64,000 bases of DNA from Psychrobacillus sp. BL-248-WT-3 (GTDB taxonomy: Bacteria; Bacillota; Bacilli; Bacillales_A; Planococcaceae): assembly GCF_012843435.1 (NCBI RefSeq), contig NZ_JABAFC010000002.1, forward strand, positions 62,001 through 126,000, written 5' to 3'. Within the stretch, counting starts at the first letter, position 1. Each line of letters opens with the position of its first letter. The notes under the pieces were generated by a model, which saw only the letters and a list, made by a program, of their open reading frames with translations, was not told the origin of the DNA and did not search any database. Shown here piece by piece: positions 1-64,000 of this stretch. A program made the position numbers and the translations under genes.

Positions 1-974
1 ACGAACATGCCACCATTAGAGGGTGCTACATTCCATCCAAGTTCTCTTAATCCATCCATAACTACTCTGTGTCTTTCAGAGAAGGTTTTGCGTAGTGATT
101 CCGTAATTTCCTCAGCGTGATTAAGAGCAACAATTCCTGCCTCTTGAATTGGACCGTAAATGCCAAAGTCTAAATTAGATTTTAATTGTTTCATAATACC
201 GATCATTTCCGAATTTCCAGCGATATAAGCTATCCGGGTTCCTGCCAAACTAAAGCTCTTAGATAAGGAGTTAATCTCCATGCCTACTTCAAGAGCACCA
301 GGTGTTGAAAGAAAGCTACAAGGAGAGTCTCCAGTAAAGTAAAATTCAGAGTATGCTGCATCGTGTAGAATAATGACATTATATGTATTAGCAAAAGCAA
401 CTACCTGTTGGAAAAACTCCTCGCTTGGCATAGCAGGTACCGGGTTTCCAGGTAAATTTAATATCATTAGTTTGGCTTTTTGAGCTATTTCTGTTGGAAT
501 TGCACCTAGATCAGGTAAGTAGTCATTCTCTTCTAGAAGGTCCATATAGTAAGGCTCTGCTCCTGCTAATTTTATACCGGCATCATACGCAACATATCCA
601 GGGTTGGTCGTTAGAATGATATCCCCCTCATCACAAAAGGCTAGAGGTAAATGGACTAGTCCCTCCTGAGAGCCCATCGTTTGGACAATTTCAGTCTCGG
701 GATTTAGTGAAACATTACAGCGTCGCTGATAGTAATTAGCCACTGCCTCATAAAAACGCTTCGTTCCACTTAATGTATAGCCATAAGAATCTGCTGAAAA
801 GCTCAAATCAGATAGTACTTTCCTAGCCGCCTCACTTGGCGGGATGTCAGGACTGCCTAGGCTAAGGTCATATAGCTCGAATCCGGATTCTTTTTTTCTG
901 GCTGCCGCTGCTTTTAAGTCACCAAAGATTGCTGGCTCAAATAAGGACATTTTAGTAGAAGGTTGAATGATCAA
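1..974 (-). CDS. PLP-dependent class I/II aminotransferase (3' end outside window)
   Basis: I read this by translating the reverse strand from position 974; the frame stays open to the window edge, so the C-terminus is missing. A TTG start is chosen because GGGAGTG lies just upstream and no in-frame ATG lies between. The protein shows the fold-type I aminotransferase pattern: a substrate-loop segment beginning LSLGSPDIPPSE, NLPGNPVPA in place of the usual NPTG region, a cofactor Asp in LHDAAYSEF, and SLSKSFSLAGTR, whose second Lys (SKS) is the Schiff-base lysine. It resembles the LL-diaminopimelate/alanine aminotransferase-like group. The exact amino donor cannot be told from sequence. Confidence 0.85.
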   Translation of the reverse strand, partial: MIIQPSTKMSLFEPAIFGDLKAAAARKKESGFELYDLSLGSPDIPPSEAARKVLSDLSFSADSYGYTLSGTKRFYEAVANYYQRRCNVSLNPETEIVQTMGSQEGLVHLPLAFCDEGDIILTTNPGYVAYDAGIKLAGAEPYYMDLLEENDYLPDLGAIPTEIAQKAKLMILNLPGNPVPAMPSEEFFQQVVAFANTYNVIILHDAAYSEFYFTGDSPCSFLSTPGALEVGMEINSLSKSFSLAGTRIAYIAGNSEMIGIMKQLKSNLDFGIYGPIQEAGIVALNHAEEITESLRKTFSERHRVVMDGLRELGWNVAPSNGGMF

Positions 975-1136
975 TGAAAGCACTCCCTTGCAAACAATTA
1001 ATAAATTTTATGTATCATCATAACACAAATTATATTAATATTGAGAAAAATATAAGATATTGTTTTGTAATGGGGAGTAAAAGCCATAAACAGAGCTTTA
1101 TTTAATCATCAAATATTTTTACGTAGTACATTTTAT

Positions 1137-1160
1137 AAAAAAAGAAGGCTGTTGCCAGCC
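1137..1160 (-). terminator. intrinsic terminator of the ABC exporter operon
   Basis: Read on the minus strand: GGCTG-GCAA-CAGCC stem-loop followed by a T-rich tract, just after the stop of the ATP-binding gene. Confidence 0.7.
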
Positions 1161-1175
1161 CCCTAAAAGTAGTAT

Positions 1176-1883
1176 TTAGTGAGATAGTGGATCAGTTTGC
1201 TCCACTTCCTTTTTGCTTTTTTCTTCTAATATTCCATCCGTCATGACATACACTTTATCGCAGTATTCAATTAAACGAGTATCATGAGTTACCACAATCG
1301 TAGTAGTTTCATTATTTTCTGTTTCTTTCTTCAATAGCTTCATCACTTCGTATGCACGATCAGAGTCTAAAGAAGCGGTTGGTTCATCAGCTAACAGAAT
1401 AGAAGGCTTACTATATAATGCCTTGGCAATTGCGACACGCTGTCTTTCACCACCAGATAAATCAGAAGGATACTTTTTACGCAACTCAGTAATACCGAGG
1501 TTTTCGTACAACGTATCGAGCTCTTCTTTTGTCATATTGTCTTTTTTTACATTATCGAGTAATTTCATCTGTTTATCTACTGTTAGAAAAGGTACCAAGT
1601 TGGAGGCCTGCAATATAAAGCCTATTTCCTTAAGTCGAATTTTAGACCGTTTTTTTTCATTTAAATTGGTGAGATTTTGATTGTTTACAATAATCTCTCC
1701 GCTAGAAGGGGATTGCAGCCCTCCGGCAATGGTCAGGAAAGTACTCTTTCCTGAACCTGAAGGACCAATCACTGCAATAAGTTCCCCTTTATCGGCTACA
1801 AAATCAGTTTCCTTTAAAGCATCAACCTGCTTATGACCTGAACCGAATGTTTTCTTTACCTTATCTAACTTTAAAATTGCCAT
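1176..1883 (-). CDS. ABC transporter ATP-binding protein (MacB/LolD-like)
   Basis: A 235-residue ATPase of the lipoprotein/antimicrobial exporter class. Visible motifs are Walker A GPSGSGKST (about residues 41-49), the LSGGERQRVAIAKAL signature, Walker B ILLADEPTASLD and the switch His in VVTHD. It sits 4 nt after the FtsX-type permease gene, so the two form a typical two-component exporter with the ATPase docked on the cytoplasmic face. The exported substrate is unknown. The operon may begin with hemAT, since all three genes run the same way with short gaps. Confidence 0.92.
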   Translation of the reverse strand: MAILKLDKVKKTFGSGHKQVDALKETDFVADKGELIAVIGPSGSGKSTFLTIAGGLQSPSSGEIIVNNQNLTNLNEKKRSKIRLKEIGFILQASNLVPFLTVDKQMKLLDNVKKDNMTKEELDTLYENLGITELRKKYPSDLSGGERQRVAIAKALYSKPSILLADEPTASLDSDRAYEVMKLLKKETENNETTTIVVTHDTRLIEYCDKVYVMTDGILEEKSKKEVEQTDPLSH

Positions 1884-1887
1884 TTAC

Positions 1888-2967
1888 TTATCCTCCAATC
1901 GCCTTTAACGGGTCTATTTTCACAATGGTAAATACAGAGAAAACTGCTCCTAGAATAGCAACAACCACTAATACAGCCCCATAGATTAACATTGTCGTTA
2001 AATCAAAGGCCACAGGTACTGCACTTGGTAAAAATTTTCCTGTTAAAATCGTTAAGCCGAATCCTACAACGACACCTATGAAGGCAAGGAGAAAGGTTTG
2101 GACGATTACTGAAACTGAGAGATAACCATTAGAAATTCCTTGGGCCTTCATGACACCAAACATACTAATTTTTTGAACGGTTAAAACATACAGGAAAATT
2201 GCAACGATGACAGATGAGATCCCAAATAGGAAGTAAATCATAAAGTTTAAGGTAAGAGATTGCTCAGTGTACCCAGGAAGGCTCTCTATGAAGTTCTCAA
2301 TCTCAGTAATTTGAAGCTCATCATTGCTTGTATTTATAGCATCTAGGCTGTCATCCGAAACAACAATACCATTTATTTGATCCTCATTTGCTTCAGCTGC
2401 TTCACCGAACTTTACTTTATGAAAGGTTGCTAGTTCCCCATAGAGCACGGGTGCACCATTAAATCGTGAGCTTTCTGTAAAGCCGACGATCATTAATGTT
2501 TCATCCGTAGATGAAAGTTCTAGTTCATCTCCGATTTTAAAACCCTCTTCTTTTAAATTATCACTTGCTACTACTTCATTTTCGTCGGAGAATTCTTCAC
2601 CTTCACTGACTTCTGGCATCAAAAATTCTTCTTTGTCTATGCCAAATATAGACACATTCTGCTTAGAATCCCCGTTTGTCGCAATAGCACTTATTTGTCC
2701 AAGTATTGCCTTATCCTTAGCTTCGATGTTATCTAATTCATCGGTGCTAATAAATGATTGCGGTAGACTTTTATCCGATTCCTCGGCAAGTACAATAGCA
2801 GTTGCATTCCACTTGTCTACTGCTTCGCGATTTAGGTTTGCTAACCCGGTAGCAAGCCCGGAAAGGAAAAATACAAGGTATGCCACTAACATTAAGACTC
2901 CTATGATTAGAAAAAAGCGTAGCTTATTTTTTTTAATTTCATTCCATGCTAAAAACATTCCATTCAC
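1888..2967 (-). CDS. ABC transporter permease (FtsX/MacB type)
   Basis: A 359-residue membrane protein with one N-terminal transmembrane helix (about residues 14-38), a large extracytoplasmic domain (about 40-235) and three C-terminal helices. This is the four-helix MacB_PCD plus FtsX layout. Start ATG is preceded by AGGAAG. The gene lies between hemAT (15-nt gap) and its ATPase (4-nt gap). It probably exports a hydrophobic or peptide substrate; nothing in the sequence identifies it. Confidence 0.9.
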   Translation of the reverse strand: MNGMFLAWNEIKKNKLRFFLIIGVLMLVAYLVFFLSGLATGLANLNREAVDKWNATAIVLAEESDKSLPQSFISTDELDNIEAKDKAILGQISAIATNGDSKQNVSIFGIDKEEFLMPEVSEGEEFSDENEVVASDNLKEEGFKIGDELELSSTDETLMIVGFTESSRFNGAPVLYGELATFHKVKFGEAAEANEDQINGIVVSDDSLDAINTSNDELQITEIENFIESLPGYTEQSLTLNFMIYFLFGISSVIVAIFLYVLTVQKISMFGVMKAQGISNGYLSVSVIVQTFLLAFIGVVVGFGLTILTGKFLPSAVPVAFDLTTMLIYGAVLVVVAILGAVFSVFTIVKIDPLKAIGG

Positions 2968-2982
2968 TTCCTATCTCTTTTA

Positions 2983-4281
2983 TTAAAGCTGTACTGCTGT
3001 TTGATAGAGGCTATCGGCTGTTACAGCAACTGTTTTAGTATCATTTGAAATATCTCTAATTGCCTCTACAAGGTTTGACACTTGAAACTCTACTTGGTTT
3101 ATATAGTCGGTGTTTTCATCTATAGAAAAAAGGATTTTATTGAATTTCCGATTAGTATCCTGGGAGCTTTCTAATCCTAGCTCAACACTCTTTTCCATAT
3201 TTGCAATAGTGTTAACGGCTTTGTTTGTAAGCTTGGTAGAGGTTTGTACCAAGTATGTAATTTCTTCTACAGAGCGTTTAGACTGCTCCGCTAGTTTTCT
3301 TACTTCCTGTGCCACCACTGCAAAGCCTTTTCCATGCTCACCTGCTCGAGCTGCTTCTATAGATGCGTTTAATGCCAGCAAATTGGTTTGTTCCGCTATT
3401 TGCTTTACTAGCCCAACGATGTGAAAAATCTCTTCCGAAGAATGTTTTAAATCAACAATAATTTTTGCCATTTCTCCTGTATTACCAGTGACAAGCTCCA
3501 TTTGTTTTTGAAGAAGTTCTATTAACTTGTTACCGTCGTTAGCTTCTGTTTGTATTTGTTTAACGCTGTCCATATTAGCCTGAACACTTTCACGTATCCT
3601 AGCGGTATTCAATTCGACCTGTTCCATGGAGGTAGTCGTCTCATCGGTTAAGCCTGCCAAGTCCTCACTTATTGATGAAATTTTACTTTTTAACTCTGTT
3701 TTAACTGTATCGTATTGCTGTTGGCGAAGCTTCACGTTTTCTTTTTCATATTCTTCTAGCACAAGCTGCATTTCTAAATTAATAAGCTTAGATATAGTAA
3801 GAGAGATCTCTTCTTTTTGGGCGTGATCCCTTATTTCCTTGTTAACTAACGAAATGATTATTGTTTGTATTTGATGGAAGGTCCCCATATACCACTTAGG
3901 CTCTAATCCAATCCGAAAGTGCATTTGGGCTAGTCTTCGTTTTCTCTCAATGGTAGTTTCCGTGAACTCACCACTAAACATCTCTATAATATAACTGCCG
4001 ACTGTTTTCTTAAGACGCTCGATTTGAGTTCTTTCTTCAATAATTGCTCGTAAGGAGGGAACAGAAAGGACTTGCTCATAAAAAACAGAGACAATATCGT
4101 CTATACCCTTTTCCACATAGGGCTGAAACGTATGTATCATTCTTATATCGTCCTTGCCTAGACCAATTAACTTCATTTGCTTCTTTAATTCTGGATATAG
4201 CTCCAACTGTATAACTGGTTCTTTTACGGTTGTATTTATTTCCGTTTCTTTAAACCATTTTTTCGCAAAAGGTATTACCAA
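2983..4281 (-). CDS. hemAT: globin-coupled heme aerotaxis transducer HemAT
   Basis: A 432-residue soluble chemoreceptor. Residues about 30-180 form the globin sensor, with a proximal heme His at about 121 ([10 protein letters not shown]). The rest is a long coiled-coil methyl-accepting domain with the conserved hairpin tip [19 protein letters not shown]. There is no transmembrane segment, as in B. subtilis HemAT, which is also 432 residues. It senses oxygen and signals to CheA/CheW. A promoter of form TTGACA-N17-TAATAA lies upstream. The downstream ABC exporter genes are close enough to be co-transcribed. Confidence 0.95.
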
Positions 4282-4344
4282 TCTAATCTCTCCTTATTGA
4301 ATAAACTTGATGAATACGTGCAATTGGATTTTCTTATACTCTTA

Positions 4345-4373
4345 TTATTAACAGGACGTATTACGTTTGTCAA
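4345..4373 (-). promoter_or_regulatory. sigma-A type promoter of hemAT
   Basis: On the minus strand TTGACA (plus 4368-4373), a 17-nt spacer, then TAATAA (plus 4345-4350), about 65 nt before the hemAT start. Confidence 0.65.
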
Positions 4374-4377
4374 ATGT

Positions 4378-4409
4378 TTGTATAATATTATTTATAATAC
4401 ATTATACAA
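4378..4409. promoter_or_regulatory. dyad TGTATAA-N16-TTATACA, candidate operator
   Basis: Inverted repeat TTGTATAAT / ATTATACAA immediately upstream of the hemAT -35 box. The core has the same geometry as a second dyad at 4512-4541. A binding site for the neighbouring MerR/B12 regulator is inferred; the region is AT-rich, so chance cannot be excluded. Confidence 0.4.
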
Positions 4410-4511
4410 ATTAGTTCCGAATGAATCATGCAAATATACTCTATTAATCCCTCGGTTTAGAGATATTAGGGTGAGGATTTTATGCTAGAATTTTATTTTT
4501 AGTAGAACTAC

Positions 4512-4541
4512 TGTATAATGTTGAGGGAATGATGTTATACT
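4512..4541. promoter_or_regulatory. dyad TGTATAA-N16-TTATAC before the MerR/B12 gene
   Basis: Half-sites at 4512-4518 and 4535-4540, separated by 16 nt exactly as in the dyad at 4378-4409. TATACT at 4536-4541 could be the -10 box of the MerR gene, which would make the site an autoregulatory operator. The remaining 4282-4600 intergenic DNA is AT-rich and shows nothing else. Confidence 0.4.
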
Positions 4542-4601
4542 ATAGATTAATTAACAAAAGCAACAACAGCTTTTACATAGAGGCTGAAAGGATGAATATG
4601 G

Positions 4602-5510
4602 ATGATGCAAGCTCGCCCAAATAGTAGTTATAATATTCAGCAGGTGTCTAATGTAACAGGTTTGTCAAAGCAGGTTATTCGGAAATGGGAAGAGCGCTAT
4701 GACTTGATTCAACCTGAACGTTTAGATAACGGCTATCGGGTTTATAGTGAAGAGGATATAAAGAAGCTTTTAAAAGTGAAGGTATTATCTGAGAAGGGAT
4801 ACTCTCTAAAGCAAGCAGTTGCGCAGGTTTTGGAGGAAAAACAATTAGATCATGCCCAAGTGGAGCTACCTATAGAAAAGGAATCCTCCTTTCCAGAGTT
4901 TAATGATTTTGTTTTTAAGCTGTTGGAGCATGGGACAGATTTCGATGAAATAGAGCTAACGTATACTTTGCAGCAAGCATACTTTCACTACGGGTTAGAG
5001 AATTTTTTAGATAAGGTCGTATTACCCTTTTTACTCGAGGTGGGAAACCGATGGGAAAAGGAAGAATGGGATGAGTATCAGGAGGCTGTTTCTAGTATGA
5101 TTGTGCGTGATTTCCTCGTGCAAATTCGTCGTAATTTTCATTATAGGGATGATGCGCCACTAGTGATAGGGTGCTGTCTTCCTCATGAAACCCATGAAAT
5201 CCCGGTTCATATTTTATTACTACAGTTTATGATGAAGGGGTGGAAATCCTTTTTAGTAGGTGCTTCTCCTGCACCAGGTGCAATAGAGTCCATGGTAGAA
5301 AAACTAAAACCACAAAAAGTACTATTATCAGCTTCGACAAGCATACCCTTTGAACGCAACCCTAAATTGTTAGCAGGTTTGGATCAGTTTGCTGAAAATC
5401 ATAAAGAAATTAAATTTTATATAGGTGGAGCAGGTGCTATGCAATACTTTGCCTGCAAAAATTTAAAAAATATAAGCTTAGCCAATTCTATAGAAGAAGT
5501 AATCAATTAA
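4602..5510 (+). CDS. MerR-family regulator with cobalamin-binding domain (LitR/CarH-like)
   Basis: A 302-residue protein. Residues about 9-80 are a MerR winged helix (IQQVSNVTG...VIRKWEERY...NGYRVYSEEDI). Residues about 95-180 are the helical B12 cap, and about 185-300 a Rossmann-like B12-binding domain. The E-x-H motif that supplies the lower cobalt ligand in CarH is present (E196-T-H198, in PHETHEIP). The W-x9-E part of the cap motif is present (W151, E161), but the histidines that follow Trp and Glu in CarH are Glu152 and Ala162 here. The gene is divergent from hemAT. Start ATG follows GAAAGGATG at about 9 nt. Confidence 0.85.
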   Translation: MMQARPNSSYNIQQVSNVTGLSKQVIRKWEERYDLIQPERLDNGYRVYSEEDIKKLLKVKVLSEKGYSLKQAVAQVLEEKQLDHAQVELPIEKESSFPEFNDFVFKLLEHGTDFDEIELTYTLQQAYFHYGLENFLDKVVLPFLLEVGNRWEKEEWDEYQEAVSSMIVRDFLVQIRRNFHYRDDAPLVIGCCLPHETHEIPVHILLLQFMMKGWKSFLVGASPAPGAIESMVEKLKPQKVLLSASTSIPFERNPKLLAGLDQFAENHKEIKFYIGGAGAMQYFACKNLKNISLANSIEEVIN

Positions 5511-5551
5511 AAAAGCTACTTGTTTTCCATGAGAAAACAAGTAGCTTTTTT
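5509..5551 (+). terminator. strong hairpin terminator after the MerR/B12 gene
   Basis: A 17-bp stem (AAAAGCTACTTGTTTTC and its complement) with a CAT loop and a T-run. It can work in both directions. Confidence 0.85.
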
Positions 5552-5554
5552 GGC

Positions 5555-5755
5555 TGTTTAGGAAATTATAAAGTTCTGAATCTGTGGACCAATTGATGTC
5601 TAGCTCCACCGCCTTGCCCCTCGGGGTCAAATGGATAAAAGGTGCTCCTGCGCAAGCTCGTCGCAAACAAGAGCGTTTGCGGTGGCTGAGGAACTGCCTC
5701 CTCGCTTTTTCCCATTTGCCTGTCGGGGCAGACATAGGCGCTTGCGCTTTTCTTG
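5555..5755 (+). repeat. dispersed 201-bp intergenic repeat, copy A
   Basis: Begins TGTTTAGGAAATTA and ends GCGCTTTTCTTG. A near-identical copy of the same length is at 58637-58837, and two joined inverted copies are at 38633-38946. Internal inverted repeats include CCCCTCGGGG and CGCAAAC...GTTTGCG. It lies directly after a terminator. Open frames across it on both strands are by-products of the repeat. It resembles a family I recall from Bacillaceae intergenic regions. Confidence 0.85.
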
Positions 5756-5778
5756 CTAATTCCGTTAGAAATTAGATG

Positions 5779-7494
5779 TCAGACTAATATTCCGCCTGTT
5801 TTTAAATACTTTTCAATACCTTCTGCAGTACGATAAGCTAATGCTCCTACGGTACCTGTAGGATTCATACCTGAATTATGAGGGAAAGCGGATGCTCCTG
5901 GTACAAATACATTTTCACAATCCCACATTTGAAGGTAACTGTTCAATGCACTTGTTTCAGGGTCAGCACCCATAATCACTCCACCAGTGTTATGAGTGGT
6001 TTGATATTTTGTCGTATCCCAGTCTCCTTGATCTCCAGGAACTGTGATTTCATCAGCACCCATTTCTTCAAGAATTTTGGCAGTAATTTCTCTAATATAT
6101 TTTTGTTGATTTTTTTCGTTGTCATGATAGTTAAACGTCATACGGATAAGTGGATCTCCAAAAGCATCTTTATACGTAGGATCCAAATCAATATAGTTAT
6201 CCTTATGAGGCATAACAGCCCCTTGAGAGCCTACTGATAGATTGCGGTTTGCCCAGTAAATAGTGGCATCCTTGTATTCCTTACCCCAGGCTGGAGTTCC
6301 TTTTGGTACACTATTACTTGAAATAGGTCGTTTACCGTAATGGCCAAGAGCAATGTTGCCTCCGTGTATGAAGTCTAAATCAGAGTGATCAAAATTATCT
6401 CCGTTAAAATCATCTAACACACCAGCAAGAGATCCTGTACCTGCATAAAGGTTAAATTCTCTATCCTTAAAGAAACCAGTAGAGGCAGCGGATGTCATTT
6501 GATATGCATAGTTTTTACCGATAACGCCAGTTCCTGTTTTAGGATCATAAGGGCGTCCAAGCTCTGAGTTAAGTAAAATTTTAATATTGTTTAGAGCATA
6601 GGCTGAAACCACGACAACATCGGCTTCTTGTATATACTCTTCGCCTGTACGAGTGTCTACGTATAATACCCCAGTTGCTTTACCATTAGTATGAAGCACT
6701 CGGCGAACAACAGAGAACGTACGAATTTCAAAATTACCCGTTTCTTTGGCTACAGGTAAAACAGTTACTACAGGAGATGCTTTAGAACCGTACTCACATC
6801 CGAATCTTTCACAGAAACCACAATACTGGCAAGCTCCTCGTGAAACTCCATCGGGATTTGTGTAGCTTTCAGAAAGAGTAGCAGCTGGAGCTACATAGGG
6901 ATGATATCCTAAATTCTTGGCAGCTTCTCTAAACATTTTCATAGAAGGTGTTTCTTTTAATGGAACTGTTGGATATTTTACTTTTGGAACTTCTGGATGT
7001 GGATTTTCCTCTCCAGAAATACCGGCCATAGCCTCAAACTTTTCAAAATAAGGCACTAGCTCGTCATAAGTGATACCCCAATCTTGTAGTGGCATATCTG
7101 CAGGAATCTTATCTTTTCCGTAGCGTTCTACTGTTTTGGAATAGATTTCAAAGTCATAAGGAAAGAAACGATACGTCAAACCATTCCAATGCTCACCGGA
7201 ACCACCTAAACCGTCCCCAATTAAAAATGAACCATGCTGACGATATGGTAGCGCTCTCTGGGAGGGATTATGTCTTACAGTCAGTGTTTCCTTGGATAGG
7301 TCTTGCATCATTTCGTTTCTTTGCTGATATCTCAACTCATCATGTACCATCATGTAGTCTTCGACTGATCTTGATTTGCCTCGTTCAAGACCAACTACTT
7401 TATACCCTTTTTTAGTTAGCTCTGAAGCTACGATTCCGCCAGTCCAGCCTACTCCAACTAAAACTATATCTGTTTTTGGTAATTTTTTAGCCAT
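5779..7494 (-). CDS. GMC-family flavoprotein dehydrogenase (gluconate 2-dehydrogenase-like), copy 1
   Basis: A 571-residue FAD oxidoreductase. The N-terminal FAD fold is TDIVLVGVGWTGGI (about residues 8-21). A Cys-rich patch CQYCGFCERFGC lies mid-protein, and the GMC C-terminal catalytic domain includes HNTGG and NPTGTVGALAYR near the end. Family members oxidise sugars or polyols such as gluconate and pass electrons to a membrane partner. It has no signal peptide of its own, so export piggy-backed on the Tat-signal subunit encoded 19 nt upstream is likely. The paralogue at 24392-26107 has the same length and is closely similar. Confidence 0.9.
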   Translation of the reverse strand: MAKKLPKTDIVLVGVGWTGGIVASELTKKGYKVVGLERGKSRSVEDYMMVHDELRYQQRNEMMQDLSKETLTVRHNPSQRALPYRQHGSFLIGDGLGGSGEHWNGLTYRFFPYDFEIYSKTVERYGKDKIPADMPLQDWGITYDELVPYFEKFEAMAGISGEENPHPEVPKVKYPTVPLKETPSMKMFREAAKNLGYHPYVAPAATLSESYTNPDGVSRGACQYCGFCERFGCEYGSKASPVVTVLPVAKETGNFEIRTFSVVRRVLHTNGKATGVLYVDTRTGEEYIQEADVVVVSAYALNNIKILLNSELGRPYDPKTGTGVIGKNYAYQMTSAASTGFFKDREFNLYAGTGSLAGVLDDFNGDNFDHSDLDFIHGGNIALGHYGKRPISSNSVPKGTPAWGKEYKDATIYWANRNLSVGSQGAVMPHKDNYIDLDPTYKDAFGDPLIRMTFNYHDNEKNQQKYIREITAKILEEMGADEITVPGDQGDWDTTKYQTTHNTGGVIMGADPETSALNSYLQMWDCENVFVPGASAFPHNSGMNPTGTVGALAYRTAEGIEKYLKTGGILV

Positions 7495-7513
7495 TATTAT
7501 TTACTCCCTTAAA

Positions 7514-8284
7514 TTAATGATTATGTTGTGAATTTAAACTTTGAGGTTCGAAAGTGACAAACTCTTCTTTTTCGATAATATCTGCATAGCTCATTTGATG
7601 ACCAGGGAATTTTTTCATTTTCCACCCTTGCATGTCTTTGTTTCCACCATATAAAGGATCGGAATAGACACCTTCTATTGTTGCACTTTTCAATAGCTTA
7701 AAGAAAAAAGAGGAAGTGACTGCACCGTTTAATGTTATTTCTCCTGCTTCCATAGCTGTTAGGATGCTTATTTGTTCTTCATCACTAATCTCAGCAAATC
7801 TTTTATCATATTGTTTTTTTGCTTCGGTGTTTAGTGCTTCAATACCTAAGTCAAAAATTTGTTGTCTATTTAAATGAGTTTGATGTCCAAATAACGCTGT
7901 AGCTTCTGCTGGATAGAAAGGGCCACTCATGTATTCCTTTGCATTGAGCCCCCAGTTCCCAGCCAATTGATGGTCAATATAGTAAGTAACTAATAAGTCT
8001 TTTGCGCCAGGTCCAACATCTGTTTTAGGGAAAATTTGTTCTGTTGCCGCCTCAACGGTATCGAATTGCGACTTATCAAAATACATTAATGCTTGGTTGA
8101 AATTAGTGGAGGATTTAGATGCAACATGAGTTTCGTTCTTCACACCAGCAGAATCTTTTCCTAAAAGACTACCAAGGGCTCCACCTAAAACTACTCCACC
8201 TACTGTTAACCCTGAATTTTTTATAAATTTACGTCTAGAAGAACGTTTTTCTAGAAATTCGGTTTTTGTTTCCTGTTCTGACAT
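7514..8284 (-). CDS. Tat-exported gluconate 2-dehydrogenase subunit 3 family protein, copy 1
   Basis: A 256-residue protein with a twin-arginine signal (SSRRKFIKNSG followed by a Gly/Leu-rich hydrophobic stretch, about residues 15-45). The rest matches the gluconate 2-dehydrogenase subunit 3 family, with FDKSQFDTVEAATEQIFPKTDVGPGA. It is the small subunit that accompanies the GMC flavoprotein. No cytochrome c subunit is encoded nearby, unlike classical membrane gluconate dehydrogenase. The paralogue is at 23584-24363. Confidence 0.9.
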   Translation of the reverse strand: MSEQETKTEFLEKRSSRRKFIKNSGLTVGGVVLGGALGSLLGKDSAGVKNETHVASKSSTNFNQALMYFDKSQFDTVEAATEQIFPKTDVGPGAKDLLVTYYIDHQLAGNWGLNAKEYMSGPFYPAEATALFGHQTHLNRQQIFDLGIEALNTEAKKQYDKRFAEISDEEQISILTAMEAGEITLNGAVTSSFFFKLLKSATIEGVYSDPLYGGNKDMQGWKMKKFPGHQMSYADIIEKEEFVTFEPQSLNSQHNH

Positions 8285-8362
8285 ATTGATACCCTCCGAT
8301 GTTAAATGATAGAAAATCCAATTATTTACTTAGTTAAATTATGGATAAAAATAAAAAATATT

Positions 8363-8620
8363 TTAATGAAGCAGGTTGCCCCAGTTGTAAACTAGAGAAA
8401 ACAAAACGGTGAATACTAAAAGAGAACCAATAAAGTATGTATGCTTTTTCCCTGTCCAACATAGAACTATTATTGCTAGTCCAATCCCGGTACCTAATAA
8501 AGCAAACCAAGGAAACGAAGAGTTATAGAAAAATAAAGCAAGTGCTAAATCAGCAACGATGAATAATGCGAAAAGTACTTGGTTTAATATTTTTAGTTCT
8601 GCTAAATTGTAAGCTGTCAC
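8363..8620 (-). CDS. small membrane protein of the GMC module, copy 1
   Basis: An 85-residue protein with three hydrophobic segments and no recognised domain. I chose the GTG start at 8620 over an ATG 33 nt upstream because AGAGGAAA precedes it and because the paralogue at 23246-23503 starts with GTG at the equivalent codon (Y-N-L-x-E-L-K-x-L-N-Q-V follows in both). It precedes the Tat subunit in both module copies, so it may be a membrane anchor or quinone-side partner. That role is inferred from position only. Confidence 0.75.
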   Translation of the reverse strand: MTAYNLAELKILNQVLFALFIVADLALALFFYNSSFPWFALLGTGIGLAIIVLCWTGKKHTYFIGSLLVFTVLFSLVYNWGNLLH

Positions 8621-8842
8621 ATCTTTTCCTCTTTCTTTTATAAAAATTATCACTTAATAATAGTGAAAAATAACCGTCCTCAATTTTACTCTTTTTTTTC
8701 ATTAAATCTACCTATTTTATACTATTTTTTAAAGTTTATATTTTCAGAAAAAAAGTATGCTATTTTATTTGTAGGTTATAAGATATTACATTAGCCGTTC
8801 AAAATGAATGGCGCAGTATCCATTAAATGTGATATGATTGAA

Positions 8843-8861
8843 ATTAGTAACAGGTACTAAT
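8843..8861. promoter_or_regulatory. FapR operator upstream of fabI
   Basis: Perfect inverted repeat ATTAGTA-ACAGG-TACTAAT, matching the known FapR consensus (TTAGTAC...GTACTAA type), 25 nt before the fabI start. FapR represses fatty-acid synthesis genes and is released by malonyl-CoA. Confidence 0.85.
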
Positions 8862-8885
8862 AACAGGTAAAAACGGGAGGTTCTT

Positions 8886-9665
8886 ATGAAGGACTTAATA
8901 CAGCTAAAAGATAAAAATATTGTAGTGATGGGTGTAGCAAATGAGAGAAGTCTTGCTTGGGGAGTTGCAAAATCCTTATATGACGTAGGCGCTAATGTTA
9001 TTTTTACTTATCGTAAAGAAAGATCATTAGGTAAAATTCAAAAATTATTAAGTGCTAATGACTTGGAAGCTAAGCTAGTAGTAGAATGTGATGTTAATAG
9101 TGATGATAGTATTAAATCCGCATTCGAAACAATAGGCAAGGAAGTGGGAGTCATTCACGGAGTTGTACACTCTGTAGCGTTTGCCCATGCAGAGGATTTA
9201 AAGGATGATTTCATTAAAACATCTAGAGAGGGCTATGCCTTTGCCCAAGATACCAGTGCATATTCTCTAATTGCAGCTGCAAGAGAGGCGGCACCATTTA
9301 TGACAGAGGGCGGATCCATTGTTACGATGACATATTTGGGAGCAGAACGTGTTTTAGAGGGGTACAACGTTATGGGGGTAGCGAAAGCATCATTGGAGGC
9401 GTCGGTAAAATATCTTGCTTTAGACCTAGGTAAACAGAATGTACGAGTCAATGCAATTTCTGCTGGAGCAATTCGTACGTTAGCGGCTAAGGGCATCTCT
9501 TCATTTAACACTATTCTACACAAGATTGAAGAAACAGCTCCTTTACAAAGAAACGTAACACAAGAAGAAGTTGGCGATATGACGGTTGCTCTTTTAGGTA
9601 ATCTGTCCAGAGGAGTCACAGGTGAAATAGTGTACGTAGATTCTGGATACAATATTATGGGATAA
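8886..9665 (+). CDS. fabI: enoyl-[acyl-carrier-protein] reductase FabI
   Basis: A 259-residue short-chain dehydrogenase-type enoyl-ACP reductase that catalyses the last step of each fatty-acid elongation cycle with NAD(P)H. It has a nucleotide loop GVANERSLAWG (about residues 16-26), the SVAFA segment, and catalytic Tyr150, Tyr160 and Lys167 in the Y-x6-K spacing typical of FabI. GGGAGG precedes the ATG, and a FapR box lies just upstream. It is monocistronic, with a hairpin terminator after it. This is the triclosan-target enzyme family. Confidence 0.95.
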   Translation: MKDLIQLKDKNIVVMGVANERSLAWGVAKSLYDVGANVIFTYRKERSLGKIQKLLSANDLEAKLVVECDVNSDDSIKSAFETIGKEVGVIHGVVHSVAFAHAEDLKDDFIKTSREGYAFAQDTSAYSLIAAAREAAPFMTEGGSIVTMTYLGAERVLEGYNVMGVAKASLEASVKYLALDLGKQNVRVNAISAGAIRTLAAKGISSFNTILHKIEETAPLQRNVTQEEVGDMTVALLGNLSRGVTGEIVYVDSGYNIMG

Positions 9666-9671
9666 ATATTA

Positions 9672-9712
9672 GGGACTGTAGTTGATAACTATTCAACTAC
9701 AGCCCTTTTTCT
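9672..9712 (+). terminator. fabI terminator
   Basis: GGGACTGTAGTTG / CAACTACAGCCC stem with TTTTTCTTTT after it. Confidence 0.85.
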
Positions 9713-9822
9713 TTTCTCCTATTGGAACTAGAGAGGCTCCAACTGTTCTCCTGTTTGAAAGGTCTTTTCACTCTGTCATACCTAATTTAAGTCATTCCTT
9801 ATTAATAAAGATTATTAAAAAC

Positions 9823-9847
9823 GTTTTTTTTATGAAAATTAGGGTAT
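9823..9847 (+). promoter_or_regulatory. sigma-B type promoter of katE
   Basis: GTTTTT (9823-9828), 13-nt spacer, GGGTAT (9842-9847), compared with the general-stress consensus GTTTAA-N12-15-GGGTAT. It is 42 nt before the catalase TTG start. B. subtilis katE is sigma-B controlled, which fits. Confidence 0.7.
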
Positions 9848-9888
9848 TTACACAAATAGAGTCGAAATGGATTAGAGGAGGAATTAGT

Positions 9889-11922
9889 TTGGATAAAAAA
9901 GTAAACGAAAATAGCAAACATGAACAATTGGAGCAGTTCCGCGCTGTAGATAAAGATCAAGCTATGACAACTAATCATGGTTTAAAAGTTTCAGAGGATG
10001 AATTTTCTTTAAAAGCCGGAGATCGTGGCCCAACTCTTATGGAGGATTTTCATTTTAGAGAAAAGATGACGCACTTTGATCACGAGCGAATCCCTGAGCG
10101 AATCGTTCATGCGAGAGGGTACGGAGCACATGGAGTCTTTGAGCTTTATGAATCTATGAAGCCTTATACTAAAGCGAAGTTCTTACAAACACCTGGTTCT
10201 AAGACCCCTGTTTTTGTAAGGTTTTCGACGGTGGCTGGCTCCCGAGGTTCAGGTGAGCTAGCACGTGATGCTCGAGGGTTCTCCACTAAATTTTATACGG
10301 AAGAAGGAAACTACGATTTAGTAGCTAATAATATTCCTGTCTTTTTCATTCAAGATGCCATTAAATTCCCTGATTTAATCCATGCGATGAAGCCAGAGCC
10401 TCATAACGAGATGCCACAAGCAGCTACAGCACATGATACATTTTGGGATTTTATAGCGAACAATCAGGAATCGGCACATATGATTATGTGGGCAATGTCG
10501 GATCGGGCAATCCCTAGAAGCTATCGAATGATGGAAGGCTTTGGTGTTCACACCTTCCGATTTGTCAATGAAGAAGGAAAGGCTCATTTTGTTAAATTCC
10601 ATTGGAAGCCTTTGCTTGGAACTCACTCAGTAGTTTGGGATGAAGCACAAAAAATTAATGGTAAGGATCCTGATTTCCACCGCCGTGACCTATATGAAGC
10701 AATAGAAAAGGGCGACTATCCAGAATACGAATTTGGCGTTCAAATTATTGCAGAAGAGGATGAGTTCGCTTTTGACTTTGATATATTAGATCCTACTAAA
10801 ATATGGCCAGAGGAAGATGTTCCAGTTAAACGAATAGGGAAAATGACGTTAAATCGTAATGTAGACAATGTGTTTGCAGAAACAGAGCAGGTTGCTTTCC
10901 ACCCTGGTAATGTCGTTCCTGGAATAGATTTTACAAACGATCCCCTTTTACAAGGACGATTATTCTCCTATACGGATACACAGCTAATAAGACTTGGCGG
11001 TCCAAATTTCCATGAGCTGCCGATTAACCGTCCATTATGTCCATTCCATAATAACCAAAGAGATGGTTATGGTAGACAAACAATCAACGTTGGACAAGTA
11101 AGCTATCACAAAAACTCACTTGCTAACAACACTCCAGCTCCAGTAAGTGAAGCAGAGGGGGGCTATGCACATTACCAAGAAAAAATAGATGCACGTAAAG
11201 TAAGAGCCCGTAGTGAAAGCTTTAAGGATCATTTCACACAAGCTACGATGTTCTGGAACAGTATGAGTCAACCTGAGAAAGAACATATTGTTGAAGCATT
11301 TAGCTTTGAGCTTGGTAAATGTGTAGAGAAGTCTGTACGTACACAAGCATTAGAAATGATTGCGAATATAGATTTAGATATGGCTAGTAAGGTAGCGGAG
11401 AATCTAGGGATGGTTATTCAAGGAACTGCTGATAATAAGGTTACAAAATCTTCACCAGCGTTAAGTCAGCTAAATACCGTGATGAAGCCGGATACTAGAA
11501 AAATTGCTATTTTAGTAGGTGATGGCTTCGACGAGGAATTATTAAGCTTTATCGATGCACTAAAAGCAAAAGGAACTCTTCCTATGGTTGTAAGCGATCA
11601 CCATGGAAGTGTTACTGGTGCAAACGGTGCAAGCTTACCAGTAGATCACACCTTCTTAACAGCGGATTCGGTTTTATTTGATGCAGTCTACGTGGCTAGC
11701 AATAATGGAACAACACCGGCATTTAAGAAGAATGCGATGTTATTTGTCCAAGAAGCATTTACTCACTATAAGCCTATCGGATCTACCTTTAGTGGCGACG
11801 AGCTACTAGAAGAAATGGGACTTGTAGGTCAAATTGGTGTGTTAGCTAATGACAAAGTACATTTTGTAGATGACTTCATCAATGCAGTGGCAGCACATCG
11901 CTTTTGGGATCGTGCAGTTTAA
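9889..11922 (+). CDS. katE: large-subunit (clade 2) catalase with C-terminal DJ-1/PfpI-like domain
   Basis: A 677-residue heme catalase that disproportionates hydrogen peroxide. The start is the TTG at 9889, behind GAGGAGG; the frame is open further upstream, but that region covers the fabI terminator and the sigma-B promoter. The core shows the distal His in RIVHARGYGAHG, the FSTVAGSRGS segment and the proximal heme Tyr in RLFSYTDTQ. The last about 160 residues (KIAILVGDGFDEELLS...) form the flavodoxin/DJ-1-like domain seen only in large catalases. The length matches B. subtilis KatE. Confidence 0.95.
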   Translation: MDKKVNENSKHEQLEQFRAVDKDQAMTTNHGLKVSEDEFSLKAGDRGPTLMEDFHFREKMTHFDHERIPERIVHARGYGAHGVFELYESMKPYTKAKFLQTPGSKTPVFVRFSTVAGSRGSGELARDARGFSTKFYTEEGNYDLVANNIPVFFIQDAIKFPDLIHAMKPEPHNEMPQAATAHDTFWDFIANNQESAHMIMWAMSDRAIPRSYRMMEGFGVHTFRFVNEEGKAHFVKFHWKPLLGTHSVVWDEAQKINGKDPDFHRRDLYEAIEKGDYPEYEFGVQIIAEEDEFAFDFDILDPTKIWPEEDVPVKRIGKMTLNRNVDNVFAETEQVAFHPGNVVPGIDFTNDPLLQGRLFSYTDTQLIRLGGPNFHELPINRPLCPFHNNQRDGYGRQTINVGQVSYHKNSLANNTPAPVSEAEGGYAHYQEKIDARKVRARSESFKDHFTQATMFWNSMSQPEKEHIVEAFSFELGKCVEKSVRTQALEMIANIDLDMASKVAENLGMVIQGTADNKVTKSSPALSQLNTVMKPDTRKIAILVGDGFDEELLSFIDALKAKGTLPMVVSDHHGSVTGANGASLPVDHTFLTADSVLFDAVYVASNNGTTPAFKKNAMLFVQEAFTHYKPIGSTFSGDELLEEMGLVGQIGVLANDKVHFVDDFINAVAAHRFWDRAV

Positions 11923-11936
11923 TAAGGTTACAGTTA

Positions 11937-11974
11937 AAGAGGTATGTCCTTTAATACAGGGCATACCTCTTTTG
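11937..11974 (+). terminator. katE terminator
   Basis: AAAGAGGTATG / CATACCTCTTTT stem-loop shortly after the catalase stop. Confidence 0.8.
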
Positions 11975-12075
11975 ATTGAGATTAACTTAATGAAATTAAG
12001 GGCATTGTTAACAATAGAAGGAACATTATCACCCAAACGAGAAGTAATAGAAAGAGGTATGAGGAGGAGAGCTAT

Positions 12076-13416
12076 ATGCATTACGTGATTATAGGCGGTG
12101 ATGCAGCTGGTATGAGTGCTGCAATGGAGATTTTTCGCAATGATTCTACAGCAGAAATTACGACTTTAGAAAAAGGAAATATTTACTCATACGGACAATG
12201 TGGCCTACCATATGTAGTTGGCCAAAAAATATTTTCTACGACAGATGTAATCGCACGAAGCGTGGAGATGTTTCGAACGAAATACAAGATTGATGCAAAG
12301 ATTGGGCATGAAGTAACGGATGTAAACCCTCTGAACAAAACAGTTGCAGGTAATGTATTAGTAACTGGAGAAAGATTTGAAGTTAAGTATGACCGCCTAT
12401 TAGTAGCAACAGGTGCTAGCTCCATCGTACCTGATTGGGGGGGGACACAACTAGATGGAATACATACATTTAAAACCATTCCGCAAACGGAGGCATTAAT
12501 AGCTGAACTGAAAGATGTGAACCACGTAACTATTATCGGTGGAGGATATATTGGTTTAGAAATGGCAGAAAACATAAGAGAAATTGGTAAAAAGGTCCGA
12601 GTAATTCAACGTGGAGATCGACTAATGCCAATTCTTGATCCAGAGATGTCAGACATATTACTACAAAAGGCAAAGGAAAAACATGTGGAGGTCAAACTAA
12701 ATGAGGAGGTTAAATCCTTTACGGGAAACACACGAGTCCAAGAAGTGGTAACTGACAAAGGGACCTACTCAACAGACTTAGTGTTGATAGCTATTGGCAT
12801 AAAACCAGCAACTAATTTCCTTAAGGAGACAGGAATAGAAACTCTAGAGAATGGAGCCATAATCGTAAATGAATATTTGGAAACAAGTATTCCAGATATT
12901 TATGCGGCAGGAGATTGCGCCACTCATTTTAATCGTTTGAAACAAAAAAACGATTATATCCCGCTAGGTACTACTGCCAATAAACAAGGTAGGCTTGCAG
13001 GATTCAATATGATTGGAGAAAAAATACCGTTTAAAGGTATTGTCGGTACCTCTATTATGAAATTCTTTGAATTGTCGATTGGTAGAACCGGACTGTCAGA
13101 GGAGGAAGTAAAGGGACTAGACATTCCTTTCGACACAAGTACGATTGAGGCAAGTGATATTGCAGGGTATTATCCTGGTAAAGAGTTAATGCAGATAAAA
13201 CTTCTTTATCGCAAAGAGGATCAATTGCTTCTAGGTGGGCAGATCGTTGGGGGGCATGGAGTAGACAAGCGCACTGATGTATTGGCTACTGCCCTGTACC
13301 ATGGTATGACGCTCCCGGATTTATTAGACCTGGACTTATCGTATGCTCCTCCATTTAACGGTGTATGGGATCCTTTGCAGCAGCTTGCTAAAAGAAACTT
13401 TGATAAGAATAAATAA
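12076..13416 (+). CDS. cdr: CoA-disulfide reductase / FAD-NAD(P) oxidoreductase
   Basis: A 446-residue pyridine-nucleotide disulfide reductase. The N-terminal FAD loop is GGDAAG (residues 7-12), with a single redox Cys at 42 in YGQCGLPY, the hallmark of the CoA-disulfide reductase/NADH oxidase group. The second dinucleotide fold is IIGGGYIGLEMAE, the FAD-binding DIYAAGDCA follows, and a dimerisation domain ends the protein. It keeps coenzyme A reduced in organisms that use it as a thiol. A ribosome site GAGGAGAG precedes the ATG. Its place after catalase suggests an oxidative-stress role. Confidence 0.88.
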   Translation: MHYVIIGGDAAGMSAAMEIFRNDSTAEITTLEKGNIYSYGQCGLPYVVGQKIFSTTDVIARSVEMFRTKYKIDAKIGHEVTDVNPLNKTVAGNVLVTGERFEVKYDRLLVATGASSIVPDWGGTQLDGIHTFKTIPQTEALIAELKDVNHVTIIGGGYIGLEMAENIREIGKKVRVIQRGDRLMPILDPEMSDILLQKAKEKHVEVKLNEEVKSFTGNTRVQEVVTDKGTYSTDLVLIAIGIKPATNFLKETGIETLENGAIIVNEYLETSIPDIYAAGDCATHFNRLKQKNDYIPLGTTANKQGRLAGFNMIGEKIPFKGIVGTSIMKFFELSIGRTGLSEEEVKGLDIPFDTSTIEASDIAGYYPGKELMQIKLLYRKEDQLLLGGQIVGGHGVDKRTDVLATALYHGMTLPDLLDLDLSYAPPFNGVWDPLQQLAKRNFDKNK

Positions 13417-13438
13417 AGAAAAGTGGGGGAATTGAGAG

Positions 13439-13984
13439 ATGGAAATAGAGACAAAGGAATATAAGGTTAGAGATATCTCATATAAGATTAGATCGGCTAG
13501 TCAGCTGGATGCAAAGCAGCTGTCCGAGGTAAGGGTTCAAATCGACGGGGAAACGGAGAATCTAGATAGAGAACAAGGGGAAGCATTCATTGATGTCACA
13601 GGCTTTGAAAAGCTAATTGAAGATGACACCCTTTCCGTGAACAATCTCTTTTTAGTCGCAGAGATTGAGGGAAGGATTGTTGGTTTTTCTAGATGTGAAG
13701 GGAATGGCTTAAAGCGGTTTGCGCATAAAGTGGAATTTGGTGTGTGTGTCTTAAAAGAATATTGGGGGCTGAGTATCGGTACCAACCTATTGAAGGAGTC
13801 TATCGCTTGGGCGGATGCCGGTAGTATCAAAAAAATCTCATTAAATGTATTACATACAAACGAAAAAGCGATTACCTTATATAAAAGGTATGGTTTCGAG
13901 GTAGAGGGTATATTAAAAAATGATAAAATGTTAAAGGATGGAAAATACTATCACACAGTTGTGATGGGACGTTCTTTCATTTAA
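13439..13984 (+). CDS. GNAT-family N-acetyltransferase
   Basis: A 181-residue acetyl-CoA-dependent acetyltransferase. The segment EFGVCVLKEYWGLSIGTNLLKESIAWA carries the acetyl-CoA pyrophosphate-binding motif A in the form LSIGTN, and NVLHTNEKAITLYKRYGFEVEG is the usual C-terminal motif B. The substrate is not evident. It lies 22 nt after the CoA-disulfide reductase gene, so the two are probably co-transcribed. Confidence 0.85.
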   Translation: MEIETKEYKVRDISYKIRSASQLDAKQLSEVRVQIDGETENLDREQGEAFIDVTGFEKLIEDDTLSVNNLFLVAEIEGRIVGFSRCEGNGLKRFAHKVEFGVCVLKEYWGLSIGTNLLKESIAWADAGSIKKISLNVLHTNEKAITLYKRYGFEVEGILKNDKMLKDGKYYHTVVMGRSFI

Positions 13985-14051
13985 AATAAAATTTAGTTGA
14001 CTATTCTAAACTCATTGAATATACTATTAAAAATCAATTTATATTATTTAG

Positions 14052-14289
14052 GCAAAGAAAAGGACATGAGTCATTTAGGTAATTTCTTATTAGAGAGCAG
14101 GGTCATCGGCTGAAAGCCCTGTAAGAAAAACGTATGATTTACCGCCTTGGAGCTATTATGGGGAACAACTAGTATCCATAATCGGGAAACCGTTATCTTT
14201 TTAGAGAGCCGTATTTTTTATTCGACGGCAAAATTAGGGTGGAACCACGACCACGCTCGTCCCTTTACCAGGACGGGTGTGGTTTTTTG
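14052..14289 (+). promoter_or_regulatory. T-box leader 1 (threonine), with terminator
   Basis: Stem I contains the GCTGAAAGCC distal-loop region. The specifier codon is ACC (Thr) in GATTTACCGCCTTGG. The conserved T-box AGGGTGGAACCACG is at 14236-14249, followed by the terminator CCACGCTCGTCC / GGACGGGTGTGG plus T6 (14251-14289). Uncharged tRNA-Thr is expected to favour antitermination. It is the first of two tandem leaders. Confidence 0.92.
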
Positions 14290-14311
14290 TATGCACAATT
14301 TTATATTTAAG

Positions 14312-14548
14312 CTATGAAAAGGACATGAATTATTCAACAACTTCTAATTAGAGAGCAGGGTCATTGGCTGAAAGCCCTGTTAGAAAGGCGAATAGTTTAC
14401 CACCTTGAGCTATTATGGGGAACAACTAGTATCCATAATCGGGAAACCGTTATATTTTATGAGAGCCGTATTTGTTAATGTCGGCAAAATTAGGGTGGAA
14501 CCACGACCACACTCGTCCCTTTACCGGGATGGGTGTGGTCTTTTTTTA
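14312..14548 (+). promoter_or_regulatory. T-box leader 2 (threonine), with terminator
   Basis: A second, very similar copy about 256 nt downstream of the first. The specifier is ACC in AGTTTACCACCTTG, the T-box AGGGTGGAACCACG is at 14492-14505, and the terminator is 14507-14548. Tandem T-boxes sharpen the response because both must antiterminate. An open frame covering this leader is not a gene. Confidence 0.92.
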
Positions 14549-14579
14549 TTATGTAAAACAAAACGAGGAGGAATTAATT

Positions 14580-15773
14580 ATGTCAGTAAAAGCCGAGGGA
14601 AGATTAAGTCATCAAAAATTAGGTCAGCAACTAGAATTATTTATGTCCATGGAGGAAGCTCCAGGTATGCCATTTTATTTGCCAAAAGGAATGGTTTTAC
14701 GAAATGAACTCGAAAATTTATGGAGAGAAAAACATCAGCGAGCGGGCTATCAGGAGATAAAAACTCCTATCATGATGAAGCAGGAGCTGTGGGAGAAATC
14801 GGGACACTGGGATCATTACCATGAAAACATGTATTTTGCTGATGTGGATGAACAAAAGTATGCGATTAAGCCAATGAACTGTCCGGGAGCAGTTTTAATC
14901 TTTAATAGTAAAAGAAGAGGCTATCGAGAACTTCCTATACGATATGCAGAGCTAGGGTTAGTACACCGTCATGAGCTTTCGGGATCTTTGAATGGTCTAT
15001 TGCGTGTTCGAGCATTTACTCAAGACGATGCACATCTGTTTGTTCTAGAAGAGCAAATTGAAAGTGAGCTTGCGAAGGTGTTAGATCTAGTAGATGAATT
15101 CTACCGGAAATTTGGATTTAGCTATAAAGTGGAGCTATCAACTCGTCCAGAGGATTTTATGGGCTCTGTGGAAGTATGGGACCAAGCAGAAGAAGCGCTA
15201 GAATCGGTATTGAAGAGTAAACAGGTTGAATATCAAGTAAACGAGGGAGATGGAGCTTTTTACGGTCCTAAAATTGACTTTCATATACTCGATTCACTTG
15301 GACGTAGCTGGCAGTGTGGAACAGTTCAGCTTGATTTTCAAATGCCGGAAAAATTTAATTGCCAGTACGTCGATGAAAACAATCAACTACGTCGTCCTAT
15401 CATGATTCACCGAGCAATATATGGTTCTATCGAACGTTTTATCGCGATTCTATTAGAACACTTTCAAGGTAATTTTCCACTTTGGCTAGCCCCGGTTCAA
15501 GTGAAGGTGTTGCCTATCGCAGACGCTCATCTAGCTTATGCGGAGGAAGTAAAGTCGCGGCTACAACAAGAAGGCTACCGGGTAGAAGTAGATGACCGCG
15601 TAGAAAAAATTGGATTGAAGATACGAGAGGCAGCCATGCAAAAACATCCGTATATGCTGATCATTGGTGACCAGGAAATGGAGAATCAAGTTGTTTCCGT
15701 TAGGAAGCATCGAGTAGGAAGCCTTGGTGATATTGGGATAGAAGCATTTATTGGACACCACCTGAGAGAGTAA
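14580..15773 (+). CDS. truncated-form threonyl-tRNA synthetase (catalytic plus anticodon domains only)
   Basis: A 397-residue class II synthetase, against about 640 for the usual bacterial ThrRS. It begins inside the catalytic domain: the N-terminal TGS and editing domains are absent. Class II motifs and zinc ligands are present: Cys in MNCPGA, His in TQDDAHLF and His in MIHRAIYGSIERF. The GFTQDDAH-type loop and a C-terminal anticodon-binding domain (VKVLPIADAH...) follow. GAGGAGG precedes the ATG. Tandem Thr T-boxes regulate it. It may be an auxiliary enzyme made on threonine starvation or inhibitor stress; without the editing domain, Ser-tRNA-Thr correction is unlikely. Confidence 0.88.
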   Translation: MSVKAEGRLSHQKLGQQLELFMSMEEAPGMPFYLPKGMVLRNELENLWREKHQRAGYQEIKTPIMMKQELWEKSGHWDHYHENMYFADVDEQKYAIKPMNCPGAVLIFNSKRRGYRELPIRYAELGLVHRHELSGSLNGLLRVRAFTQDDAHLFVLEEQIESELAKVLDLVDEFYRKFGFSYKVELSTRPEDFMGSVEVWDQAEEALESVLKSKQVEYQVNEGDGAFYGPKIDFHILDSLGRSWQCGTVQLDFQMPEKFNCQYVDENNQLRRPIMIHRAIYGSIERFIAILLEHFQGNFPLWLAPVQVKVLPIADAHLAYAEEVKSRLQQEGYRVEVDDRVEKIGLKIREAAMQKHPYMLIIGDQEMENQVVSVRKHRVGSLGDIGIEAFIGHHLRE

Positions 15774-15803
15774 AGTTGTTGTGGTAAGTGGATAGGATGA
15801 CGG

Positions 15804-15920
15804 ATTGTCGTAAAGTATCCGGTCATTGTAGTAATCGGAGGGTGGATTGTCGTAAACTTGCTGGAACTTGTGAGGGTATGGAGCGTCATGCGGTCAACCG
15901 AGCCATCGAATTGTAGTAGA
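15804..15920 (+). repeat. degenerate 21-nt periodic array (ATTGTCGTAAA units)
   Basis: ATTGTCGTAAA at 15804 and 15846, ATTGTAGTAAT at 15825 and ATTGTAGTAGA at 15910 fall on a 21-nt grid, with weaker units between. No coding or RNA function is recognised. Confidence 0.55.
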
Positions 15921-15992
15921 GATCCTTTAGCACCATTAAAAAAGGATTTTATGGCCACCATCTCGAATAAACTCTCGATAGGAAGTGTCGCT

Positions 15993-16742
15993 ATGGTTAA
16001 ATGGTTTATCTTGTTTGGTGGAATAGTTTTATTAGGGATTAACTTTTATGCTGTCTATGACGTGTACCAGCCGAAAGTTGGTCCTATAGGAAGTGGAAGA
16101 ATATCTATGTACTTTTGGATAAGCATTTTTATTAGTACCCTGTCAGGGATAATTGCCATATCTCAATTCTTTGTATTATTTGCCTATGATCAACGTAATA
16201 AAAATTTTCCTAGAATGGAAACGAAACGGTTTGTACTACGCCAGATAGAGCTGACCGATGCAGAAGAGGTATTCTATTATTTTTCTCAGTATGAGGTTAT
16301 GAAGTACTATGATCTTGATGTCTTAAAGGATGTTAGTGAAGCAAGAAGAATAATAAAAAACTGGCAGACAAAATACCATAAAAACGAAGGCTTGCGTTGG
16401 GGAATAGCGACAAAGGAAGACAATAAGATTATTGGAAGCTGTGGGTTCCATAATTGGGAGAAAGAACATTTCAAAGCGGAAATCGGTTTTGAGGTTACGC
16501 CAGAATACTGGCGAAGCGGAGTGATGACGGAGGTTTTGCAGCCTATACTAACTTATGGCTTTGAAAAGATGGAGCTTCACAGAATAGAAGCCCTCTATGA
16601 TCCCGACAATATGGCATCCAAAAAAACATTGGAAAAAGCAGGATTTATATATGAGGGTACATTAAGAGAATCTGCGTTTGAAAAAGGACAATTTTGTGAT
16701 GCTTCCATTTGCTCTTTGTTAAAAAAGGAGTTTGCTAAATAG
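15993..16742 (+). CDS. membrane-anchored GNAT acetyltransferase (RimJ/RimL-like)
   Basis: A 249-residue protein from the ATG at 15993 (preceded by AGGAAGTG). Two N-terminal transmembrane helices (about residues 4-24 and 38-64) are followed by a RimJ/RimL-type acetyltransferase domain (METKRFVLRQIELTDAEEVF...), with the acetyl-CoA region in the EYWRSGVMTEVL stretch and NMASKKTLEKAGFIYEG at the end. An open frame 135 nt further upstream would run into the 21-nt repeat and is not accepted. The membrane helices are unusual for this family, so either it is a real fusion or the helices belong to a decayed upstream gene. Confidence 0.75.
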   Translation: MVKWFILFGGIVLLGINFYAVYDVYQPKVGPIGSGRISMYFWISIFISTLSGIIAISQFFVLFAYDQRNKNFPRMETKRFVLRQIELTDAEEVFYYFSQYEVMKYYDLDVLKDVSEARRIIKNWQTKYHKNEGLRWGIATKEDNKIIGSCGFHNWEKEHFKAEIGFEVTPEYWRSGVMTEVLQPILTYGFEKMELHRIEALYDPDNMASKKTLEKAGFIYEGTLRESAFEKGQFCDASICSLLKKEFAK

Positions 16743-16754
16743 CAAACCCCTTTA
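16722..16754. terminator. bidirectional terminator between the GNAT and degV genes
   Basis: AAAGGAGTTTGCT / AGCAAACCCCTTT stem overlapping the GNAT stop codon. Confidence 0.65.
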
Positions 16755-16763
16755 TAAATTATA

Positions 16764-17612
16764 TTAATATCGAACCCAGCTCAGACCAATGGTACCTTCT
16801 CCCGCATGCACTCCTACACAGGCACTTAGTGGGATAACAATTACCTTAAGGTTAGGGAATTCCTGCAGGATTTCTTCTCTCCACGTTTGAGCATCCTTTT
16901 TGTTGTTGCAGTTGATTACTGCAACTTCTGGAACTTCTGCTATTTTCATATCTTTTCGAAGGCGTCCCATTACATAGTTTTTAGCTCTTTTAGTAGCACG
17001 TACTTTTTCTGTCGGGACGGTTTTTCCATTATCAAAGGAAATAACCACTTTTATATTTAATAGATTGCTAAGAAACGCTGCTGTGCCGGAAACGCGACCA
17101 CTTTTATGAAGCTGAGTCAAGCTAGATGGAATGAAGGATAACTCAGAGTTATTTGTCATATTTTCTATATGAGCTACAACTTCCTCTACGCCTCGGCCTT
17201 CTTCTAACAAGCTTTTCCCAACCTCTAGCATTTTGACCATTGGATAAGAGCCTATTTTCGAGTCAATGGAATATACTTTGAAATTGGCCATTTTAGAAGC
17301 GGTTTGTGAGCTGTGGTAGGTGCCAGACAAACCGCTTGATGTATGGACGGCAACTGCACAATCATATCCTTCTGCTTTTAGGTCTTCATATAGTTGTACC
17401 ATTTCACCAATTGGAGGCTGAGAGGTCTTTGGATGAACTTTAGCATTTCTTAATTTGTCATAGAATTCATCATGTGTCATATCAATCGTTTCTTTGAATG
17501 CACCCTCTTCAAAAACAATATTTAACGGTAAGACATGTATATTATGTTTTTCAATAAATGATTGTTCCAATAAAGCGGCAGTATCAGTGATCCAAGCAAC
17601 TTTTTTATTCAC
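16764..17612 (-). CDS. DegV family fatty-acid-binding protein
   Basis: A 282-residue DegV-fold protein. The N-terminus VAWITDTAALLEQSF and later TSQPPIGEM, VHTSSGLSGTY and the central SSLTQLHKSGRVSGT segment are the conserved lipid-cavity motifs. Family members bind a fatty acid and, in Firmicutes such as S. aureus, act as FakB partners of the fatty-acid kinase FakA. No fakA is seen here. I chose the GTG at 17612, behind AAGGAGA; an ATG 66 nt upstream lacks a ribosome site and adds a non-family extension. Confidence 0.88.
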   Translation of the reverse strand: MNKKVAWITDTAALLEQSFIEKHNIHVLPLNIVFEEGAFKETIDMTHDEFYDKLRNAKVHPKTSQPPIGEMVQLYEDLKAEGYDCAVAVHTSSGLSGTYHSSQTASKMANFKVYSIDSKIGSYPMVKMLEVGKSLLEEGRGVEEVVAHIENMTNNSELSFIPSSLTQLHKSGRVSGTAAFLSNLLNIKVVISFDNGKTVPTEKVRATKRAKNYVMGRLRKDMKIAEVPEVAVINCNNKKDAQTWREEILQEFPNLKVIVIPLSACVGVHAGEGTIGLSWVRY

Positions 17613-17751
17613 AGTTGATAATCTCCTTAATAAAAATAATTTGTTAGCGATAATGTAACGCAGATGAATACATATCAATAGTGTTACTTGTCATGTTTTG
17701 TCGAAATTTCGGGAACTGGAACATATTTTGAACATATTTAGAGGAGGTGAA

Positions 17752-18552
17752 ATGTTGAAGTATTTATTACCGTATTCTCTACATAATTTAATGCAAGTAT
17801 ATCTACAGCAATTAAATACACATTTGCCTATGAATTTAATAGAAGGAGTCTATTTGTATGGCTCCGTTGCTTTAGACGCTTTTGATGAGAGGAAGAGTGA
17901 TATAGACTTTATCGTTTTATTAAATCGACAGGTAAATGAGAAAGAGATAGAAATGATAAAGGATCTTCATACTCAATTGTCTAAAGAGGAATTAGGTTCT
18001 CGGATGGACGGTATGTATATCCAAGCAACTGACCTTAGTAAGGGGAACGAAACAATGCAACCTTATCCTTTTTGTGCGGATGGCGTTGTTAGAGTTGGGC
18101 ATTGGGACATTAATCATGTGACTTGGTGGGTGTTAAAGGAGCATGGAATTACATTGCAGGGAACAGATATTCAAGAGTTAAAGATTTCTACTGAATGGGA
18201 GGACGTCTTAGGGACGTTAAAATACAATATTAATCAATATTGGTATGAGAAAACAAAAGAAATACCAGATTCAGTGACTGACGAGGTGGTGGAGTTTGTT
18301 ACAGCTACTATTTGCAGAATTCTTTATTCACTCGAATATCAGCAGATCATTTCAAAAAAAGAAGCACTGAGAAAAGGGTTAAGTATGCTGCCAAATGTTT
18401 GGCATCCTTTAATACAAGAAGGGATGAGAATTCGTACATTAGAGCAATCTCCTTCGCTATTTGCAACAGAAAGCTCACGTGCAGAAGCTTGTCGAGATTT
18501 AATATTGTACGCACATGAACTTTGTAATGCACACTATTTTCAGGAGGTATAG
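17752..18552 (+). CDS. nucleotidyltransferase-domain protein (aminoglycoside adenylyltransferase-like)
   Basis: A 266-residue protein. The nucleotidyltransferase signature GSVALDAFDERKSDIDF (G-S-x-n-D-x-D) occurs near residue 36, followed by a helical C-terminal half resembling AadA/ANT(9) proteins. Such enzymes transfer AMP to aminoglycosides, but many chromosomal homologues have no proven drug activity. GAGGAGG precedes the ATG at 17752; a TTG one codon on is equally well placed. It is joined to the next GNAT gene with a 2-nt gap. Confidence 0.75.
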   Translation: MLKYLLPYSLHNLMQVYLQQLNTHLPMNLIEGVYLYGSVALDAFDERKSDIDFIVLLNRQVNEKEIEMIKDLHTQLSKEELGSRMDGMYIQATDLSKGNETMQPYPFCADGVVRVGHWDINHVTWWVLKEHGITLQGTDIQELKISTEWEDVLGTLKYNINQYWYEKTKEIPDSVTDEVVEFVTATICRILYSLEYQQIISKKEALRKGLSMLPNVWHPLIQEGMRIRTLEQSPSLFATESSRAEACRDLILYAHELCNAHYFQEV

Positions 18553-18554
18553 AA

Positions 18555-19061
18555 ATGGAAATTAGAAGATTAATAGGTGATGATGCAGAGGCATATTGGC
18601 AGCTAAGGCTTGAGGCACTGCAAAATAACCCCGAAGCATTTGGTACTAGTTATGAAGAAGCTATTCAAAGAGAAAATCCAATTGAACGAGTAAGAAGCAA
18701 TTTTCAAGTAAATGAGAATTATACGTTCGGTGCATTTGAGGGAGATAAATTAATCGGTATGGTTACTCTTTTACAGGAGAGTGGCTCAAAAATGAAGCAT
18801 AGAGCAAATATATTTGCGATGTATGTTAGTCCACACGGGAGAAGAAAAGGTGCCGGTAAGTCCTTAATGGAGCAGGCGATTAAACAGGCAAGAGAAACTA
18901 ATGAAATTGAAAAGATTAATCTCTCCGTAGTATCTAGTAATGAGTCTGCAAAAAATTTATACCTGCAGCTAGGATTTAAAGTATTTGGAACAGAAGAAAT
19001 GGCTTTAAAGGAAAGAGATGTTTATTACGAGGAACATCATATGACCCTTATATTAAAATAA
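18555..19061 (+). CDS. GNAT-family N-acetyltransferase
   Basis: A 168-residue acetyltransferase. FAMYVSPHGRRKGAGKSLMEQAI holds the classical acetyl-CoA site R-R-x-G-A-G-K, and NLSVVSSNESAKNLYLQLGFKVFG is motif B. AGGAGG overlaps the end of the upstream nucleotidyltransferase gene, showing translational coupling. The next gene starts 12 nt on, so all three are one transcript. Substrate unknown. Confidence 0.87.
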   Translation: MEIRRLIGDDAEAYWQLRLEALQNNPEAFGTSYEEAIQRENPIERVRSNFQVNENYTFGAFEGDKLIGMVTLLQESGSKMKHRANIFAMYVSPHGRRKGAGKSLMEQAIKQARETNEIEKINLSVVSSNESAKNLYLQLGFKVFGTEEMALKERDVYYEEHHMTLILK

Positions 19062-19073
19062 AGGAGAGATAGT

Positions 19074-19466
19074 ATGGAGGAAAAGACAAGTAAACAAAAG
19101 GATAATACCAAGCTGCCTATGATACAAACACCAATACGTTCTATTTTTGAAAAGTTTTCTAGAGAAAAGGATGCTTCTTTAATATACGGGGAACCAATCA
19201 TTATGGACAATAAACGGATTCTGCCAGTAGCCAAAGTGAACTACTTCGTAGGTGGAGGAGGAGGTGGTGGATTTACAGACGAGCAAAATGCTAGTGGTCA
19301 AGGAGAAGGAGCAGGTGGTGTATTTTCGATTAAACCAGTTGGAGTTTATGAAATCACCGAGGAAAATGTAAAATTCAAGCCTATACTTCCGATTAATCAA
19401 TTACTTACTGTGTTCTCCATTATCACCTTAGGTCTTGCCTTCCTATTAAAGAAAAGTCGAAAATAA
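19074..19466 (+). CDS. YtfJ/GerW-family sporulation-related protein
   Basis: A 130-residue protein. The core IYGEPIIMDNKRILPVAKVNYFVGGGGGGG with a glycine run is the mark of the YtfJ (GerW) family, a forespore protein needed for germination in B. subtilis. Here a C-terminal transmembrane helix (about residues 106-124) is followed by KKSRK, which I do not expect in YtfJ, so this may be a membrane-bound relative. It ends the three-gene operon. Confidence 0.8.
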   Translation: MEEKTSKQKDNTKLPMIQTPIRSIFEKFSREKDASLIYGEPIIMDNKRILPVAKVNYFVGGGGGGGFTDEQNASGQGEGAGGVFSIKPVGVYEITEENVKFKPILPINQLLTVFSIITLGLAFLLKKSRK

Positions 19467-19487
19467 GTTCTTTAAATAGCTTAATAG

Positions 19488-19528
19488 AAAAACGCTACCT
19501 TTTAAATTTAGTGGGTAGCGTTTTTTCT
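19488..19528. terminator. bidirectional terminator between ytfJ-like and vanZ-like genes
   Basis: AAAAACGCTACC / GGTAGCGTTTTTT stem. It overlaps the last codons of the VanZ-like gene. Confidence 0.8.
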
Positions 19529-19981
19529 ATTCTTTAACCATTGAACAAGCGTTAGCAATAGCATGGCAAAAATTGCGCCACTTGTATCTAATAGAACATC
19601 CTGAAAGAGTGCAGATCGTCCACTCGTAAAGGATTGATGGAATTCATCTGCTGCTCCTAGAAAAAAGGTAATCAGTATGGCCAACAGCTTTCTGTACTTT
19701 TTTTTCGGTAAAGCAATATAAATGGCTAATCCAATCAAACCAAAATAAAAAAAGTGCGTTCCTTTTCTAATGATAAATTCAACAAATGCATAGTAGCCAC
19801 GTTCCTCGACAGAGACATAAAATCCCCAATATGGAATATGAAATAAAGACAAAAAGGATTCCAATGGCTTGTTGGGAAGCCAGTTTTTAAGCACAGTCTC
19901 TAAAGACTGCTGCTCGGAAGTTTGACCCGAAGCAATAAATACAAAGAGAATTAAAAGTAATAGTGGGATATATTTTTTCAT
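19508..19981 (-). CDS. VanZ family membrane protein
   Basis: A 157-residue integral membrane protein from the ATG at 19981 (MKKYIPLLLL). It has four predicted helices, with the family pattern RKGTHFFYFGLIGLAIY and LGAADEFHQSFTSGRSALFQDVLLDTSGA. VanZ proteins are linked to teicoplanin resistance in enterococci, but chromosomal homologues are widespread and of unknown function. An upstream ATG nine codons earlier is possible but less well placed. Confidence 0.85.
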   Translation of the reverse strand: MKKYIPLLLLILFVFIASGQTSEQQSLETVLKNWLPNKPLESFLSLFHIPYWGFYVSVEERGYYAFVEFIIRKGTHFFYFGLIGLAIYIALPKKKYRKLLAILITFFLGAADEFHQSFTSGRSALFQDVLLDTSGAIFAMLLLTLVQWLKNRKNATH

Positions 19982-20099
19982 ATAAAAACAGTAGCATAAA
20001 CTGAACAAGAAACAAACTAATTACAAGTTTTAACACTAGATAACCATTTCTACCCCAAAATGATACGCTATGGTACACTTACGATAAGTGAATAATTTA

Positions 20100-20280
20100 T
20101 TGCAGGGAAAAGGTGCTGACTTGTCAGCTTAATTGGGAATTCGGTGAAAAACCGAAGCTGTATCCGCAACTGTAAATGCTAATGAAATAAGAAAAATACC
20201 ACTGTCGGCTAGAAGTCGATGGGAAGGTTCTTAGAGTAAAATGATGCATGAGCCAGGAGACCAGCCTTTTCTTGAACGTA
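20100..20280 (+). promoter_or_regulatory. cobalamin riboswitch
   Basis: Contains the core GAAGCTGTATCCGCAACTGTAA (split here only by its middle residues from the textbook form) and the B12-box GAGCCAGGAGACCAGCC near 20250-20267. It precedes the adenosyltransferase-like and BtuF genes, and a terminator hairpin lies at 20361-20392, so B12 should switch the operon off. The rest of 20009-20454 shows no gene. Confidence 0.92.
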
Positions 20281-20360
20281 TAAATACTCTTCGGAAGTTA
20301 AGGGGTTGTACGGCACGTGTCTATTTTTTCGATTGAATTTATAAAACGATAAATAGTATT

Positions 20361-20392
20361 GCGCCGCCCTTTTTGGGGTGGCGTTTTTTGTG
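20361..20392 (+). terminator. riboswitch-controlled terminator
   Basis: GCGCCGCCC-TTTTT-GGGGTGGCG stem with T6, between the aptamer and the first coding region. Confidence 0.85.
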
Positions 20393-20454
20393 CTGTAAGA
20401 GGTCGAGTATTGTATTGCATATGTTCACATTTACTAGGAAGGGAGGGGAAAAAG

Positions 20455-20994
20455 GTGAAAAAGGACATGCGTTATATTTGTTATCCGTTTATGAGAGAGA
20501 AGCCTTCTACAGTAGACTTTGAGATTCGAACGGACTCACTGACGACACGTATCGGCTTGGCTGCTTCTTTAACAAAAGATATTCCAAGAGTATATGAGGA
20601 CCTTATGTATTTGGCCCCGATGGCATACCACTTAAATGGGTCTGTCAGAGGGAAGCTCGCGATCCATGAAGAAGATTTACAGATCCTCAGCGATATGTAC
20701 GATTCCTACGTAAGCGAAGTAGAAGGAAGAGTAGATATATTCGTACTTCCACAAGGTTCAACGGCTGCTTGTGAGTTGCACGTATGTCGAAGTGAAGCAA
20801 AAAAGTCGGTCAGAGCTTTACATAAAGTCTCTTTAGAAAGAGAAGTACCTGAGATTTTATTTGATTACACGCAGCTATTAGCAAATGTATTGTTTGCAAT
20901 GGCGGTATATGTAAATAAGTATCATGGAGTTGACGAGATTCAATTTGTCAGTAAATCATATCCCATGAGAAAAAAGAAAGAATTGGGGGATTAA
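20455..20994 (+). CDS. PduO-type cob(I)alamin adenosyltransferase-like protein
   Basis: A 179-residue protein from the GTG at 20455, behind GGGAGGGG. The C-terminal half matches the PduO/COG2096 helix bundle: FVLPQGSTAACELHVCRSEAKKSVR corresponds to the family FxLPGGS...RxxxRRxER region, followed by a YTQLLANVLFAMAVYVN helix. The N-terminal ATP-site motif TGDxGxT is not visible, and the RRxER arginines are mostly Lys or Ser. It may be a non-catalytic B12-binding paralogue. The cobalamin riboswitch and the BtuF gene starting 3 nt on support a corrinoid role. Confidence 0.7.
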   Translation: MKKDMRYICYPFMREKPSTVDFEIRTDSLTTRIGLAASLTKDIPRVYEDLMYLAPMAYHLNGSVRGKLAIHEEDLQILSDMYDSYVSEVEGRVDIFVLPQGSTAACELHVCRSEAKKSVRALHKVSLEREVPEILFDYTQLLANVLFAMAVYVNKYHGVDEIQFVSKSYPMRKKKELGD

Positions 20995-20997
20995 CAT

Positions 20998-21936
20998 ATG
21001 AATAAACAATTAAGAAATTGGTTAGCGGTACTAATACTTTCTATCTTACTTGTAGGCTGCCAAGAGGCTGAAAAGAATACAGCTGTTGAAACAGATTCTG
21101 TACAAGAAGTAAAGGAATACACTGTAACGGACGATATGGGGAACGAAATTACATTTGAAGAAGTTCCCGACACGGTTGTGTCTCTACAACCAAGCAACAC
21201 AGAAATTCTATTTGCCCTTGGCGTGGGAGATAAAATAGTGGGAGCTACAGAGTATGATACCTATCCAGAAGAAGCACTGGAAATTGAAAGAATTTCCGAT
21301 TCTATGAGCTTTAATGCAGAACGGATTTTAGAGATAAGCCCAGATGTAGTGATAGCGTATACCACCGGTTCTGAGGAAGAGCTTAAAATGTTGGAAGATG
21401 CGGGTTTAGACGTTTTTGTCATTCAATCGGCACTGTCATTTGAAGACGTCTATGGTGATATTGAACAGTTGGCCGCAGTAATGGGAGTTGAGGATAAAGG
21501 AATAAACCTTGTTAACTCTATTAAAACTACTATTCAAAGTGTTGAGGACAAAGTATCGGGTGTAGCTAATCAGAAACAAGTTTATTTTGAGATAAGCCCC
21601 TCTCCTGAAATTTTTACAACTGGTAAAAATACGTTTCAACAAGAAGTTTTAAATAATGCTTCTGTTGTGAATATTTTTGGAGACCAAGAGGGGTGGATTA
21701 AATTATCTGAGGAAGATGTCATTAAGAAAAATCCTCCGATTATCTTAACTACTGTAAATTATGTAGAAGATCCAGTTGGTGAGATTAAGGCTCGTCCAGG
21801 CTGGAACCGGCTAGAGGCTGTACAAAACAACGCCATCTTCCAATTAGATTCGGACATAATGTCTCGCCCTGGTCCACGAATTGGTGAAGCTGTGGAACTA
21901 GTAGCTAAAACCGTTTATCCAGAATTATTTAAATAA
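20998..21936 (+). CDS. btuF: cobalamin ABC transporter substrate-binding lipoprotein (BtuF-like)
   Basis: A 312-residue lipoprotein. The signal peptide ends in LLVGC (lipid Cys at about 21). The mature part has the BtuF/FepB-type periplasmic fold beginning YTVTDDMGNEITFEEVPDTVVSLQPSNTEILFALGVGDKIVGATEYDTYP. It delivers B12 or another corrinoid to a BtuCD importer. No permease or ATPase gene follows, so BtuCD must be elsewhere. Control by the upstream cobalamin riboswitch supports B12 over siderophore as ligand. Confidence 0.85.
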   Translation: MNKQLRNWLAVLILSILLVGCQEAEKNTAVETDSVQEVKEYTVTDDMGNEITFEEVPDTVVSLQPSNTEILFALGVGDKIVGATEYDTYPEEALEIERISDSMSFNAERILEISPDVVIAYTTGSEEELKMLEDAGLDVFVIQSALSFEDVYGDIEQLAAVMGVEDKGINLVNSIKTTIQSVEDKVSGVANQKQVYFEISPSPEIFTTGKNTFQQEVLNNASVVNIFGDQEGWIKLSEEDVIKKNPPIILTTVNYVEDPVGEIKARPGWNRLEAVQNNAIFQLDSDIMSRPGPRIGEAVELVAKTVYPELFK

Positions 21937-21941
21937 AGTAA

Positions 21942-21978
21942 AGGATGGTCTCGTTTTGAGGAGGCCATCTTCTTTTAT
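21942..21978 (+). terminator. terminator of the B12 operon
   Basis: GATGGTCTC / GAGGCCATC stem followed by TTCTTTTATTTT. Confidence 0.75.
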
Positions 21979-21993
21979 TTTAAAACAGGTACC

Positions 21994-22041
21994 TTGCAAT
22001 GGATAATAGTGTTATGGTATAGTACTATTTAATGAATAGTA
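21994..22041 (+). promoter_or_regulatory. promoter with PadR-type operator before the orphan HAAS gene
   Basis: TTGCAA (21994-21999), 18-nt spacer, TATAGT (22018-22023), then the dyad TACTATT-TAATG-AATAGTA (22023-22041). A near-identical promoter and dyad precede the padR gene at 53925-53983. Control by that PadR is inferred. Confidence 0.6.
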
Positions 22042-22058
22042 CCGAGGAGGAGTTAGAA

Positions 22059-22304
22059 GTGACAGCAAACGTTTATATTGAGACATTAGAAAAACAGCTA
22101 TATATTTTAAATGCTAAGGAGCGCCAAGCGGTTGTTCGAGATTTCCAAAAATATTTTTGTGACTTGTTAAGAGAGGGAAAATCCGAGCAAGCAATAATAG
22201 AATCATTAGGAGCACCATCGTATATAGCAAGGGAACTACTTAAGGCTTACTCCGAAGAGGAAATGATCGTAACAGAAGTGGCATATGAAAGTGCATATAT
22301 ATAA
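22059..22304 (+). CDS. orphan HAAS-domain (DUF1700-like) protein
   Basis: An 81-residue protein from the GTG at 22059, behind GAGGAGGAG. It is only the HAAS signalling domain: YIETLEKQLYILNAKERQAVVRDF, then EGKSEQAIIESLGAPSYIARELL. The same domain forms the N-terminus of the DUF4097 protein at 52534-53589, whose padR promoter matches the one here. HAAS domains are normally fused to membrane or beta-strand domains, so a free-standing copy is unusual. An adaptor role is a guess. Confidence 0.7.
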   Translation: MTANVYIETLEKQLYILNAKERQAVVRDFQKYFCDLLREGKSEQAIIESLGAPSYIARELLKAYSEEEMIVTEVAYESAYI

Positions 22305-22340
22305 AATGCTACAAAGGCTAGTTACCCTTTGTAGCATGAC
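22305..22340 (+). terminator. hairpin after the HAAS gene
   Basis: ATGCTACAAAGG / CCTTTGTAGCAT stem without a clear T-tract, so a weak or processing signal. Confidence 0.4.
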
Positions 22341-22341
22341 T

Positions 22342-22497
22342 TCATTGACAAGTTTTAACTGGTTCATTGGGAATCCAAATTTTACAGTTTGAATCTGATA
22401 AATCCCCGTCTGTATAAACTTTCATCTCTGGTGTGTTGCCTATATCACTAACCCCTATCCCATCACACAAACTCCAAGAGGCCCTTTTATTTCTTCG
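22342..22497 (-). pseudogene. possible C-terminal gene remnant
   Basis: A 51-codon reading frame with no start codon, bounded upstream by TAA, reads like protein (SLCDGIGVSDIGNTPEMKVY, then DLSDSNCKIWIPNEPVKTCQ and stop). I do not recognise the family. It could be the tail of a deleted gene, or chance. Confidence 0.25.
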
Positions 22498-22536
22498 TTA
22501 TTTAAAGAAATAAAGAGCAAATGTATATTAACACAT

Positions 22537-22573
22537 GCAAAAAGCCGCCTATTAGAATTTGGCGGCTTTTTGC
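22537..22573. terminator. bidirectional terminator beside tatA
   Basis: GCAAAAAGCCGCC / GGCGGCTTTTTGC perfect 13-bp stem directly after the tatA stop. Confidence 0.85.
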
Positions 22574-22574
22574 A

Positions 22575-22778
22575 TTAGATATTTTTTTTAGTTACTGTTT
22601 CTTTGTCTTCTATTTTAAATTCTTCTGCAACATCGTCTACTATATCTTTAGTTGAGCTTTTAAATTCTTTTAACGTCTCTCCAATTGCTCTACCCAATTG
22701 AGGTAATTTTTTCGGACCGAACACGATTAAAGCAATAATTAATATAATGATTAAACCTGGTATTCCGATATTTGGCAT
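22575..22778 (-). CDS. tatA: Sec-independent protein translocase subunit TatA
   Basis: A 67-residue protein from the ATG at 22778, behind AGGAGAG. It has a short N-terminal membrane helix ([25 protein letters not shown], here residues about 5-29), the FGPKKLP hinge and an amphipathic helix [11 protein letters not shown] with an acidic tail, which is classical TatA. It lies 470 nt from and divergent to the second Tat-substrate module. No tatC is in the window, so it must pair with a TatC encoded elsewhere. Confidence 0.92.
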
Positions 22779-23245
22779 TATAATCTCTCCTATACTGTTT
22801 CTGTATATTCTCATGTGTTTTTTCAATAGTAGTTAATCATACATAAAATTGGTTGTTTTGTATCAATAACACATTATACTCCTACGTTTAAATTTGTAAA
22901 TAATTTAGTTTTAAAAATAATCTAAGCGTTTTGAACTGGAAAAGTCTCTTCGTTATAAAAGTAGCCTTAATCCCTTCTGCAAAAATTTAATTATATAAAT
23001 ATAATCTTATCGTTTATTTATCCAGGAAATACTAATTAATTTATGCCCATAATACAAAGGTTTTTCTATTATTCTGCATTAATTATAAAAATTTAATGTT
23101 TTTTCAGAATAAAATTATATTTTTATAATCGAAATAAATATCTAGTTTTTAAGAAATAAAAGGAGTAGACTGTAAAACGGTTGTTTTGTTTTGTATAAAA
23201 ATTACATTTTCATAGTTGTGTGAACTATGTTAAAGGAGAATAAAA
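22779..23245. other. AT-rich intergenic region between tatA and GMC module 2
   Basis: No gene seen. A small hairpin CATAGTT-GTGTG-AACTATG (23211-23229) lies just before the AAAGGAG ribosome site of the next gene and may affect its translation. Confidence 0.5.
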
Positions 23246-23503
23246 GTGACGCAATATAACTTAGAAGAATTAAAACTGTTGAATCAAGTAATTTTTGCTT
23301 TATTTATAGTAGCAGATTTAGCTCTTGGCCTCTTTTACTATAATAACGAGTTTCCTTGGTTCGCGTTAATAGGTTCAAGTATTGGACTAGCTATAATTGT
23401 TCTTTGCTGGACTGGAAAAAAATATATATACTTTGTCTCATTTTTATTGGTTTATACGATCTTATTCTCATTAATTTATAACTGGCATGTAGTTTTTCAT
23501 TAA
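23246..23503 (+). CDS. small membrane protein of the GMC module, copy 2
   Basis: An 85-residue, three-helix membrane protein starting with GTG behind AAAGGAG. It is clearly paralogous to 8363-8620: both keep LNQV-FALFIVADLAL, FPWFALxG and LAIIVLCWTGKK. No domain is recognised. The conserved order small protein, Tat subunit, GMC enzyme in both copies argues for a functional unit. Confidence 0.78.
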   Translation: MTQYNLEELKLLNQVIFALFIVADLALGLFYYNNEFPWFALIGSSIGLAIIVLCWTGKKYIYFVSFLLVYTILFSLIYNWHVVFH

Positions 23504-23583
23504 TTAGAATATTTTTAACTAATTGTTTACCTAAATAAATAGTTTAACCTATTTTTCAACTAATTTACATTGGAGGTCATATT

Positions 23584-24363
23584 ATGTCAGAACAGGAAAA
23601 CAAGACTACATACTTAGATAAACGTTCATCTAGACGTACTTTTATCAAAAACTCTGGATTAACAGTTGGTGGAGTTGTACTAGGTGGAGCACTCGGTTCT
23701 TTACTAGGGAAAGACTCAACATCTAAAACTAACGAGACTGGGGTTCATTCAGCAGCTGCTGGGGTTAACTACAACCAAGCACTGATGTATTTTGACAAGG
23801 CACAATTTGATACGATAGAGGCTGCAGCAGAGCAAATTTTCCCTAAAACTGAGGTAGGACCCGGTGCTAAAGAATTACTTGTTGCATATTATATCGATCA
23901 CCAACTCGCGGGAAGCTTTGGTCTGAACTCAAAAGAATATATGACCGGTCCTTTCTTCCCAGGAGAAGCAGTTCCACAGCAAGGGTACCAAACACATTTG
24001 AATCGTCAGCAAGTGTTTAACCTTGGAATTACAGCTTTAAATACAGAGGCTGCAAAGAAATCCGATGATAAACCTAAATTCGCTACTTTAACAGAAGAAC
24101 AACAAATCGAAATCTTAAAAGATTTTGAAGCTGATAAGGTTAAATTAAATGGAGCTGTTAGTGCATCCTTTTTCTTCTCTTTACTTAGAAAAGTAACAAT
24201 TGAAGGAGTATATGCTGACCCTATGTACGGCGGTAACAAAGATATGGCTGGTTGGAAGATGAAGAATTTCCCTGGACATCAATCAAGTTATACTAATGTA
24301 TTAGAAAAAGATGAATTCGTGAAAATAGATCCTATGAGCTTAAACTCTCAGCATCAACACTAA
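23584..24363 (+). CDS. Tat-exported gluconate 2-dehydrogenase subunit 3 family protein, copy 2
   Basis: A 259-residue paralogue of 7514-8284. The Tat signal is SSRRTFIKNSG with the same hydrophobic stretch, followed by FDKAQFDTIEAAAEQIFPKTEVGPGA. The main differences are a short insertion (KKSDDKPKF) and changes in the linker after the signal. TTGGAGGTC precedes the ATG. It probably carries the folded GMC flavoprotein across the membrane. Confidence 0.9.
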   Translation: MSEQENKTTYLDKRSSRRTFIKNSGLTVGGVVLGGALGSLLGKDSTSKTNETGVHSAAAGVNYNQALMYFDKAQFDTIEAAAEQIFPKTEVGPGAKELLVAYYIDHQLAGSFGLNSKEYMTGPFFPGEAVPQQGYQTHLNRQQVFNLGITALNTEAAKKSDDKPKFATLTEEQQIEILKDFEADKVKLNGAVSASFFFSLLRKVTIEGVYADPMYGGNKDMAGWKMKNFPGHQSSYTNVLEKDEFVKIDPMSLNSQHQH

Positions 24364-24391
24364 TAAACACCAATAGAAAGGGTGAACAACT

Positions 24392-26107
24392 TTGGCAACT
24401 AAATTACCAAAAACAGATATAGTTTTAGTAGGGGTAGGCTGGGTAGGCGGTATTATCGCAGCAGAACTTACAAAAAAAGGATACAAAGTAGTAGGTATAG
24501 AGCGTGGTAAAGAACGTTCGACTGAAGATTACTTTATGGCTCATGATGAACTACGTTACGCAGAGCGTAAAGAAATGATGCAAGATCTTTCTAAAGAAAC
24601 GATTACATTCCGTCACAATATGACACAACGAGCATTACCTTACCGTGAATGGGGTAGCTTCCTAATCGGAGAAGGAACAGGTGGTTCAGGAGAGCATTGG
24701 AATGGTCAAACTTACCGCTTCCTTCCATACGATTTCGAAATCTATTCAGAAACTGTTAAACGTTACGGAAAAGGTAAAATCCCTAAAGGGATGATGCTTC
24801 AAGACTGGGGTATAACATACGAAGAGTTAGAACCATACTTCGATAAATTTGACGCTATGACGGGTATTAGCGGTGAGGAGAATCCACTACCTGGCTCTCC
24901 ACAAATAAAATACCCTAACCCGCCAATGCTGGAAACACCTGCTATAAAATTATTCAAAAGTGCAGCGAAAGAGCTTGGTTATCATCCATACCATATGCCT
25001 TCTAACAATTTATCGCAATCTTATACTAATCCAGATGGCGTTTCTCGTGGCGCTTGTCAATATTGCGGTTTTTGTGAGCGTTTTGGTTGCGAATATGGAG
25101 CAAAAGCTTCACCAGTAGTTACAGTATTACCTGTAGCTAAAGAAACTGGTAACTTCGAAGTACGTACTCATTCTGTTGTACGTAAAGTTCTACACACTAA
25201 TGGAAAAGCTACTGGCGTGTTATACGTTGATATACGTACTGGTGAAGAGTTTATCCAAGAGGCAGATGTAGTTGTAGTATCAGCTTATCAAATGAACAAT
25301 ATTAAACTATTATTAAACTCTCAACTTGGCCGTCCATATGATCCAGTTACTGGTACAGGTGTCATTGGTAGAAACTATGCATACCAAACAATTCTAGGGA
25401 CTGCTGTAGGTTTCTTTGATAAAGAGTTCAATTTATACGGTGGTGCAGGATCTCTAGGAGCACAAATTGATGACTTTAACGGAGACTTCTTTGATCATAC
25501 TGACTTAGATTTCTTACATGGTGCGACAATTCAAATTACCCAATTAGGGGATCGTCCTATTGCCAACAATCAGATTCCAGCAGGCGTTCCAACTTGGGGG
25601 AAAGAATTTAAAGATGCTTCTGTTACAAATGCAAACCGTGTTCTTATTGTTAAAGCACAAGGAGCTTCCCTTCCTTGGCAAGATAATTACATCGATCAAG
25701 ATCCAACGTATAAAGATGCATTCGGTGATCCATTACTTCGTATGACGTTTAATTGGAAAGATCAAGACCGTCAGCTAATGAAGTTTATGGGCGAAAAATC
25801 AGCTGAGATCATGAAAAAAATGGGTGCAAAAGATATCAAAATTAATGGCCTCGAAGTCGGAGATTACGATATTCGTAACTACCAATCTACTCATAATACT
25901 GGTGGAGTAATTATGGGCTCTAATCCAGAAACAAGTGCTTTAAACAGCTATCTACAAATGTGGGATTGTGAAAACGTATTTGTACCTGGTGCAAGTGCTT
26001 TTGCTCAAAACTCAGGTTACAACCCAACTGGTACAGTTGGAGCACTAGCATATCGTGCTGCGGAAGGTATTGAAAAATACTTAAAAACTGGCGGATTATT
26101 AGTTTAA
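24392..26107 (+). CDS. GMC-family flavoprotein dehydrogenase, copy 2
   Basis: A 571-residue paralogue of the enzyme at 5779-7494, of exactly equal length. It starts with TTG behind AAAGGGTG, where the first copy uses ATG. FAD fold TDIVLVGVGWVGGI, Cys-rich CQYCGFCERFGC and the C-terminal NPTGTVGALAYR are all kept. Differences cluster in the substrate half (about residues 330-490), so the two copies may prefer different alcohols or sugar acids. The substrate cannot be assigned. Confidence 0.9.
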   Translation: MATKLPKTDIVLVGVGWVGGIIAAELTKKGYKVVGIERGKERSTEDYFMAHDELRYAERKEMMQDLSKETITFRHNMTQRALPYREWGSFLIGEGTGGSGEHWNGQTYRFLPYDFEIYSETVKRYGKGKIPKGMMLQDWGITYEELEPYFDKFDAMTGISGEENPLPGSPQIKYPNPPMLETPAIKLFKSAAKELGYHPYHMPSNNLSQSYTNPDGVSRGACQYCGFCERFGCEYGAKASPVVTVLPVAKETGNFEVRTHSVVRKVLHTNGKATGVLYVDIRTGEEFIQEADVVVVSAYQMNNIKLLLNSQLGRPYDPVTGTGVIGRNYAYQTILGTAVGFFDKEFNLYGGAGSLGAQIDDFNGDFFDHTDLDFLHGATIQITQLGDRPIANNQIPAGVPTWGKEFKDASVTNANRVLIVKAQGASLPWQDNYIDQDPTYKDAFGDPLLRMTFNWKDQDRQLMKFMGEKSAEIMKKMGAKDIKINGLEVGDYDIRNYQSTHNTGGVIMGSNPETSALNSYLQMWDCENVFVPGASAFAQNSGYNPTGTVGALAYRAAEGIEKYLKTGGLLV

Positions 26108-26189
26108 AATCGAGAAGCTTCTATATAAAGAAATAATATTTGCTTAAACTTAACAAATAATTTTTACTCATAGAATTAGCCAACAACTT

Positions 26190-26234
26190 AAAAACTGCTA
26201 TCTTCTTTCCATCAAAAGAAGGTAGCAGTTTTTT
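26190..26234. terminator. terminator after GMC module 2
   Basis: AAAAACTGCTATCTTCTTT paired with AAAGAAGGTAGCAGTTTTTT, loop about 5 nt. The following 26235-26355 holds nothing recognisable. Confidence 0.8.
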
Positions 26235-26355
26235 AATATATGGATTCATCCACAAACTTTTAACTACTCTTTTGGATTTCTAAGAAGCTTGCACAGTTTG
26301 TGTAAATTTCAGGCTGTTCATTATGAACCGAATTTTTGTGGGTTCCTTGGACTGT

Positions 26356-26745
26356 TTAATCTGCCAAGATTGCTTCTACTATTTCTTTAGGACGAACATC
26401 AAGAGTAGATAAATCCTTGAGGTCGATCCAAATCGGTTCATATTTTCCTTTTTCTTTAGAAGTGCTTACATATTCATCTCCACCTCCGGATCCAAACGTA
26501 CCGCTTACAATATCAGCTAAATAATAATATTGAGTTCCGCTATATGGTAGTACTTTAAAAAGTCTTTGGATGCGAACATGTACCCCTAGCTCCTCATATG
26601 TCTCACGAATAGCTGCCTCCTCAGGGGTTTCTCCATTCTCGATACCTCCACCCGGAAATACATAGTAGGTGGTATAAGGCTTAGTCCTTTTGATCAGTGC
26701 AACTCGTCCTTGTTCTAAAATAATAGTGGCTCCTCGATTTCTCAT
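26356..26745 (-). CDS. NUDIX hydrolase
   Basis: A 129-residue nucleoside-diphosphate-linked-moiety hydrolase. The Nudix box GGIENGETPEEAAIRETYEELGV matches G-x5-E-x7-R-E-x2-E-E-x-G. A central beta sheet and the usual start RNRGATIILEQGRVALIKR are seen. Substrate unknown. Monocistronic. Confidence 0.88.
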   Translation of the reverse strand: MRNRGATIILEQGRVALIKRTKPYTTYYVFPGGGIENGETPEEAAIRETYEELGVHVRIQRLFKVLPYSGTQYYYLADIVSGTFGSGGGDEYVSTSKEKGKYEPIWIDLKDLSTLDVRPKEIVEAILAD

Positions 26746-26885
26746 CTTATTCCCCCCTTCACCTATTTTTAAGAAAATTATAACAATAAATTAATGGAAA
26801 TATGTAAAGAGTTCTTTACATTGGAGAAATTTTTGATTATTCTGTATGTAAAGATATATTTACATTGTAAGCAAGGAGGAAGTAA

Positions 26886-27092
26886 ATGGCAAAGGTCATT
26901 AATCATATAAGAGAAATCCGTTTAAAAAAGGGGATAACACAGATTCAAATGGCGGGTGATTTACAAATTACCAGACAAACCATTACAGCGATTGAAAACA
27001 ATAAATACAATCCCAGCTTAGAGCTTGCACTTAAACTAGTACGTTATTTTGATGTACCTATTGAAGAATTATTTTATCTAGAGGAGGAATAA
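26886..27092 (+). CDS. small Cro/CI-type (XRE) transcriptional regulator
   Basis: A 68-residue protein consisting of a single helix-turn-helix (IRLKKGITQIQMAGDLQITRQTITAIENNKYNPSLELALKLVRYF) and a short acidic tail. This compact form is common upstream of small membrane proteins in Firmicutes. AAGGAGG precedes the ATG. The membrane protein gene begins 2 nt after its stop, so the pair is co-translated. Confidence 0.88.
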   Translation: MAKVINHIREIRLKKGITQIQMAGDLQITRQTITAIENNKYNPSLELALKLVRYFDVPIEELFYLEEE

Positions 27093-27094
27093 GG

Positions 27095-27502
27095 ATGAAG
27101 AAGGGCTATGAGATCCTATTGTATGGAATAATTAGTGGATGTATCATTGGTGGCTCGTTTTTAGGGGTGTATATCTCGGGTAAAGAGGAGGGCATCTTCG
27201 ATTGGGGGCTTTTCTTGCCAATGTTAGCTGGAGCATTAGGGGGCTTTTCTGTCTTTTTGCTTTATGCATGGTGGCGACAAAAACGTATAGGAAATGTACC
27301 GGATATGGATGAACGCACAACTGTGATGATGAAGAATTATTTTTCTACTGTACTTTATTTTGTCCTCTTCGGTACAGGGGCCATATTATTAATATTATTT
27401 GCGCTTGGTGTTGAAACAATAGAAATAGGAATACTCATTATTTATATGATGATCCTATTTATGTTAATTGGTATTGGTACTTTTATAATCAAGAAGATTT
27501 GA
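27095..27502 (+). CDS. four-helix membrane protein paired with XRE regulator
   Basis: A 135-residue protein with helices at about residues 7-27, 36-58, 86-107 and 112-132, and a conserved-looking cytoplasmic stretch NVPDMDERTTVMMKNYF between helices 2 and 3. This resembles the DUF2178/DUF3796 class of small Firmicute membrane proteins, but the family call is uncertain. Function unknown. Confidence 0.7.
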   Translation: MKKGYEILLYGIISGCIIGGSFLGVYISGKEEGIFDWGLFLPMLAGALGGFSVFLLYAWWRQKRIGNVPDMDERTTVMMKNYFSTVLYFVLFGTGAILLILFALGVETIEIGILIIYMMILFMLIGIGTFIIKKI

Positions 27503-27588
27503 GGGACATAGAAAGGGTATTATAAAGGTAGTTTATAAGGTCTATAAAGCGTATGCAGTATAAATTGACTAAGAAGGGATGTTAAGAA

Positions 27589-28059
27589 ATGGTTCATGTT
27601 TTATTTGTCTGTCTAGGTAATATTTGTCGTTCTCCCATGGCGGAGGCTGTATTTAAGCATCTAGTAGCAAAGGAAAAATTAGAAGCGAGTATTCGAGTAG
27701 ATTCAGCTGCTACAAGTGAGTGGCATATTGGAGCCCCGCCACATCCAGGGACAATAGCCAAGCTAAAAGAATATGACATTTCGACAGAGGGTATATCCGG
27801 ACGTCAGCTACAAAAAGAAGATTTTGAAGAATTTGACTATATTGTTGGTATGGATGAAAATAATATTAAAGATATACGACAAATGCTTGGTCAACCTGAT
27901 CATCCCAAAATTATTCGTTTTTTAGATTTGACTGAGCACAAGAAAGATGTACCTGATCCTTATTTCACTGGTGATTTTCAGGAAACCTATGATTTGGTTT
28001 TAGAGGGCTGTGATGCACTTCTAGGCAAAGTTAAACTTGATTATAAAGAGCAACTGTAG
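27589..28059 (+). CDS. low-molecular-weight protein tyrosine phosphatase
   Basis: A 156-residue phosphatase. The P-loop C8-LGNICR-S (VCLGNICRSPMAEAVF) matches C-x5-R-S, and the general acid is the Asp of VPDPYFTGD. It hydrolyses phosphotyrosine (or phosphoarginine in the YwlE branch). The active-site residue after Cys that separates YwlE-type arginine phosphatases (Thr) is Ile or Asn here, so tyrosine is the better guess (B. subtilis YfkJ-like). It leads a three-gene run with a GNAT and a HIT gene. Confidence 0.87.
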   Translation: MVHVLFVCLGNICRSPMAEAVFKHLVAKEKLEASIRVDSAATSEWHIGAPPHPGTIAKLKEYDISTEGISGRQLQKEDFEEFDYIVGMDENNIKDIRQMLGQPDHPKIIRFLDLTEHKKDVPDPYFTGDFQETYDLVLEGCDALLGKVKLDYKEQL

Positions 28060-28076
28060 CAAGAGGGGGAATAAAA

Positions 28077-28511
28077 GTGGAGTATGAATATTTTCATGGG
28101 GTACCGGACAAACAGACGCTTTCTGGTGTTTTGGAGCTACATAAGCATGTATTTGACGGCTCAGACTTGGCAACAGAAAAGTTAAAAGAAAAAAACAATT
28201 TAATCCTGTTTGTAGCAAAGGATGGAGACCGTGTAGTAGGATTTAAAATTGGCTATGACTACGGAAATCGCACCTTTTATAGCTGGCTGGGCGGTGTTCA
28301 CAAGGATTATCGTGGAAAAGGAATAGCGAAAGAGCTGATGTGCAGACAGCATGAACTTGTTAAGTCAATGGGGTACACAAAAGCCCGTACCATCTCAAGA
28401 AATGAAAAAAGAGAAATGCTAATTTTAAATATAAAGTTTGGGTTTGATATTAAAGAAACATTTATAAGTAATAAAGGTACGCATAAAATTGTGCTAGAAA
28501 AAATGCTATAG
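28077..28511 (+). CDS. GNAT-family N-acetyltransferase
   Basis: A 144-residue acetyltransferase starting with GTG behind GAGGGGG. It has VHKDYRGKGIAKELMCRQH, with the acetyl-CoA motif R-G-K-G-I-A, and a short motif B (NIKFGFDIKETF). It lies between the tyrosine phosphatase and HIT genes with gaps under 20 nt. Substrate unknown. Confidence 0.86.
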   Translation: MEYEYFHGVPDKQTLSGVLELHKHVFDGSDLATEKLKEKNNLILFVAKDGDRVVGFKIGYDYGNRTFYSWLGGVHKDYRGKGIAKELMCRQHELVKSMGYTKARTISRNEKREMLILNIKFGFDIKETFISNKGTHKIVLEKML

Positions 28512-28523
28512 GGAGGAAACTAA

Positions 28524-28955
28524 ATGACGGATTGCTTAGGCTGTATGTTAGCGAATAAAAAACAAGAGATATTTGTTATATTTGAGAATGATCATATTAC
28601 CTGCTTTTTAGACCATGAACCCTTTAATAATGGGCATGTGCTTATACTTCCAAAAAGGCATTATGAGGATGTGGATGACCTAGATGTTGAGGTAGCCTAT
28701 TCGATCATGGATGCATCAAGGCTAATCTCTAAGGCTATCAAAAGATTATATGCCCCAGATGGGATTACAATCTGTCAAAATGGAGGAGTCTTTAGTGAAT
28801 TGAATCATTATCATATGCATGTTGTACCAAGGTATGAAGGTCAACAATTTGCAGAGTTTTATCAAGATGAGCCACTCGTACGTAATTTAGAAAGCATGCA
28901 AACTGTTACAGCTAAACTTAGAGACTCTGTTCGGAACGTTATAGCAGAAGGTTAA
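28524..28955 (+). CDS. HIT family hydrolase
   Basis: A 143-residue histidine-triad protein. The N-terminal CLGCMLANKK could bind zinc. The triad is HYHMHVVPR (H-x-H-x-H-type), with upstream FNNGHVLILPKRHYEDVDDL. These enzymes hydrolyse nucleotide phosphoramidates or dinucleoside polyphosphates. The gene is third in the phosphatase-GNAT-HIT run, with GGGAGG before the ATG. Confidence 0.9.
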   Translation: MTDCLGCMLANKKQEIFVIFENDHITCFLDHEPFNNGHVLILPKRHYEDVDDLDVEVAYSIMDASRLISKAIKRLYAPDGITICQNGGVFSELNHYHMHVVPRYEGQQFAEFYQDEPLVRNLESMQTVTAKLRDSVRNVIAEG

Positions 28956-28969
28956 TAAAATAATTGGCT

Positions 28970-29009
28970 GAAAGAGTCTTGTCCGGAGAATGGAAAGACT
29001 CTTTTTTAG
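28970..29009 (+). terminator. terminator after the HIT gene
   Basis: AAAGAGTCTT / AAGACTCTTTTTT stem-loop. Confidence 0.8.
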
Positions 29010-29192
29010 CTTATGGAATGGTTATTGTATAGTTAGGTCTAACGAAGATATTCTCCTCGACTTAAAGGTATCTTAGTGTGAAGTGAATGGAAGTTAATGT
29101 ATTAATTTTTGCTACTTACAAGGAATCTAATGTATAATAACACAGTAGAATTCTAGAGTACGAAAACAATAGGAGAAAGAGAGTGGGACTTT

Positions 29193-29909
29193 ATGGGTCG
29201 TAAATGGAATAATATCAAGGAAAAGAAAGCTTCCAAGGATGCGAATACTAGTCGTATTTATGCCAAATTTGGTCGTGAAATATACGTTGCAGCAAGACAA
29301 GGTGAACCTGATCCCGTCTCCAATCAAGCGTTAAAGGTTGTATTAGAGCGTGCGAAAACTTACAGTGTACCAAAACATATTATTGATAAAGCAATTGAAA
29401 AAGCAAAAGGTGGATCTGAGGAAAGCTATGACGAGCTTCGCTATGAAGGATTTGGTCCAGGTGGATCAATGGTTATCGTAGATGCATTAACAAATAACGT
29501 AAATCGTACTGCTTCTGATGTGCGTGCTGCATTTGGTAAAAATGGCGGCAACATGGGAGTTAGTGGTTCCGTATCTTACATGTTTGATGCAACAGCAGTT
29601 ATTGGGTTAGAAGGAAAAACAGCTGACGAGGTATTAGAAATCCTAATGGAGGCTGATGTGGATGCTCGTGACATCTTGGAAGAAGACGACGCGGTCATCG
29701 TATACGCTGAGCCAGATCAATTCCATGTGGTGCAAGAAGCTTTAAGAGCAGCAGGAGTTGAGGAATTTACAATTTCTGAGCTTACAATGCTTGCTCAAAA
29801 CGACATTGCATTGGATGCAGATGCACAAGCACAATTTGAAAAAATGATTGATGCTATTGAAGACTTAGAGGACGTTCAGCAAGTTTATCACAATGTAGAA
29901 TTAGCTTAA
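29193..29909 (+). CDS. yeeN: YebC/PmpR-family protein YeeN
   Basis: A 238-residue protein with the three-domain YebC fold. The start [20 protein letters not shown] matches the B. subtilis YeeN branch, not the GHSKW-type Yeb[26 protein letters not shown] and [14 protein letters not shown] are core motifs. The family was long annotated as transcription regulators; more recent work places it at the ribosome, helping with proline-rich stretches. A clear hairpin terminator follows. Confidence 0.95.
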
Positions 29910-29923
29910 TGATATACAGAGGA

Positions 29924-29961
29924 AATCTTCACTTCAGGAAACTGGAGTGAGGATTTTTTGT
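29924..29961 (+). terminator. yeeN terminator
   Basis: AATCTTCACTTCAG-GAAA-CTGGAGTGAGGATT stem with T-run. Confidence 0.85.
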
Positions 29962-30137
29962 GATATGGACTTTCTACAAAGTATATGAAACCCAAAGACA
30001 AATCATTTAGCTGAATGGATAAAAGTGACACCTGGGCTAAGCGTTTATCAAGGCAAGAAGAATCCTATTAAATTTTTTAAAGGGAGAAACTGTTGGAATT
30101 ATGGAGCGTCTAATTGGTAAAAGGGAGAGAAAAGAGA

Positions 30138-30593
30138 ATGAGGAAATCCTACATTTGTGCATTAATCCTGCTGTTAGGTAGCTTCTTCATCCTAAGCCCA
30201 GCTATGGCAAGCTGGGCTTATCAGTTTGTAGTTTGGGATGGTGACGTGTATATAATTACAGAAGAAAACGTAGAGAAAATAGGCAAGGAGATTGGACATG
30301 TAACAAAATACTCAGATAGAGAAGGAACGTATTCAGGTAATTTTTCTAATACATTTCCTAAAGGGACTAAGTATTATGAAATAGTGGAAGTAAATCCAGA
30401 GGAAGCTATTGCTGTTGAATCAGAAGTAGGGATATACGTGAAAGCAAATAGTGACGGAGAGTATGCGGGAAGTAAGAAGAACAATTGGAATACAATATCC
30501 GTTTCTTTCATTGGAGGGGTACTCCTTGTTCTCTTCATAGCTATTGCTATAACGTATGGCCTTGGAAAGAAAGGGAAAACCAATCGTGGATAA
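30138..30593 (+). CDS. secreted or membrane-anchored hypothetical protein
   Basis: A 151-residue protein from the ATG at 30138 (AAGGGAG upstream). It has an N-terminal signal or anchor helix ending LSPAMASWA, an extracytoplasmic stretch rich in Lys, Glu and Tyr (VVWDGDVYIITEENVEKIGKE...), and a C-terminal transmembrane helix (about 119-141) followed by positive residues. No known domain is recognised. Monocistronic. Confidence 0.7.
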   Translation: MRKSYICALILLLGSFFILSPAMASWAYQFVVWDGDVYIITEENVEKIGKEIGHVTKYSDREGTYSGNFSNTFPKGTKYYEIVEVNPEEAIAVESEVGIYVKANSDGEYAGSKKNNWNTISVSFIGGVLLVLFIAIAITYGLGKKGKTNRG

Positions 30594-30679
30594 ACCAGTT
30601 CTGGTCACCGTAACTCATGATCCAGATGGTGAAGAGTGAAGAAACTCTTTGTGCTTTGGGTAATCGTTAATGTCAAAAT

Positions 30680-30729
30680 AAAAAAAGAGTAGAACTGTGA
30701 CCATGAAATAGTTCTTCTCTTTTTTTTTA
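30680..30729. terminator. bidirectional terminator
   Basis: AGAGTAGAACT / AGTTCTTCTCT stem flanked by A-run and T-run. It serves the genes on both sides. Confidence 0.8.
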
Positions 30730-31152
30730 TTAATGGGCAGCAGAGTTATTTCTCCGATATTTCCATTGCTGATATTGGAAACGAAAGAAGCAACCTATAC
30801 AAAACCCTAAGATAGCCACAAATGCTGCTAAGCCAACCATGACGGTTGCAATATTAAATAAAATGCTCCACTTTAGGAAAAAGCTAATGCTAGCTACAAC
30901 TAAAAAGCCAACTGCAAGCCATTGGTTAAATCTTAGCTGATCATAATCCTCTTGGATATATTCACTACCAGGTTTCTTTAAAAATCTTTTTGCTATAACT
31001 AAGATAGGGTGGAATCCAATTAATAAACTGGATAGATTAGCGATTAATGGTATAAGTAGAATCCATGATGATTGAGTAAGAAGCGCTATGACTACGGAGG
31101 TTACTATTGACCACTGATTGACCATAACAAGGGGTTTTGGAATTGTCTTCAT
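30730..31152 (-). CDS. DUF4395 membrane protein
   Basis: A 140-residue protein with four helices. The family features are an N-terminal PKPLVMVNQW and the C-terminal FCIGCFFRFQY with two Cys around a membrane helix. DUF4395 proteins often occur near thiol and sulfur enzymes in other genomes, but no such gene is beside it here. Function unknown. Confidence 0.75.
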   Translation of the reverse strand: MKTIPKPLVMVNQWSIVTSVVIALLTQSSWILLIPLIANLSSLLIGFHPILVIAKRFLKKPGSEYIQEDYDQLRFNQWLAVGFLVVASISFFLKWSILFNIATVMVGLAAFVAILGFCIGCFFRFQYQQWKYRRNNSAAH

Positions 31153-31301
31153 CTTAAAACCTACTTTTCTGATTGGATTTATATTATTATATGTTGATTT
31201 TCAGTTAATGTAAATTAATTAAGAACTAAATGACCTATTTCCCGGGAAATCGACATATTTTTTGAAAAGTGTCTGAGAAATAACTAGTCAATAAATTAAA
31301 A

Positions 31302-31347
31302 GACGTGAAATCAACAACAACTTGATTTTCACGTCCTTATTTCTTTT
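31302..31347. terminator. hairpin terminator in the DUF4395/ABC-F gap
   Basis: GACGTGAAATCA / TGATTTTCACGTC stem then a T-rich run. Confidence 0.7.
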
Positions 31348-31363
31348 TAAATCATCTCTCTTA

Positions 31364-31457
31364 TTGTTTGGTAGGGAGACGGCGACGAGGAGATTGAAGC
31401 CGTGCCCTCGGAAAGCTTCTGTCGTAACAGAAAACATACATTTTATTTTGAGGAGTG
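31364..31457 (+). repeat. degenerate intergenic element (GAAGCCGTGCCCTCGGAAAG type)
   Basis: GTTTGGTAGGGAGACGGCGAC...ATTGAAGCC...GGAAAGC...CATACATTTTATTTTGAGG aligns loosely with 60774-60902. Both sit just after a hairpin terminator. It looks like a decayed copy of a repeat I recall as common in Bacillus intergenic DNA. No gene is seen in 31153-31479. Confidence 0.4.
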
Positions 31458-31479
31458 TTACGTCACATCCTCTTTTGTG

Positions 31480-33135
31480 TTATTTGGTTTTTAACTGATT
31501 AATCTTTTGGGTCAGTAAATTAAATTGCTCATCTAACTCGGCATATTTGGAATCCTTAGGAAGAAGGTAGCTTAACTGACCTAAAATGGCGAGACGCTCT
31601 GTTTCTAAAGTGAGGAGAATTTTTTCGACTTCATTTTCCTCTTCTCTATGGAGCCACTTATTGTAAGTCATCTCGACTTTCTGGACTTTCTTATTTTCAA
31701 ATATAAGTAGCTTGTTGGTTAGCTTTTCTAAAAAATAACGATCATGAGTTACAAGTAAAATAGTACCTGGATAAGTGGAAAGAGTTTTTTCTAGCTGCTC
31801 TCGAGAGGGTAAATCGAGATGATTTGTAGGTTCATCTAAAATAAGTACATCTTTTTGATCTAACATGAACTCCATTAACTTGAGTTTTACCCTTTCACCC
31901 ATACTCATAGTAGAAATGGGACGTAGCCAATGGTCCTTTGAAAATCCCAAGTTGGTCATCAGAGTTTGAATGATTCCTCTTGTTTCGAAATCTGTAGTTG
32001 CAAAAAAGTCAGAGGGGGTCTGCTCATTCGGAAGGTCGAATACAGTTTGTCGTAAATAGCCGATATTCATCGAATCCGTTTTCCAAAGCTCACCGTCAAA
32101 GGGTTCCTCTCCTATAAGCATCCGGAAGAAGGTTGTTTTACCACTTCCATTAGCACCTATAATACCAACGCGTTCATTTGATTGAATAGTAAAGGAGGTA
32201 TCTTGGAAAAGAGTTTTGGCATTAAAGGATTTGCTTAAATTTTTGGCTTCTAGAATGCGTTTTCCCTTTTTCTTATTCCCATCAATAGAGAAGTTGACTT
32301 CCTTTTCCTCTACTGGACGATCTACCCGATGCTTAGAAAGCTCTAGCTCTAGTCGTTTTTGTTTAGAGCGGATTTGAACATCCTTTTTCTTTGCCTTCAT
32401 TCGGAAATATTCTTTGTAGCCATCCTTCTTTGTCGAATCAGCATGAGCCTTATTAGTCCATTTTTTTAACTCTGCAATTTGTTTTTCTACGAGTTGTACT
32501 TTCGATTGTTGCGCGTTATATTCTCTCTGTTGAGTATGGATTATTTCTTCTTTTCTTTTGCGGTAGGTAGAATAGTTTCCTTTGTAAGGAGTTAGTTTTT
32601 GATATTCAATTTCCCATATATAATTTGATACTTGGTCTAAAAAGTAACGGTCATGAGAGACTAAAATAATGGTTCCTGGATAGGTAGCTATTTGCTCCTT
32701 TAAAAAGGATAGACTGCTTTGGTCTAAATGATTAGTAGGCTCATCAAGTAATAGTAAGTGAGACCTTTCTGCAAAAACTTTAGCTAGTCTTTTTTTCATT
32801 TTTTCTCCGCCGCTTAAACTATTATAAGAAAGGGTACGGGGAACAGACCACTTGCTCATATAAGTCCATTCATCCTTCTCCACTTCAGTTGAAAAGAAAT
32901 TCTCGTCCTCTTGCTTGCAGTAGCTAATGGTCGGAGGAGCTCCTATCCATTCGATTTGTCCAGAAGAGGAGGGAGCTTCGCCTGAAAGGACGGATAGAAG
33001 CGAAGATTTGCCTTCACCATTTCTTCCTACAATACCTATTACAGCACCTAAAGGTATATCCGTTTTTATATTTTTAATAATTTCTTTATGACCATGTGTA
33101 ATGCTTAGATTTACTATTCTTCCTTGTATTGTCAT
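31480..33135 (-). CDS. ABC-F ATPase, Vga/VmlR-like ribosomal protection protein
   Basis: A 551-residue soluble protein with two ATP-binding cassettes. Cassette 1 has Walker A GRNGEGKSS, signature LSGGEKMKKRLAK and LLLDEPTNHLD. Cassette 2 has GANGSGKTT, SMGERVKLKLME and LILDEPTNHLD. A basic linker of about 80 residues between them is the antibiotic-resistance domain, and a C-terminal extension follows. The size and layout match Vga/Msr/VmlR proteins, which bind the ribosomal E site and dislodge lincosamides, streptogramin A or pleuromutilins. Its attenuator leader supports drug induction. Drug range cannot be read from sequence. Confidence 0.88.
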   Translation of the reverse strand: MTIQGRIVNLSITHGHKEIIKNIKTDIPLGAVIGIVGRNGEGKSSLLSVLSGEAPSSSGQIEWIGAPPTISYCKQEDENFFSTEVEKDEWTYMSKWSVPRTLSYNSLSGGEKMKKRLAKVFAERSHLLLLDEPTNHLDQSSLSFLKEQIATYPGTIILVSHDRYFLDQVSNYIWEIEYQKLTPYKGNYSTYRKRKEEIIHTQQREYNAQQSKVQLVEKQIAELKKWTNKAHADSTKKDGYKEYFRMKAKKKDVQIRSKQKRLELELSKHRVDRPVEEKEVNFSIDGNKKKGKRILEAKNLSKSFNAKTLFQDTSFTIQSNERVGIIGANGSGKTTFFRMLIGEEPFDGELWKTDSMNIGYLRQTVFDLPNEQTPSDFFATTDFETRGIIQTLMTNLGFSKDHWLRPISTMSMGERVKLKLMEFMLDQKDVLILDEPTNHLDLPSREQLEKTLSTYPGTILLVTHDRYFLEKLTNKLLIFENKKVQKVEMTYNKWLHREEENEVEKILLTLETERLAILGQLSYLLPKDSKYAELDEQFNLLTQKINQLKTK

Positions 33136-33161
33136 AACATTTCCTCCCTGCCGGAGAGACT

Positions 33162-33192
33162 AAAAAATCCCTCCGAGTATAGACGGAAGGAT
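33162..33192 (-). terminator. leader attenuator terminator of the ABC-F gene
   Basis: Minus strand ATCCTTCCG-TCTATAC-CGGAGGGAT followed by T6, upstream of the start codon. Its 3' arm CGGAGGGA can instead pair with the downstream TCTCTCCG (with one G-U), giving an antiterminator. Confidence 0.75.
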
Positions 33193-33225
33193 TCTGCTGC
33201 CATTTAAATGTACGACAAAAAATAA

Positions 33226-33279
33226 CTACAAAATGTTTGCAGTATTCATTGATCTGATTTGAAAAATGGGCAGACTCAT
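33226..33279 (-). CDS. possible 17-residue leader peptide of the ABC-F gene
   Basis: Minus-strand ATG to TAG encoding MSLPIFQIRSMNTANIL, placed just before the attenuator hairpin. The ribosome site (GGAAATAG) is weak. A leader peptide whose stalled translation tips the hairpins is how this class is known to sense drugs; this ORF is only a candidate. Confidence 0.35.
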   Translation of the reverse strand: MSLPIFQIRSMNTANIL

Positions 33280-33428
33280 CCTATTTCCGTTTTAGCTAAA
33301 AATATTTTTCTGCGTTAAGCAGCAATATTAAGCGAGAAATAAGATTATAAAATCATAGTCCACCCATCGTCCCTTCGATATTAGTTACTAATTAATATAA
33401 CATATTCTTCTGAAAATTAAAGGGTTAA

Positions 33429-35399
33429 TTAATACAGTGCTTGACTAGACCTTGGACTTTCCATTTCAAGTTCATCGTCTGTTCTTCTTTTTTGTATGAA
33501 CCAAATTCCTATGATAAGCACGAGTCCAATCCCACTACTTAAAACCTCAGGAACAATAAGCATTAACCCGGCTACAAATAAGACAGATCGCTCCCAAAAC
33601 CTTGAATATCTGATGAAATAGCCAATCATAGAGCTGCTTACCGCAACCATCCCAATTAAAGCACCAGCCAAGGATAGTATCAGACTGACCAGTTCCACAT
33701 CCACCATAACTAAAATGGGATTATAGATAAAGATATATGGAACGATAAAGGCTGCTATGGCTAGTTTGACTGCATTTAAACCTGTTTTAAAGGGGTTTGC
33801 CCCTGCAATACCTGCCCCCGCATAAGCTGCAAGACAGACAGGAGGAGTGATATCCGCAACTATTCCGAAATAGAATACAAACATATGAGCAGCAATTGGA
33901 GCTACCCCGAATTCATTTATTAAAACTGGAGCCGCAATAGTAGCTGTAACTACGTAGTTTGCTGTAGTAGGTAATCCCATTCCTAAGATAATACAAGCTA
34001 TCATAGTGAATATGAGAGCAAGAATTAGATAACCATTGGATAGGGCCACCACTCCTGCAGCAAATTTGGAGCCAAGGCCTGTCATACTTACAATGCCAGC
34101 TATAATTCCAGCTGTAGCAACCGCTGCTATAACTGGAAGAGCAACTCTTGTACCTTGCTCTAAAACGTGTATTGTCTTTTTAAAGGACATTCTTGTTTCT
34201 TTTCGTATTAAGCTCACTAGAAAGGCAGCGATTATTCCAAACAGTGCAGCACGTTGCGGAGTAAAACCGTAAATAATGGTTCCTGTAATTACGAAAAGTG
34301 GTAAAAGCATATACCAATTCCGTTTCATTGTCTTTGTAAAAGAGGGTAATTGTGACTTAGGTAATCCATGTATCTTCAGTTTTTTTGCCTCAAAATGAGT
34401 GCCGATAAAAATACCTGTAAAATAAAGAATAGCTGGAATAATAGCCGCCAACATAATAGCCCCGTAGGATACACCTAAAATCTCCATCATAATAAATGCT
34501 GCTGCACCCATCATAGGAGGCATAATTTGACCGCCGGTAGATGAAGCAGCTTCAGTTGCACCAGCAAATTCTGGCTTGAATCCTGCTTTCTTCATCATAG
34601 GAATGGTGAAGGACCCTGTTGCCACCGTATTACCAACGGAGCTCCCTGAAATAGTTCCTTGCAGTGCACTCGCTACAACTGCTGTTTTTGCTGTACCGCC
34701 TGTATATCTTCCTGTTAAGGAAAAGGCTAAATCATTGAAGAATTTCCCTACATTTGTTTGTACGAGCATTACGCCAAAAAATAGAAAGAGGAATATGAAC
34801 TTTGCTGAAATTTGAACTGGGGTGCCGAAGATTCCACTTTCCTTGTACCAAAGTGCAGTAGCGGTTCGCTCAATCGAAAATCCAGGATGTGAAAGGATTT
34901 GAGTAGGGACAAAATTTCCGAAGATAGCATAAAGTATGGCTACTAAAGCCACTATGACGATTGGCAAACCAACCGTTCTTCTGGTCGCTTCCAGGACGAG
35001 AAAAATCCCAAGGATGGAGATAATTACATCAGGTATGCTATATCCGGAAATTCTGCTCTGTAAAATTGAATCAAAAAAGAATATTTTATGATAGGTCACA
35101 TACATCGCAGTAAAGGCAAGTACAATGTCATACCAGGGGATATTTTTTTGTGTTTTTAGCAAATCTCTTTTAAATGGGTACAACAGAAAAATAACTCCGA
35201 GAGCAGTTCCTACATGGACGGCTCCTTGTTTTTGAGTGGGTAAAGTTCCATAGTAGGCAGTATATAGATGGAATACGGTTAAGGCTACACCTAAAAAGGT
35301 AACGACCCATGCCCACTTTCCAATATTTGTTCGGAATTGATTTTCTTTATCGTATTTTTCCAATATTTCTTGCGCATTTACAGGTTGCTGATCTTTCAT
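33429..35399 (-). CDS. TRAP transporter permease, fused 4TM/12TM type
   Basis: A 656-residue membrane protein with about 16 or more helices: the small (DctQ-like) and large (DctM-like) TRAP subunits in one chain, as is standard for TAXI systems. Core motifs are GTISGSSVGNTVATGSFTIPMMKKAGF, STGGQIMPPMMGAAAFIM and GLPTTANYVVTATIAAP. It carries out sodium-driven uptake of organic acids or amino acids delivered by the binding protein encoded 42 nt upstream. Substrate unknown. Confidence 0.92.
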   Translation of the reverse strand: MKDQQPVNAQEILEKYDKENQFRTNIGKWAWVVTFLGVALTVFHLYTAYYGTLPTQKQGAVHVGTALGVIFLLYPFKRDLLKTQKNIPWYDIVLAFTAMYVTYHKIFFFDSILQSRISGYSIPDVIISILGIFLVLEATRRTVGLPIVIVALVAILYAIFGNFVPTQILSHPGFSIERTATALWYKESGIFGTPVQISAKFIFLFLFFGVMLVQTNVGKFFNDLAFSLTGRYTGGTAKTAVVASALQGTISGSSVGNTVATGSFTIPMMKKAGFKPEFAGATEAASSTGGQIMPPMMGAAAFIMMEILGVSYGAIMLAAIIPAILYFTGIFIGTHFEAKKLKIHGLPKSQLPSFTKTMKRNWYMLLPLFVITGTIIYGFTPQRAALFGIIAAFLVSLIRKETRMSFKKTIHVLEQGTRVALPVIAAVATAGIIAGIVSMTGLGSKFAAGVVALSNGYLILALIFTMIACIILGMGLPTTANYVVTATIAAPVLINEFGVAPIAAHMFVFYFGIVADITPPVCLAAYAGAGIAGANPFKTGLNAVKLAIAAFIVPYIFIYNPILVMVDVELVSLILSLAGALIGMVAVSSSMIGYFIRYSRFWERSVLFVAGLMLIVPEVLSSGIGLVLIIGIWFIQKRRTDDELEMESPRSSQALY

Positions 35400-35441
35400 T
35401 GCCTCACCTCATCTTTAACTGGATTTATTTATACATCGATT

Positions 35442-36440
35442 TTATTTTACATCGTCTAAGCTTTTAATATCGGAGCTTTCACGTGTAACAATTTGAATAA
35501 CCTCTGGATAAATATGACCAATAAAAGCGGCGTTCGGAACCTCATGTCCTTCAAATGCAGCCTCACCATTTACTGCTTGTAATGCTGGCACATGTACAGA
35601 CATACCTAAATCCATGTTTCCATCTCGAATACTGGATAGATTTTCTACGGATGCTCCAGTTTCTGTATTCGTTAAGTTAAATCCTTCTATATGTTTGTTC
35701 CAAATGCTTGCCATCTCTCCACCTAGTGGATAATAAGTGCCGCCTTGGCTTCCGGTGCCTAGTATAAAATCATTTTTTCGATTGCTTTTATCAGCAGTCA
35801 GCTCAGCAACCGGATTGTCTACAGTAAGACCCTGTTCCTCATAGTAACGTTTAGCTCCAGGATGAATTGGAAGCCCCTCAGCTCCATTTAGCGCATTTTC
35901 TAAAATCATTTGTTTTGCCTGAGCATGTGTATTTTCATTGGCATTTTCAATCATGATCTTAGTTAGCTCATACCCAAGTTCTTCATCAATCGTATCCGTA
36001 CTTCCCATTAAAATGGCGTACGCTGTAACCGTTTCTACATCGGAATCCAAAAAGTCGTATGTGTCCTTAGGTATAGTGTGACGTCTATAGCCACTATTCT
36101 CTTCGATATAAGAAATTGCATCATCAGATAAGCTCATCATTACTACATCTCCGGCAGAATTCTGCAAGCTCTCAATACTAGCAGCAGGGAGGCCAAGAAT
36201 ACCAATAGAAATATCAATATTTCCATCCTGAACACCATCAGCAGCATCTCCGAATCCTTCCTGATAAGCCTTGTAATCATCGTCTGTAATTCCATATGCA
36301 TCTAAAATTAGCTTAGAAACAGAGTTAGTTTCACTAGCAGGTGGCCCAATTGCAATATTTGGCTTACCCCCACTACATCCAGCCATAAACAATGCTAAAA
36401 CTGTGATAAACAAAATAATGCTAAAACTTTTCTTCTTCAT
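35442..36440 (-). CDS. TAXI-family TRAP solute-binding lipoprotein, circularly permuted
   Basis: A 332-residue lipoprotein from the ATG at 36440 (signal ends FMAGC, Cys22). In normal TAXI proteins the block TGSxGGTYYPLGG...IKSxDDLK comes first and GKxVAIGPPASET...HPGAxxYY second. Here the order is reversed: residues about 25-205 hold the second block (NIAIGPPASETNSV...LPIHPGAKRYYEEQG), a linker at about 206-223 follows, and residues 224-332 hold the first (FILGTGSQGGTYYPLGG...SSDIKSLDDVK, then stop). All parts of the fold appear present. It pairs with the downstream TRAP permease. A cre site and sigma-A promoter lie upstream. Confidence 0.85.
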   Translation of the reverse strand: MKKKSFSIILFITVLALFMAGCSGGKPNIAIGPPASETNSVSKLILDAYGITDDDYKAYQEGFGDAADGVQDGNIDISIGILGLPAASIESLQNSAGDVVMMSLSDDAISYIEENSGYRRHTIPKDTYDFLDSDVETVTAYAILMGSTDTIDEELGYELTKIMIENANENTHAQAKQMILENALNGAEGLPIHPGAKRYYEEQGLTVDNPVAELTADKSNRKNDFILGTGSQGGTYYPLGGEMASIWNKHIEGFNLTNTETGASVENLSSIRDGNMDLGMSVHVPALQAVNGEAAFEGHEVPNAAFIGHIYPEVIQIVTRESSDIKSLDDVK

Positions 36441-36474
36441 TTTCTCTCCCCCCAAAGGATTATTATCATCTCAA

Positions 36475-36488
36475 TGACAGCGTTTTCA
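36475..36488. promoter_or_regulatory. CcpA cre site
   Basis: TGACAGCGTTTTCA fits the consensus TGWNANCGNTNWCA completely. It is 35 nt before the binding-protein start and downstream of the promoter, a position that gives carbon catabolite repression by roadblock. Confidence 0.7.
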
Positions 36489-36537
36489 AAATTAAAAACA
36501 ACAATATAATTGTCATTTTAAGTAGATGATTATTAAT

Positions 36538-36565
36538 ATTATACTTTTAATCTAAAATTTTACAA
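36538..36565 (-). promoter_or_regulatory. sigma-A type promoter of the TRAP operon
   Basis: Minus strand TTGTAA (plus 36560-36565), 16-nt spacer, TATAAT (plus 36538-36543). Confidence 0.6.
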
Positions 36566-36597
36566 CTAAATATCAGTATTTTCAGATATTTAAGGTT

Positions 36598-36648
36598 TGA
36601 TTACAGAGAGATTGCAGGTGCCAGGCACCTGCAATCTCTCTGTAATCA
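36598..36648. repeat. 51-bp perfect palindrome
   Basis: 25-nt arms around a single A, centred on GGTGCC-A-GGCACC. It lies between two divergent genes, with no T-tract. The GGTGCCAGGCACC core is, from memory, a frequent palindrome in Bacillus-group genomes (REP-like). Confidence 0.8.
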
Positions 36649-36776
36649 TTCTGGGTGCGTGTGTTTGTTTGTATTTATAGAAGGAGTTAATTAATTATTT
36701 CAAAATGTATTTAAATTCGTGATTTTTAATAAAAATTACTGTACAATAAGCACATATTTGAGGAGGTAATGAGAAC

Positions 36777-37490
36777 ATGAAACAGTTAGATGCACATGAG
36801 ATTATTTCTTACATTCAACACGCAAAGAAATCCACACAAGTGAAGGTATACATAAAGGGAAATGGTATTGACCAACTTTCTTTTGGGGAAAATACAAAAG
36901 TTTTTGGACAAGGAAATTCTCTTATTCTATTTGGAGAATGGTCGGAAATTCAACCTACTTTAGAACAGCATAAGGATCAAATCGAAGATGTAGTAGTAGA
37001 AAATGAGAGCAGAAATTCTGCTATTCCACTATTAGATTTAAAAGGGATAAATGCAAGAATTGAACCAGGTGCTGTTATCCGTGATCAAGTGAGCATTGGG
37101 GATAATGCGATTATCATGCTTGGTGCAGTGATTAATATCGGAGCTGTAATAGGTAAAGGAACAATGATCGACATGGGAGCAATCCTTGGTGGCCGTGCGA
37201 CGGTTGGAGACAATTGTCATATCGGAGCTGGAGCAGTGCTTGCAGGTGTTATAGAGCCACCTTCTGCTACTCCGGTAATTATTGAAGACGACGTATTAAT
37301 CGGTGCGAATGCCGTAGTCCTAGAGGGATGCCGTGTTGGTAAAGGAGCAGTTGTTGCAGCTGGAGCAGTTGTTACGAAAGATGTGCCACCGTATACAGTT
37401 GTTGCTGGTACCCCTGCAAAAGTGATTAAGGATATCGATGCACAAACAAAATCGAAAACAGAAATCATGCAAGAACTACGTCAAATTTAA
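36777..37490 (+). CDS. dapH: tetrahydrodipicolinate N-acetyltransferase
   Basis: A 237-residue enzyme of the acetylated branch of lysine/diaminopimelate synthesis; it acetylates 2,3,4,5-tetrahydrodipicolinate. The N-terminal about 80 residues are the DapH-specific domain, then a left-handed beta-helix of hexapeptide repeats ([22 protein letters not shown]...). Length and context match B. subtilis YkuQ. GAGGAGG precedes the ATG. The deacetylase gene begins 11 nt on. Confidence 0.95.
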
Positions 37491-37501
37491 GAAGGTGACA
37501 T

Positions 37502-38629
37502 ATGAAGGCCTTACTTGATATTCGTCGCGATTTGCATCGTATACCGGAGCTTGGCTTTGAAGAAGTGAAAACGCAGGCATATCTTTTAGAGCAGATAGGA
37601 TCCCTTCGACAGGATCGGTTAACGACTATTACATGGAAAACAGGAATTGTAGTGAAAGTAGAAGGGCTTCAACCAACTCAAACGATTGGCTGGAGAGCTG
37701 ATATTGATGGTCTGCCAATCAAAGAAGCTACAGAGGTTAAATTTTCTTCCGAGCATCCAGGGAAAATGCATGCATGTGGTCATGATATGCATATGACTGT
37801 TGCACTTGGCTTGCTAGAAAAAATAGTAGATACACCAATAAACGATCATATGGTGTTCTTGTTTCAGCCAGCAGAGGAAAGCCCAGGTGGTGCTCTTCCG
37901 ATGCTTAACTGGCTAAGGGAAGAGCATCCTGAGCTAGTTCCTAACAAGATATTTGCTTATCACGTAGCACCGGAGTATCCAGTTGGGACAATCGCTACTC
38001 GACCTGGCCTCCTATTTGCCAATACGTCAGAGCTCTACATTGACTTAATAGGGAAGGAAGGGCATGCTGCCTACCCCCATCAAGCAAGGGATATGTCAAT
38101 CGCAGCAGCAACTCTTTTGCTACAGCTACAATCCATCGTGAGCCGTACAATTAACCCAATGAAGCCTGCAGTATTAACTATTGGTAAATTTACATCTGGT
38201 ACTGTACAAAATATTATTTCAGGTCATGCCCGTCTTGAAGGAACGATTCGTACGATGGATGCTACTACGATGGCATTAATAAAAGAAAAGATAGAGGCTT
38301 TTTGCCATGCTACTGAAATCGCATTTGAGTGTGAGGTAAAAATTGATTATGGATCATCCTATTATCAGGTGTATAACAATCATGACATTACCAATGATTT
38401 TCTTGCTTTTGCTGAGCAGCATCAAGCAACTAATGCCATTCATTGTGATGCAGCGATGACAGGTGAAGATTTTGGATATTTTTTAAAAGACATACCAGGC
38501 ATGTTATTCTGGGCGGGTGTCGATTCTCCTTTTGGTCTTCATCATGCAAAGATGAACCCAAGTGAAGAGCTATTAGACTATCTTGTCCCTTTTGTGGATC
38601 AGTACTTTAGAACACTTACAAGCAATTAA
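37502..38629 (+). CDS. N-acetyldiaminopimelate deacetylase
   Basis: A 375-residue M20-family metallopeptidase-like amidohydrolase that removes acetate from N-acetyl-LL-diaminopimelate. Metal-site motifs are [16 protein letters not shown] and the late DFGYFL segment. It starts [14 protein letters not shown] as in B. subtilis YkuR. It is the partner of the acetyltransferase just upstream. A dispersed repeat pair starts right after the stop, and the terminator lies beyond it. Confidence 0.93.
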
Positions 38630-38632
38630 ACA

Positions 38633-38755
38633 AGAAAAGCGGAACCGCCTATGTCTGCCCCGACAGGCAAATGGAGAAAAGCGAGGAGGCAGTTCCTTAG
38701 CCACCGGAGCTTTTAACCATTTGACCCCGAGGGGCAAGGCGGTGGAGCTAGACAT
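38633..38755 (-). repeat. dispersed repeat, copy C (shortened)
   Basis: An inverted partial copy of the 201-bp element. It lacks the TGTTTAGG end and an internal stretch corresponding to CTGCGCAAGC...GAGCGTTTG. It is fused head-to-tail to copy B. Confidence 0.8.
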
Positions 38756-38946
38756 CAAGAAAAGCGGAACCGCCTATCCCTGCCCCGACAGGCAAATGGG
38801 AAAATGCGAGGAGGCAGTACCTCAGCCACCGCAAACGCTCTTGTTTGCGACGAGCTTGCGCAGGAGCAGTATTTTCCCATTTGATCCCGAGGGGCAAGGC
38901 GCCGAAGTTATACATCAATCTATCCACAGGTGCAGAATTCAATAAT
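38756..38946 (-). repeat. dispersed repeat, copy B
   Basis: A nearly full inverted copy of the element at 5555-5755 and 58637-58837. It lies between the deacetylase stop and the terminator at 38961-38994, so it would be transcribed as a 3' UTR. Confidence 0.82.
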
Positions 38947-38960
38947 TTTTTTAATAACGT

Positions 38961-38994
38961 AAAAGACAGAGATACTTACTCTCTGTCCTTTTTT
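38961..38994 (+). terminator. terminator of the dapH operon
   Basis: AAAGACAGAGA / TCTCTGTCCTTTTTT stem-loop. Nothing else is seen up to 39077. Confidence 0.75.
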
Positions 38995-39077
38995 ATAAAA
39001 TTTTGTAGAAACCACTTCTAGCTCTTTGGAACACTATTAATGTACCAAACAAATATATTTAAGAAAGCTGGTGTGTT

Positions 39078-39887
39078 ATGAGTAATATTATTAGTTATTA
39101 CAATCAATTTGACGAGTGGGGGAGACTGGAAAGGGAACCGATTGAATTTCAAGTGAATTGGCACTACATAAGTACGTACCTGCCTCCTAATGGGAACGTC
39201 CTTGATAATGGTGCAGGCCCGGGAAAATATGCGATGAAGCTGGCTCTGGAAGGATTCAATGTGACTCTAACGGATTTAACTCCCAAACTAGTGGAAATAG
39301 CGAGAGAAAAGGCAGAAGAATTTAATCTAAAAGGTCGCTTCACCGATTTCCTAGTGGCGGATGCAAGAGACTTATCCAAAATCCAAGATGAGCAATTTGA
39401 TGCTTCTCTTATGCTAGGCCCAATGTATCATATACAGGGAGAAGCCGATCGTATAAAAGCAATCCAGGAATTACATAGAGTAACTAAAAAAGACGGTCTT
39501 GTTTTTGTTGCCTTTATGCCGAGAGTTAAACACTTATTAACCTCCTTGACACACCCAGAGAACTGGAAACCGCATGACCAAATGGACAACATCCTTCAAT
39601 TCAATCAAACCGGCTGCTTTGATCATCAGGAGACTGGACGTTTTACTGGAGCCTATTATTATAATATCGATGAGATAAATCCTTTTATGGAATCAAACGG
39701 ATTTCAAGGTTTGGAATTGATTGGCTCTAACGTGGCTGCAACATTGAACAAGGAAAGCTGGGACTACTGGAAGGAAAAAGGGGAGCAGGAATATGAAAAA
39801 CTAATTAACCTGCTAATTGAAAAAGCCAGCGACCCTTATATGCTAGGGGTCTCATCTCACCTGCTGTACATTGGAGTAAAAAAGTAA
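39078..39887 (+). CDS. class I SAM-dependent methyltransferase
   Basis: A 269-residue protein. Motif I is VLDNGAGPGKYAMKLALEG (about residues 40-58), motif II TLTDLTPKLVEIA, and FDASLMLGPMYHI is the post-II acidic region. The N-terminus (SNIISYYNQFDEWGRLEREPIEF) resembles small-molecule methyltransferases of the Methyltransf_25 group. Substrate unknown. Monocistronic. Confidence 0.87.
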   Translation: MSNIISYYNQFDEWGRLEREPIEFQVNWHYISTYLPPNGNVLDNGAGPGKYAMKLALEGFNVTLTDLTPKLVEIAREKAEEFNLKGRFTDFLVADARDLSKIQDEQFDASLMLGPMYHIQGEADRIKAIQELHRVTKKDGLVFVAFMPRVKHLLTSLTHPENWKPHDQMDNILQFNQTGCFDHQETGRFTGAYYYNIDEINPFMESNGFQGLELIGSNVAATLNKESWDYWKEKGEQEYEKLINLLIEKASDPYMLGVSSHLLYIGVKK

Positions 39888-39930
39888 AAAAGAGCGTGGA
39901 CGTTATAGTTCACGTCCAGCCCTCTATCCA

Positions 39931-41775
39931 TTAATCAACGAGTTGTACATTATAATCCTTAAACCAAATATGCATTTGAGCCAAATATGCCAACAGCTGA
40001 GGACCCGTCATCAATTGACCATACCAAGGAGTTTTAAAAGCTTCTCCATTTGATTCGATTAAAGAGTGAAGGCTGCTTGGTGTAAATAATTCATGTAAAA
40101 TAGAATTCTTATCTAATAACTGTTCCTTGAGCATAAGCTGTACCTTTGCCGCGTAAATAGGGTTATGTGTTTTTGGATAAGGACTCTTTTTACGATAAAG
40201 TACCTCGTTAGGAAGAATTCCCTCTAAAGCCTTGCGAAGTATACCTTTTTCTTGATTTCCAACCATTTTAAAATCCCACGGAATATTCCACGCGTATTCT
40301 ACAAGTCGGTGGTCAGCAAAGGGAACGCGAACCTCCAAACTTGCTCCCATGCTCATACGGTCTTTACGGTCTAGCAGAGTGGTCATAAACCAAATCATAT
40401 TCATATAAAAAAGCTCTCTTCGTTCAGCTTCTAAGGAGGATTCTCCAAATAGCTGAGGCGTTTCAGCTGCACTGACGTCATAAGCATTTTGGACATAGTC
40501 ATCGATGTTCAATTTCTTCTGCCAGCTATCATTTAGCAATGAGTGTCTTTCATGCTTGGAGCGAATCCAAGGAAAGCCTGTTTCTGCATTCCCTATCTTA
40601 TGGAACCAAGGATAGCCTCCAAAAATTTCATCCGCACATTCTCCAGATAATCCAACGGTAAAATCCTTTTTGATCTCCTTACAAAACCATAAAAGAGAGG
40701 AATCGATATCTGCCATTCCAGGTAAATCGCGAACATGGACTGCCTCCGTTAAGAATTGGGCTAAATCATCCTGTGTAATAACAGAAAAGTGGTGGGTAGT
40801 ATTAAGAGTGCTGGAGACCTTTTGGATGAAAGGAAAATCCTCGCTCGGCTGAAATTCATTTCCCTTGAAATGTACGTTATTGTTTTCATAATCGATGGAA
40901 TAAGTATGAAGAGCAGGCTTTCCGTCTCTTTTATAAGCATTCGCCGCCACAGCCGAAATAGCACTTGAGTCTATTCCTCCTGAAAGGAATGTACATAAAG
41001 GTACATCGGAAACGAGCTGTCTTTCTACTGCATCTGTAAATAAGAATCTTACATTCTCCACCGTGTCCTCTAAGCTATCGGTATGCTCCTTACTTTCCAC
41101 ATTCCAATATCTCCAGATACGTAGACCATTCTTAGAAAAGGTTAAGGCATGTGCGGGACGAAGCTCCATTATCCCTTTATAAACACCAAAGCCAGGGGTA
41201 CGAGAAGGACCTAGCCCAATAATTTCTGATAAACCAATACGATCGATTTCCGTTGGGACATCTGGATGTGCAAGCAATGATTTTAATTCAGATCCGAAGA
41301 GTAACCCTTCATTTCTTTCTGTATAAAACAAAGGCTTTACCCCTAAGCGGTCTCTTGCCATAAAAATCTTTTGTTCTTCTTCGTCCCAAATCGCAAATGC
41401 AAAAATCCCATTAAAATAATCAATACACTGTTCCTTCCACTCGATATAAGAGGTTAATAATACCTCTGTATCGGAGTGGCCAGAGAATGAATGCCCTCGA
41501 CTTAATAATTCTTTTCGAAGCTCCTCTGTATTGTATAGCTCACCATTATAGCAAAGTGTGTAGTTCCTAGATTGATAGCTTTTGCTCATGGGCTGCTTAC
41601 CACCAATAGGGTCAACCACTGTTAATCTTCGGTGACCAAACGCAGCATGCGCTGTACTCCATACGTTATGGTCATCTGGTCCTCGTTTTTTTAAACACTC
41701 TGCCATTTTCTCGACAATAGGGGAATAGCCCCTTAAATCTTTTTTAAAATCAATCCATCCCGTTATCCCACACAT
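39931..41775 (-). CDS. asnB: glutamine-hydrolysing asparagine synthetase
   Basis: A 614-residue enzyme from the ATG at 41775, chosen so that Cys2 (MCGITGW) is the N-terminal nucleophile of the glutaminase domain; the longer open frame would bury it. The glutaminase domain (to about residue 210) keeps RLTVVDP and YNGELYN. The synthetase domain has the PP-loop FLSGGIDSS. The length equals that of B. subtilis AsnO (614), the sporulation-linked paralogue, so it could be that form. Confidence 0.93.
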   Translation of the reverse strand: MCGITGWIDFKKDLRGYSPIVEKMAECLKKRGPDDHNVWSTAHAAFGHRRLTVVDPIGGKQPMSKSYQSRNYTLCYNGELYNTEELRKELLSRGHSFSGHSDTEVLLTSYIEWKEQCIDYFNGIFAFAIWDEEEQKIFMARDRLGVKPLFYTERNEGLLFGSELKSLLAHPDVPTEIDRIGLSEIIGLGPSRTPGFGVYKGIMELRPAHALTFSKNGLRIWRYWNVESKEHTDSLEDTVENVRFLFTDAVERQLVSDVPLCTFLSGGIDSSAISAVAANAYKRDGKPALHTYSIDYENNNVHFKGNEFQPSEDFPFIQKVSSTLNTTHHFSVITQDDLAQFLTEAVHVRDLPGMADIDSSLLWFCKEIKKDFTVGLSGECADEIFGGYPWFHKIGNAETGFPWIRSKHERHSLLNDSWQKKLNIDDYVQNAYDVSAAETPQLFGESSLEAERRELFYMNMIWFMTTLLDRKDRMSMGASLEVRVPFADHRLVEYAWNIPWDFKMVGNQEKGILRKALEGILPNEVLYRKKSPYPKTHNPIYAAKVQLMLKEQLLDKNSILHELFTPSSLHSLIESNGEAFKTPWYGQLMTGPQLLAYLAQMHIWFKDYNVQLVD

Positions 41776-41860
41776 ATAATTCGCATCCCTTCTTTCACCC
41801 CCATAGTATATGCAAAAAAGTACTGTAAAAGTGACGAGAGAAATACACTCCAAATAGTAA

Positions 41861-41895
41861 AAAGTACCGCGAACATGTAAGGTTCGCGATACTTT
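41861..41895. terminator. terminator of the NatAB-like operon
   Basis: AAAGTACCGCGAAC / GTTCGCGATACTTT stem, with a T-run on the minus-strand transcript. Confidence 0.75.
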
Positions 41896-41904
41896 CATTT
41901 AATA

Positions 41905-43143
41905 TTAGGTTGTTACCTTCAGCATCGTTTTAATCTTTTGAATCATACCACCAGTGCTATACGTAAGAACGCTTCGTTTATAGAAGGAAAGACTAATGAC
42001 GAATGCGATAATAGAAGTAATAACGAGTATGCCTAAAGCTAACATTGGCTCGAATGCCCCAATGTCTGTTGCACCAATACGTAGTGGCATTACCATCCCG
42101 GATGTAAATGGAATATATGAAAATACCTTTACTAGCATAGTGTCCGGACTTTGTGCGCCAAAGATTAACACATAGAATCCAATGATTCCTATAATCGTCA
42201 TTGGCATAACAGCCTGGCCCGCTTCCTCCACTTTAGAAACCAGTGAGCCTAATAATGCTCCAATGATTAGATTTAATATTATTGTCAGTATTAAAAAGGC
42301 AAAAGCATACCCAATGTAAGAGTAGGAAAGCTCCTCAATCATAGGCTGTAGGCTATCCATTTTGGAGCCACCATCAACTGTCATGAAGATGACTGCTAAA
42401 ACTAGGATCAAAGCTGCAATTTGAGTAATCGCCAAGAGAAATGTCCCAGTCAATTTAGCGATTAAATGAGTAGATGGTTTAACGCTTGCAAGTAGCACTT
42501 CTAAAACACGAGAACCCTTTTCAGAAGCTACATCTGTGGTAATCATAGATAAAAATGAAATTAAGAATCCATAAATTAAAGACCCAACAAGCATAGAAGC
42601 AACGATTCCTATCGCCTTCTCATCCTCACTCTTACCACCAACCGAGGCTTCATCTAAATTTTTCATAGTGATGACTGTCTCAGATTGCAGGATTTTATCA
42701 GCTTCCTCAGCGGATAAATCTAACTGTTGTACCTCATACAATTTCCCTGCATATTGAAGGGTTGAAGATAAGCTAAGCTGATCATTAAATGTGAGTGGTT
42801 CATACGTAGCAATCTCAGCACTTAAAGAATTCCCTTCATCTTTTATAAAAATAGCAGCCGCATAGTCTCCATCAATTACTTCCTTTTCTACTTCATTATT
42901 AGATTCCGTAGGAAAGGTGAAGGCTAAATCACTATTCGATTGGAATAAAGCATCAATATCGGCATCTGTTTCATTTATCACAGCAATTTCCAATGCTTCA
43001 CTTTCAAAGAAGGCGGCCTTTATATCTGACCAAAACATCACGATAGAAATTACACCGACATAGATAGCAAGCATGACAATAAATGACTTTGCCTTTATCT
43101 TTTCGGTATATAGCTGTTTTACAAGCAACCAGAATTTAGACAT
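41905..43143 (-). CDS. ABC-2 type exporter permease (NatB-like)
   Basis: A 412-residue protein from the ATG at 43143, overlapping the ATPase gene by 8 nt with GGTAGGTGG upstream. One N-terminal helix, a large extracytoplasmic domain (about 40-175) and five or six C-terminal helices give the NatB/ABC-2 membrane layout. The segment TTDVASEKGSRVLEVLLASVKPSTHLIAKL is the conserved coupling region (MxxEKxxRxxExLLASP type). It exports sodium or an inhibitor; substrate unproven. Confidence 0.88.
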   Translation of the reverse strand: MSKFWLLVKQLYTEKIKAKSFIVMLAIYVGVISIVMFWSDIKAAFFESEALEIAVINETDADIDALFQSNSDLAFTFPTESNNEVEKEVIDGDYAAAIFIKDEGNSLSAEIATYEPLTFNDQLSLSSTLQYAGKLYEVQQLDLSAEEADKILQSETVITMKNLDEASVGGKSEDEKAIGIVASMLVGSLIYGFLISFLSMITTDVASEKGSRVLEVLLASVKPSTHLIAKLTGTFLLAITQIAALILVLAVIFMTVDGGSKMDSLQPMIEELSYSYIGYAFAFLILTIILNLIIGALLGSLVSKVEEAGQAVMPMTIIGIIGFYVLIFGAQSPDTMLVKVFSYIPFTSGMVMPLRIGATDIGAFEPMLALGILVITSIIAFVISLSFYKRSVLTYSTGGMIQKIKTMLKVTT

Positions 43144-44035
43144 TCTTGCCACCTACCTTATCCTTGAAGATTTCATCTAATGACAAGTAATCCAGGCTAA
43201 ATTTTTCAATATATTTACCATCAAAAATGGAGTCGAAAATCGCTTGAGCATATTTTTCGTCTGCTAGTGTAAGTACATACTGGTCTTTGCCAACATGGAC
43301 TTGCTTGACGCCTTCCATACTTTCCAGCTTATTCTTAGGTATATCTGTTCGAATGGTTAGTCTTGTCTTCCCGTATTGCTTCTTCAAGTCTAGTAAGCTA
43401 CCAGCAAACAAAGAGACACCTCGTTTTAATAGACACAAATGGTCACAAAGCTCTTCTACATTTTCCATTTGATGACTAGAAAATAAAATGGTCGTGCCTT
43501 TCTCTTTTAGCTCTAAAATAGCTCCCTTTAACAAGTCCTTATTAACTGGATCCAAGCCACTGAAAGGTTCATCTAGAATGAGAAAAGCAGGCTGGTGTAT
43601 GAAGCTTGCGATTAATTGAACCTTTTGCTGATTACCCTTTGATAAAGTTTCGGCTTTTGCTTTTCTTTTATCCTCTAATTCAAAACGGTCAATCCAATAA
43701 TCGACTTCTTTTTTTAGTTCCTTTCGGGATTTACCACGAAGCTCACCAAAGAAGTAAAGCTGATCCTCTACTTTCATTGCAGGAAAAATCCCTCTTTCCT
43801 CGGGTAAATAGCCAAGAAGGTCTCGGTTAATATTGTTGATATTCGTACCATCCCATGTAATGGTTCCTTCTGTAGTTTCCTGTAAATCTAGTATCATACG
43901 AAAAGTTGTTGTTTTACCTGCACCATTTTGGCCGATTAAGCCAAAGATTTCACCTTTTTCGATGGTGAAGGAAAGATGGTCTACTGCAGTAAAATCATGG
44001 TAACGCTTGGTTACTTCATTGATTACTAATGCCAT
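43136..44035 (-). CDS. ABC exporter ATP-binding protein (NatA-like)
   Basis: A 299-residue ATPase. Walker A is GQNGAGKTT, signature LSKGNQQKVQLIASF and Walker B FLILDEPFSGLDPV, with the LSKGNQQK form typical of NatA/CcmA-type exporters. A C-terminal regulatory domain of about 80 residues follows. It is co-translated with the NatB-like permease. An ECF-type promoter lies 39 nt upstream, so it belongs to a cell-envelope stress response. Confidence 0.9.
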   Translation of the reverse strand: MALVINEVTKRYHDFTAVDHLSFTIEKGEIFGLIGQNGAGKTTTFRMILDLQETTEGTITWDGTNINNINRDLLGYLPEERGIFPAMKVEDQLYFFGELRGKSRKELKKEVDYWIDRFELEDKRKAKAETLSKGNQQKVQLIASFIHQPAFLILDEPFSGLDPVNKDLLKGAILELKEKGTTILFSSHQMENVEELCDHLCLLKRGVSLFAGSLLDLKKQYGKTRLTIRTDIPKNKLESMEGVKQVHVGKDQYVLTLADEKYAQAIFDSIFDGKYIEKFSLDYLSLDEIFKDKVGGKNV

Positions 44036-44073
44036 ACATATTCTCCATTCCTAAGTATTTTTACATAATACTT

Positions 44074-44101
44074 TATACGTGCAATTACCCTAAACGTTTC
44101 A
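44074..44101 (-). promoter_or_regulatory. ECF sigma-type promoter of the NatAB-like operon
   Basis: Minus strand TGAAAC (plus 44096-44101), 16-nt spacer, CGTATA (plus 44074-44079). It matches the sigma-W/M consensus TGAAAC-N16-CGT. Confidence 0.7.
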
Positions 44102-44121
44102 AAAAATTGTGAAACGTTTAG
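44090..44121. repeat. inverted repeat CTAAACGTTTCA-N8-TGAAACGTTTAG
   Basis: Perfect 12-bp arms. Each arm carries the -35 box of one of two divergent ECF-type promoters. Confidence 0.85.
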
Positions 44122-44137
44122 TATAGCCTTCCGTCTA
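44110..44137 (+). promoter_or_regulatory. ECF sigma-type promoter of the stalk-domain protein gene
   Basis: TGAAAC (44110-44115), 16-nt spacer, CGTCTA (44132-44137), like sigma-M promoters. The gene starts at 44171. Confidence 0.72.
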
Positions 44138-44170
44138 ATACATTGATAACAACAAAGGGGACGGTAAAAA

Positions 44171-45580
44171 ATGAAAAAATTACGCTATCTTTATTTAAGC
44201 TTTATAGCCATTTGTCTTCTTCTCGCACCTACATTTGTGTTAGCAAAGGAGGGGGAGGATTCCATGAAGTCTAAATTAGAGGGGTTTACCGGAGTGGTTA
44301 AAGAAATCACTCATAAAGCGGACAGTGTCATACTTACGGTAGAAACAGAGGAAAAAGAACCAATTGTCACTATTTTTACTATTTCAGATGAGACACTTTT
44401 ATTTAATAGCGGTACCACGAAGGAAATTAAACAAAAGGATTTTGTTAAAGGACAACGAATAGAAGCCTATTATGACAAAACACAGCCTAGGATTATGATT
44501 TATCCTGCCCAAATCACTCCTGAGCTAATAATTGCGCATGATTCCAAAAATGTAGGCTTTGCTAAAGTGGGAATTTTTAATGATCAGTTAACAAGTGAAG
44601 ACAATCAGCTGAAGCTTAACATTACTAAGGACACGCTTGTGGTTAATAAGCATGGAGAGAGTATTATACAAAAGAATTTTGCAGGTCATGAGCTAATTGT
44701 TTTTTACACCTCCACAACTAGAAGTATTCCTGCACAAGCAATACCATCCAAAGTAGTGGTCTTGGATGATGAAGAGCAGAATGCCAGCAACTTTATCAAA
44801 TTTACAGGAACCGTTAAGGAAGTTACTAAAGATAATAAAGAAGTGACCTTGACTGTAGAGTCAGACAATGACGAGAAATTGGTATCTATGTTTATATTGA
44901 ACAAAGACGTTATAGCGCTTAACGATGCTTCAACAAAAGAAGTATCGATTGACTCGTTTCAAAAGGGAACTAAAGTGGATGCTTATTATGATAAAAATAA
45001 ACCAATGATTCTGATCTATCCACCAAGAATCACACCAGATATAATAGTTGCTCATGGAAAAAAGGGTAGCTTAGTAAAGGTGTCAAAATTCAATGAGGAT
45101 TTTGTGAGCTTAGACAGTGAGCTTCATCTTCAAATCACCGATCAAACCAAATTAATGGACGAAAAGGGTAAGAAAATTAAACAAAAGGATTTAAAGGGTA
45201 AGGAGTTAATCGTATTCTATAGCGCTCCTAAGGGAGAACAGAAGCTTATAACTCCTTCTAAAATTATCGCAATAGACTATGTTGAACCTGCTTTAAAGGA
45301 GCTCAATCTTCTAATAGAAGATAACCATTTTATCCACAATGGGGTTAAAATGATTCCTTTACGCCAAGTGGCTCAATACTTAGGATATGAGGTCATATCC
45401 CATCCAAAACGAAATAGTATGTATTTAAAGCTTGGTAACGGTTCTTTTACCATAACACGTGGTGAGCTGAAATATGGATATAATAAAAGTATAAGGGAAT
45501 TCCAAGAGGCTCCTGTTTTGCACAACAAGCAAACCTATGTGTCTGAGGATATTTTAGAGTTATTGATACCTGAGTCGTGA
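44171..45580 (+). CDS. secreted protein with tandem domains and copper-amine-oxidase-N (stalk) domain
   Basis: A 469-residue protein with a cleavable signal peptide (ends TFVLA-KEG, about residue 25). Two similar domains of about 165 residues follow: residues about 37-200 and 212-375 both run GFTGVVKEIT / KFTGTVKEVT, then YYDKTQPRIMIYPAQITPELIIAH / YYDKNKPMILIYPPRITPDIIVAH. The C-terminus (about 382-469) is a copper amine oxidase N-terminal type domain (KMIPLRQVAQYLGYEV), typical of surface stalk proteins. Its ECF promoter suggests a wall-stress role. Confidence 0.8.
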   Translation: MKKLRYLYLSFIAICLLLAPTFVLAKEGEDSMKSKLEGFTGVVKEITHKADSVILTVETEEKEPIVTIFTISDETLLFNSGTTKEIKQKDFVKGQRIEAYYDKTQPRIMIYPAQITPELIIAHDSKNVGFAKVGIFNDQLTSEDNQLKLNITKDTLVVNKHGESIIQKNFAGHELIVFYTSTTRSIPAQAIPSKVVVLDDEEQNASNFIKFTGTVKEVTKDNKEVTLTVESDNDEKLVSMFILNKDVIALNDASTKEVSIDSFQKGTKVDAYYDKNKPMILIYPPRITPDIIVAHGKKGSLVKVSKFNEDFVSLDSELHLQITDQTKLMDEKGKKIKQKDLKGKELIVFYSAPKGEQKLITPSKIIAIDYVEPALKELNLLIEDNHFIHNGVKMIPLRQVAQYLGYEVISHPKRNSMYLKLGNGSFTITRGELKYGYNKSIREFQEAPVLHNKQTYVSEDILELLIPES

Positions 45581-45583
45581 ACG

Positions 45584-45620
45584 AAAGCCATCCCTGCTTT
45601 TAGAGAGGGATGGCTTTTGT
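45584..45620 (+). terminator. terminator of the stalk-domain gene
   Basis: AAAGCCATCCCT / AGGGATGGCTTTT stem-loop. Confidence 0.8.
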
Positions 45621-45653
45621 TTAGATAAAATATAGAGGATGGAGAAAAAGTAA

Positions 45654-46115
45654 ATGAATATACATAAAATAGATAGCAATTATCCAATGGAATTATTGCT
45701 ATTAGCTGATCCCTCAGAGGAATTGGTGGAAGCCTATTTAGATAGAGGGCAATGTTATATAGCGAAAGATAGCGACGAAACAATTGGAGTTTATGTATTG
45801 TTATCAGTGGATGACGATACTATAGAGCTCAAAAACATAGCTGTGCATGAGCGATATCAAGGAAGAGGTCTAGGAAAAGAATTGGTACTTCATGCAATTG
45901 AAAGATCCATGGAGCTTGGATATAAAATAATAGAGGTAGGTACGGGAAACTCTAGTTTAAACCAGCTTGCGCTCTATCAAAAGTGTGGTTTCCGAATCGT
46001 ATCTGTGGATAGAGACTTCTTCACTATTCATTATTCGGAAAAAATTGTGGAAAACGGAATTCCGTGTGTGGATATGATACGACTAGAAAAAAGATTATCC
46101 ACAGGAGGACTATAG
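45654..46115 (+). CDS. GNAT-family N-acetyltransferase
   Basis: A 153-residue acetyltransferase. It has NIAVHERYQGRGLGKELVLHAIERS, with a textbook acetyl-CoA motif Q-G-R-G-L-G-K, and NQLALYQKCGFRIVSVDRDFF at the end. The N-terminus (HKIDSNYPMELLLLADPS) is like the YvbK-type branch. Substrate unknown. Confidence 0.88.
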   Translation: MNIHKIDSNYPMELLLLADPSEELVEAYLDRGQCYIAKDSDETIGVYVLLSVDDDTIELKNIAVHERYQGRGLGKELVLHAIERSMELGYKIIEVGTGNSSLNQLALYQKCGFRIVSVDRDFFTIHYSEKIVENGIPCVDMIRLEKRLSTGGL

Positions 46116-46142
46116 AGATTAGAGTTTATATCTACACTCTAG

Positions 46143-46175
46143 ATTTCAAACGGGAGTCATCGTCCCGTTTGAAAT
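46143..46175. terminator. hairpin between convergent GNAT and aroD genes
   Basis: ATTTCAAACGGG / CCCGTTTGAAAT perfect 12-bp stem. No strong T-run. Confidence 0.6.
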
Positions 46176-46184
46176 CGCATTAAG

Positions 46185-46937
46185 CTATGCGTTATGTAGA
46201 AGCTTTAACACTTTCTTTAACTCGGCAGCTTTAATTTGTCCGGGAGCGGAAGCAGAGAGAACGGAACCAAATGTAGCCGCTGAACCAAAAATCTCTCCAG
46301 CCATACGACTAACGATACCTGCCTTAGCCATAGACATCGTAATAATTGGACGGTCTGCATATGTAGAATACATTGTGTAGGTAGCATCCAAAAGGGTAAG
46401 AACGTCTGCGGGGCTACTAGGCATCACAGCTATTTTGGGGATATCTGCCCCTAGCTTTTGCATAGTTGTCATTCGTTCTATTATGATTTCTTTGGGAGGT
46501 GTTCCTTTAAAATCATGGCTTGACATTACAACAGAAATTTGAAAATCCTTAGCTAAAGCTACTAATTCCTCTACATCCTCCGAAAAAAGCTCTATATCCA
46601 CTAAATCTATTTCTTTTGTTTGGATGACCTCACGCAAAAGCTGCTTATAATAGGTGCTCTCTATAACAGTAGAACCGCCCTCCTTATGACTTCTAAAGGT
46701 AAATAGAAGAGGAATTGGATACAAAAAATTGCGTATATAGGAAAGGGTATCCTTGACCACTTCTAGGTTTTCCACTCCTTGCAACAAATCTACTCTCCAC
46801 TCCACTATATCTGGAGCGCTTTCTTTAACTAGTGGTAGCTCATTTAAAAGGAAGTCTTTATCTTTTCCTATTAATGGAACAATGACCTTAGGAAGTCCTT
46901 CTCCAATGTGAATATCCCGAATAGAAATAATTTTCAT
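46185..46937 (-). CDS. aroD: type I 3-dehydroquinate dehydratase
   Basis: A 250-residue TIM-barrel enzyme of the shikimate pathway that dehydrates 3-dehydroquinate through a Schiff base. The catalytic His is in MSSHDFKGTP and the Schiff-base Lys in KIAVMP. It opens IHIGEGLPKVIVPLIG, as usual. It is a lone gene with no other aro gene nearby, so it may serve quinate/shikimate use as well as biosynthesis. Confidence 0.93.
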   Translation of the reverse strand: MKIISIRDIHIGEGLPKVIVPLIGKDKDFLLNELPLVKESAPDIVEWRVDLLQGVENLEVVKDTLSYIRNFLYPIPLLFTFRSHKEGGSTVIESTYYKQLLREVIQTKEIDLVDIELFSEDVEELVALAKDFQISVVMSSHDFKGTPPKEIIIERMTTMQKLGADIPKIAVMPSSPADVLTLLDATYTMYSTYADRPIITMSMAKAGIVSRMAGEIFGSAATFGSVLSASAPGQIKAAELKKVLKLLHNA

Positions 46938-47003
46938 AAATATCTCCCATCATGCAACGTTTTACGTTATATTAACATAAAACATTACAAAGGGGATGGA
47001 AAA

Positions 47004-47858
47004 ATGAGATTTCAAATCTATGAAAGTGCAGAGAATTTTTACGAGAAGGCAATACCTTTTTTAAAGGAAAATGAGGACAAATTTAGCTTGTTTCTAGGGG
47101 TGCTAGAAAGAATACGAGTAGGTGGATATGAAAACCCGCTAATGGCGACTATTGAAGAAGATGGAGAGTTAATTGCTCTTTTTCAAATGACTCCACCACA
47201 TCCTCTAAATATTATTTTTGTGGATCCAAATAAAATAGAGGCATCCACTGATTTAGGTATAGAAGAAATCATACAACGAGGTATACATATTGATTCTATA
47301 ATAAGTGTGAAAGATTGGGCTATGCATTTTGCAGAGAAATGGGAAGAAAAAACCGGTCAACCTCACTCTCTATTAATGGACCAGGGGCTATACCGATTAG
47401 ATCAAGTAGACGATACGTTAGAAGCAAGTCCTGGCTCCTGGAGGCTTGCTAATGACAAAGACGCTCCACTAATCGAATCTTGGCTTAGCCAATTTGAAGG
47501 AGATACGGGACTTCCGAGAAGTGCTAAAGAAGATATAGCTCAAAGAGTGGAAGCTATGTTAAATGCTCGTGAGGTTTTTCTTTGGGAGGATGAAGGGGAA
47601 ATCGTGTCCATGATGAAGAAGGCGAGACCTTCCGCGCATGGGGTGACTGTTTCTATGGTGTTTACTCCAAAAGAGAAACGACGAAAAGGATACGGCAGAA
47701 CCATGGTGGCAGCCTGCAGCAAGGAGCTATTAAAGGAATATGACTTCTGCGTGCTATATACGGATATGCTAAACCCTACATCGAATAAGATCTATCAAGA
47801 AATTGGTTATCAGAAGCTATTAGATTCGGTTCATTTACAGCTTGGCGAAACAAAATAG
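47004..47858 (+). CDS. two-domain GNAT acetyltransferase
   Basis: A 284-residue protein from the ATG at 47004, behind AAAGGGGATGG. The longer open frame would run back into aroD on the other strand and is rejected. Residues about 1-135 form a degenerate GNAT-like domain. Residues 140-284 are the active-looking domain with MVFTPKEKRRKGYGRTMVAACSKEL (acetyl-CoA motif R-R-K-G-Y-G) and YTDMLNPTSNKIYQEIGYQKL. Substrate unknown. Confidence 0.85.
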   Translation: MRFQIYESAENFYEKAIPFLKENEDKFSLFLGVLERIRVGGYENPLMATIEEDGELIALFQMTPPHPLNIIFVDPNKIEASTDLGIEEIIQRGIHIDSIISVKDWAMHFAEKWEEKTGQPHSLLMDQGLYRLDQVDDTLEASPGSWRLANDKDAPLIESWLSQFEGDTGLPRSAKEDIAQRVEAMLNAREVFLWEDEGEIVSMMKKARPSAHGVTVSMVFTPKEKRRKGYGRTMVAACSKELLKEYDFCVLYTDMLNPTSNKIYQEIGYQKLLDSVHLQLGETK

Positions 47859-47934
47859 GGCGTACCTTTAAAAAAATAGCGACTCATATTGACTTTCATA
47901 TTTTGTTCCTTTAAAATAAGTGAAAATTCATACA

Positions 47935-48169
47935 CAATTCGATGATAAAGAGAGTATTTGAAGAGATAATGTTTAGCGAGTCAGGGGTGGTGAAAGCCTG
48001 ATACAGGACTTTTCAGAGAAACGCACTTTGGAGAAGCTTTTTGAACTAAGAGTAGAAAAGACCGGGGAAGTCCTCGTTACTAACGTTAAAGCGGTCACAA
48101 CGTGTGACAACTAGAGTGGTACCACGGGAATTTCAGCTCTCGTCTCTTCATAGAGGCGAGGGCTTTTTA
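47935..48169 (+). promoter_or_regulatory. T-box leader (arginine) of argS, with terminator
   Basis: GGTGAAAGCC distal loop in stem I, then specifier CGC (Arg) in GAAACGCACTTTGGAG, aligned with the ACC position of the Thr leaders. The T-box AGAGTGGTACCACGGG starts at 48113. The terminator GCTCTCGTCTC / GAGGCGAGGGC plus T5 is at 48135-48169. Confidence 0.88.
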
Positions 48170-48201
48170 TATGGAAGAATTAAATGGGAGGATGACTGTA
48201 C

Positions 48202-49878
48202 ATGGAATTAGTAAAGCAAATTGCTGCTTTGATTGGTGCCCAACTAGAAGGACTAACAGTAGAGGAAATAGAAAAGCTTTTAGAAACGCCAAAGAACGTA
48301 GAACTAGGAGATGTAGCATTTCCTTGTTTTACGCTAGCAAAAATATATAAAAAATCTCCTCAGCTTATTGCCGCTGAATTGGCAAAGCAGCTCAAGGGAG
48401 TACTTATTATAAAGGCGGAGTCAGTAGGAGGATATGTGAACCTTTTTTATAATCAGCAAACAGTAGCTAAACTAGTATTAGAGGAAATACTTAAAGATCC
48501 AAATCATTACGGCCAGCTGCCAATGAAGAACGAGAAAATTACGATAGATTTCTCCTCACCGAATATCGCTAAGCCCTTTTCTATGGGACATCTACGTTCT
48601 ACGGTAATAGGAAATGCACTAGCCAATATAGCAGAAAAGAACGGATACAAGACTATTCGTATTAACCATTTAGGAGACTGGGGAACCCAGTTTGGTAAGC
48701 TGATTGTTGCTTATAAGCTATGGGGGGATAAAGAAAAAATAGAAGCCTCTCCAATAGAGGAGCTATTGAAAATCTATGTGAAATTCCATGAGGAAGCAGT
48801 AAGCGACGAATCGCTGAATGATAAGGCGAGAGCTGCCTTCAAGCATTTGGAGCAGGGGGATGAGGAGGCTAGAGAACTTTGGAAATGGTTCAAGGAAGCC
48901 TCTCTTAAAGAATTTCAAGGTATTTATGAATTGTTAGGAATTCAATTTGATTCCCTGGATGGCGAGGCTTTTTATAACGATAAAATGGCAATAGTCGTTA
49001 AGGATCTAGAAGAGAGAGGTTTGCTAGTCGAGTCTAGCGGTGCATTAGTAGTGGAGCTCGAGGATATGCCGCCATGCTTGATTCAGAAAACGGATGGAGC
49101 AACTCTTTATGCTACGAGAGATTTATCGGCAGCCTTGTATCGCAAAAAAGAATATGATTTTGCAAAGTCATTTTATGTAGTGGGCAACGAGCAATCACTT
49201 CATTTTAAACAGTTGTTCAAAGTATTAGATAAGATGGGATATGGTTGGGCAAAAGCATGTCAGCATGTCCCTTTTGGAATGATGCTAAAGGATGGCAAGA
49301 AGATGTCGACCCGTAAAGGGAAAGTAGTTTTATTGAAAGGAGTGTTAGAAGAAGCGATTCAAGAGGCAAAAAGAGGTATTGAAGAGAAAAATCCATCTCT
49401 TCCTAATAAAGAAGAGGTCGCAAAATCGGTTGGGGTAGGTGCAGTCATCTTCCATGATTTAAAAAATCATCGTATGAATGATGTAGAATTTTCACTAGAA
49501 CAAATGCTCAACTTCGAAGGGGAAACTGGCCCGTACGTTCAGTATACACATGCAAGAATATGTTCCCTTCTTCAAAAGGGCAATTTTGATGCTAACAATG
49601 TAAGCCTGGAAGGGTTAAAGAAAGAGACTTGGCAAACGATTACGACACTTCAACGTTTTCCACAGGTTATTCAGAAATCCTTTGAACAGGTAGATCCGTC
49701 TCTTATAGCAAAATACTGCCTAACGCTATCTCGGCACTTTAATAAATATTATGCACATACAAAAATCCTCGTTGATGATGAGACAAAGGTATCCAAACTG
49801 ACACTTTGTTATGCGGTTGCGATAGTTTTAAAGGAAGGGTTGAACTTACTGGGTATAGAAGCTCCGGAACAGATGTAA
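48202..49878 (+). CDS. argS: arginyl-tRNA synthetase
   Basis: A 558-residue class I synthetase. The N-terminal Arg-specific domain (about 1-100) is followed by the HIGH-type signature FSSPNIAKPFSMGHLRS and KMSTRKGK in place of KMSKS. The C-terminal helical DALR anticodon domain begins about residue 440. It charges tRNA-Arg and is controlled by the upstream T-box. GGGAGGATG precedes the ATG. Confidence 0.95.
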   Translation: MELVKQIAALIGAQLEGLTVEEIEKLLETPKNVELGDVAFPCFTLAKIYKKSPQLIAAELAKQLKGVLIIKAESVGGYVNLFYNQQTVAKLVLEEILKDPNHYGQLPMKNEKITIDFSSPNIAKPFSMGHLRSTVIGNALANIAEKNGYKTIRINHLGDWGTQFGKLIVAYKLWGDKEKIEASPIEELLKIYVKFHEEAVSDESLNDKARAAFKHLEQGDEEARELWKWFKEASLKEFQGIYELLGIQFDSLDGEAFYNDKMAIVVKDLEERGLLVESSGALVVELEDMPPCLIQKTDGATLYATRDLSAALYRKKEYDFAKSFYVVGNEQSLHFKQLFKVLDKMGYGWAKACQHVPFGMMLKDGKKMSTRKGKVVLLKGVLEEAIQEAKRGIEEKNPSLPNKEEVAKSVGVGAVIFHDLKNHRMNDVEFSLEQMLNFEGETGPYVQYTHARICSLLQKGNFDANNVSLEGLKKETWQTITTLQRFPQVIQKSFEQVDPSLIAKYCLTLSRHFNKYYAHTKILVDDETKVSKLTLCYAVAIVLKEGLNLLGIEAPEQM

Positions 49879-49881
49879 AAG

Positions 49882-49924
49882 AAAAAAGACTGGTCGTGAT
49901 TCTGCTCACAACCAGTTTTTTGTA
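49882..49924. terminator. argS terminator
   Basis: ACTGGTCGTG / CACAACCAGTTTTTT stem-loop. Confidence 0.8.
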
Positions 49925-49927
49925 TAG

Positions 49928-51007
49928 TTATTTTAAATCAATAATGATGTCTTCCATTTGGAATTGTTTTTGATCGGCGGTTATACTGCCTTTGTATCCC
50001 TTATCTTCTTCAATAGGCTCATAATTACGTAATTCTACCTCGGGAGTTATAATAAGCTGAGTAGCCTGAGGATCAACTTTTTCATATATGGCGCCCCATT
50101 TAGTCGAGTGCTTATGAACAGAATAACTCCCACTTTGTTCTTCTTGCGAATAACGATTTCCTAAATTATCCTTAACTAATAATTCAACGATAGCGCTATC
50201 CCACTTTTCATATAATTTATCAGTGTCAATTTGTTCAAATAGAAGATGAAACGAATTTGGAGATATCGTTAGCTTTTGAAGATGTACTGTAAGGTCATTT
50301 TGACTAAGCTTTTTATCTAATTTATAAATATCAATGTCTGCTTTGTTTAAAGTAAAGTTAAATTTCCAATTACCCTCGATGGGCTCGTTATCAGTGGTTC
50401 TTCCTGGGCGCAAATAATCTATATTCCATTCTATTGGTAAAGAGGTTTCTTCTTCCTCCATTTTCATAGTGATAATACCTACATACTTATTCTCACTCTC
50501 TGATACTTTACTTGCCTCATGACTTCCAGTTTTAGGAGAGCCTTGAAGGTGAGGTATCCCTCTAATTACCAAGGGGTTCCCAAGATCTCTATTGGCCTTG
50601 ATTGTATACGTCACAATCATAGATTCACCATCGTAAATGGCATCATCAACAGTTACGTTTACCCCATTACTTGTTGCTGTTAAGTTAATCATAGTAGCAT
50701 TTTCAGCGTAGTCTCCATAAAATTCTCCATTTTTATCTCTGTAATCATAAAAGAATTTATAAATATTACTAATTACTGGAATATTGTCCGCGTAGGCTGT
50801 GAAGGAAAGTCCTACTAAAGCAGAGATACTGAGTCCTGCAGCAAGAGAAGCGGCAGCTAAAATCTTTTTTCCTTTCTTTTGTTTAGGAGAGATTTTATTT
50901 TTTAATTCTTTTTTTACCTTCGCTCTCTCAAATTCACTAACTTCGATTTCTTCAAATTCATCTAGATCTATATCAATTTCATTAAATTGCTTGTAAAGGT
51001 CCTTCAT
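49928..51007 (-). CDS. DUF4179 transmembrane anti-sigma-like protein
   Basis: A 359-residue protein. It has an acidic cytoplasmic N-terminus (DIDLDEFEEIEVSEFE), a basic stretch, one transmembrane helix (about 47-72) and a large extracytoplasmic domain starting with the DUF4179 region. Its start overlaps the stop of the ECF sigma gene by 4 nt, the standard sigma/anti-sigma coupling. It probably holds the sigma factor inactive until an envelope signal arrives. Confidence 0.82.
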   Translation of the reverse strand: MKDLYKQFNEIDIDLDEFEEIEVSEFERAKVKKELKNKISPKQKKGKKILAAASLAAGLSISALVGLSFTAYADNIPVISNIYKFFYDYRDKNGEFYGDYAENATMINLTATSNGVNVTVDDAIYDGESMIVTYTIKANRDLGNPLVIRGIPHLQGSPKTGSHEASKVSESENKYVGIITMKMEEEETSLPIEWNIDYLRPGRTTDNEPIEGNWKFNFTLNKADIDIYKLDKKLSQNDLTVHLQKLTISPNSFHLLFEQIDTDKLYEKWDSAIVELLVKDNLGNRYSQEEQSGSYSVHKHSTKWGAIYEKVDPQATQLIITPEVELRNYEPIEEDKGYKGSITADQKQFQMEDIIIDLK

Positions 51008-51570
51008 ACAAAGCTACCTCCTAGAAGAAATTTTGTAACCTGTCCATTTAGCCTTTTCTTTCCTCGATATATACGATTATCGACAGACGCTTTTGTTTTT
51101 CCAAGCTTCTTAGCGATTGCCTCTGTGCTTTCGCCAAGAAAAAAACGCATGATGAAGATTTGTTGGTCGATTGGGTCTAGCTTATGGATTAATTGCATTA
51201 GCTCGTTTCGGTTTTCTGTAAGGATTAGACGTTTTTCTATTGAATCAGCTGGCTGAAGCTCCATCTGCTCACTGGAAACCTCCATATTACGAGTTGCTTT
51301 TCGGTAGTAATCAATTGCCTTAAATTTAGCAATCACACAGATCCATTTTTTAAAATCAGTTGTGTCTCCATTAAAATCCTTCGCATGATGCCAAATCGAT
51401 AAAAAGATATCATTAATACATTCATCCATCATCCCAGCATTATTTAAAGGGGAAAGAACCTTGTAGGAAACGCCTTTTATTAACGGTAAGTAATTATCCA
51501 CAATGTATTCCAGTGCATCTTCTTTTCCAGATTGCAGCCTGTGGATAAAATTAGATTCAGTTGATTTCAT
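51004..51570 (-). CDS. ECF-subfamily RNA polymerase sigma factor
   Basis: A 188-residue sigma-70 family protein. Region 2 is at about residues 18-90 (NDIFLSIWHHAKDF, FKKWICVIAKFKAIDYYRK), and region 4 at about 115-175 (LDPIDQQIFIMRFFLGESTEAIAKKLGKTKASVDNRIYRGKKRL). It is paired with the DUF4179 protein. Upstream on the minus strand TGAGAA-N16-CGTTAT loosely resembles an ECF promoter, so autoregulation is possible. It could read the promoters at 44074-44137, but that is untested. Confidence 0.9.
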   Translation of the reverse strand: MKSTESNFIHRLQSGKEDALEYIVDNYLPLIKGVSYKVLSPLNNAGMMDECINDIFLSIWHHAKDFNGDTTDFKKWICVIAKFKAIDYYRKATRNMEVSSEQMELQPADSIEKRLILTENRNELMQLIHKLDPIDQQIFIMRFFLGESTEAIAKKLGKTKASVDNRIYRGKKRLNGQVTKFLLGGSFV

Positions 51571-51694
51571 CTACAATAGCTCCTTTTGGTAGTTGTAAAA
51601 GCTTTTACACTCTATATAACGTCTACGATTTTGATTTTTCTCAAAAATAAAATATTTATTTTAGAGTAACATGAGAAAGTAAAAAAATGGGCAT

Positions 51695-51721
51695 AAAAAA
51701 AGGCTGCGTGTTGCACGCAGC
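51695..51721 (-). terminator. terminator of the ferritin-like gene
   Basis: Minus strand GCTGCGTG-CAA-CACGCAGC followed by T7. Confidence 0.85.
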
Positions 51722-51727
51722 GATGGC

Positions 51728-52474
51728 TTATTGACTATTTTTACTTTGCTGAAGTATTTGTGATTCCCCTGATAACTCCCAGTTCTCTACTGTTTCGTAT
51801 GCTTGCTCAGGGGTATAGCCTTTACCGACTAGAACCCCCATAAGTATAAATTCTTGTAGGATGTGCTTCGTATTAATGCCTCTTTCCACATCATTTAGAC
51901 CTTCATTTACAAGGTACTCCGTATATTGAATCCATTGATCTGGAAAGGCAACTGGCTCAGGAGCATTGCTTGTGGTAGTAGATGCAGTGTTTTCAGTTGC
52001 TGTCTTCTCAGGGGCATTCATCGCAAAATTCTCCGTTAAAATATAATTATACAATTGGGCGTGCTTCATTTCGTCTGTTAATATCTCAAAGACAATGTCT
52101 CTATACTCGCGATAGGGAAGGCCTTCCCGTATGACTCTGTACTTTTCCATTGCTTTTAGCTCACCGAAAAATGCTTTCTTAATACCACTTATATAATCGG
52201 CTGGAGGTACGAATTGCTCTTCCGTGGTTATGACAACCTCATTACCAGTTACTGCTTTGTACATTTGTTTGAACCATTGATTATGCTTTACTTCATCGTT
52301 TCGAATGGAGGTGATTATTTCAATTTGCTCTTGCGTAGGAGCTAAGGAAATTAAATAATCATAAAAAACTTGATCTTCTTTTTCTCCTTGTACTGCTTCC
52401 GCTATTAGTGCTAAGGATTGTTGAAAAGCCTGTTGAGCATACATCTGCTGGTTGTAGTTTTCTGTTTTATTCAT
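51728..52474 (-). CDS. ferritin-like / rubrerythrin-fold protein
   Basis: A 248-residue protein. Helices carry repeated E-x-x-H metal motifs: EVKHNQWF near residue 61 and EMKHAQLY near residue 133, with further Glu in AEAVQGEKED and FFGELKAMEKY. This is the four-helix di-iron ferritin-like fold. A Thr/Ser-rich linker (about 155-172) leads to a small C-terminal helical domain. Function unknown; an oxidative or sporulation role is possible. Confidence 0.75.
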   Translation of the reverse strand: MNKTENYNQQMYAQQAFQQSLALIAEAVQGEKEDQVFYDYLISLAPTQEQIEIITSIRNDEVKHNQWFKQMYKAVTGNEVVITTEEQFVPPADYISGIKKAFFGELKAMEKYRVIREGLPYREYRDIVFEILTDEMKHAQLYNYILTENFAMNAPEKTATENTASTTTSNAPEPVAFPDQWIQYTEYLVNEGLNDVERGINTKHILQEFILMGVLVGKGYTPEQAYETVENWELSGESQILQQSKNSQ

Positions 52475-52533
52475 ACATTTCCCCTTTTGTTATAGTCCTT
52501 ACCTAGTCTATGAGAAAAGGGGAGAAAGAGTGT

Positions 52534-53589
52534 TTATAATTTAATTCCAGAAACTGCACGTTTAGCAACAGTTAGTCTGCCGTTGTCAGATGTTAGTCTT
52601 ACTTGATGAGTCCCTGCACCAAAGACTGTTTTAGAATTACGTTCCCCAAAAATATCTACTTTGCCCCAATCGACTTTTGCAGAGATAGATACATCTGAAG
52701 GGTCGGATTCTGTTTCAATCATGATACTTCCGTTGTCAGTTTTAAGATCAATCATTCGATCAATGCTAGTTGTTAACAGTTCAATTCGGCCGTTGTCCGT
52801 TTTCCCCAGGATATCCCCATTTACATATTGCATGGTGATGCGGCCATTGTCAGTTTCTGCATGAACTTTCTCAGTATCCACATTGCGCAATTCGATTCGC
52901 CCATTGTCGGTTGTTGTCGTTAGCTTGTCACTCTGCACTCGGTCTAGCTCAATCCGTCCATTGTCTGTTTTAACTTCCATTAAGGTAGAAGCTATTTCTT
53001 GAAGTAAAATAGACCCGTTGTCGGAATTGACCTTTACAATTTTGCCAAGTAATTTCTCTGCTCGAATACGACCGTGATCAGACTTCATAGTGATAGTTGA
53101 ATAGAGCTTTTTTGGTAGTGCGACATTTACTTTCAATTCCTTGACTTGAAAAATAAAAGTAAAGAAGCTCATTTTTTTAGACTTCAACTTAACAGAAAGT
53201 GTATCACCAATCACTTCAGCCACGAATGAAAGCTTTTCACTTTCTCCAATTAACTCAACGATTGTTTCATCTGTCTCAGATGGAAACAGATTTAGAGCTC
53301 CATAGTCTAGATCTATTAACACATTAGTAAACGTAGAGTCCGGAATACGTATCAACTTATCGCTTGTAAATGTTTTAGGCTGGGACTTTACCGGAACATA
53401 GTTTTCAAGAAGCTCCTGTGCAATCTGCTTTGGAGAGCCAAGTGAAGAAGAAATATCAATATCGGTTTTCCCATCCTCTCGTGCATTAGAGAAATACTCT
53501 CGAATATCCGATACTATTTCGTTACGCTCGTCAGCTGTCATTTGATGTAATGCAAGTTCCAATTCCTTAATAAATTGTTGCTCATTCAT
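52534..53589 (-). CDS. HAAS-domain plus DUF4097 beta-strand repeat protein
   Basis: A 351-residue protein. Residues about 1-65 are a HAAS signalling domain ([28 protein letters not shown]). Residues 85-345 are DUF4097 beta-helix-like repeats with recurring TDNGRIEL units. It overlaps padR by 8 nt, the usual PadR-HAAS arrangement in which PadR represses its own operon. No membrane helix is seen. It probably acts in envelope-linked signalling. Its HAAS domain resembles the orphan at 22059-22304. Confidence 0.85.
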
Positions 53590-53905
53590 TTTTTACACCC
53601 TCTTCGATTAGATTATTCACACCATCCGTAAAGCTTTTCCATTCCTTTAATTGCTCGTGAAGATATGTTCTACCGAGATCCGTCAGCTTATAATATTTAC
53701 GTGGGGGACCTTCCGTTGATTCCTGTAAATAAGTTGTGAAGTAGCCTTCCTTTGTTAATCGTCTAAGGAGTGGATAAACTGAGCCCTCAGAAATCGAGAT
53801 TTGATCTGATATTTTTTGTACAAGTTCGTAGCCATATCGATCCTGCTTATCCAATAAGACAAGCACGCACAGATTTAGTACACCCTTTTTAAATTGTATG
53901 TTCAT
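53582..53905 (-). CDS. PadR-family transcriptional regulator
   Basis: A 107-residue winged-helix repressor: [58 protein letters not shown], then [14 protein letters not shown]. This is the short PadR-s2 form. GAAGGGAG precedes the ATG. The promoter upstream carries a dyad shared with the orphan HAAS gene at 22059, so both are probably its targets. Confidence 0.92.
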
Positions 53906-53924
53906 TTTTCTTCACTCCCTTCGC

Positions 53925-53983
53925 TACTATTTAATAAACAGTACCGTTGGAAGTAATATACCATATACTATTATACAATGCAA
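53925..53983 (-). promoter_or_regulatory. padR promoter with operator dyad
   Basis: Minus strand TTGCAT (plus 53978-53983), 17-nt spacer, TATATT (plus 53955-53960). Downstream dyad TACTATT-TAATA-AACAGTA (plus 53925-53943) differs from the dyad at 22023-22041 at 2 of 19 positions. Confidence 0.65.
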
Positions 53984-54027
53984 GGTACTGGATAAAATAA
54001 TGTGTGGTAGGGTACATTTTTTGATTT

Positions 54028-54230
54028 ATGGGCGATTCTGAGACCGTAATGGGACACTTTCTATAAGCTTATGGGCGATTCTGGCCGGTTAATGGGTCAC
54101 TTTCACCAAGGTAATGGGCGAATACGCTAGGAGAAGGGGCGAATTAACGATTTATGGATGTATATATAGATTTACTGGCAAATTTGGCGGATTAATAGAT
54201 CACTCTCTCCATGGTAGTTAATAGGCGCGG
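54028..54230 (+). repeat. degenerate 21/22-nt periodic array (ATGGGCGATTCTG / ATGGGACACTTTC)
   Basis: Units start at 54028, 54049, 54071, 54092, 54114 and 54135, alternating ATGGGCGATTCTG-like and ATGGGtCACTTTC-like forms, then decay. There is no gene in 53984-54324. Confidence 0.65.
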
Positions 54231-54324
54231 ATGCACTACAAGTAGGGTAGCTTCTATAATTTAGTAATGCTACCCAGCAGTACGGTATAATAGAAGAATA
54301 ATATTTTATAGCTTAGGAAGGGCA

Positions 54325-54741
54325 GTGGAAAGAATGTTTAAATGGCAAGGGGCGGCTGGTATTTGTTTCAATGAGCGAAATGAAGTGTTAATGGTTTTAC
54401 AGGCAGCACCGGGAGAGGATAAGCTGTGGACAGTTCCTTCAGGGACGGTGGAGGAAGGGGAAACCTTTGAAGAATGCTGTGTCCGAGAATTTTGGGAGGA
54501 GACAGGCTTAACTGTTCGTCCAATTGAAATGATACATAAAAAAAGTGGAGTATTAAGTGATTATGGTATCTCGTATTATGTAGAGTACTTTATAGTAGAA
54601 TTTATAAGTGGAGAATTAACGATTCATGATCCAGATGAATTTATCCATGAGATTGCTTGGAAGTCATTTGACGAAATGAAGAACTTGCCACTAGCTTATC
54701 CGGATGATATCCACATAATAGAAAAACTTTTAAAAAACTAG
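54325..54741 (+). CDS. NUDIX hydrolase
   Basis: A 138-residue protein. The Nudix box is GTVEEGETFEECCVREFWEETGL (G-x5-E-x7-R-E-x2-E-E-x-G), with KWQGAAGICFNERNEVLMVLQ before it. The start is uncertain: the GTG at 54325 lies only 3 nt after AGGAAGGG, and an ATG three codons on is possible. Substrate unknown. Confidence 0.87.
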   Translation: MERMFKWQGAAGICFNERNEVLMVLQAAPGEDKLWTVPSGTVEEGETFEECCVREFWEETGLTVRPIEMIHKKSGVLSDYGISYYVEYFIVEFISGELTIHDPDEFIHEIAWKSFDEMKNLPLAYPDDIHIIEKLLKN

Positions 54742-54762
54742 AAGGCTAGCCTTCTAGTTTTT
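54733..54762. terminator. palindromic bidirectional terminator
   Basis: Perfect 15-bp arms AAAAACTAGAAGGCT / AGCCTTCTAGTTTTT spanning both stop codons of the convergent genes. Confidence 0.85.
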
Positions 54763-55512
54763 AGTATATTCTACAATAGCATCACGTAAAAATTGCGCCG
54801 CACCTGGTTGCACCTTATCGTAATAAGCTTTAAAGCGTTCGTCTGCTACATACATTTCAGCTAGGCCTGCATGCGCTTCCGTTGAATATTTTGGCCAATG
54901 AAAACTTATCCACTGTTTATGCAGTTCTGCTGTCTTTTGCCCGGGTTTACTTGTTGGGTCACCAGCAGCAATCGCTTCTTTTAAGCTATCTAATACCTCT
55001 TGCTCTAATTTTACAACCTCCTCATATTGTTCTTTGGTCATGTTTTTTAGCCTAGCATAGGATTGGTCTACAGCATCATTCCCATAATTGTTTCGAATTT
55101 CCTCACCATACATATCCTCATTGTTGTCCACAAGCTCTTGTTTAAATCCTTCAAATTTTTCTTTGTCTGTCATTTTAATACCCCTTTCATATTCTTGAAT
55201 CGATTTATCCACATTATTTATTAACAAATCTAGCTGAGCTCTTTTTTGAATTAGTTTTTCCTTATGCTCCTTTAAAGCAACAGTACTGTCGAATCCTGGT
55301 GAAATGAGGATTTCTTTTATTTGTCCCAAGCTTATCCCCAACTCTCGGTAAAACAATATTTGTTGAAGGCGATTTACCTCCGCTGATCCGTACATTCTAT
55401 AACCTGCTTCGCTTAGGCTTGCTGGTTTTAATAAATCAATTTCATCGTAGTAGCGAATAGTTCGAGTACTAATTCCAGCAAGTTCTCCAAGCTTCTGAAT
55501 TGTATATATCAT
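54754..55512 (-). CDS. MerR-family regulator with TipAS drug-recognition domain
   Basis: A 252-residue protein. MerR helix-turn-helix (YTIQKLGELAGISTRTIRYYDEIDLLKPASLSEAGYRMYG), a long coiled coil (about 75-118) and a TipAS globin-like C-terminal domain (about 130-250; RLKNMTKEQYEEVVKLEQEVLDSL, HWPKYSTEAHAGLAEMY). TipA/Mta-type proteins activate promoters with 19-bp spacers on binding drugs. Its own promoter has exactly that spacing. Confidence 0.9.
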   Translation of the reverse strand: MIYTIQKLGELAGISTRTIRYYDEIDLLKPASLSEAGYRMYGSAEVNRLQQILFYRELGISLGQIKEILISPGFDSTVALKEHKEKLIQKRAQLDLLINNVDKSIQEYERGIKMTDKEKFEGFKQELVDNNEDMYGEEIRNNYGNDAVDQSYARLKNMTKEQYEEVVKLEQEVLDSLKEAIAAGDPTSKPGQKTAELHKQWISFHWPKYSTEAHAGLAEMYVADERFKAYYDKVQPGAAQFLRDAIVEYTKN

Positions 55513-55534
55513 TACTTCACCTCCTGATATATGT

Positions 55535-55565
55535 AGTGTAAAGGTTTACGTAGCGTGAAGGTCAA
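55535..55565 (-). promoter_or_regulatory. MerR-type promoter with 19-bp spacer
   Basis: Minus strand TTGACC (plus 55560-55565), 19-nt spacer, TACACT (plus 55535-55540). The long spacer is the mark of MerR-activated promoters. A second TTGACC faces the other way near 55600. Confidence 0.7.
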
Positions 55566-55659
55566 GACTTAATAAGAACTTTTTTTCATAAACCTTCTTG
55601 ACCGCACTTTACGAAAAGTATTTTCTATCTTATCTTTGAACAAAGGGGGGTTATTATAA

Positions 55660-56247
55660 ATGACTACAATAGCGTTTATTAGACACGGTGTGACAGCTTG
55701 GAATAAAGAAGGACGAGCGCAGGGTAAAACGGATGTGCCGTTAGATGAAGAAGGAATTTTAATGGCAGAGCGAGTTGCCGAGCGGATGGGAAAAGAGCAG
55801 TGGGATGTAATGTATACTAGTCCACTAATTAGAGCAAAGCGTACAGCTGAGATTATAGCAAAAAAGCAACCTGAGACAAATGTTAATATAGATATCCGTT
55901 TAGGAGAAATTGGAGGAGGTCTTGTAGAGGGAACTACTGAGCAAGAACGAGTAGATAAGTGGGGTCTAAATTGGAGAGAGCAGGATATGGGCTTCGAGAA
56001 GGAAGAAGTCATTATCGCTAGAGGGATGTCCTTTATCGAGGATATACAAAAGGCGCATCCAGGTAAGAAAATCATAGTTGTTAGTCATGGGGGCTTTCTT
56101 GCTAGAGTTTTAAATGCACTTATACCATGTGGAGATTTCTCAAATGATATTGGAAATACCTCAGTTACCATCGTTGAGTTAAAAGACGAGAAAAACCATT
56201 GCCACCTATTTAACTGCATGAAGCATTTAGAAATGAGGGAGGTATGA
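55660..56247 (+). CDS. histidine phosphatase family protein
   Basis: A 195-residue phosphoglycerate-mutase-like phosphatase. The catalytic RHG is in FIRHGVTAWNKEGRAQG, the phospho-pocket SPLIRAKRTAEII follows, and the second His is in VVSHGGFLARVL. Small members (PhoE/GpmB type) hydrolyse various phosphate esters. Its stop overlaps the next start, so the two are coupled. Confidence 0.9.
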   Translation: MTTIAFIRHGVTAWNKEGRAQGKTDVPLDEEGILMAERVAERMGKEQWDVMYTSPLIRAKRTAEIIAKKQPETNVNIDIRLGEIGGGLVEGTTEQERVDKWGLNWREQDMGFEKEEVIIARGMSFIEDIQKAHPGKKIIVVSHGGFLARVLNALIPCGDFSNDIGNTSVTIVELKDEKNHCHLFNCMKHLEMREV

Positions 56248-56753
56248 TGGAAAAGGACGCTTCCTATTATATTGAGCATTTAGGCTTAGAGCCACATGCA
56301 GAGGGTGGATACTTTCATTCAACCTTTTCCTCTGACAATACAATAAGTGCAAATGGATCAGATAGAAAGCTATACACAAGTATATACTTTTTACTTGGGG
56401 AAAAAGATATCTCTCATTTACATCGTTTGAAATCAGATGAACTTTGGTATTTTCATGGGGGCGATCCTTTAACCGTCCATGTAATTGATCAAGAAGGAAG
56501 TTACCATGAATACAAGCTTGGATTAGATATAGTGAATGGTGAAGTCCCACAATTAATTGTGCCTGGAAAATCCATCTTTGGTTCATCGGTTTCAGAAGGG
56601 GGAGCATTTTCTTTAGTTGGGTGTATGGTTGCACCGGGCTTTGAATATGAAGACTTTGAACTATTCACACAGGATGAGCTGCTAAAGAAATATCCTGAGC
56701 ATGCTTCAGTCATTTATAAGCTTGCATACAAAAGTATTCCAAATACGTATTAG
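56244..56753 (+). CDS. cupin-fold DUF985 protein
   Basis: A 169-residue protein: YYIEHLGLEPHAEGGYFHSTFSS and ISHLHRLKSDELWYFHGGDPLTVHVID carry the conserved His and Glu residues of the DUF985 cupin. The fold is a beta barrel likely to bind a sugar or nucleotide sugar; function unproven. It starts ATGATG; the second ATG may be used. Confidence 0.88.
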   Translation: MMEKDASYYIEHLGLEPHAEGGYFHSTFSSDNTISANGSDRKLYTSIYFLLGEKDISHLHRLKSDELWYFHGGDPLTVHVIDQEGSYHEYKLGLDIVNGEVPQLIVPGKSIFGSSVSEGGAFSLVGCMVAPGFEYEDFELFTQDELLKKYPEHASVIYKLAYKSIPNTY

Positions 56754-56788
56754 TTATGAAACGTAATGAACTATTAGAGAAATGAAAT

Positions 56789-56827
56789 ATAAAACAAGCT
56801 TAAACCGTATTTTTAAGCTTGTTTTAT
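56789..56827. terminator. bidirectional terminator
   Basis: AAAACAAGCTTAAA / TTTAAGCTTGTTTT stem between convergent genes. Confidence 0.82.
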
Positions 56828-56869
56828 CTTCAAAACGTTGCACCTACTGTCACCATAGAGAGTTTTTGC

Positions 56870-57721
56870 TTATTGACGCACAATGGGCATGGAACAACAT
56901 CTGAATGACCCGCCTGACTTAATAATTTCGGAAAAGTCTACCTCCAACACTTCGTATCCGTGTTTTCTCATTTGGTCGTTCACGCCACGGTTTACAGGTA
57001 AACTCAGTACTCGATTTTGACCAATCGACAATACATTGGTCCCCATAGAGAACTGTTCCTGTTCGCTCACTTCTATCAAATGATACATGCTTGATAAATG
57101 CTCCACCGTTTCCTGATCGAGCGCATCTGGAAATATTAATGCATCTTTTGAGGAAAGAATATTGAATACACAATCTAAGTGCAAATACTTTGGGTTAAAA
57201 GGGATGGGGATAATTTCAAAATCAGGTAATTCACTTTGGAGATTTTGAATAGCATTCTGACTTGTGCGATGACTAATCCCTATAAATACACGTTTTCCGT
57301 CAACAATTACATCGCCACCTTCAATCGAATGATTGGAGAGTTTCTTATATGTTATATCATGTTCCTTCATCCACTCGGCAAGCACCTTCTCTTCACCTTG
57401 ACGAATGGGATTCGCCATTTCAGAAATAAAGAGATGATTGCCCAAAGTAAAACCAATATCTCTAGTGAAGACTTGTTCAGGATGGTCTTTACTTGGTTTT
57501 AGTTTAATTACCTCGATTCCTGCATCCCTTAAAGTTTGTTCAAATTGCTTATGCTGGGACAGGGCAAGAGATCGGTCAATATTATCATTTATATATTGTT
57601 TTTGAACATCATTAATCACTTCTTTAATTTCCATATATTGAGGTTCACATAAGAATACCTTTTTTAGTGAGCCATATTCACTTTGACAATTTATTTGTGT
57701 TATATCTTCTATCATCTTCAC
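56870..57721 (-). CDS. dimethylarginine dimethylaminohydrolase / amidinotransferase-family protein
   Basis: A 283-residue guanidino-modifying enzyme fold: EGGDVIVDGKRVFIGIS (substrate-binding Glu/Asp), LHLDCVFNIL (catalytic His) and the nucleophile Cys near the C-terminus in SGGSFRCCSMPIVRQ. Similar Bacillus proteins are annotated as DDAH-like hydrolases. The start GTG follows GGAGGATG. It may use arginine derivatives; a substrate is not assignable. Confidence 0.85.
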   Translation of the reverse strand: MKMIEDITQINCQSEYGSLKKVFLCEPQYMEIKEVINDVQKQYINDNIDRSLALSQHKQFEQTLRDAGIEVIKLKPSKDHPEQVFTRDIGFTLGNHLFISEMANPIRQGEEKVLAEWMKEHDITYKKLSNHSIEGGDVIVDGKRVFIGISHRTSQNAIQNLQSELPDFEIIPIPFNPKYLHLDCVFNILSSKDALIFPDALDQETVEHLSSMYHLIEVSEQEQFSMGTNVLSIGQNRVLSLPVNRGVNDQMRKHGYEVLEVDFSEIIKSGGSFRCCSMPIVRQ

Positions 57722-57875
57722 TATAATTCATCCTCCAGTTTATTCATTCACCCTTTATATTCCCCAAATCAGTATTTTATAACCTATTGGTAAAATTTAT
57801 TTGTTGTTTCAGGAAATCGAGTAAGGGGTAAAGACCCATAAAGATTTGTGCGAACAAGATAGTGGAGGAGATTAT

Positions 57876-58610
57876 ATGATTACGAAGGAACAAGCGTTAT
57901 TAACAAAGGAAGACTTTAAAACTAGAACAGACTTGCCGAGTTGGCTGTATAAGGAATACGAAACATTTCACAATACGGTAACTGATAAAACATTCCCGTG
58001 TTTTTTTGGAATGAGTGGCGAACTGAAAGGCGAGCTCCGCTATGCTTATATTAGTCAAGATGACTGGAGTAACTTACCTTATGCAGTAGCAGATTTTCTG
58101 GACTTATTTAAATTACCAAACTATAAGAGACATGGTCTTTTTGTATTTGTTGAGCCTTTTGAACAAGAAGGTTCTATTGATGATTACCGAAAGCAATTTT
58201 GGGATATCCTTCAGTATTTACATGAGGTCGATGAGGTGGAATGGCCGGAAGATAGTCCTCGTGACCCGGACCACTATTTATGGGATTTTCGATTTAATGG
58301 AGAGCCAATATTCGTATTCGGAAATGCACCTGCCTATAAGAAGCGCAAGACACGACACTTAGGAAACGCAATGGTGCTAGGATTCCAACCACGGAAAATA
58401 TTCGAGGGGTTAGAAGGAACGGAAAAAGGTGGAATTATGTCACGTGAGAAAGTTCGTAAACGTGTAGAAGCATGGGACCAGCTCCCTAAGCATCCAGATA
58501 TCGGTCACTTCGGTGATCCAACTCATAATGAATGGAAACAATCCTTTATAGGTGATGACATTGAGCCGATTCAAGGTAAATGTCCATTTCACCATAAATC
58601 GCAAGCTTAA
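57876..58610 (+). CDS. YqcI/YcgG family protein
   Basis: A 244-residue protein from the ATG at 57876, behind GGAGGAG. Family features are FPCFFGMSGELKGELRYAYI, DHYLWDFRFNGEPIFVFGNAPAYKKRKTRHLG and a C-terminal Cys/His region KCPFHHK. Function unknown; the conserved His/Cys might hold a metal. Confidence 0.85.
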   Translation: MITKEQALLTKEDFKTRTDLPSWLYKEYETFHNTVTDKTFPCFFGMSGELKGELRYAYISQDDWSNLPYAVADFLDLFKLPNYKRHGLFVFVEPFEQEGSIDDYRKQFWDILQYLHEVDEVEWPEDSPRDPDHYLWDFRFNGEPIFVFGNAPAYKKRKTRHLGNAMVLGFQPRKIFEGLEGTEKGGIMSREKVRKRVEAWDQLPKHPDIGHFGDPTHNEWKQSFIGDDIEPIQGKCPFHHKSQA

Positions 58611-58635
58611 GTCCCCTTTTTAGGGGATTTTTTTG
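58611..58635 (+). terminator. terminator after the YqcI-like gene
   Basis: TCCCC-TTTTTA-GGGGA stem with T7. Confidence 0.8.
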
Positions 58636-58636
58636 T

Positions 58637-58837
58637 TGTTTAGGAAATTAAAAAGTTCTGAACCTGTGGGTAAATTGATGTCTAGCTTCATCGCCTTGCC
58701 CCTCGGGGTCAAATGGATAAAAGCTACTCCTGCGCAAGCTCGTCGCAAACAAGAGCGTTTGCGGTGGCTGAGGAACTGCCTCCTCGCTTTTCTCCATTTG
58801 CCTGTCGGGGCAGACATAGGCGCTTGCGCTTTTCTTG
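58637..58837 (+). repeat. dispersed 201-bp intergenic repeat, copy D
   Basis: Same orientation, length and ends as copy A (5555-5755), and also directly after a terminator. Differences are scattered single bases. The remainder to 58968 holds only the next gene's leader. Confidence 0.88.
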
Positions 58838-58968
58838 ATTAATGAAGGACGGTAAAGGAGATATGCATATCTTCCCCTAAATATTTATAAATAATAACGA
58901 GAAAAAAGGTATAGTGCCTATACTAATTGAAATACAATAAGGTAGACGAGTGTTCGGAGGCCTTAAAT

Positions 58969-60633
58969 ATGACAAAAAAAATTGCGGTAATCTTAGTGGT
59001 AATATTTTTCTTTACTATAATAGAAGCAGTTTTAACAACGAATAAAGAGGAAGAGCCGAAAGAGTTTATAAAGAAAGAGGAAACAGCAACCGGAGGGCAG
59101 GCAGTTGTCTCTCTCGTTTTTGAGTTAGCAGAAAAAAGGCAGGTTATAAATGTTCCGTTTATCGTTGGCGAGACCGATACGGAACAATTGTACGAGCTAT
59201 GGGGAGTACCTGATGAAAGCAGTAACCTCTCCAATGATATTTATGATACTTATCTAACTCGTTACGCAACGATTGGACATCATTCGGGAACAGTTTTTGA
59301 CGTTAGAACTAATTCCTCATATATACAGGAAGTTCAGTTAAAGGACATCCATTCAGTTGCAGGTGAGCCAGACATGATACGAAGCTACCAGGATGAGGGG
59401 AAAGAAGAAACTATCCTAGTTTATGAAGTAGCTCCAAATATACAATTAAAGTGGATTTTACCGAAGCCAACAGAAAGTGTTCCTAATCCCAATGTTCATC
59501 ATATTTCAGTATACACAGATTTAAAAGAGGCAAGCTCCCCAGTGAAAACTTCTTCAGTAGACCGAATGACCTTAGAAGAAAAAATTGGTCAAATGATTTT
59601 TGGAGGAATTGATGGAGTGGAATTATCGGAGGAAGGTAGGAGAATGGTTAGGGAGGATAAGGTTGGTGGTGTTATCCTTTTTAAAGATAACTTAGTGAAT
59701 GCAAACCAAATCGTAACCTTACTGAATTCCTTAAAGGCTGAGAATCAGGAAGAAGACCCTCCACTTTTTTTAGGGGTAGATCAAGAGGGAGGACGAGTGA
59801 CTAGGATTCCGGAACTTAATGATTTACCAACGAACAAACAAATTGGTCAAAAAAATAATTTAGATTTAGCAAAACAATTAGGGGTTATATTAGGTAGGCA
59901 ACTAAATGCATATGGATTTAATCTAGACTTTGCTCCTGTAATGGACATAGATAGTAACCCTGACAATCCCATTATTGGCGATCGTTCTTTTGGAAGTAAT
60001 CCTAAAGTGGTAAGTGAGTTTGGAATTTCAACTATGAAGGGTTTACAAAGTCAAAATGTTATCTCGGTTATTAAGCATTTCCCTGGTCATGGTGATACAG
60101 AAGTTGATTCGCATGTTGAGCTACCAATAGTAAATAAGGATTTAAAGGAACTTGAAGAGTTAGAGTTAATTCCCTTTGAAAATGCTATTAAAAGCGGAGC
60201 TGATGTTGTAATGATTGGTCATATTCTTTTGCCTAAGATAGATGAGAATATGCCTTCTTCTATCTCTAAAAAGATTATTACAGATATACTGCGTGATCAT
60301 TTACAGTATGAAGGAGTCATCATGACGGATGATATGACAATGAAGGCTATTTTAAATCATCATGAAATAGGAGAGGCAGCAGTAGAAGCTATAAAGGCTG
60401 GCAATGATATTGTATTAATCGCTCATGACTATGAAAAGGTAGATAGAGCAATTGAAGCTATTCTAGAAGCAGTAGAAGATGGAGAGATAAAAGAGGAGCA
60501 GATCAATAAAAGTGTGGAACGCATTCTTTTATTAAAAGAAAGGTATGAACTGAGCAACAATCAACTTTCTTCTATTAATATAGAAGAATTAAATACGTTA
60601 ACGAAAGAATTCACAAACAATATTCTGAAATAA
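58969..60633 (+). CDS. GH3 beta-N-acetylhexosaminidase with N-terminal DUF4309-like domain
   Basis: A 554-residue secreted or anchored protein from the ATG at 58969, behind CGGAGG. An N-terminal helix (about 4-22) is followed by a domain (about 45-195) resembling DUF4309 (NVPFIVGETDTEQLYELWGVPDE). Residues 205-540 are a glycoside hydrolase family 3 NagZ-type domain with FGGIDG, LFLGVDQEGGRVTRI and KHFPGHGDTEVDSHVELP, which holds the catalytic His/Asp dyad. It likely trims N-acetylglucosamine from muropeptides at the cell surface. Confidence 0.88.
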   Translation: MTKKIAVILVVIFFFTIIEAVLTTNKEEEPKEFIKKEETATGGQAVVSLVFELAEKRQVINVPFIVGETDTEQLYELWGVPDESSNLSNDIYDTYLTRYATIGHHSGTVFDVRTNSSYIQEVQLKDIHSVAGEPDMIRSYQDEGKEETILVYEVAPNIQLKWILPKPTESVPNPNVHHISVYTDLKEASSPVKTSSVDRMTLEEKIGQMIFGGIDGVELSEEGRRMVREDKVGGVILFKDNLVNANQIVTLLNSLKAENQEEDPPLFLGVDQEGGRVTRIPELNDLPTNKQIGQKNNLDLAKQLGVILGRQLNAYGFNLDFAPVMDIDSNPDNPIIGDRSFGSNPKVVSEFGISTMKGLQSQNVISVIKHFPGHGDTEVDSHVELPIVNKDLKELEELELIPFENAIKSGADVVMIGHILLPKIDENMPSSISKKIITDILRDHLQYEGVIMTDDMTMKAILNHHEIGEAAVEAIKAGNDIVLIAHDYEKVDRAIEAILEAVEDGEIKEEQINKSVERILLLKERYELSNNQLSSINIEELNTLTKEFTNNILK

Positions 60634-60691
60634 TAAAGCTACCTATTTAATAGGAAGAAAAATTTTAGAACGAATTAAAATAATAAATTAT

Positions 60692-60726
60692 AAAACGAGA
60701 AATCAGCAATTTGATTTCTCGTTTTT
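60692..60726 (+). terminator. terminator of the hexosaminidase gene
   Basis: AAACGAGAAATCA / TGATTTCTCGTTTTT stem-loop. Confidence 0.82.
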
Positions 60727-60773
60727 CAATTTAAAGCTAGCTGATATCCTGTAAGAAATTTCTCCATTCTAGC

Positions 60774-60902
60774 TGTTTGAAAGAGGAGGCTGCGACACCT
60801 GGCAATCAGTTCGATCTGTACCCAGGAAGGGGAAATAGAAGCCATTCTCTAGGAAAGTACCTGCTTTAAAGCAAGCAATTGCATGTATTTGAAATGGAGC
60901 TC
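60774..60902 (+). repeat. degenerate intergenic element
   Basis: GTTTGAAAGAGGAGGCTGCGAC...ATAGAAGCC...GGAAAG...GCATGTATTTGAAATGG. Related loosely to 31364-31457; no gene in 60634-60977. Confidence 0.4.
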
Positions 60903-60977
60903 GAAAACTTTAGCTAGGTCGTAAAATTCGAGGGATAGTTTTGCCGAAGCTTAGAAACCGACTCGTGCATATTTCAT

Positions 60978-61676
60978 TTACAAACCGTTATCTTTTAGGT
61001 TAATGGAAAGGGAACCATTTGTTTGTATTTGTGCAAAGTATACCTCTTTAATCGAATGAATACCTTGCTTACGAAGTTTTTTCATTACCCATTCCTCGTC
61101 CAAATTCAATTCCTTGAGATTTTTACGTACAAGTTTACCGTCTGATATAATTTCGGATGGGATATAGGTTGGTGCGGTGAGATCTGCTTTAACATCTTGT
61201 TTGGTTGCCCCTTGTTCAGCAACTTTTTTTAGAACACTTAGTTCTCCATTTGTCTCTAATACAGCATACTCAACATCATCGATAGAAAAGATGGATTGCT
61301 CTCTTAATAACATCATGACATCATCCATATTCATCCGAGATGATTTCAGAGATTTCACTGAAATATTCCCATCTTTAATAATAATAGTCGGTTCATCATC
61401 TAATAGTAGTCGTACTTTAGGGGAAAGCTGTGAAATATAAGTCATAAGTATTGTAAGTATTGCCCACCAGACTAGGGAGATGATTCCGTCCACAAAGGGG
61501 GTTTCTTTTTGAGAAGCGATTTCAGCAGCGATAGAGCCAATTGTTATTCCTGTAACATAATGAAAGAAAGTTAGTTGGCTAATCTGTTTTTTTCCCATTA
61601 TTCGGGCTAAAAAAAGTAAAACAGCAAATGAGACGGTAGTTCTCCAAATCATTTCCCAAAAGCTAATGTCACCCAT
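60978..61676 (-). CDS. DUF421 (YetF-like) membrane protein
   Basis: A 232-residue protein from the ATG at 61676, behind AAGGAG. Three N-terminal helices with LARIMGKKQISQLTFFHYVTGITIGSIAAEIAS are followed by two cytoplasmic domains (about 85-220) containing PTIIIKDGNI and the paired MNMDDVMMLLREQSIFSIDDVEYAVLETNG / LDEEWVMKKLRKQGIHSIKEVYFAQIQTNG motifs. YetF-type proteins act in spores and at membranes by an unclear mechanism. The longer open frame has no ribosome site. Confidence 0.87.
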   Translation of the reverse strand: MGDISFWEMIWRTTVSFAVLLFLARIMGKKQISQLTFFHYVTGITIGSIAAEIASQKETPFVDGIISLVWWAILTILMTYISQLSPKVRLLLDDEPTIIIKDGNISVKSLKSSRMNMDDVMMLLREQSIFSIDDVEYAVLETNGELSVLKKVAEQGATKQDVKADLTAPTYIPSEIISDGKLVRKNLKELNLDEEWVMKKLRKQGIHSIKEVYFAQIQTNGSLSINLKDNGL

Positions 61677-61822
61677 TGTGATCGATACTCCTTTAAATAA
61701 ATATAATACTAAGTATTGTGCACCACTTCCTTCAATGTATTCTCTAAAAGATAATTTTATAAAATCTAAGGTTTTAAGATATAATAATGAAACTAACTCT
61801 GTTGATAGGGAAGTGTGCAAAA

Positions 61823-63025
61823 TTGTCTCAAATTGCAACTCAGGATAAACAGGGAAATCCTATTTATCCAATTATGGTAGCCATGGGAATATGTCATTTA
61901 TTTAATGACACGCTACAATCTATAGTTCCAGCTATGTTCCCCATTTTAAAAGATGAAGTAGGATTAACCTTTACACAGCTAGGCTTCATTTCGTTTGCGC
62001 TTAATATGGTTGCTTCTTTACTACAGCCAGTTGTAGGCTTTATAAGCGACAAAAAGCCAATGCCTTATGCACTTCCTCTAGGAATGGTAAGTTCCTTTAT
62101 TGGTGTGGTCGGACTGGCTTTTGCAACGGATTATTGGATTATAATCATTGCTGTATTGTTTTTGGGTTTAGGCTCGGCGGTCTTTCATCCTGAGGGGTCG
62201 AGAGTTTCTTATATGGCAGCGGGTAATAAAAGAGGGCTTTCTCAGTCTATTTATCAGGTGGGAGGAAACTCCGGACAAGCATTGGCCCCTCTTATCAGTG
62301 CATTTATCCTAATTCCACTAGGGCAAAGGGGAGCTGCATTGTTTTTAATCGTGGCGGCGATCGGAATCTTCATGTTAAGCAAAATTTCAAGTTGGTACAA
62401 GGCACAGCTGAATGAGGTCAATTTGGCAGCTAAGAAAAAAGCATTTATATCTTCGTTGCCTGCTTTAACTAAGAAACAAGTAGGCATTGCTCTTGGACTT
62501 TTAATGGTCATTATTTTTGTGCGTTCTTTTTATGTAACGAATATTACTAGCTTTTATATATTTCATCTGACCGAGAATTACAATTTTGTTACGCAGAAAG
62601 GCCAACTTATCGTTTTCCTATTTCTTGCTGTAGGAGCAGTGGGAACATTTTTTGGAGGTCCTATGGCTGACAAAATGGGTAGAAAAAAAGTAATAGTCAT
62701 CTCAACTGTTGTCCCAATTCCTTTATGTCTTATTTTACCTTATGTACCTGTTTGGGCTATTTTGTTATTGTTAGCTGCTATTGGATTTTTAATAATGCTC
62801 AGTTTTTCTGTGACAGTTGTTTATGCCCAGGAACTAGTACCCAACAAGATTGGGACAATGGCGGGTCTCACAGTAGGACTGGCCTTTGGAATGGGAGCCT
62901 TGGGATCCGTTCTTATAGGTATTTTAATGGATTACATAGGGATCTATTCCACAATGGTCGTGGTGTCGCTGCTACCCTTACTAGGAATAGTAGCATTTGC
63001 CTTGCCAAGGGATGGCAGGTCTTAA
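61823..63025 (+). CDS. MFS efflux transporter (fosmidomycin-resistance Fsr-like)
   Basis: A 400-residue, 12-helix transporter. I chose TTG at 61823 because AGGGAAGTG precedes it by 7 nt; the ATG at 61787 directly follows a TATAAT that is probably its -10 box. The signatures ICHLFNDTLQSIVPAMFPILK, GSAVFHPEGSRVSYMAAG and GGNSGQALAPL are those of the Fsr group. It is a proton-driven drug efflux pump by family. It is divergent from the DUF421 gene. Confidence 0.85.
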   Translation: MSQIATQDKQGNPIYPIMVAMGICHLFNDTLQSIVPAMFPILKDEVGLTFTQLGFISFALNMVASLLQPVVGFISDKKPMPYALPLGMVSSFIGVVGLAFATDYWIIIIAVLFLGLGSAVFHPEGSRVSYMAAGNKRGLSQSIYQVGGNSGQALAPLISAFILIPLGQRGAALFLIVAAIGIFMLSKISSWYKAQLNEVNLAAKKKAFISSLPALTKKQVGIALGLLMVIIFVRSFYVTNITSFYIFHLTENYNFVTQKGQLIVFLFLAVGAVGTFFGGPMADKMGRKKVIVISTVVPIPLCLILPYVPVWAILLLLAAIGFLIMLSFSVTVVYAQELVPNKIGTMAGLTVGLAFGMGALGSVLIGILMDYIGIYSTMVVVSLLPLLGIVAFALPRDGRS

Positions 63026-63055
63026 AATGTGGTAAAGTTAAAATCCTCAAAACAA

Positions 63056-63110
63056 AGAGACTGTAAGCCAACTTCAAAATTTTCTTCTGAGGTGGTTTAC
63101 AGTCTCTTAA
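63056..63110. terminator. long hairpin between convergent genes
   Basis: AGAGACTGTAA / TTACAGTCTCT stem with a large loop. Confidence 0.6.
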
Positions 63111-63130
63111 ACAGTTCAATATATAATATG

Positions 63131-63814
63131 TTATCTTGCTTTTAGTGTACAATCATCTGGTACTTGAGAAGGATCTGTAACTAAATTATCTTGAATATGA
63201 ACTTGCTGCATTTTGTTATTATGCATAAATTTGAAAATCCCGTTATCAAAATCTGTTCCTATTTCCTTGAAGAATATTCCTTCTTGGCACATATTTTTTG
63301 CGCATGTAAAGGAAACCTTGTAAGTTTCTCCGTCATTGACTAAATATGCTCTTACACCTTTTTCAAAGACGCCTTCTTCTTCATCTTTAATAGCACGTTC
63401 AACTGATACCACATGGAAATCAACAAAAGGGATTTCTTTTAACAAGACATTCATAAACGATCCTTTAGTAATTTCTTCCCATCTACTTTGGGCAGTTTGT
63501 CCAATGATTATTTGTGTAATATTCAGGTTATGAGCAACTTCTTTAATTACCTTAGGAGAAGGACGTTTTTCATTATCCCGAATGATAAATTCTTCTACGT
63601 CTAGTTCTTCTGCTAATGCTTTCCATTGATCTACGTAACCTGACTTTTCTGCATCGAAAGCATCGTATGGAAGTGGATCCACTGTTAATATATAAAGAGG
63701 GCAGTCCATAATACTAGCCATTTTGTGTCCTCTTCTAATAAGTCGTTCACCGTTTGGTCCATAGTATACGCAGACAAGTATACTTTCATCCATCCTACCT
63801 TTTGTGCGTTTCAC
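63131..63814 (-). CDS. universal stress protein domain protein (KdpD sensor-like)
   Basis: A 227-residue protein. Residues about 8-140 are a Usp domain whose GQTAQSRWEEITKGSFMNVLLKEIPFVDFHVV is the form found in the N-terminal part of KdpD potassium sensors. The C-terminal about 85 residues, with FTCAKNMCQEGIFFKEIGTDFDNGIFKF, match nothing I recognise and hold two Cys. There is no kinase domain. It might be a free-standing nucleotide or second-messenger sensor. Confidence 0.75.
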   Translation of the reverse strand: MKRTKGRMDESILVCVYYGPNGERLIRRGHKMASIMDCPLYILTVDPLPYDAFDAEKSGYVDQWKALAEELDVEEFIIRDNEKRPSPKVIKEVAHNLNITQIIIGQTAQSRWEEITKGSFMNVLLKEIPFVDFHVVSVERAIKDEEEGVFEKGVRAYLVNDGETYKVSFTCAKNMCQEGIFFKEIGTDFDNGIFKFMHNNKMQQVHIQDNLVTDPSQVPDDCTLKAR

Positions 63815-64000
63815 GGTTGTCTACACCCCATTTATCTTAGTCTCATCTATTCTAGTGACATGTACAAAATAATGCAAATTATAAGCTATAGTAAACACTA
63901 TAAGTGCAGAGAAGTGTGGTTTAGTGTATAATTTACTTAGGAAAAACAAGAATATACCTAATTTAATATCGTTAAGGAGTGAAAAAAAATCATTTTCTCC
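63815..64000. other. intergenic region to window end
   Basis: No gene is seen. A ribosome-site-like AAGGAGTG at 63975 hints that a plus-strand gene starts at or beyond the window edge. Confidence 0.4.

Follow-up and report, generated by a model that had tools for sequence, protein, structure and literature searches.

Solute-binding proteins of the TAXI family bind an organic acid and then pass it to the permease of a TRAP transporter. The solved members, among them VcGluP (8s4j, 9ibo) and a protein from T. thermophilus (1us4, 8u79), carry the first half of the family domain before the second. VcGluP is a glutamate-specific TAXI protein of cluster F for which 13 ligand residues are named; its domain 1 comprises residues 29-115 and 268-328, and its domain 2 comprises residues 132-254 (PMC11574862).

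Natural circular permutation has been described in binding proteins of ABC transporters. Specifically, TpMglB-2 (Tp0684) of Treponema pallidum is a naturally permuted, lipid-anchored sugar-binding protein of the type I or cluster B fold with little sequence conservation in its permuted portion; its authors proposed the name Cluster Bc in 2016 and considered that anchoring might be the cause (PMC4990184). Permutation relationships have likewise been reported among glycine-betaine-binding proteins, shown with 2b4l (OpuAC of Bacillus subtilis), 1r9l and 1sw1, in a section that does not specify which member is the permuted one (PMC2395249). The entry 1r9l is E. coli ProX, and OpuAC and ProX are described as similar in fold, with no mention there of a permutation (PMC2861598).

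The sequence-only reading of the locus presented here was aware of no natural permutation described for TRAP binding proteins, and the open-licence literature in PubMed Central is consistent with this: among the matches listed, no report of a permuted TRAP binding protein was present, a scope that leaves most subscription papers outside. Words beginning with "permut" are absent from some recent TAXI papers, and the CIRPIN preprint (PMC12667903) contains no TRAP, TAXI, periplasmic or transporter terms.

The protein described here is encoded in the window, by which is meant the whole 64,000-nucleotide stretch of Psychrobacillus DNA that was analysed. It shares with the solved TAXI proteins both domain halves, six of the 13 VcGluP ligand positions, an adjacent fused permease (QM) and a lipoprotein-type signal, but its halves are swapped, its old termini are linked, its new termini appear to lie in lobe 2 and the other seven ligand positions differ. 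With TpMglB-2 it has in common the natural permutation of a lipid-anchored binding protein, in a different fold cluster: its sequence is that of a TAXI protein and not of a type I or cluster B sugar binder. OpuAC gives the best order-keeping match over the full predicted model, yet it is an ABC glycine-betaine binder of 11-12% identity, and the likeness lies in chain topology and general fold rather than in family; the adjacent partner of the window protein is a TRAP QM and not an ABC permease with an ATPase.

Results

The features of the locus are collected in Table 1. The open reading frame list offers a TTG at 36455 as an alternative start of the same gene; the ATG is preferred because GGGGGGAGAG in front of it reads, by eye, as a ribosome-binding site. 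A scan for promoters and terminators gave no signal above shuffled sequence. Under a loose pattern, a lipobox-like cysteine is present in all 41 distinct permuted proteins collected below.

Table 1 Coordinates of the binding-protein gene, its parts and its partner permease in the window
Feature	Coordinates	Strand	Details	Basis
Permuted TAXI-family TRAP solute-binding lipoprotein gene	35442..36440	-	332 aa + stop; ATG at 36440, stop at 35444-35442	
Predicted lipoprotein signal peptide	36378..36440	-	Residues 1-21; lipobox FMAG/C	Sequence
Predicted lipidated Cys22 and very short leash	36360..36377	-	CSGGKP	Leash measured in 41 permuted and 42 canonical proteins
Half B (former second half), now N-terminal	35829..36359	-	Residues 28-204	Profile and phmmer alignments
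Linker between old C- and N-termini	35772..35828	-	Residues 205-223 (LTVDNPVAELTADKSNRKN)	Alignment of permuted proteins
Half A (former first half), now C-terminal	35445..35771	-	Residues 224-332; end ...IKSLDDVK	Profile and phmmer alignments
TRAP fused permease (QM), partner	33429..35399	-	656 aa; 42 bases after the binding-protein stop	TIGR02123, PF06808

Two profiles place the protein in the TAXI family well above their curated cutoffs, each in two stretches that together leave both domain halves complete. TIGR02122 matches with 226.6 bits (cutoff 84.35), residues 28-204 falling on positions 143-320 of 320, the second half of the profile, and PF16868 matches with 208 bits (cutoff 27), the same residues falling on positions 113-289 of 289. 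The canonical topology, first half and then second, is the order of solved members and not part of the curated cutoff, and the window protein departs from it. Aligned with the solved chain 8s4j by phmmer, query residues 222-330 fall on chain residues 2-114 and query residues 28-205 on chain residues 119-298; the two crossed stretches show that the halves are swapped and that the whole domain is covered. The host genome provides a built-in control in the form of two more TAXI genes, both in normal order.

Canonical sisters, introduced below, read through the cut point (e.g. ...SIADLKGKKVAIGPPG...), whereas permuted proteins end in sequences such as ...SLDDLK-stop and begin, after the lipobox, with C-GG-GKKNIAIGPP or (G)KKxIAIG. 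As the split sits inside the motif DLKGKKVAIG of these sisters, the cut is nearly loss-free. The linker falls within the most variable stretch of the protein and nevertheless holds one invariant Ala and one invariant Lys. The sequence-only reading had described halves in swapped order, a break at the SxDDxK / GKxVAIG junction and no apparent loss, all of which is borne out by the separate alignments of the two halves and by the sisters' motif; its linker estimate, residues 206-223, was correct to within one residue. Full homology in two segments of swapped order, together with the inheritance documented below, supports reading the protein as a natural circular permutant within the TAXI family.

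The permuted order recurs across genomes. A single-contig genome of the same species encodes the protein at 100% identity, and within the genus 8 of 19 genomes carry it, 10 hold canonical paralogues only and one has no match. At the family level 36 of 261 genomes are positive, each with a single match running through both halves, and an order-level search, which likewise covered 261 genomes, returned the same 36. A contig scan with the single protein gave 24 loci from named records, metagenome-assembled genomes among them; the carriers belong to Psychrobacillus, Sporosarcina, Siminovitchia, Cerasibacillus and Virgibacillus or are strains labelled Bacillus. The permuted state is therefore inherited, in at least five named genera, and more than a one-off; the search for homologues of the same order that the sequence-only reading had proposed finds them in many independent genomes. 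It had also named reads showing an assembly rearrangement as a refuting outcome, and a rearranged or chimeric assembly of this one genome was considered here. The single-contig genome, the 36 family genomes and the 24 named-record loci all show the same order, nothing was found in its favour, and it is ruled out.

Wider sampling delimits the group. In an even draw of 398 genomes across the class, with at most five candidates scored per genome, 8 carry the permuted protein, 10 a close relative of canonical order (half B at E<=1e-54) and none both, and 21 further genomes match only at E 1e-30 to 1e-35. In a phylum sample of 398 genomes, a single match besides the window's own reaches E<=1e-40, and it has canonical order (genome G874). 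Plasmid records give 328 matches, all below 60% identity, and the 20 listed of these are two-piece matches of about 31-36%, with no close permuted copy among them. These absences are soft, because few candidates were scored per genome and the single-protein contig scan reaches close relatives only; such searches could overlook permutations in remoter proteins or of separate origin.

To place the origin of the permuted proteins, 108 TAXI open reading frames with both halves were extracted from 107 loci, 59 permuted and 49 canonical, after one single-half frame had been dropped; removal of identical copies left 41 permuted and 42 canonical proteins. Trees of half A and half B were built separately from 53 of these 83 proteins, 23 of them permuted. 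In both, the permuted rows form one side of a branch with SH-aLRT 99, which shows a single origin in the trees of both halves; the trees are quick ones with no bootstrapping, and the program flagged long branches in the distant canonical rows. In the half-B tree, the one drawn, the permuted proteins lie among the canonical sisters L085-L094 and L107, six of which join them with support 86. In each half the sisters share 46-63% identity with the window protein, and their permeases are 52-60% identical, but they keep the order A then B. Tandem duplication followed by trimming is the standard guess for how such a protein arises; 106 loci of 3-9 kb each (tblastn, E<=1e-5) showed neither a gene of the form A-B-A or B-A-B nor a remnant half.

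Selection on the permuted protein is purifying. The six computed pairs have dN/dS values of 0.012-0.067, and 105 positions are invariant among all 41 permuted proteins. These values reject a pseudogene, unless the conserved residues have some other role. A decaying, non-functional rearranged copy would moreover hardly be expected to keep its lipobox and its permease partner, nothing was found that favours decay, and this reading is very improbable.

The ligand pocket can be compared with that of VcGluP position by position. S40, Y45, Y46, S75, E125 and G203, drawn from both halves, are identical in all 41 permuted proteins. In all 41, V44 is replaced by Thr, Q93 by Val, H123 by Tyr, D157 by Thr and Y200 by Gly, and M201 is Ile or Val. 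The remaining ligand-contacting position, G156 (window residue 37), is Glu in 38 of the permuted proteins and Ala in three, and Glu in none of the 42 canonical ones. As only six of 13 ligand positions are identical, glutamate is not the obvious solute. At six of the seven that differ, the canonical sisters depart from VcGluP as well, and Val93, His94 (not a named ligand residue) and Gly200 occur in 11 of 11 sisters, so that this pocket signature is older than the permutation. Glu156, confined to the permuted proteins, suggests that the ligand or its binding mode may have changed, and a change of substrate is possible.

The partner permease is conserved throughout. The window's QM scores 732.2 bits against TIGR02123 (cutoff 320.65) and also matches PF06808. 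At all 59 permuted open reading frames, redundant copies included, a TRAP fused QM lies downstream on the same strand, its first aligned residue 24-367 bases beyond the stop. The 42 distinct QMs that accompany permuted proteins fall into a single group (SH-aLRT 99). Beyond the QM, comparison of 11 loci with the window's genes shows neighbours kept in three Psychrobacillus loci only; in the other eight the QM is the sole convincing match besides the binding protein, with weak 25-26% matches in L040 and L054 and second QM genes in L044 and L048. The neighbouring genes of these 11 loci yielded no clue to the substrate.

Three relatives hold a second TRAP system directly upstream of the permuted one: in L044 (301-3777) it comprises a fused permease, a protein of 147 aa and a TAXI protein of canonical order, in L045 (from about 348) a canonical TAXI protein and a permease, and in L048 (82-2476) a 141-aa protein and a permease within the locus. 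In the window, a match to the Bacillus small RNA ncr1575 (RF02452; 92.8 bits, gathering score 60) lies on the reverse strand at 33161-33388, in the interval that separates the permease from the gene at 31480-33135. On the other side, between the binding-protein gene and a divergent gene at 36777, a palindrome whose two 25-base arms flank a single base was seen by eye at 36598-36648. Its core, GCAGGTGCCAGGCACCTGC, has 25 genome matches with at most two mismatches at 22 sites, three of which match on both strands and several of which lie on contigs C34 and C41; the reversed control gave 0. After the gene ending at 38629, a GC-rich imperfect repeat in two copies by eye (AAAAGCGGAACCGCCTAT...CCCCGACAGGCAAATGG, 38630-38920) is read through by a probably spurious 120-aa open reading frame.

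Structure prediction is compatible with a folded protein. AlphaFold2, given 41 permuted sequences, returned a confident one-chain model (pLDDT 89.9, pTM 0.87), in line with the earlier suggestion that the protein may fold; the canonical sister L107 gave pLDDT 94.2 and pTM 0.88. Confidence is good in the linker region, over mature residues 181-210 (block means 97, 90 and 85), and the weak spot is the ligand loop at mature residues 211-214 (QGGT; pLDDT below 50). The order of elements in the permuted model is a rotation of that in the canonical model, except that two long hinge strands are each split in two.

Comparison of the models with solved structures reveals how chain order affects such searches. 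The canonical model matches solved TAXI proteins as a whole (Z 32.5-37.8 in six entries; 8u79 at Z 37.8 over 289 residues). The permuted model matches them through half B only (8u79 at Z 13.9 over 180 residues; 9ibp_B over 196 columns, TM 0.48), because these aligners keep chain order. Tied with this half-match is an end-to-end match to OpuAC (2b4l) in four entries, with Z 12.7-13.7 over 209-215 residues at 3.2-3.4 A. These rows stand 1.7-2.7 Z above the next unrelated ones, which start at Z 11.0; at Z 10-11, alignments running over model residues 1-311 are obtained with many ordinary binding proteins too, which supports a bilobed arrangement. OpuAC is not among the 50 rows listed for the canonical model. 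By sequence, a phmmer search of the PDB at E<=0.01 returned seven distinct sequences, all TAXI or TAXI-like, with OpuAC not among them. The special likeness of the model to OpuAC hints at its topology and is a clue rather than proof. Order-keeping structure searches thus find only half of a permuted protein when it is matched to its own family.

Discussion

The available data are compatible with a model in which the chain was permuted once, in the ancestor of a Bacillota lineage. The opening would have been made in a loop of lobe 2 (DLK/GKKVAIG), and the old termini in lobe 1 would have been joined through a linker of about 19 residues. The solute would be bound between the two lobes and then handed to the fused QM of the adjacent gene, by analogy with canonical TAXI-TRAP systems. 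The permuted protein is real, inherited and very probably functional, and it is highly probable that the window protein is a working TAXI lipoprotein, permuted once in this ancestor, for which binding and transport are inferred.

Why the permutation was kept is a separate question, on which the anchor bears. By the published domain limits of VcGluP (PMC11574862), both old termini belong to domain 1. The cut maps between VcGluP residues 142 and 147 in the phmmer alignment and hence to domain 2, where the new N-terminus lies. Measured between the lipidated Cys and the first conserved motif, the leash has a median length of 6 residues in the permuted proteins (6-18, n=41; 24 at exactly 6); in the canonical ones, measured to their own first motif, the median is 26 (8-40, n=42). 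The comparison is a rough one, as the motifs differ, the segments are not homologous and a leash rich in Gly and Thr may cause the canonical motif to be called too soon. The permutation would therefore place the lipid anchor on lobe 2, with about six residues of leash, instead of on lobe 1 with about 26.

One reading is that the permutation was kept for its effect on the anchor, which would have left lobe 1 for a short leash on lobe 2 and so fixed the orientation or height of the protein over its permease. The leash medians and the position of the new N-terminus point in this direction, and the authors of the TpMglB-2 study raised anchoring as a possible reason for its topology, while stating that the structure reveals no obvious advantage (PMC4990184). 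The difference in leash could, however, merely follow from the position of the cut, and the ranges overlap, with 6 of 41 permuted leashes at 12-18 residues and 4 of 42 canonical ones at only 8-13. The canonical sisters, moreover, have a similar pocket without permutation, and their leash is usually longer, L107 being the short exception. On balance this reading is somewhat improbable, and the stronger version, in which an anchor on lobe 2 with a leash of some six residues fixes the pose of the protein over its own permease and lets it act as a quasi-permanently docked subunit, is more doubtful still.

Alternatively, duplication and trimming may have produced an equally good protein that was fixed by drift in the ancestor, with no gain from the anchor. 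This fits the observation that circular permutants are functional in most reported cases (PMC2395249), as well as the near absence of lost residues at the cut and a partner permease that fits the ordinary fused-QM model. Weakly against it, no reversion or coexistence is seen in the 261 family genomes, where the only members of this subfamily to match at E<=1e-30 are permuted, one per genome, with at most eight candidates scored in each. A slight leaning towards fixation by drift, which is somewhat the more probable account, is justified because nothing found points to an advantage; selection for the new anchor position is an attractive and testable alternative.

The findings have implications for the study of binding-protein evolution. 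The states before and after a natural permutation can here be compared directly, as the halves align, the sisters are about 50-60% identical, the permuted proteins form one group and the permease is constant. The system thereby provides a clean test case for the idea, put forward for TpMglB-2, that the chain topology of solute-binding proteins is selected by tethering geometry (PMC4990184). If the permutation was indeed kept for the sake of the anchor, the protein would be a further case, independent of TpMglB-2, in which lipid-anchored binding proteins have solved their anchoring by permutation, and its sequential topology would resemble that of the Gram-positive ABC protein OpuAC.
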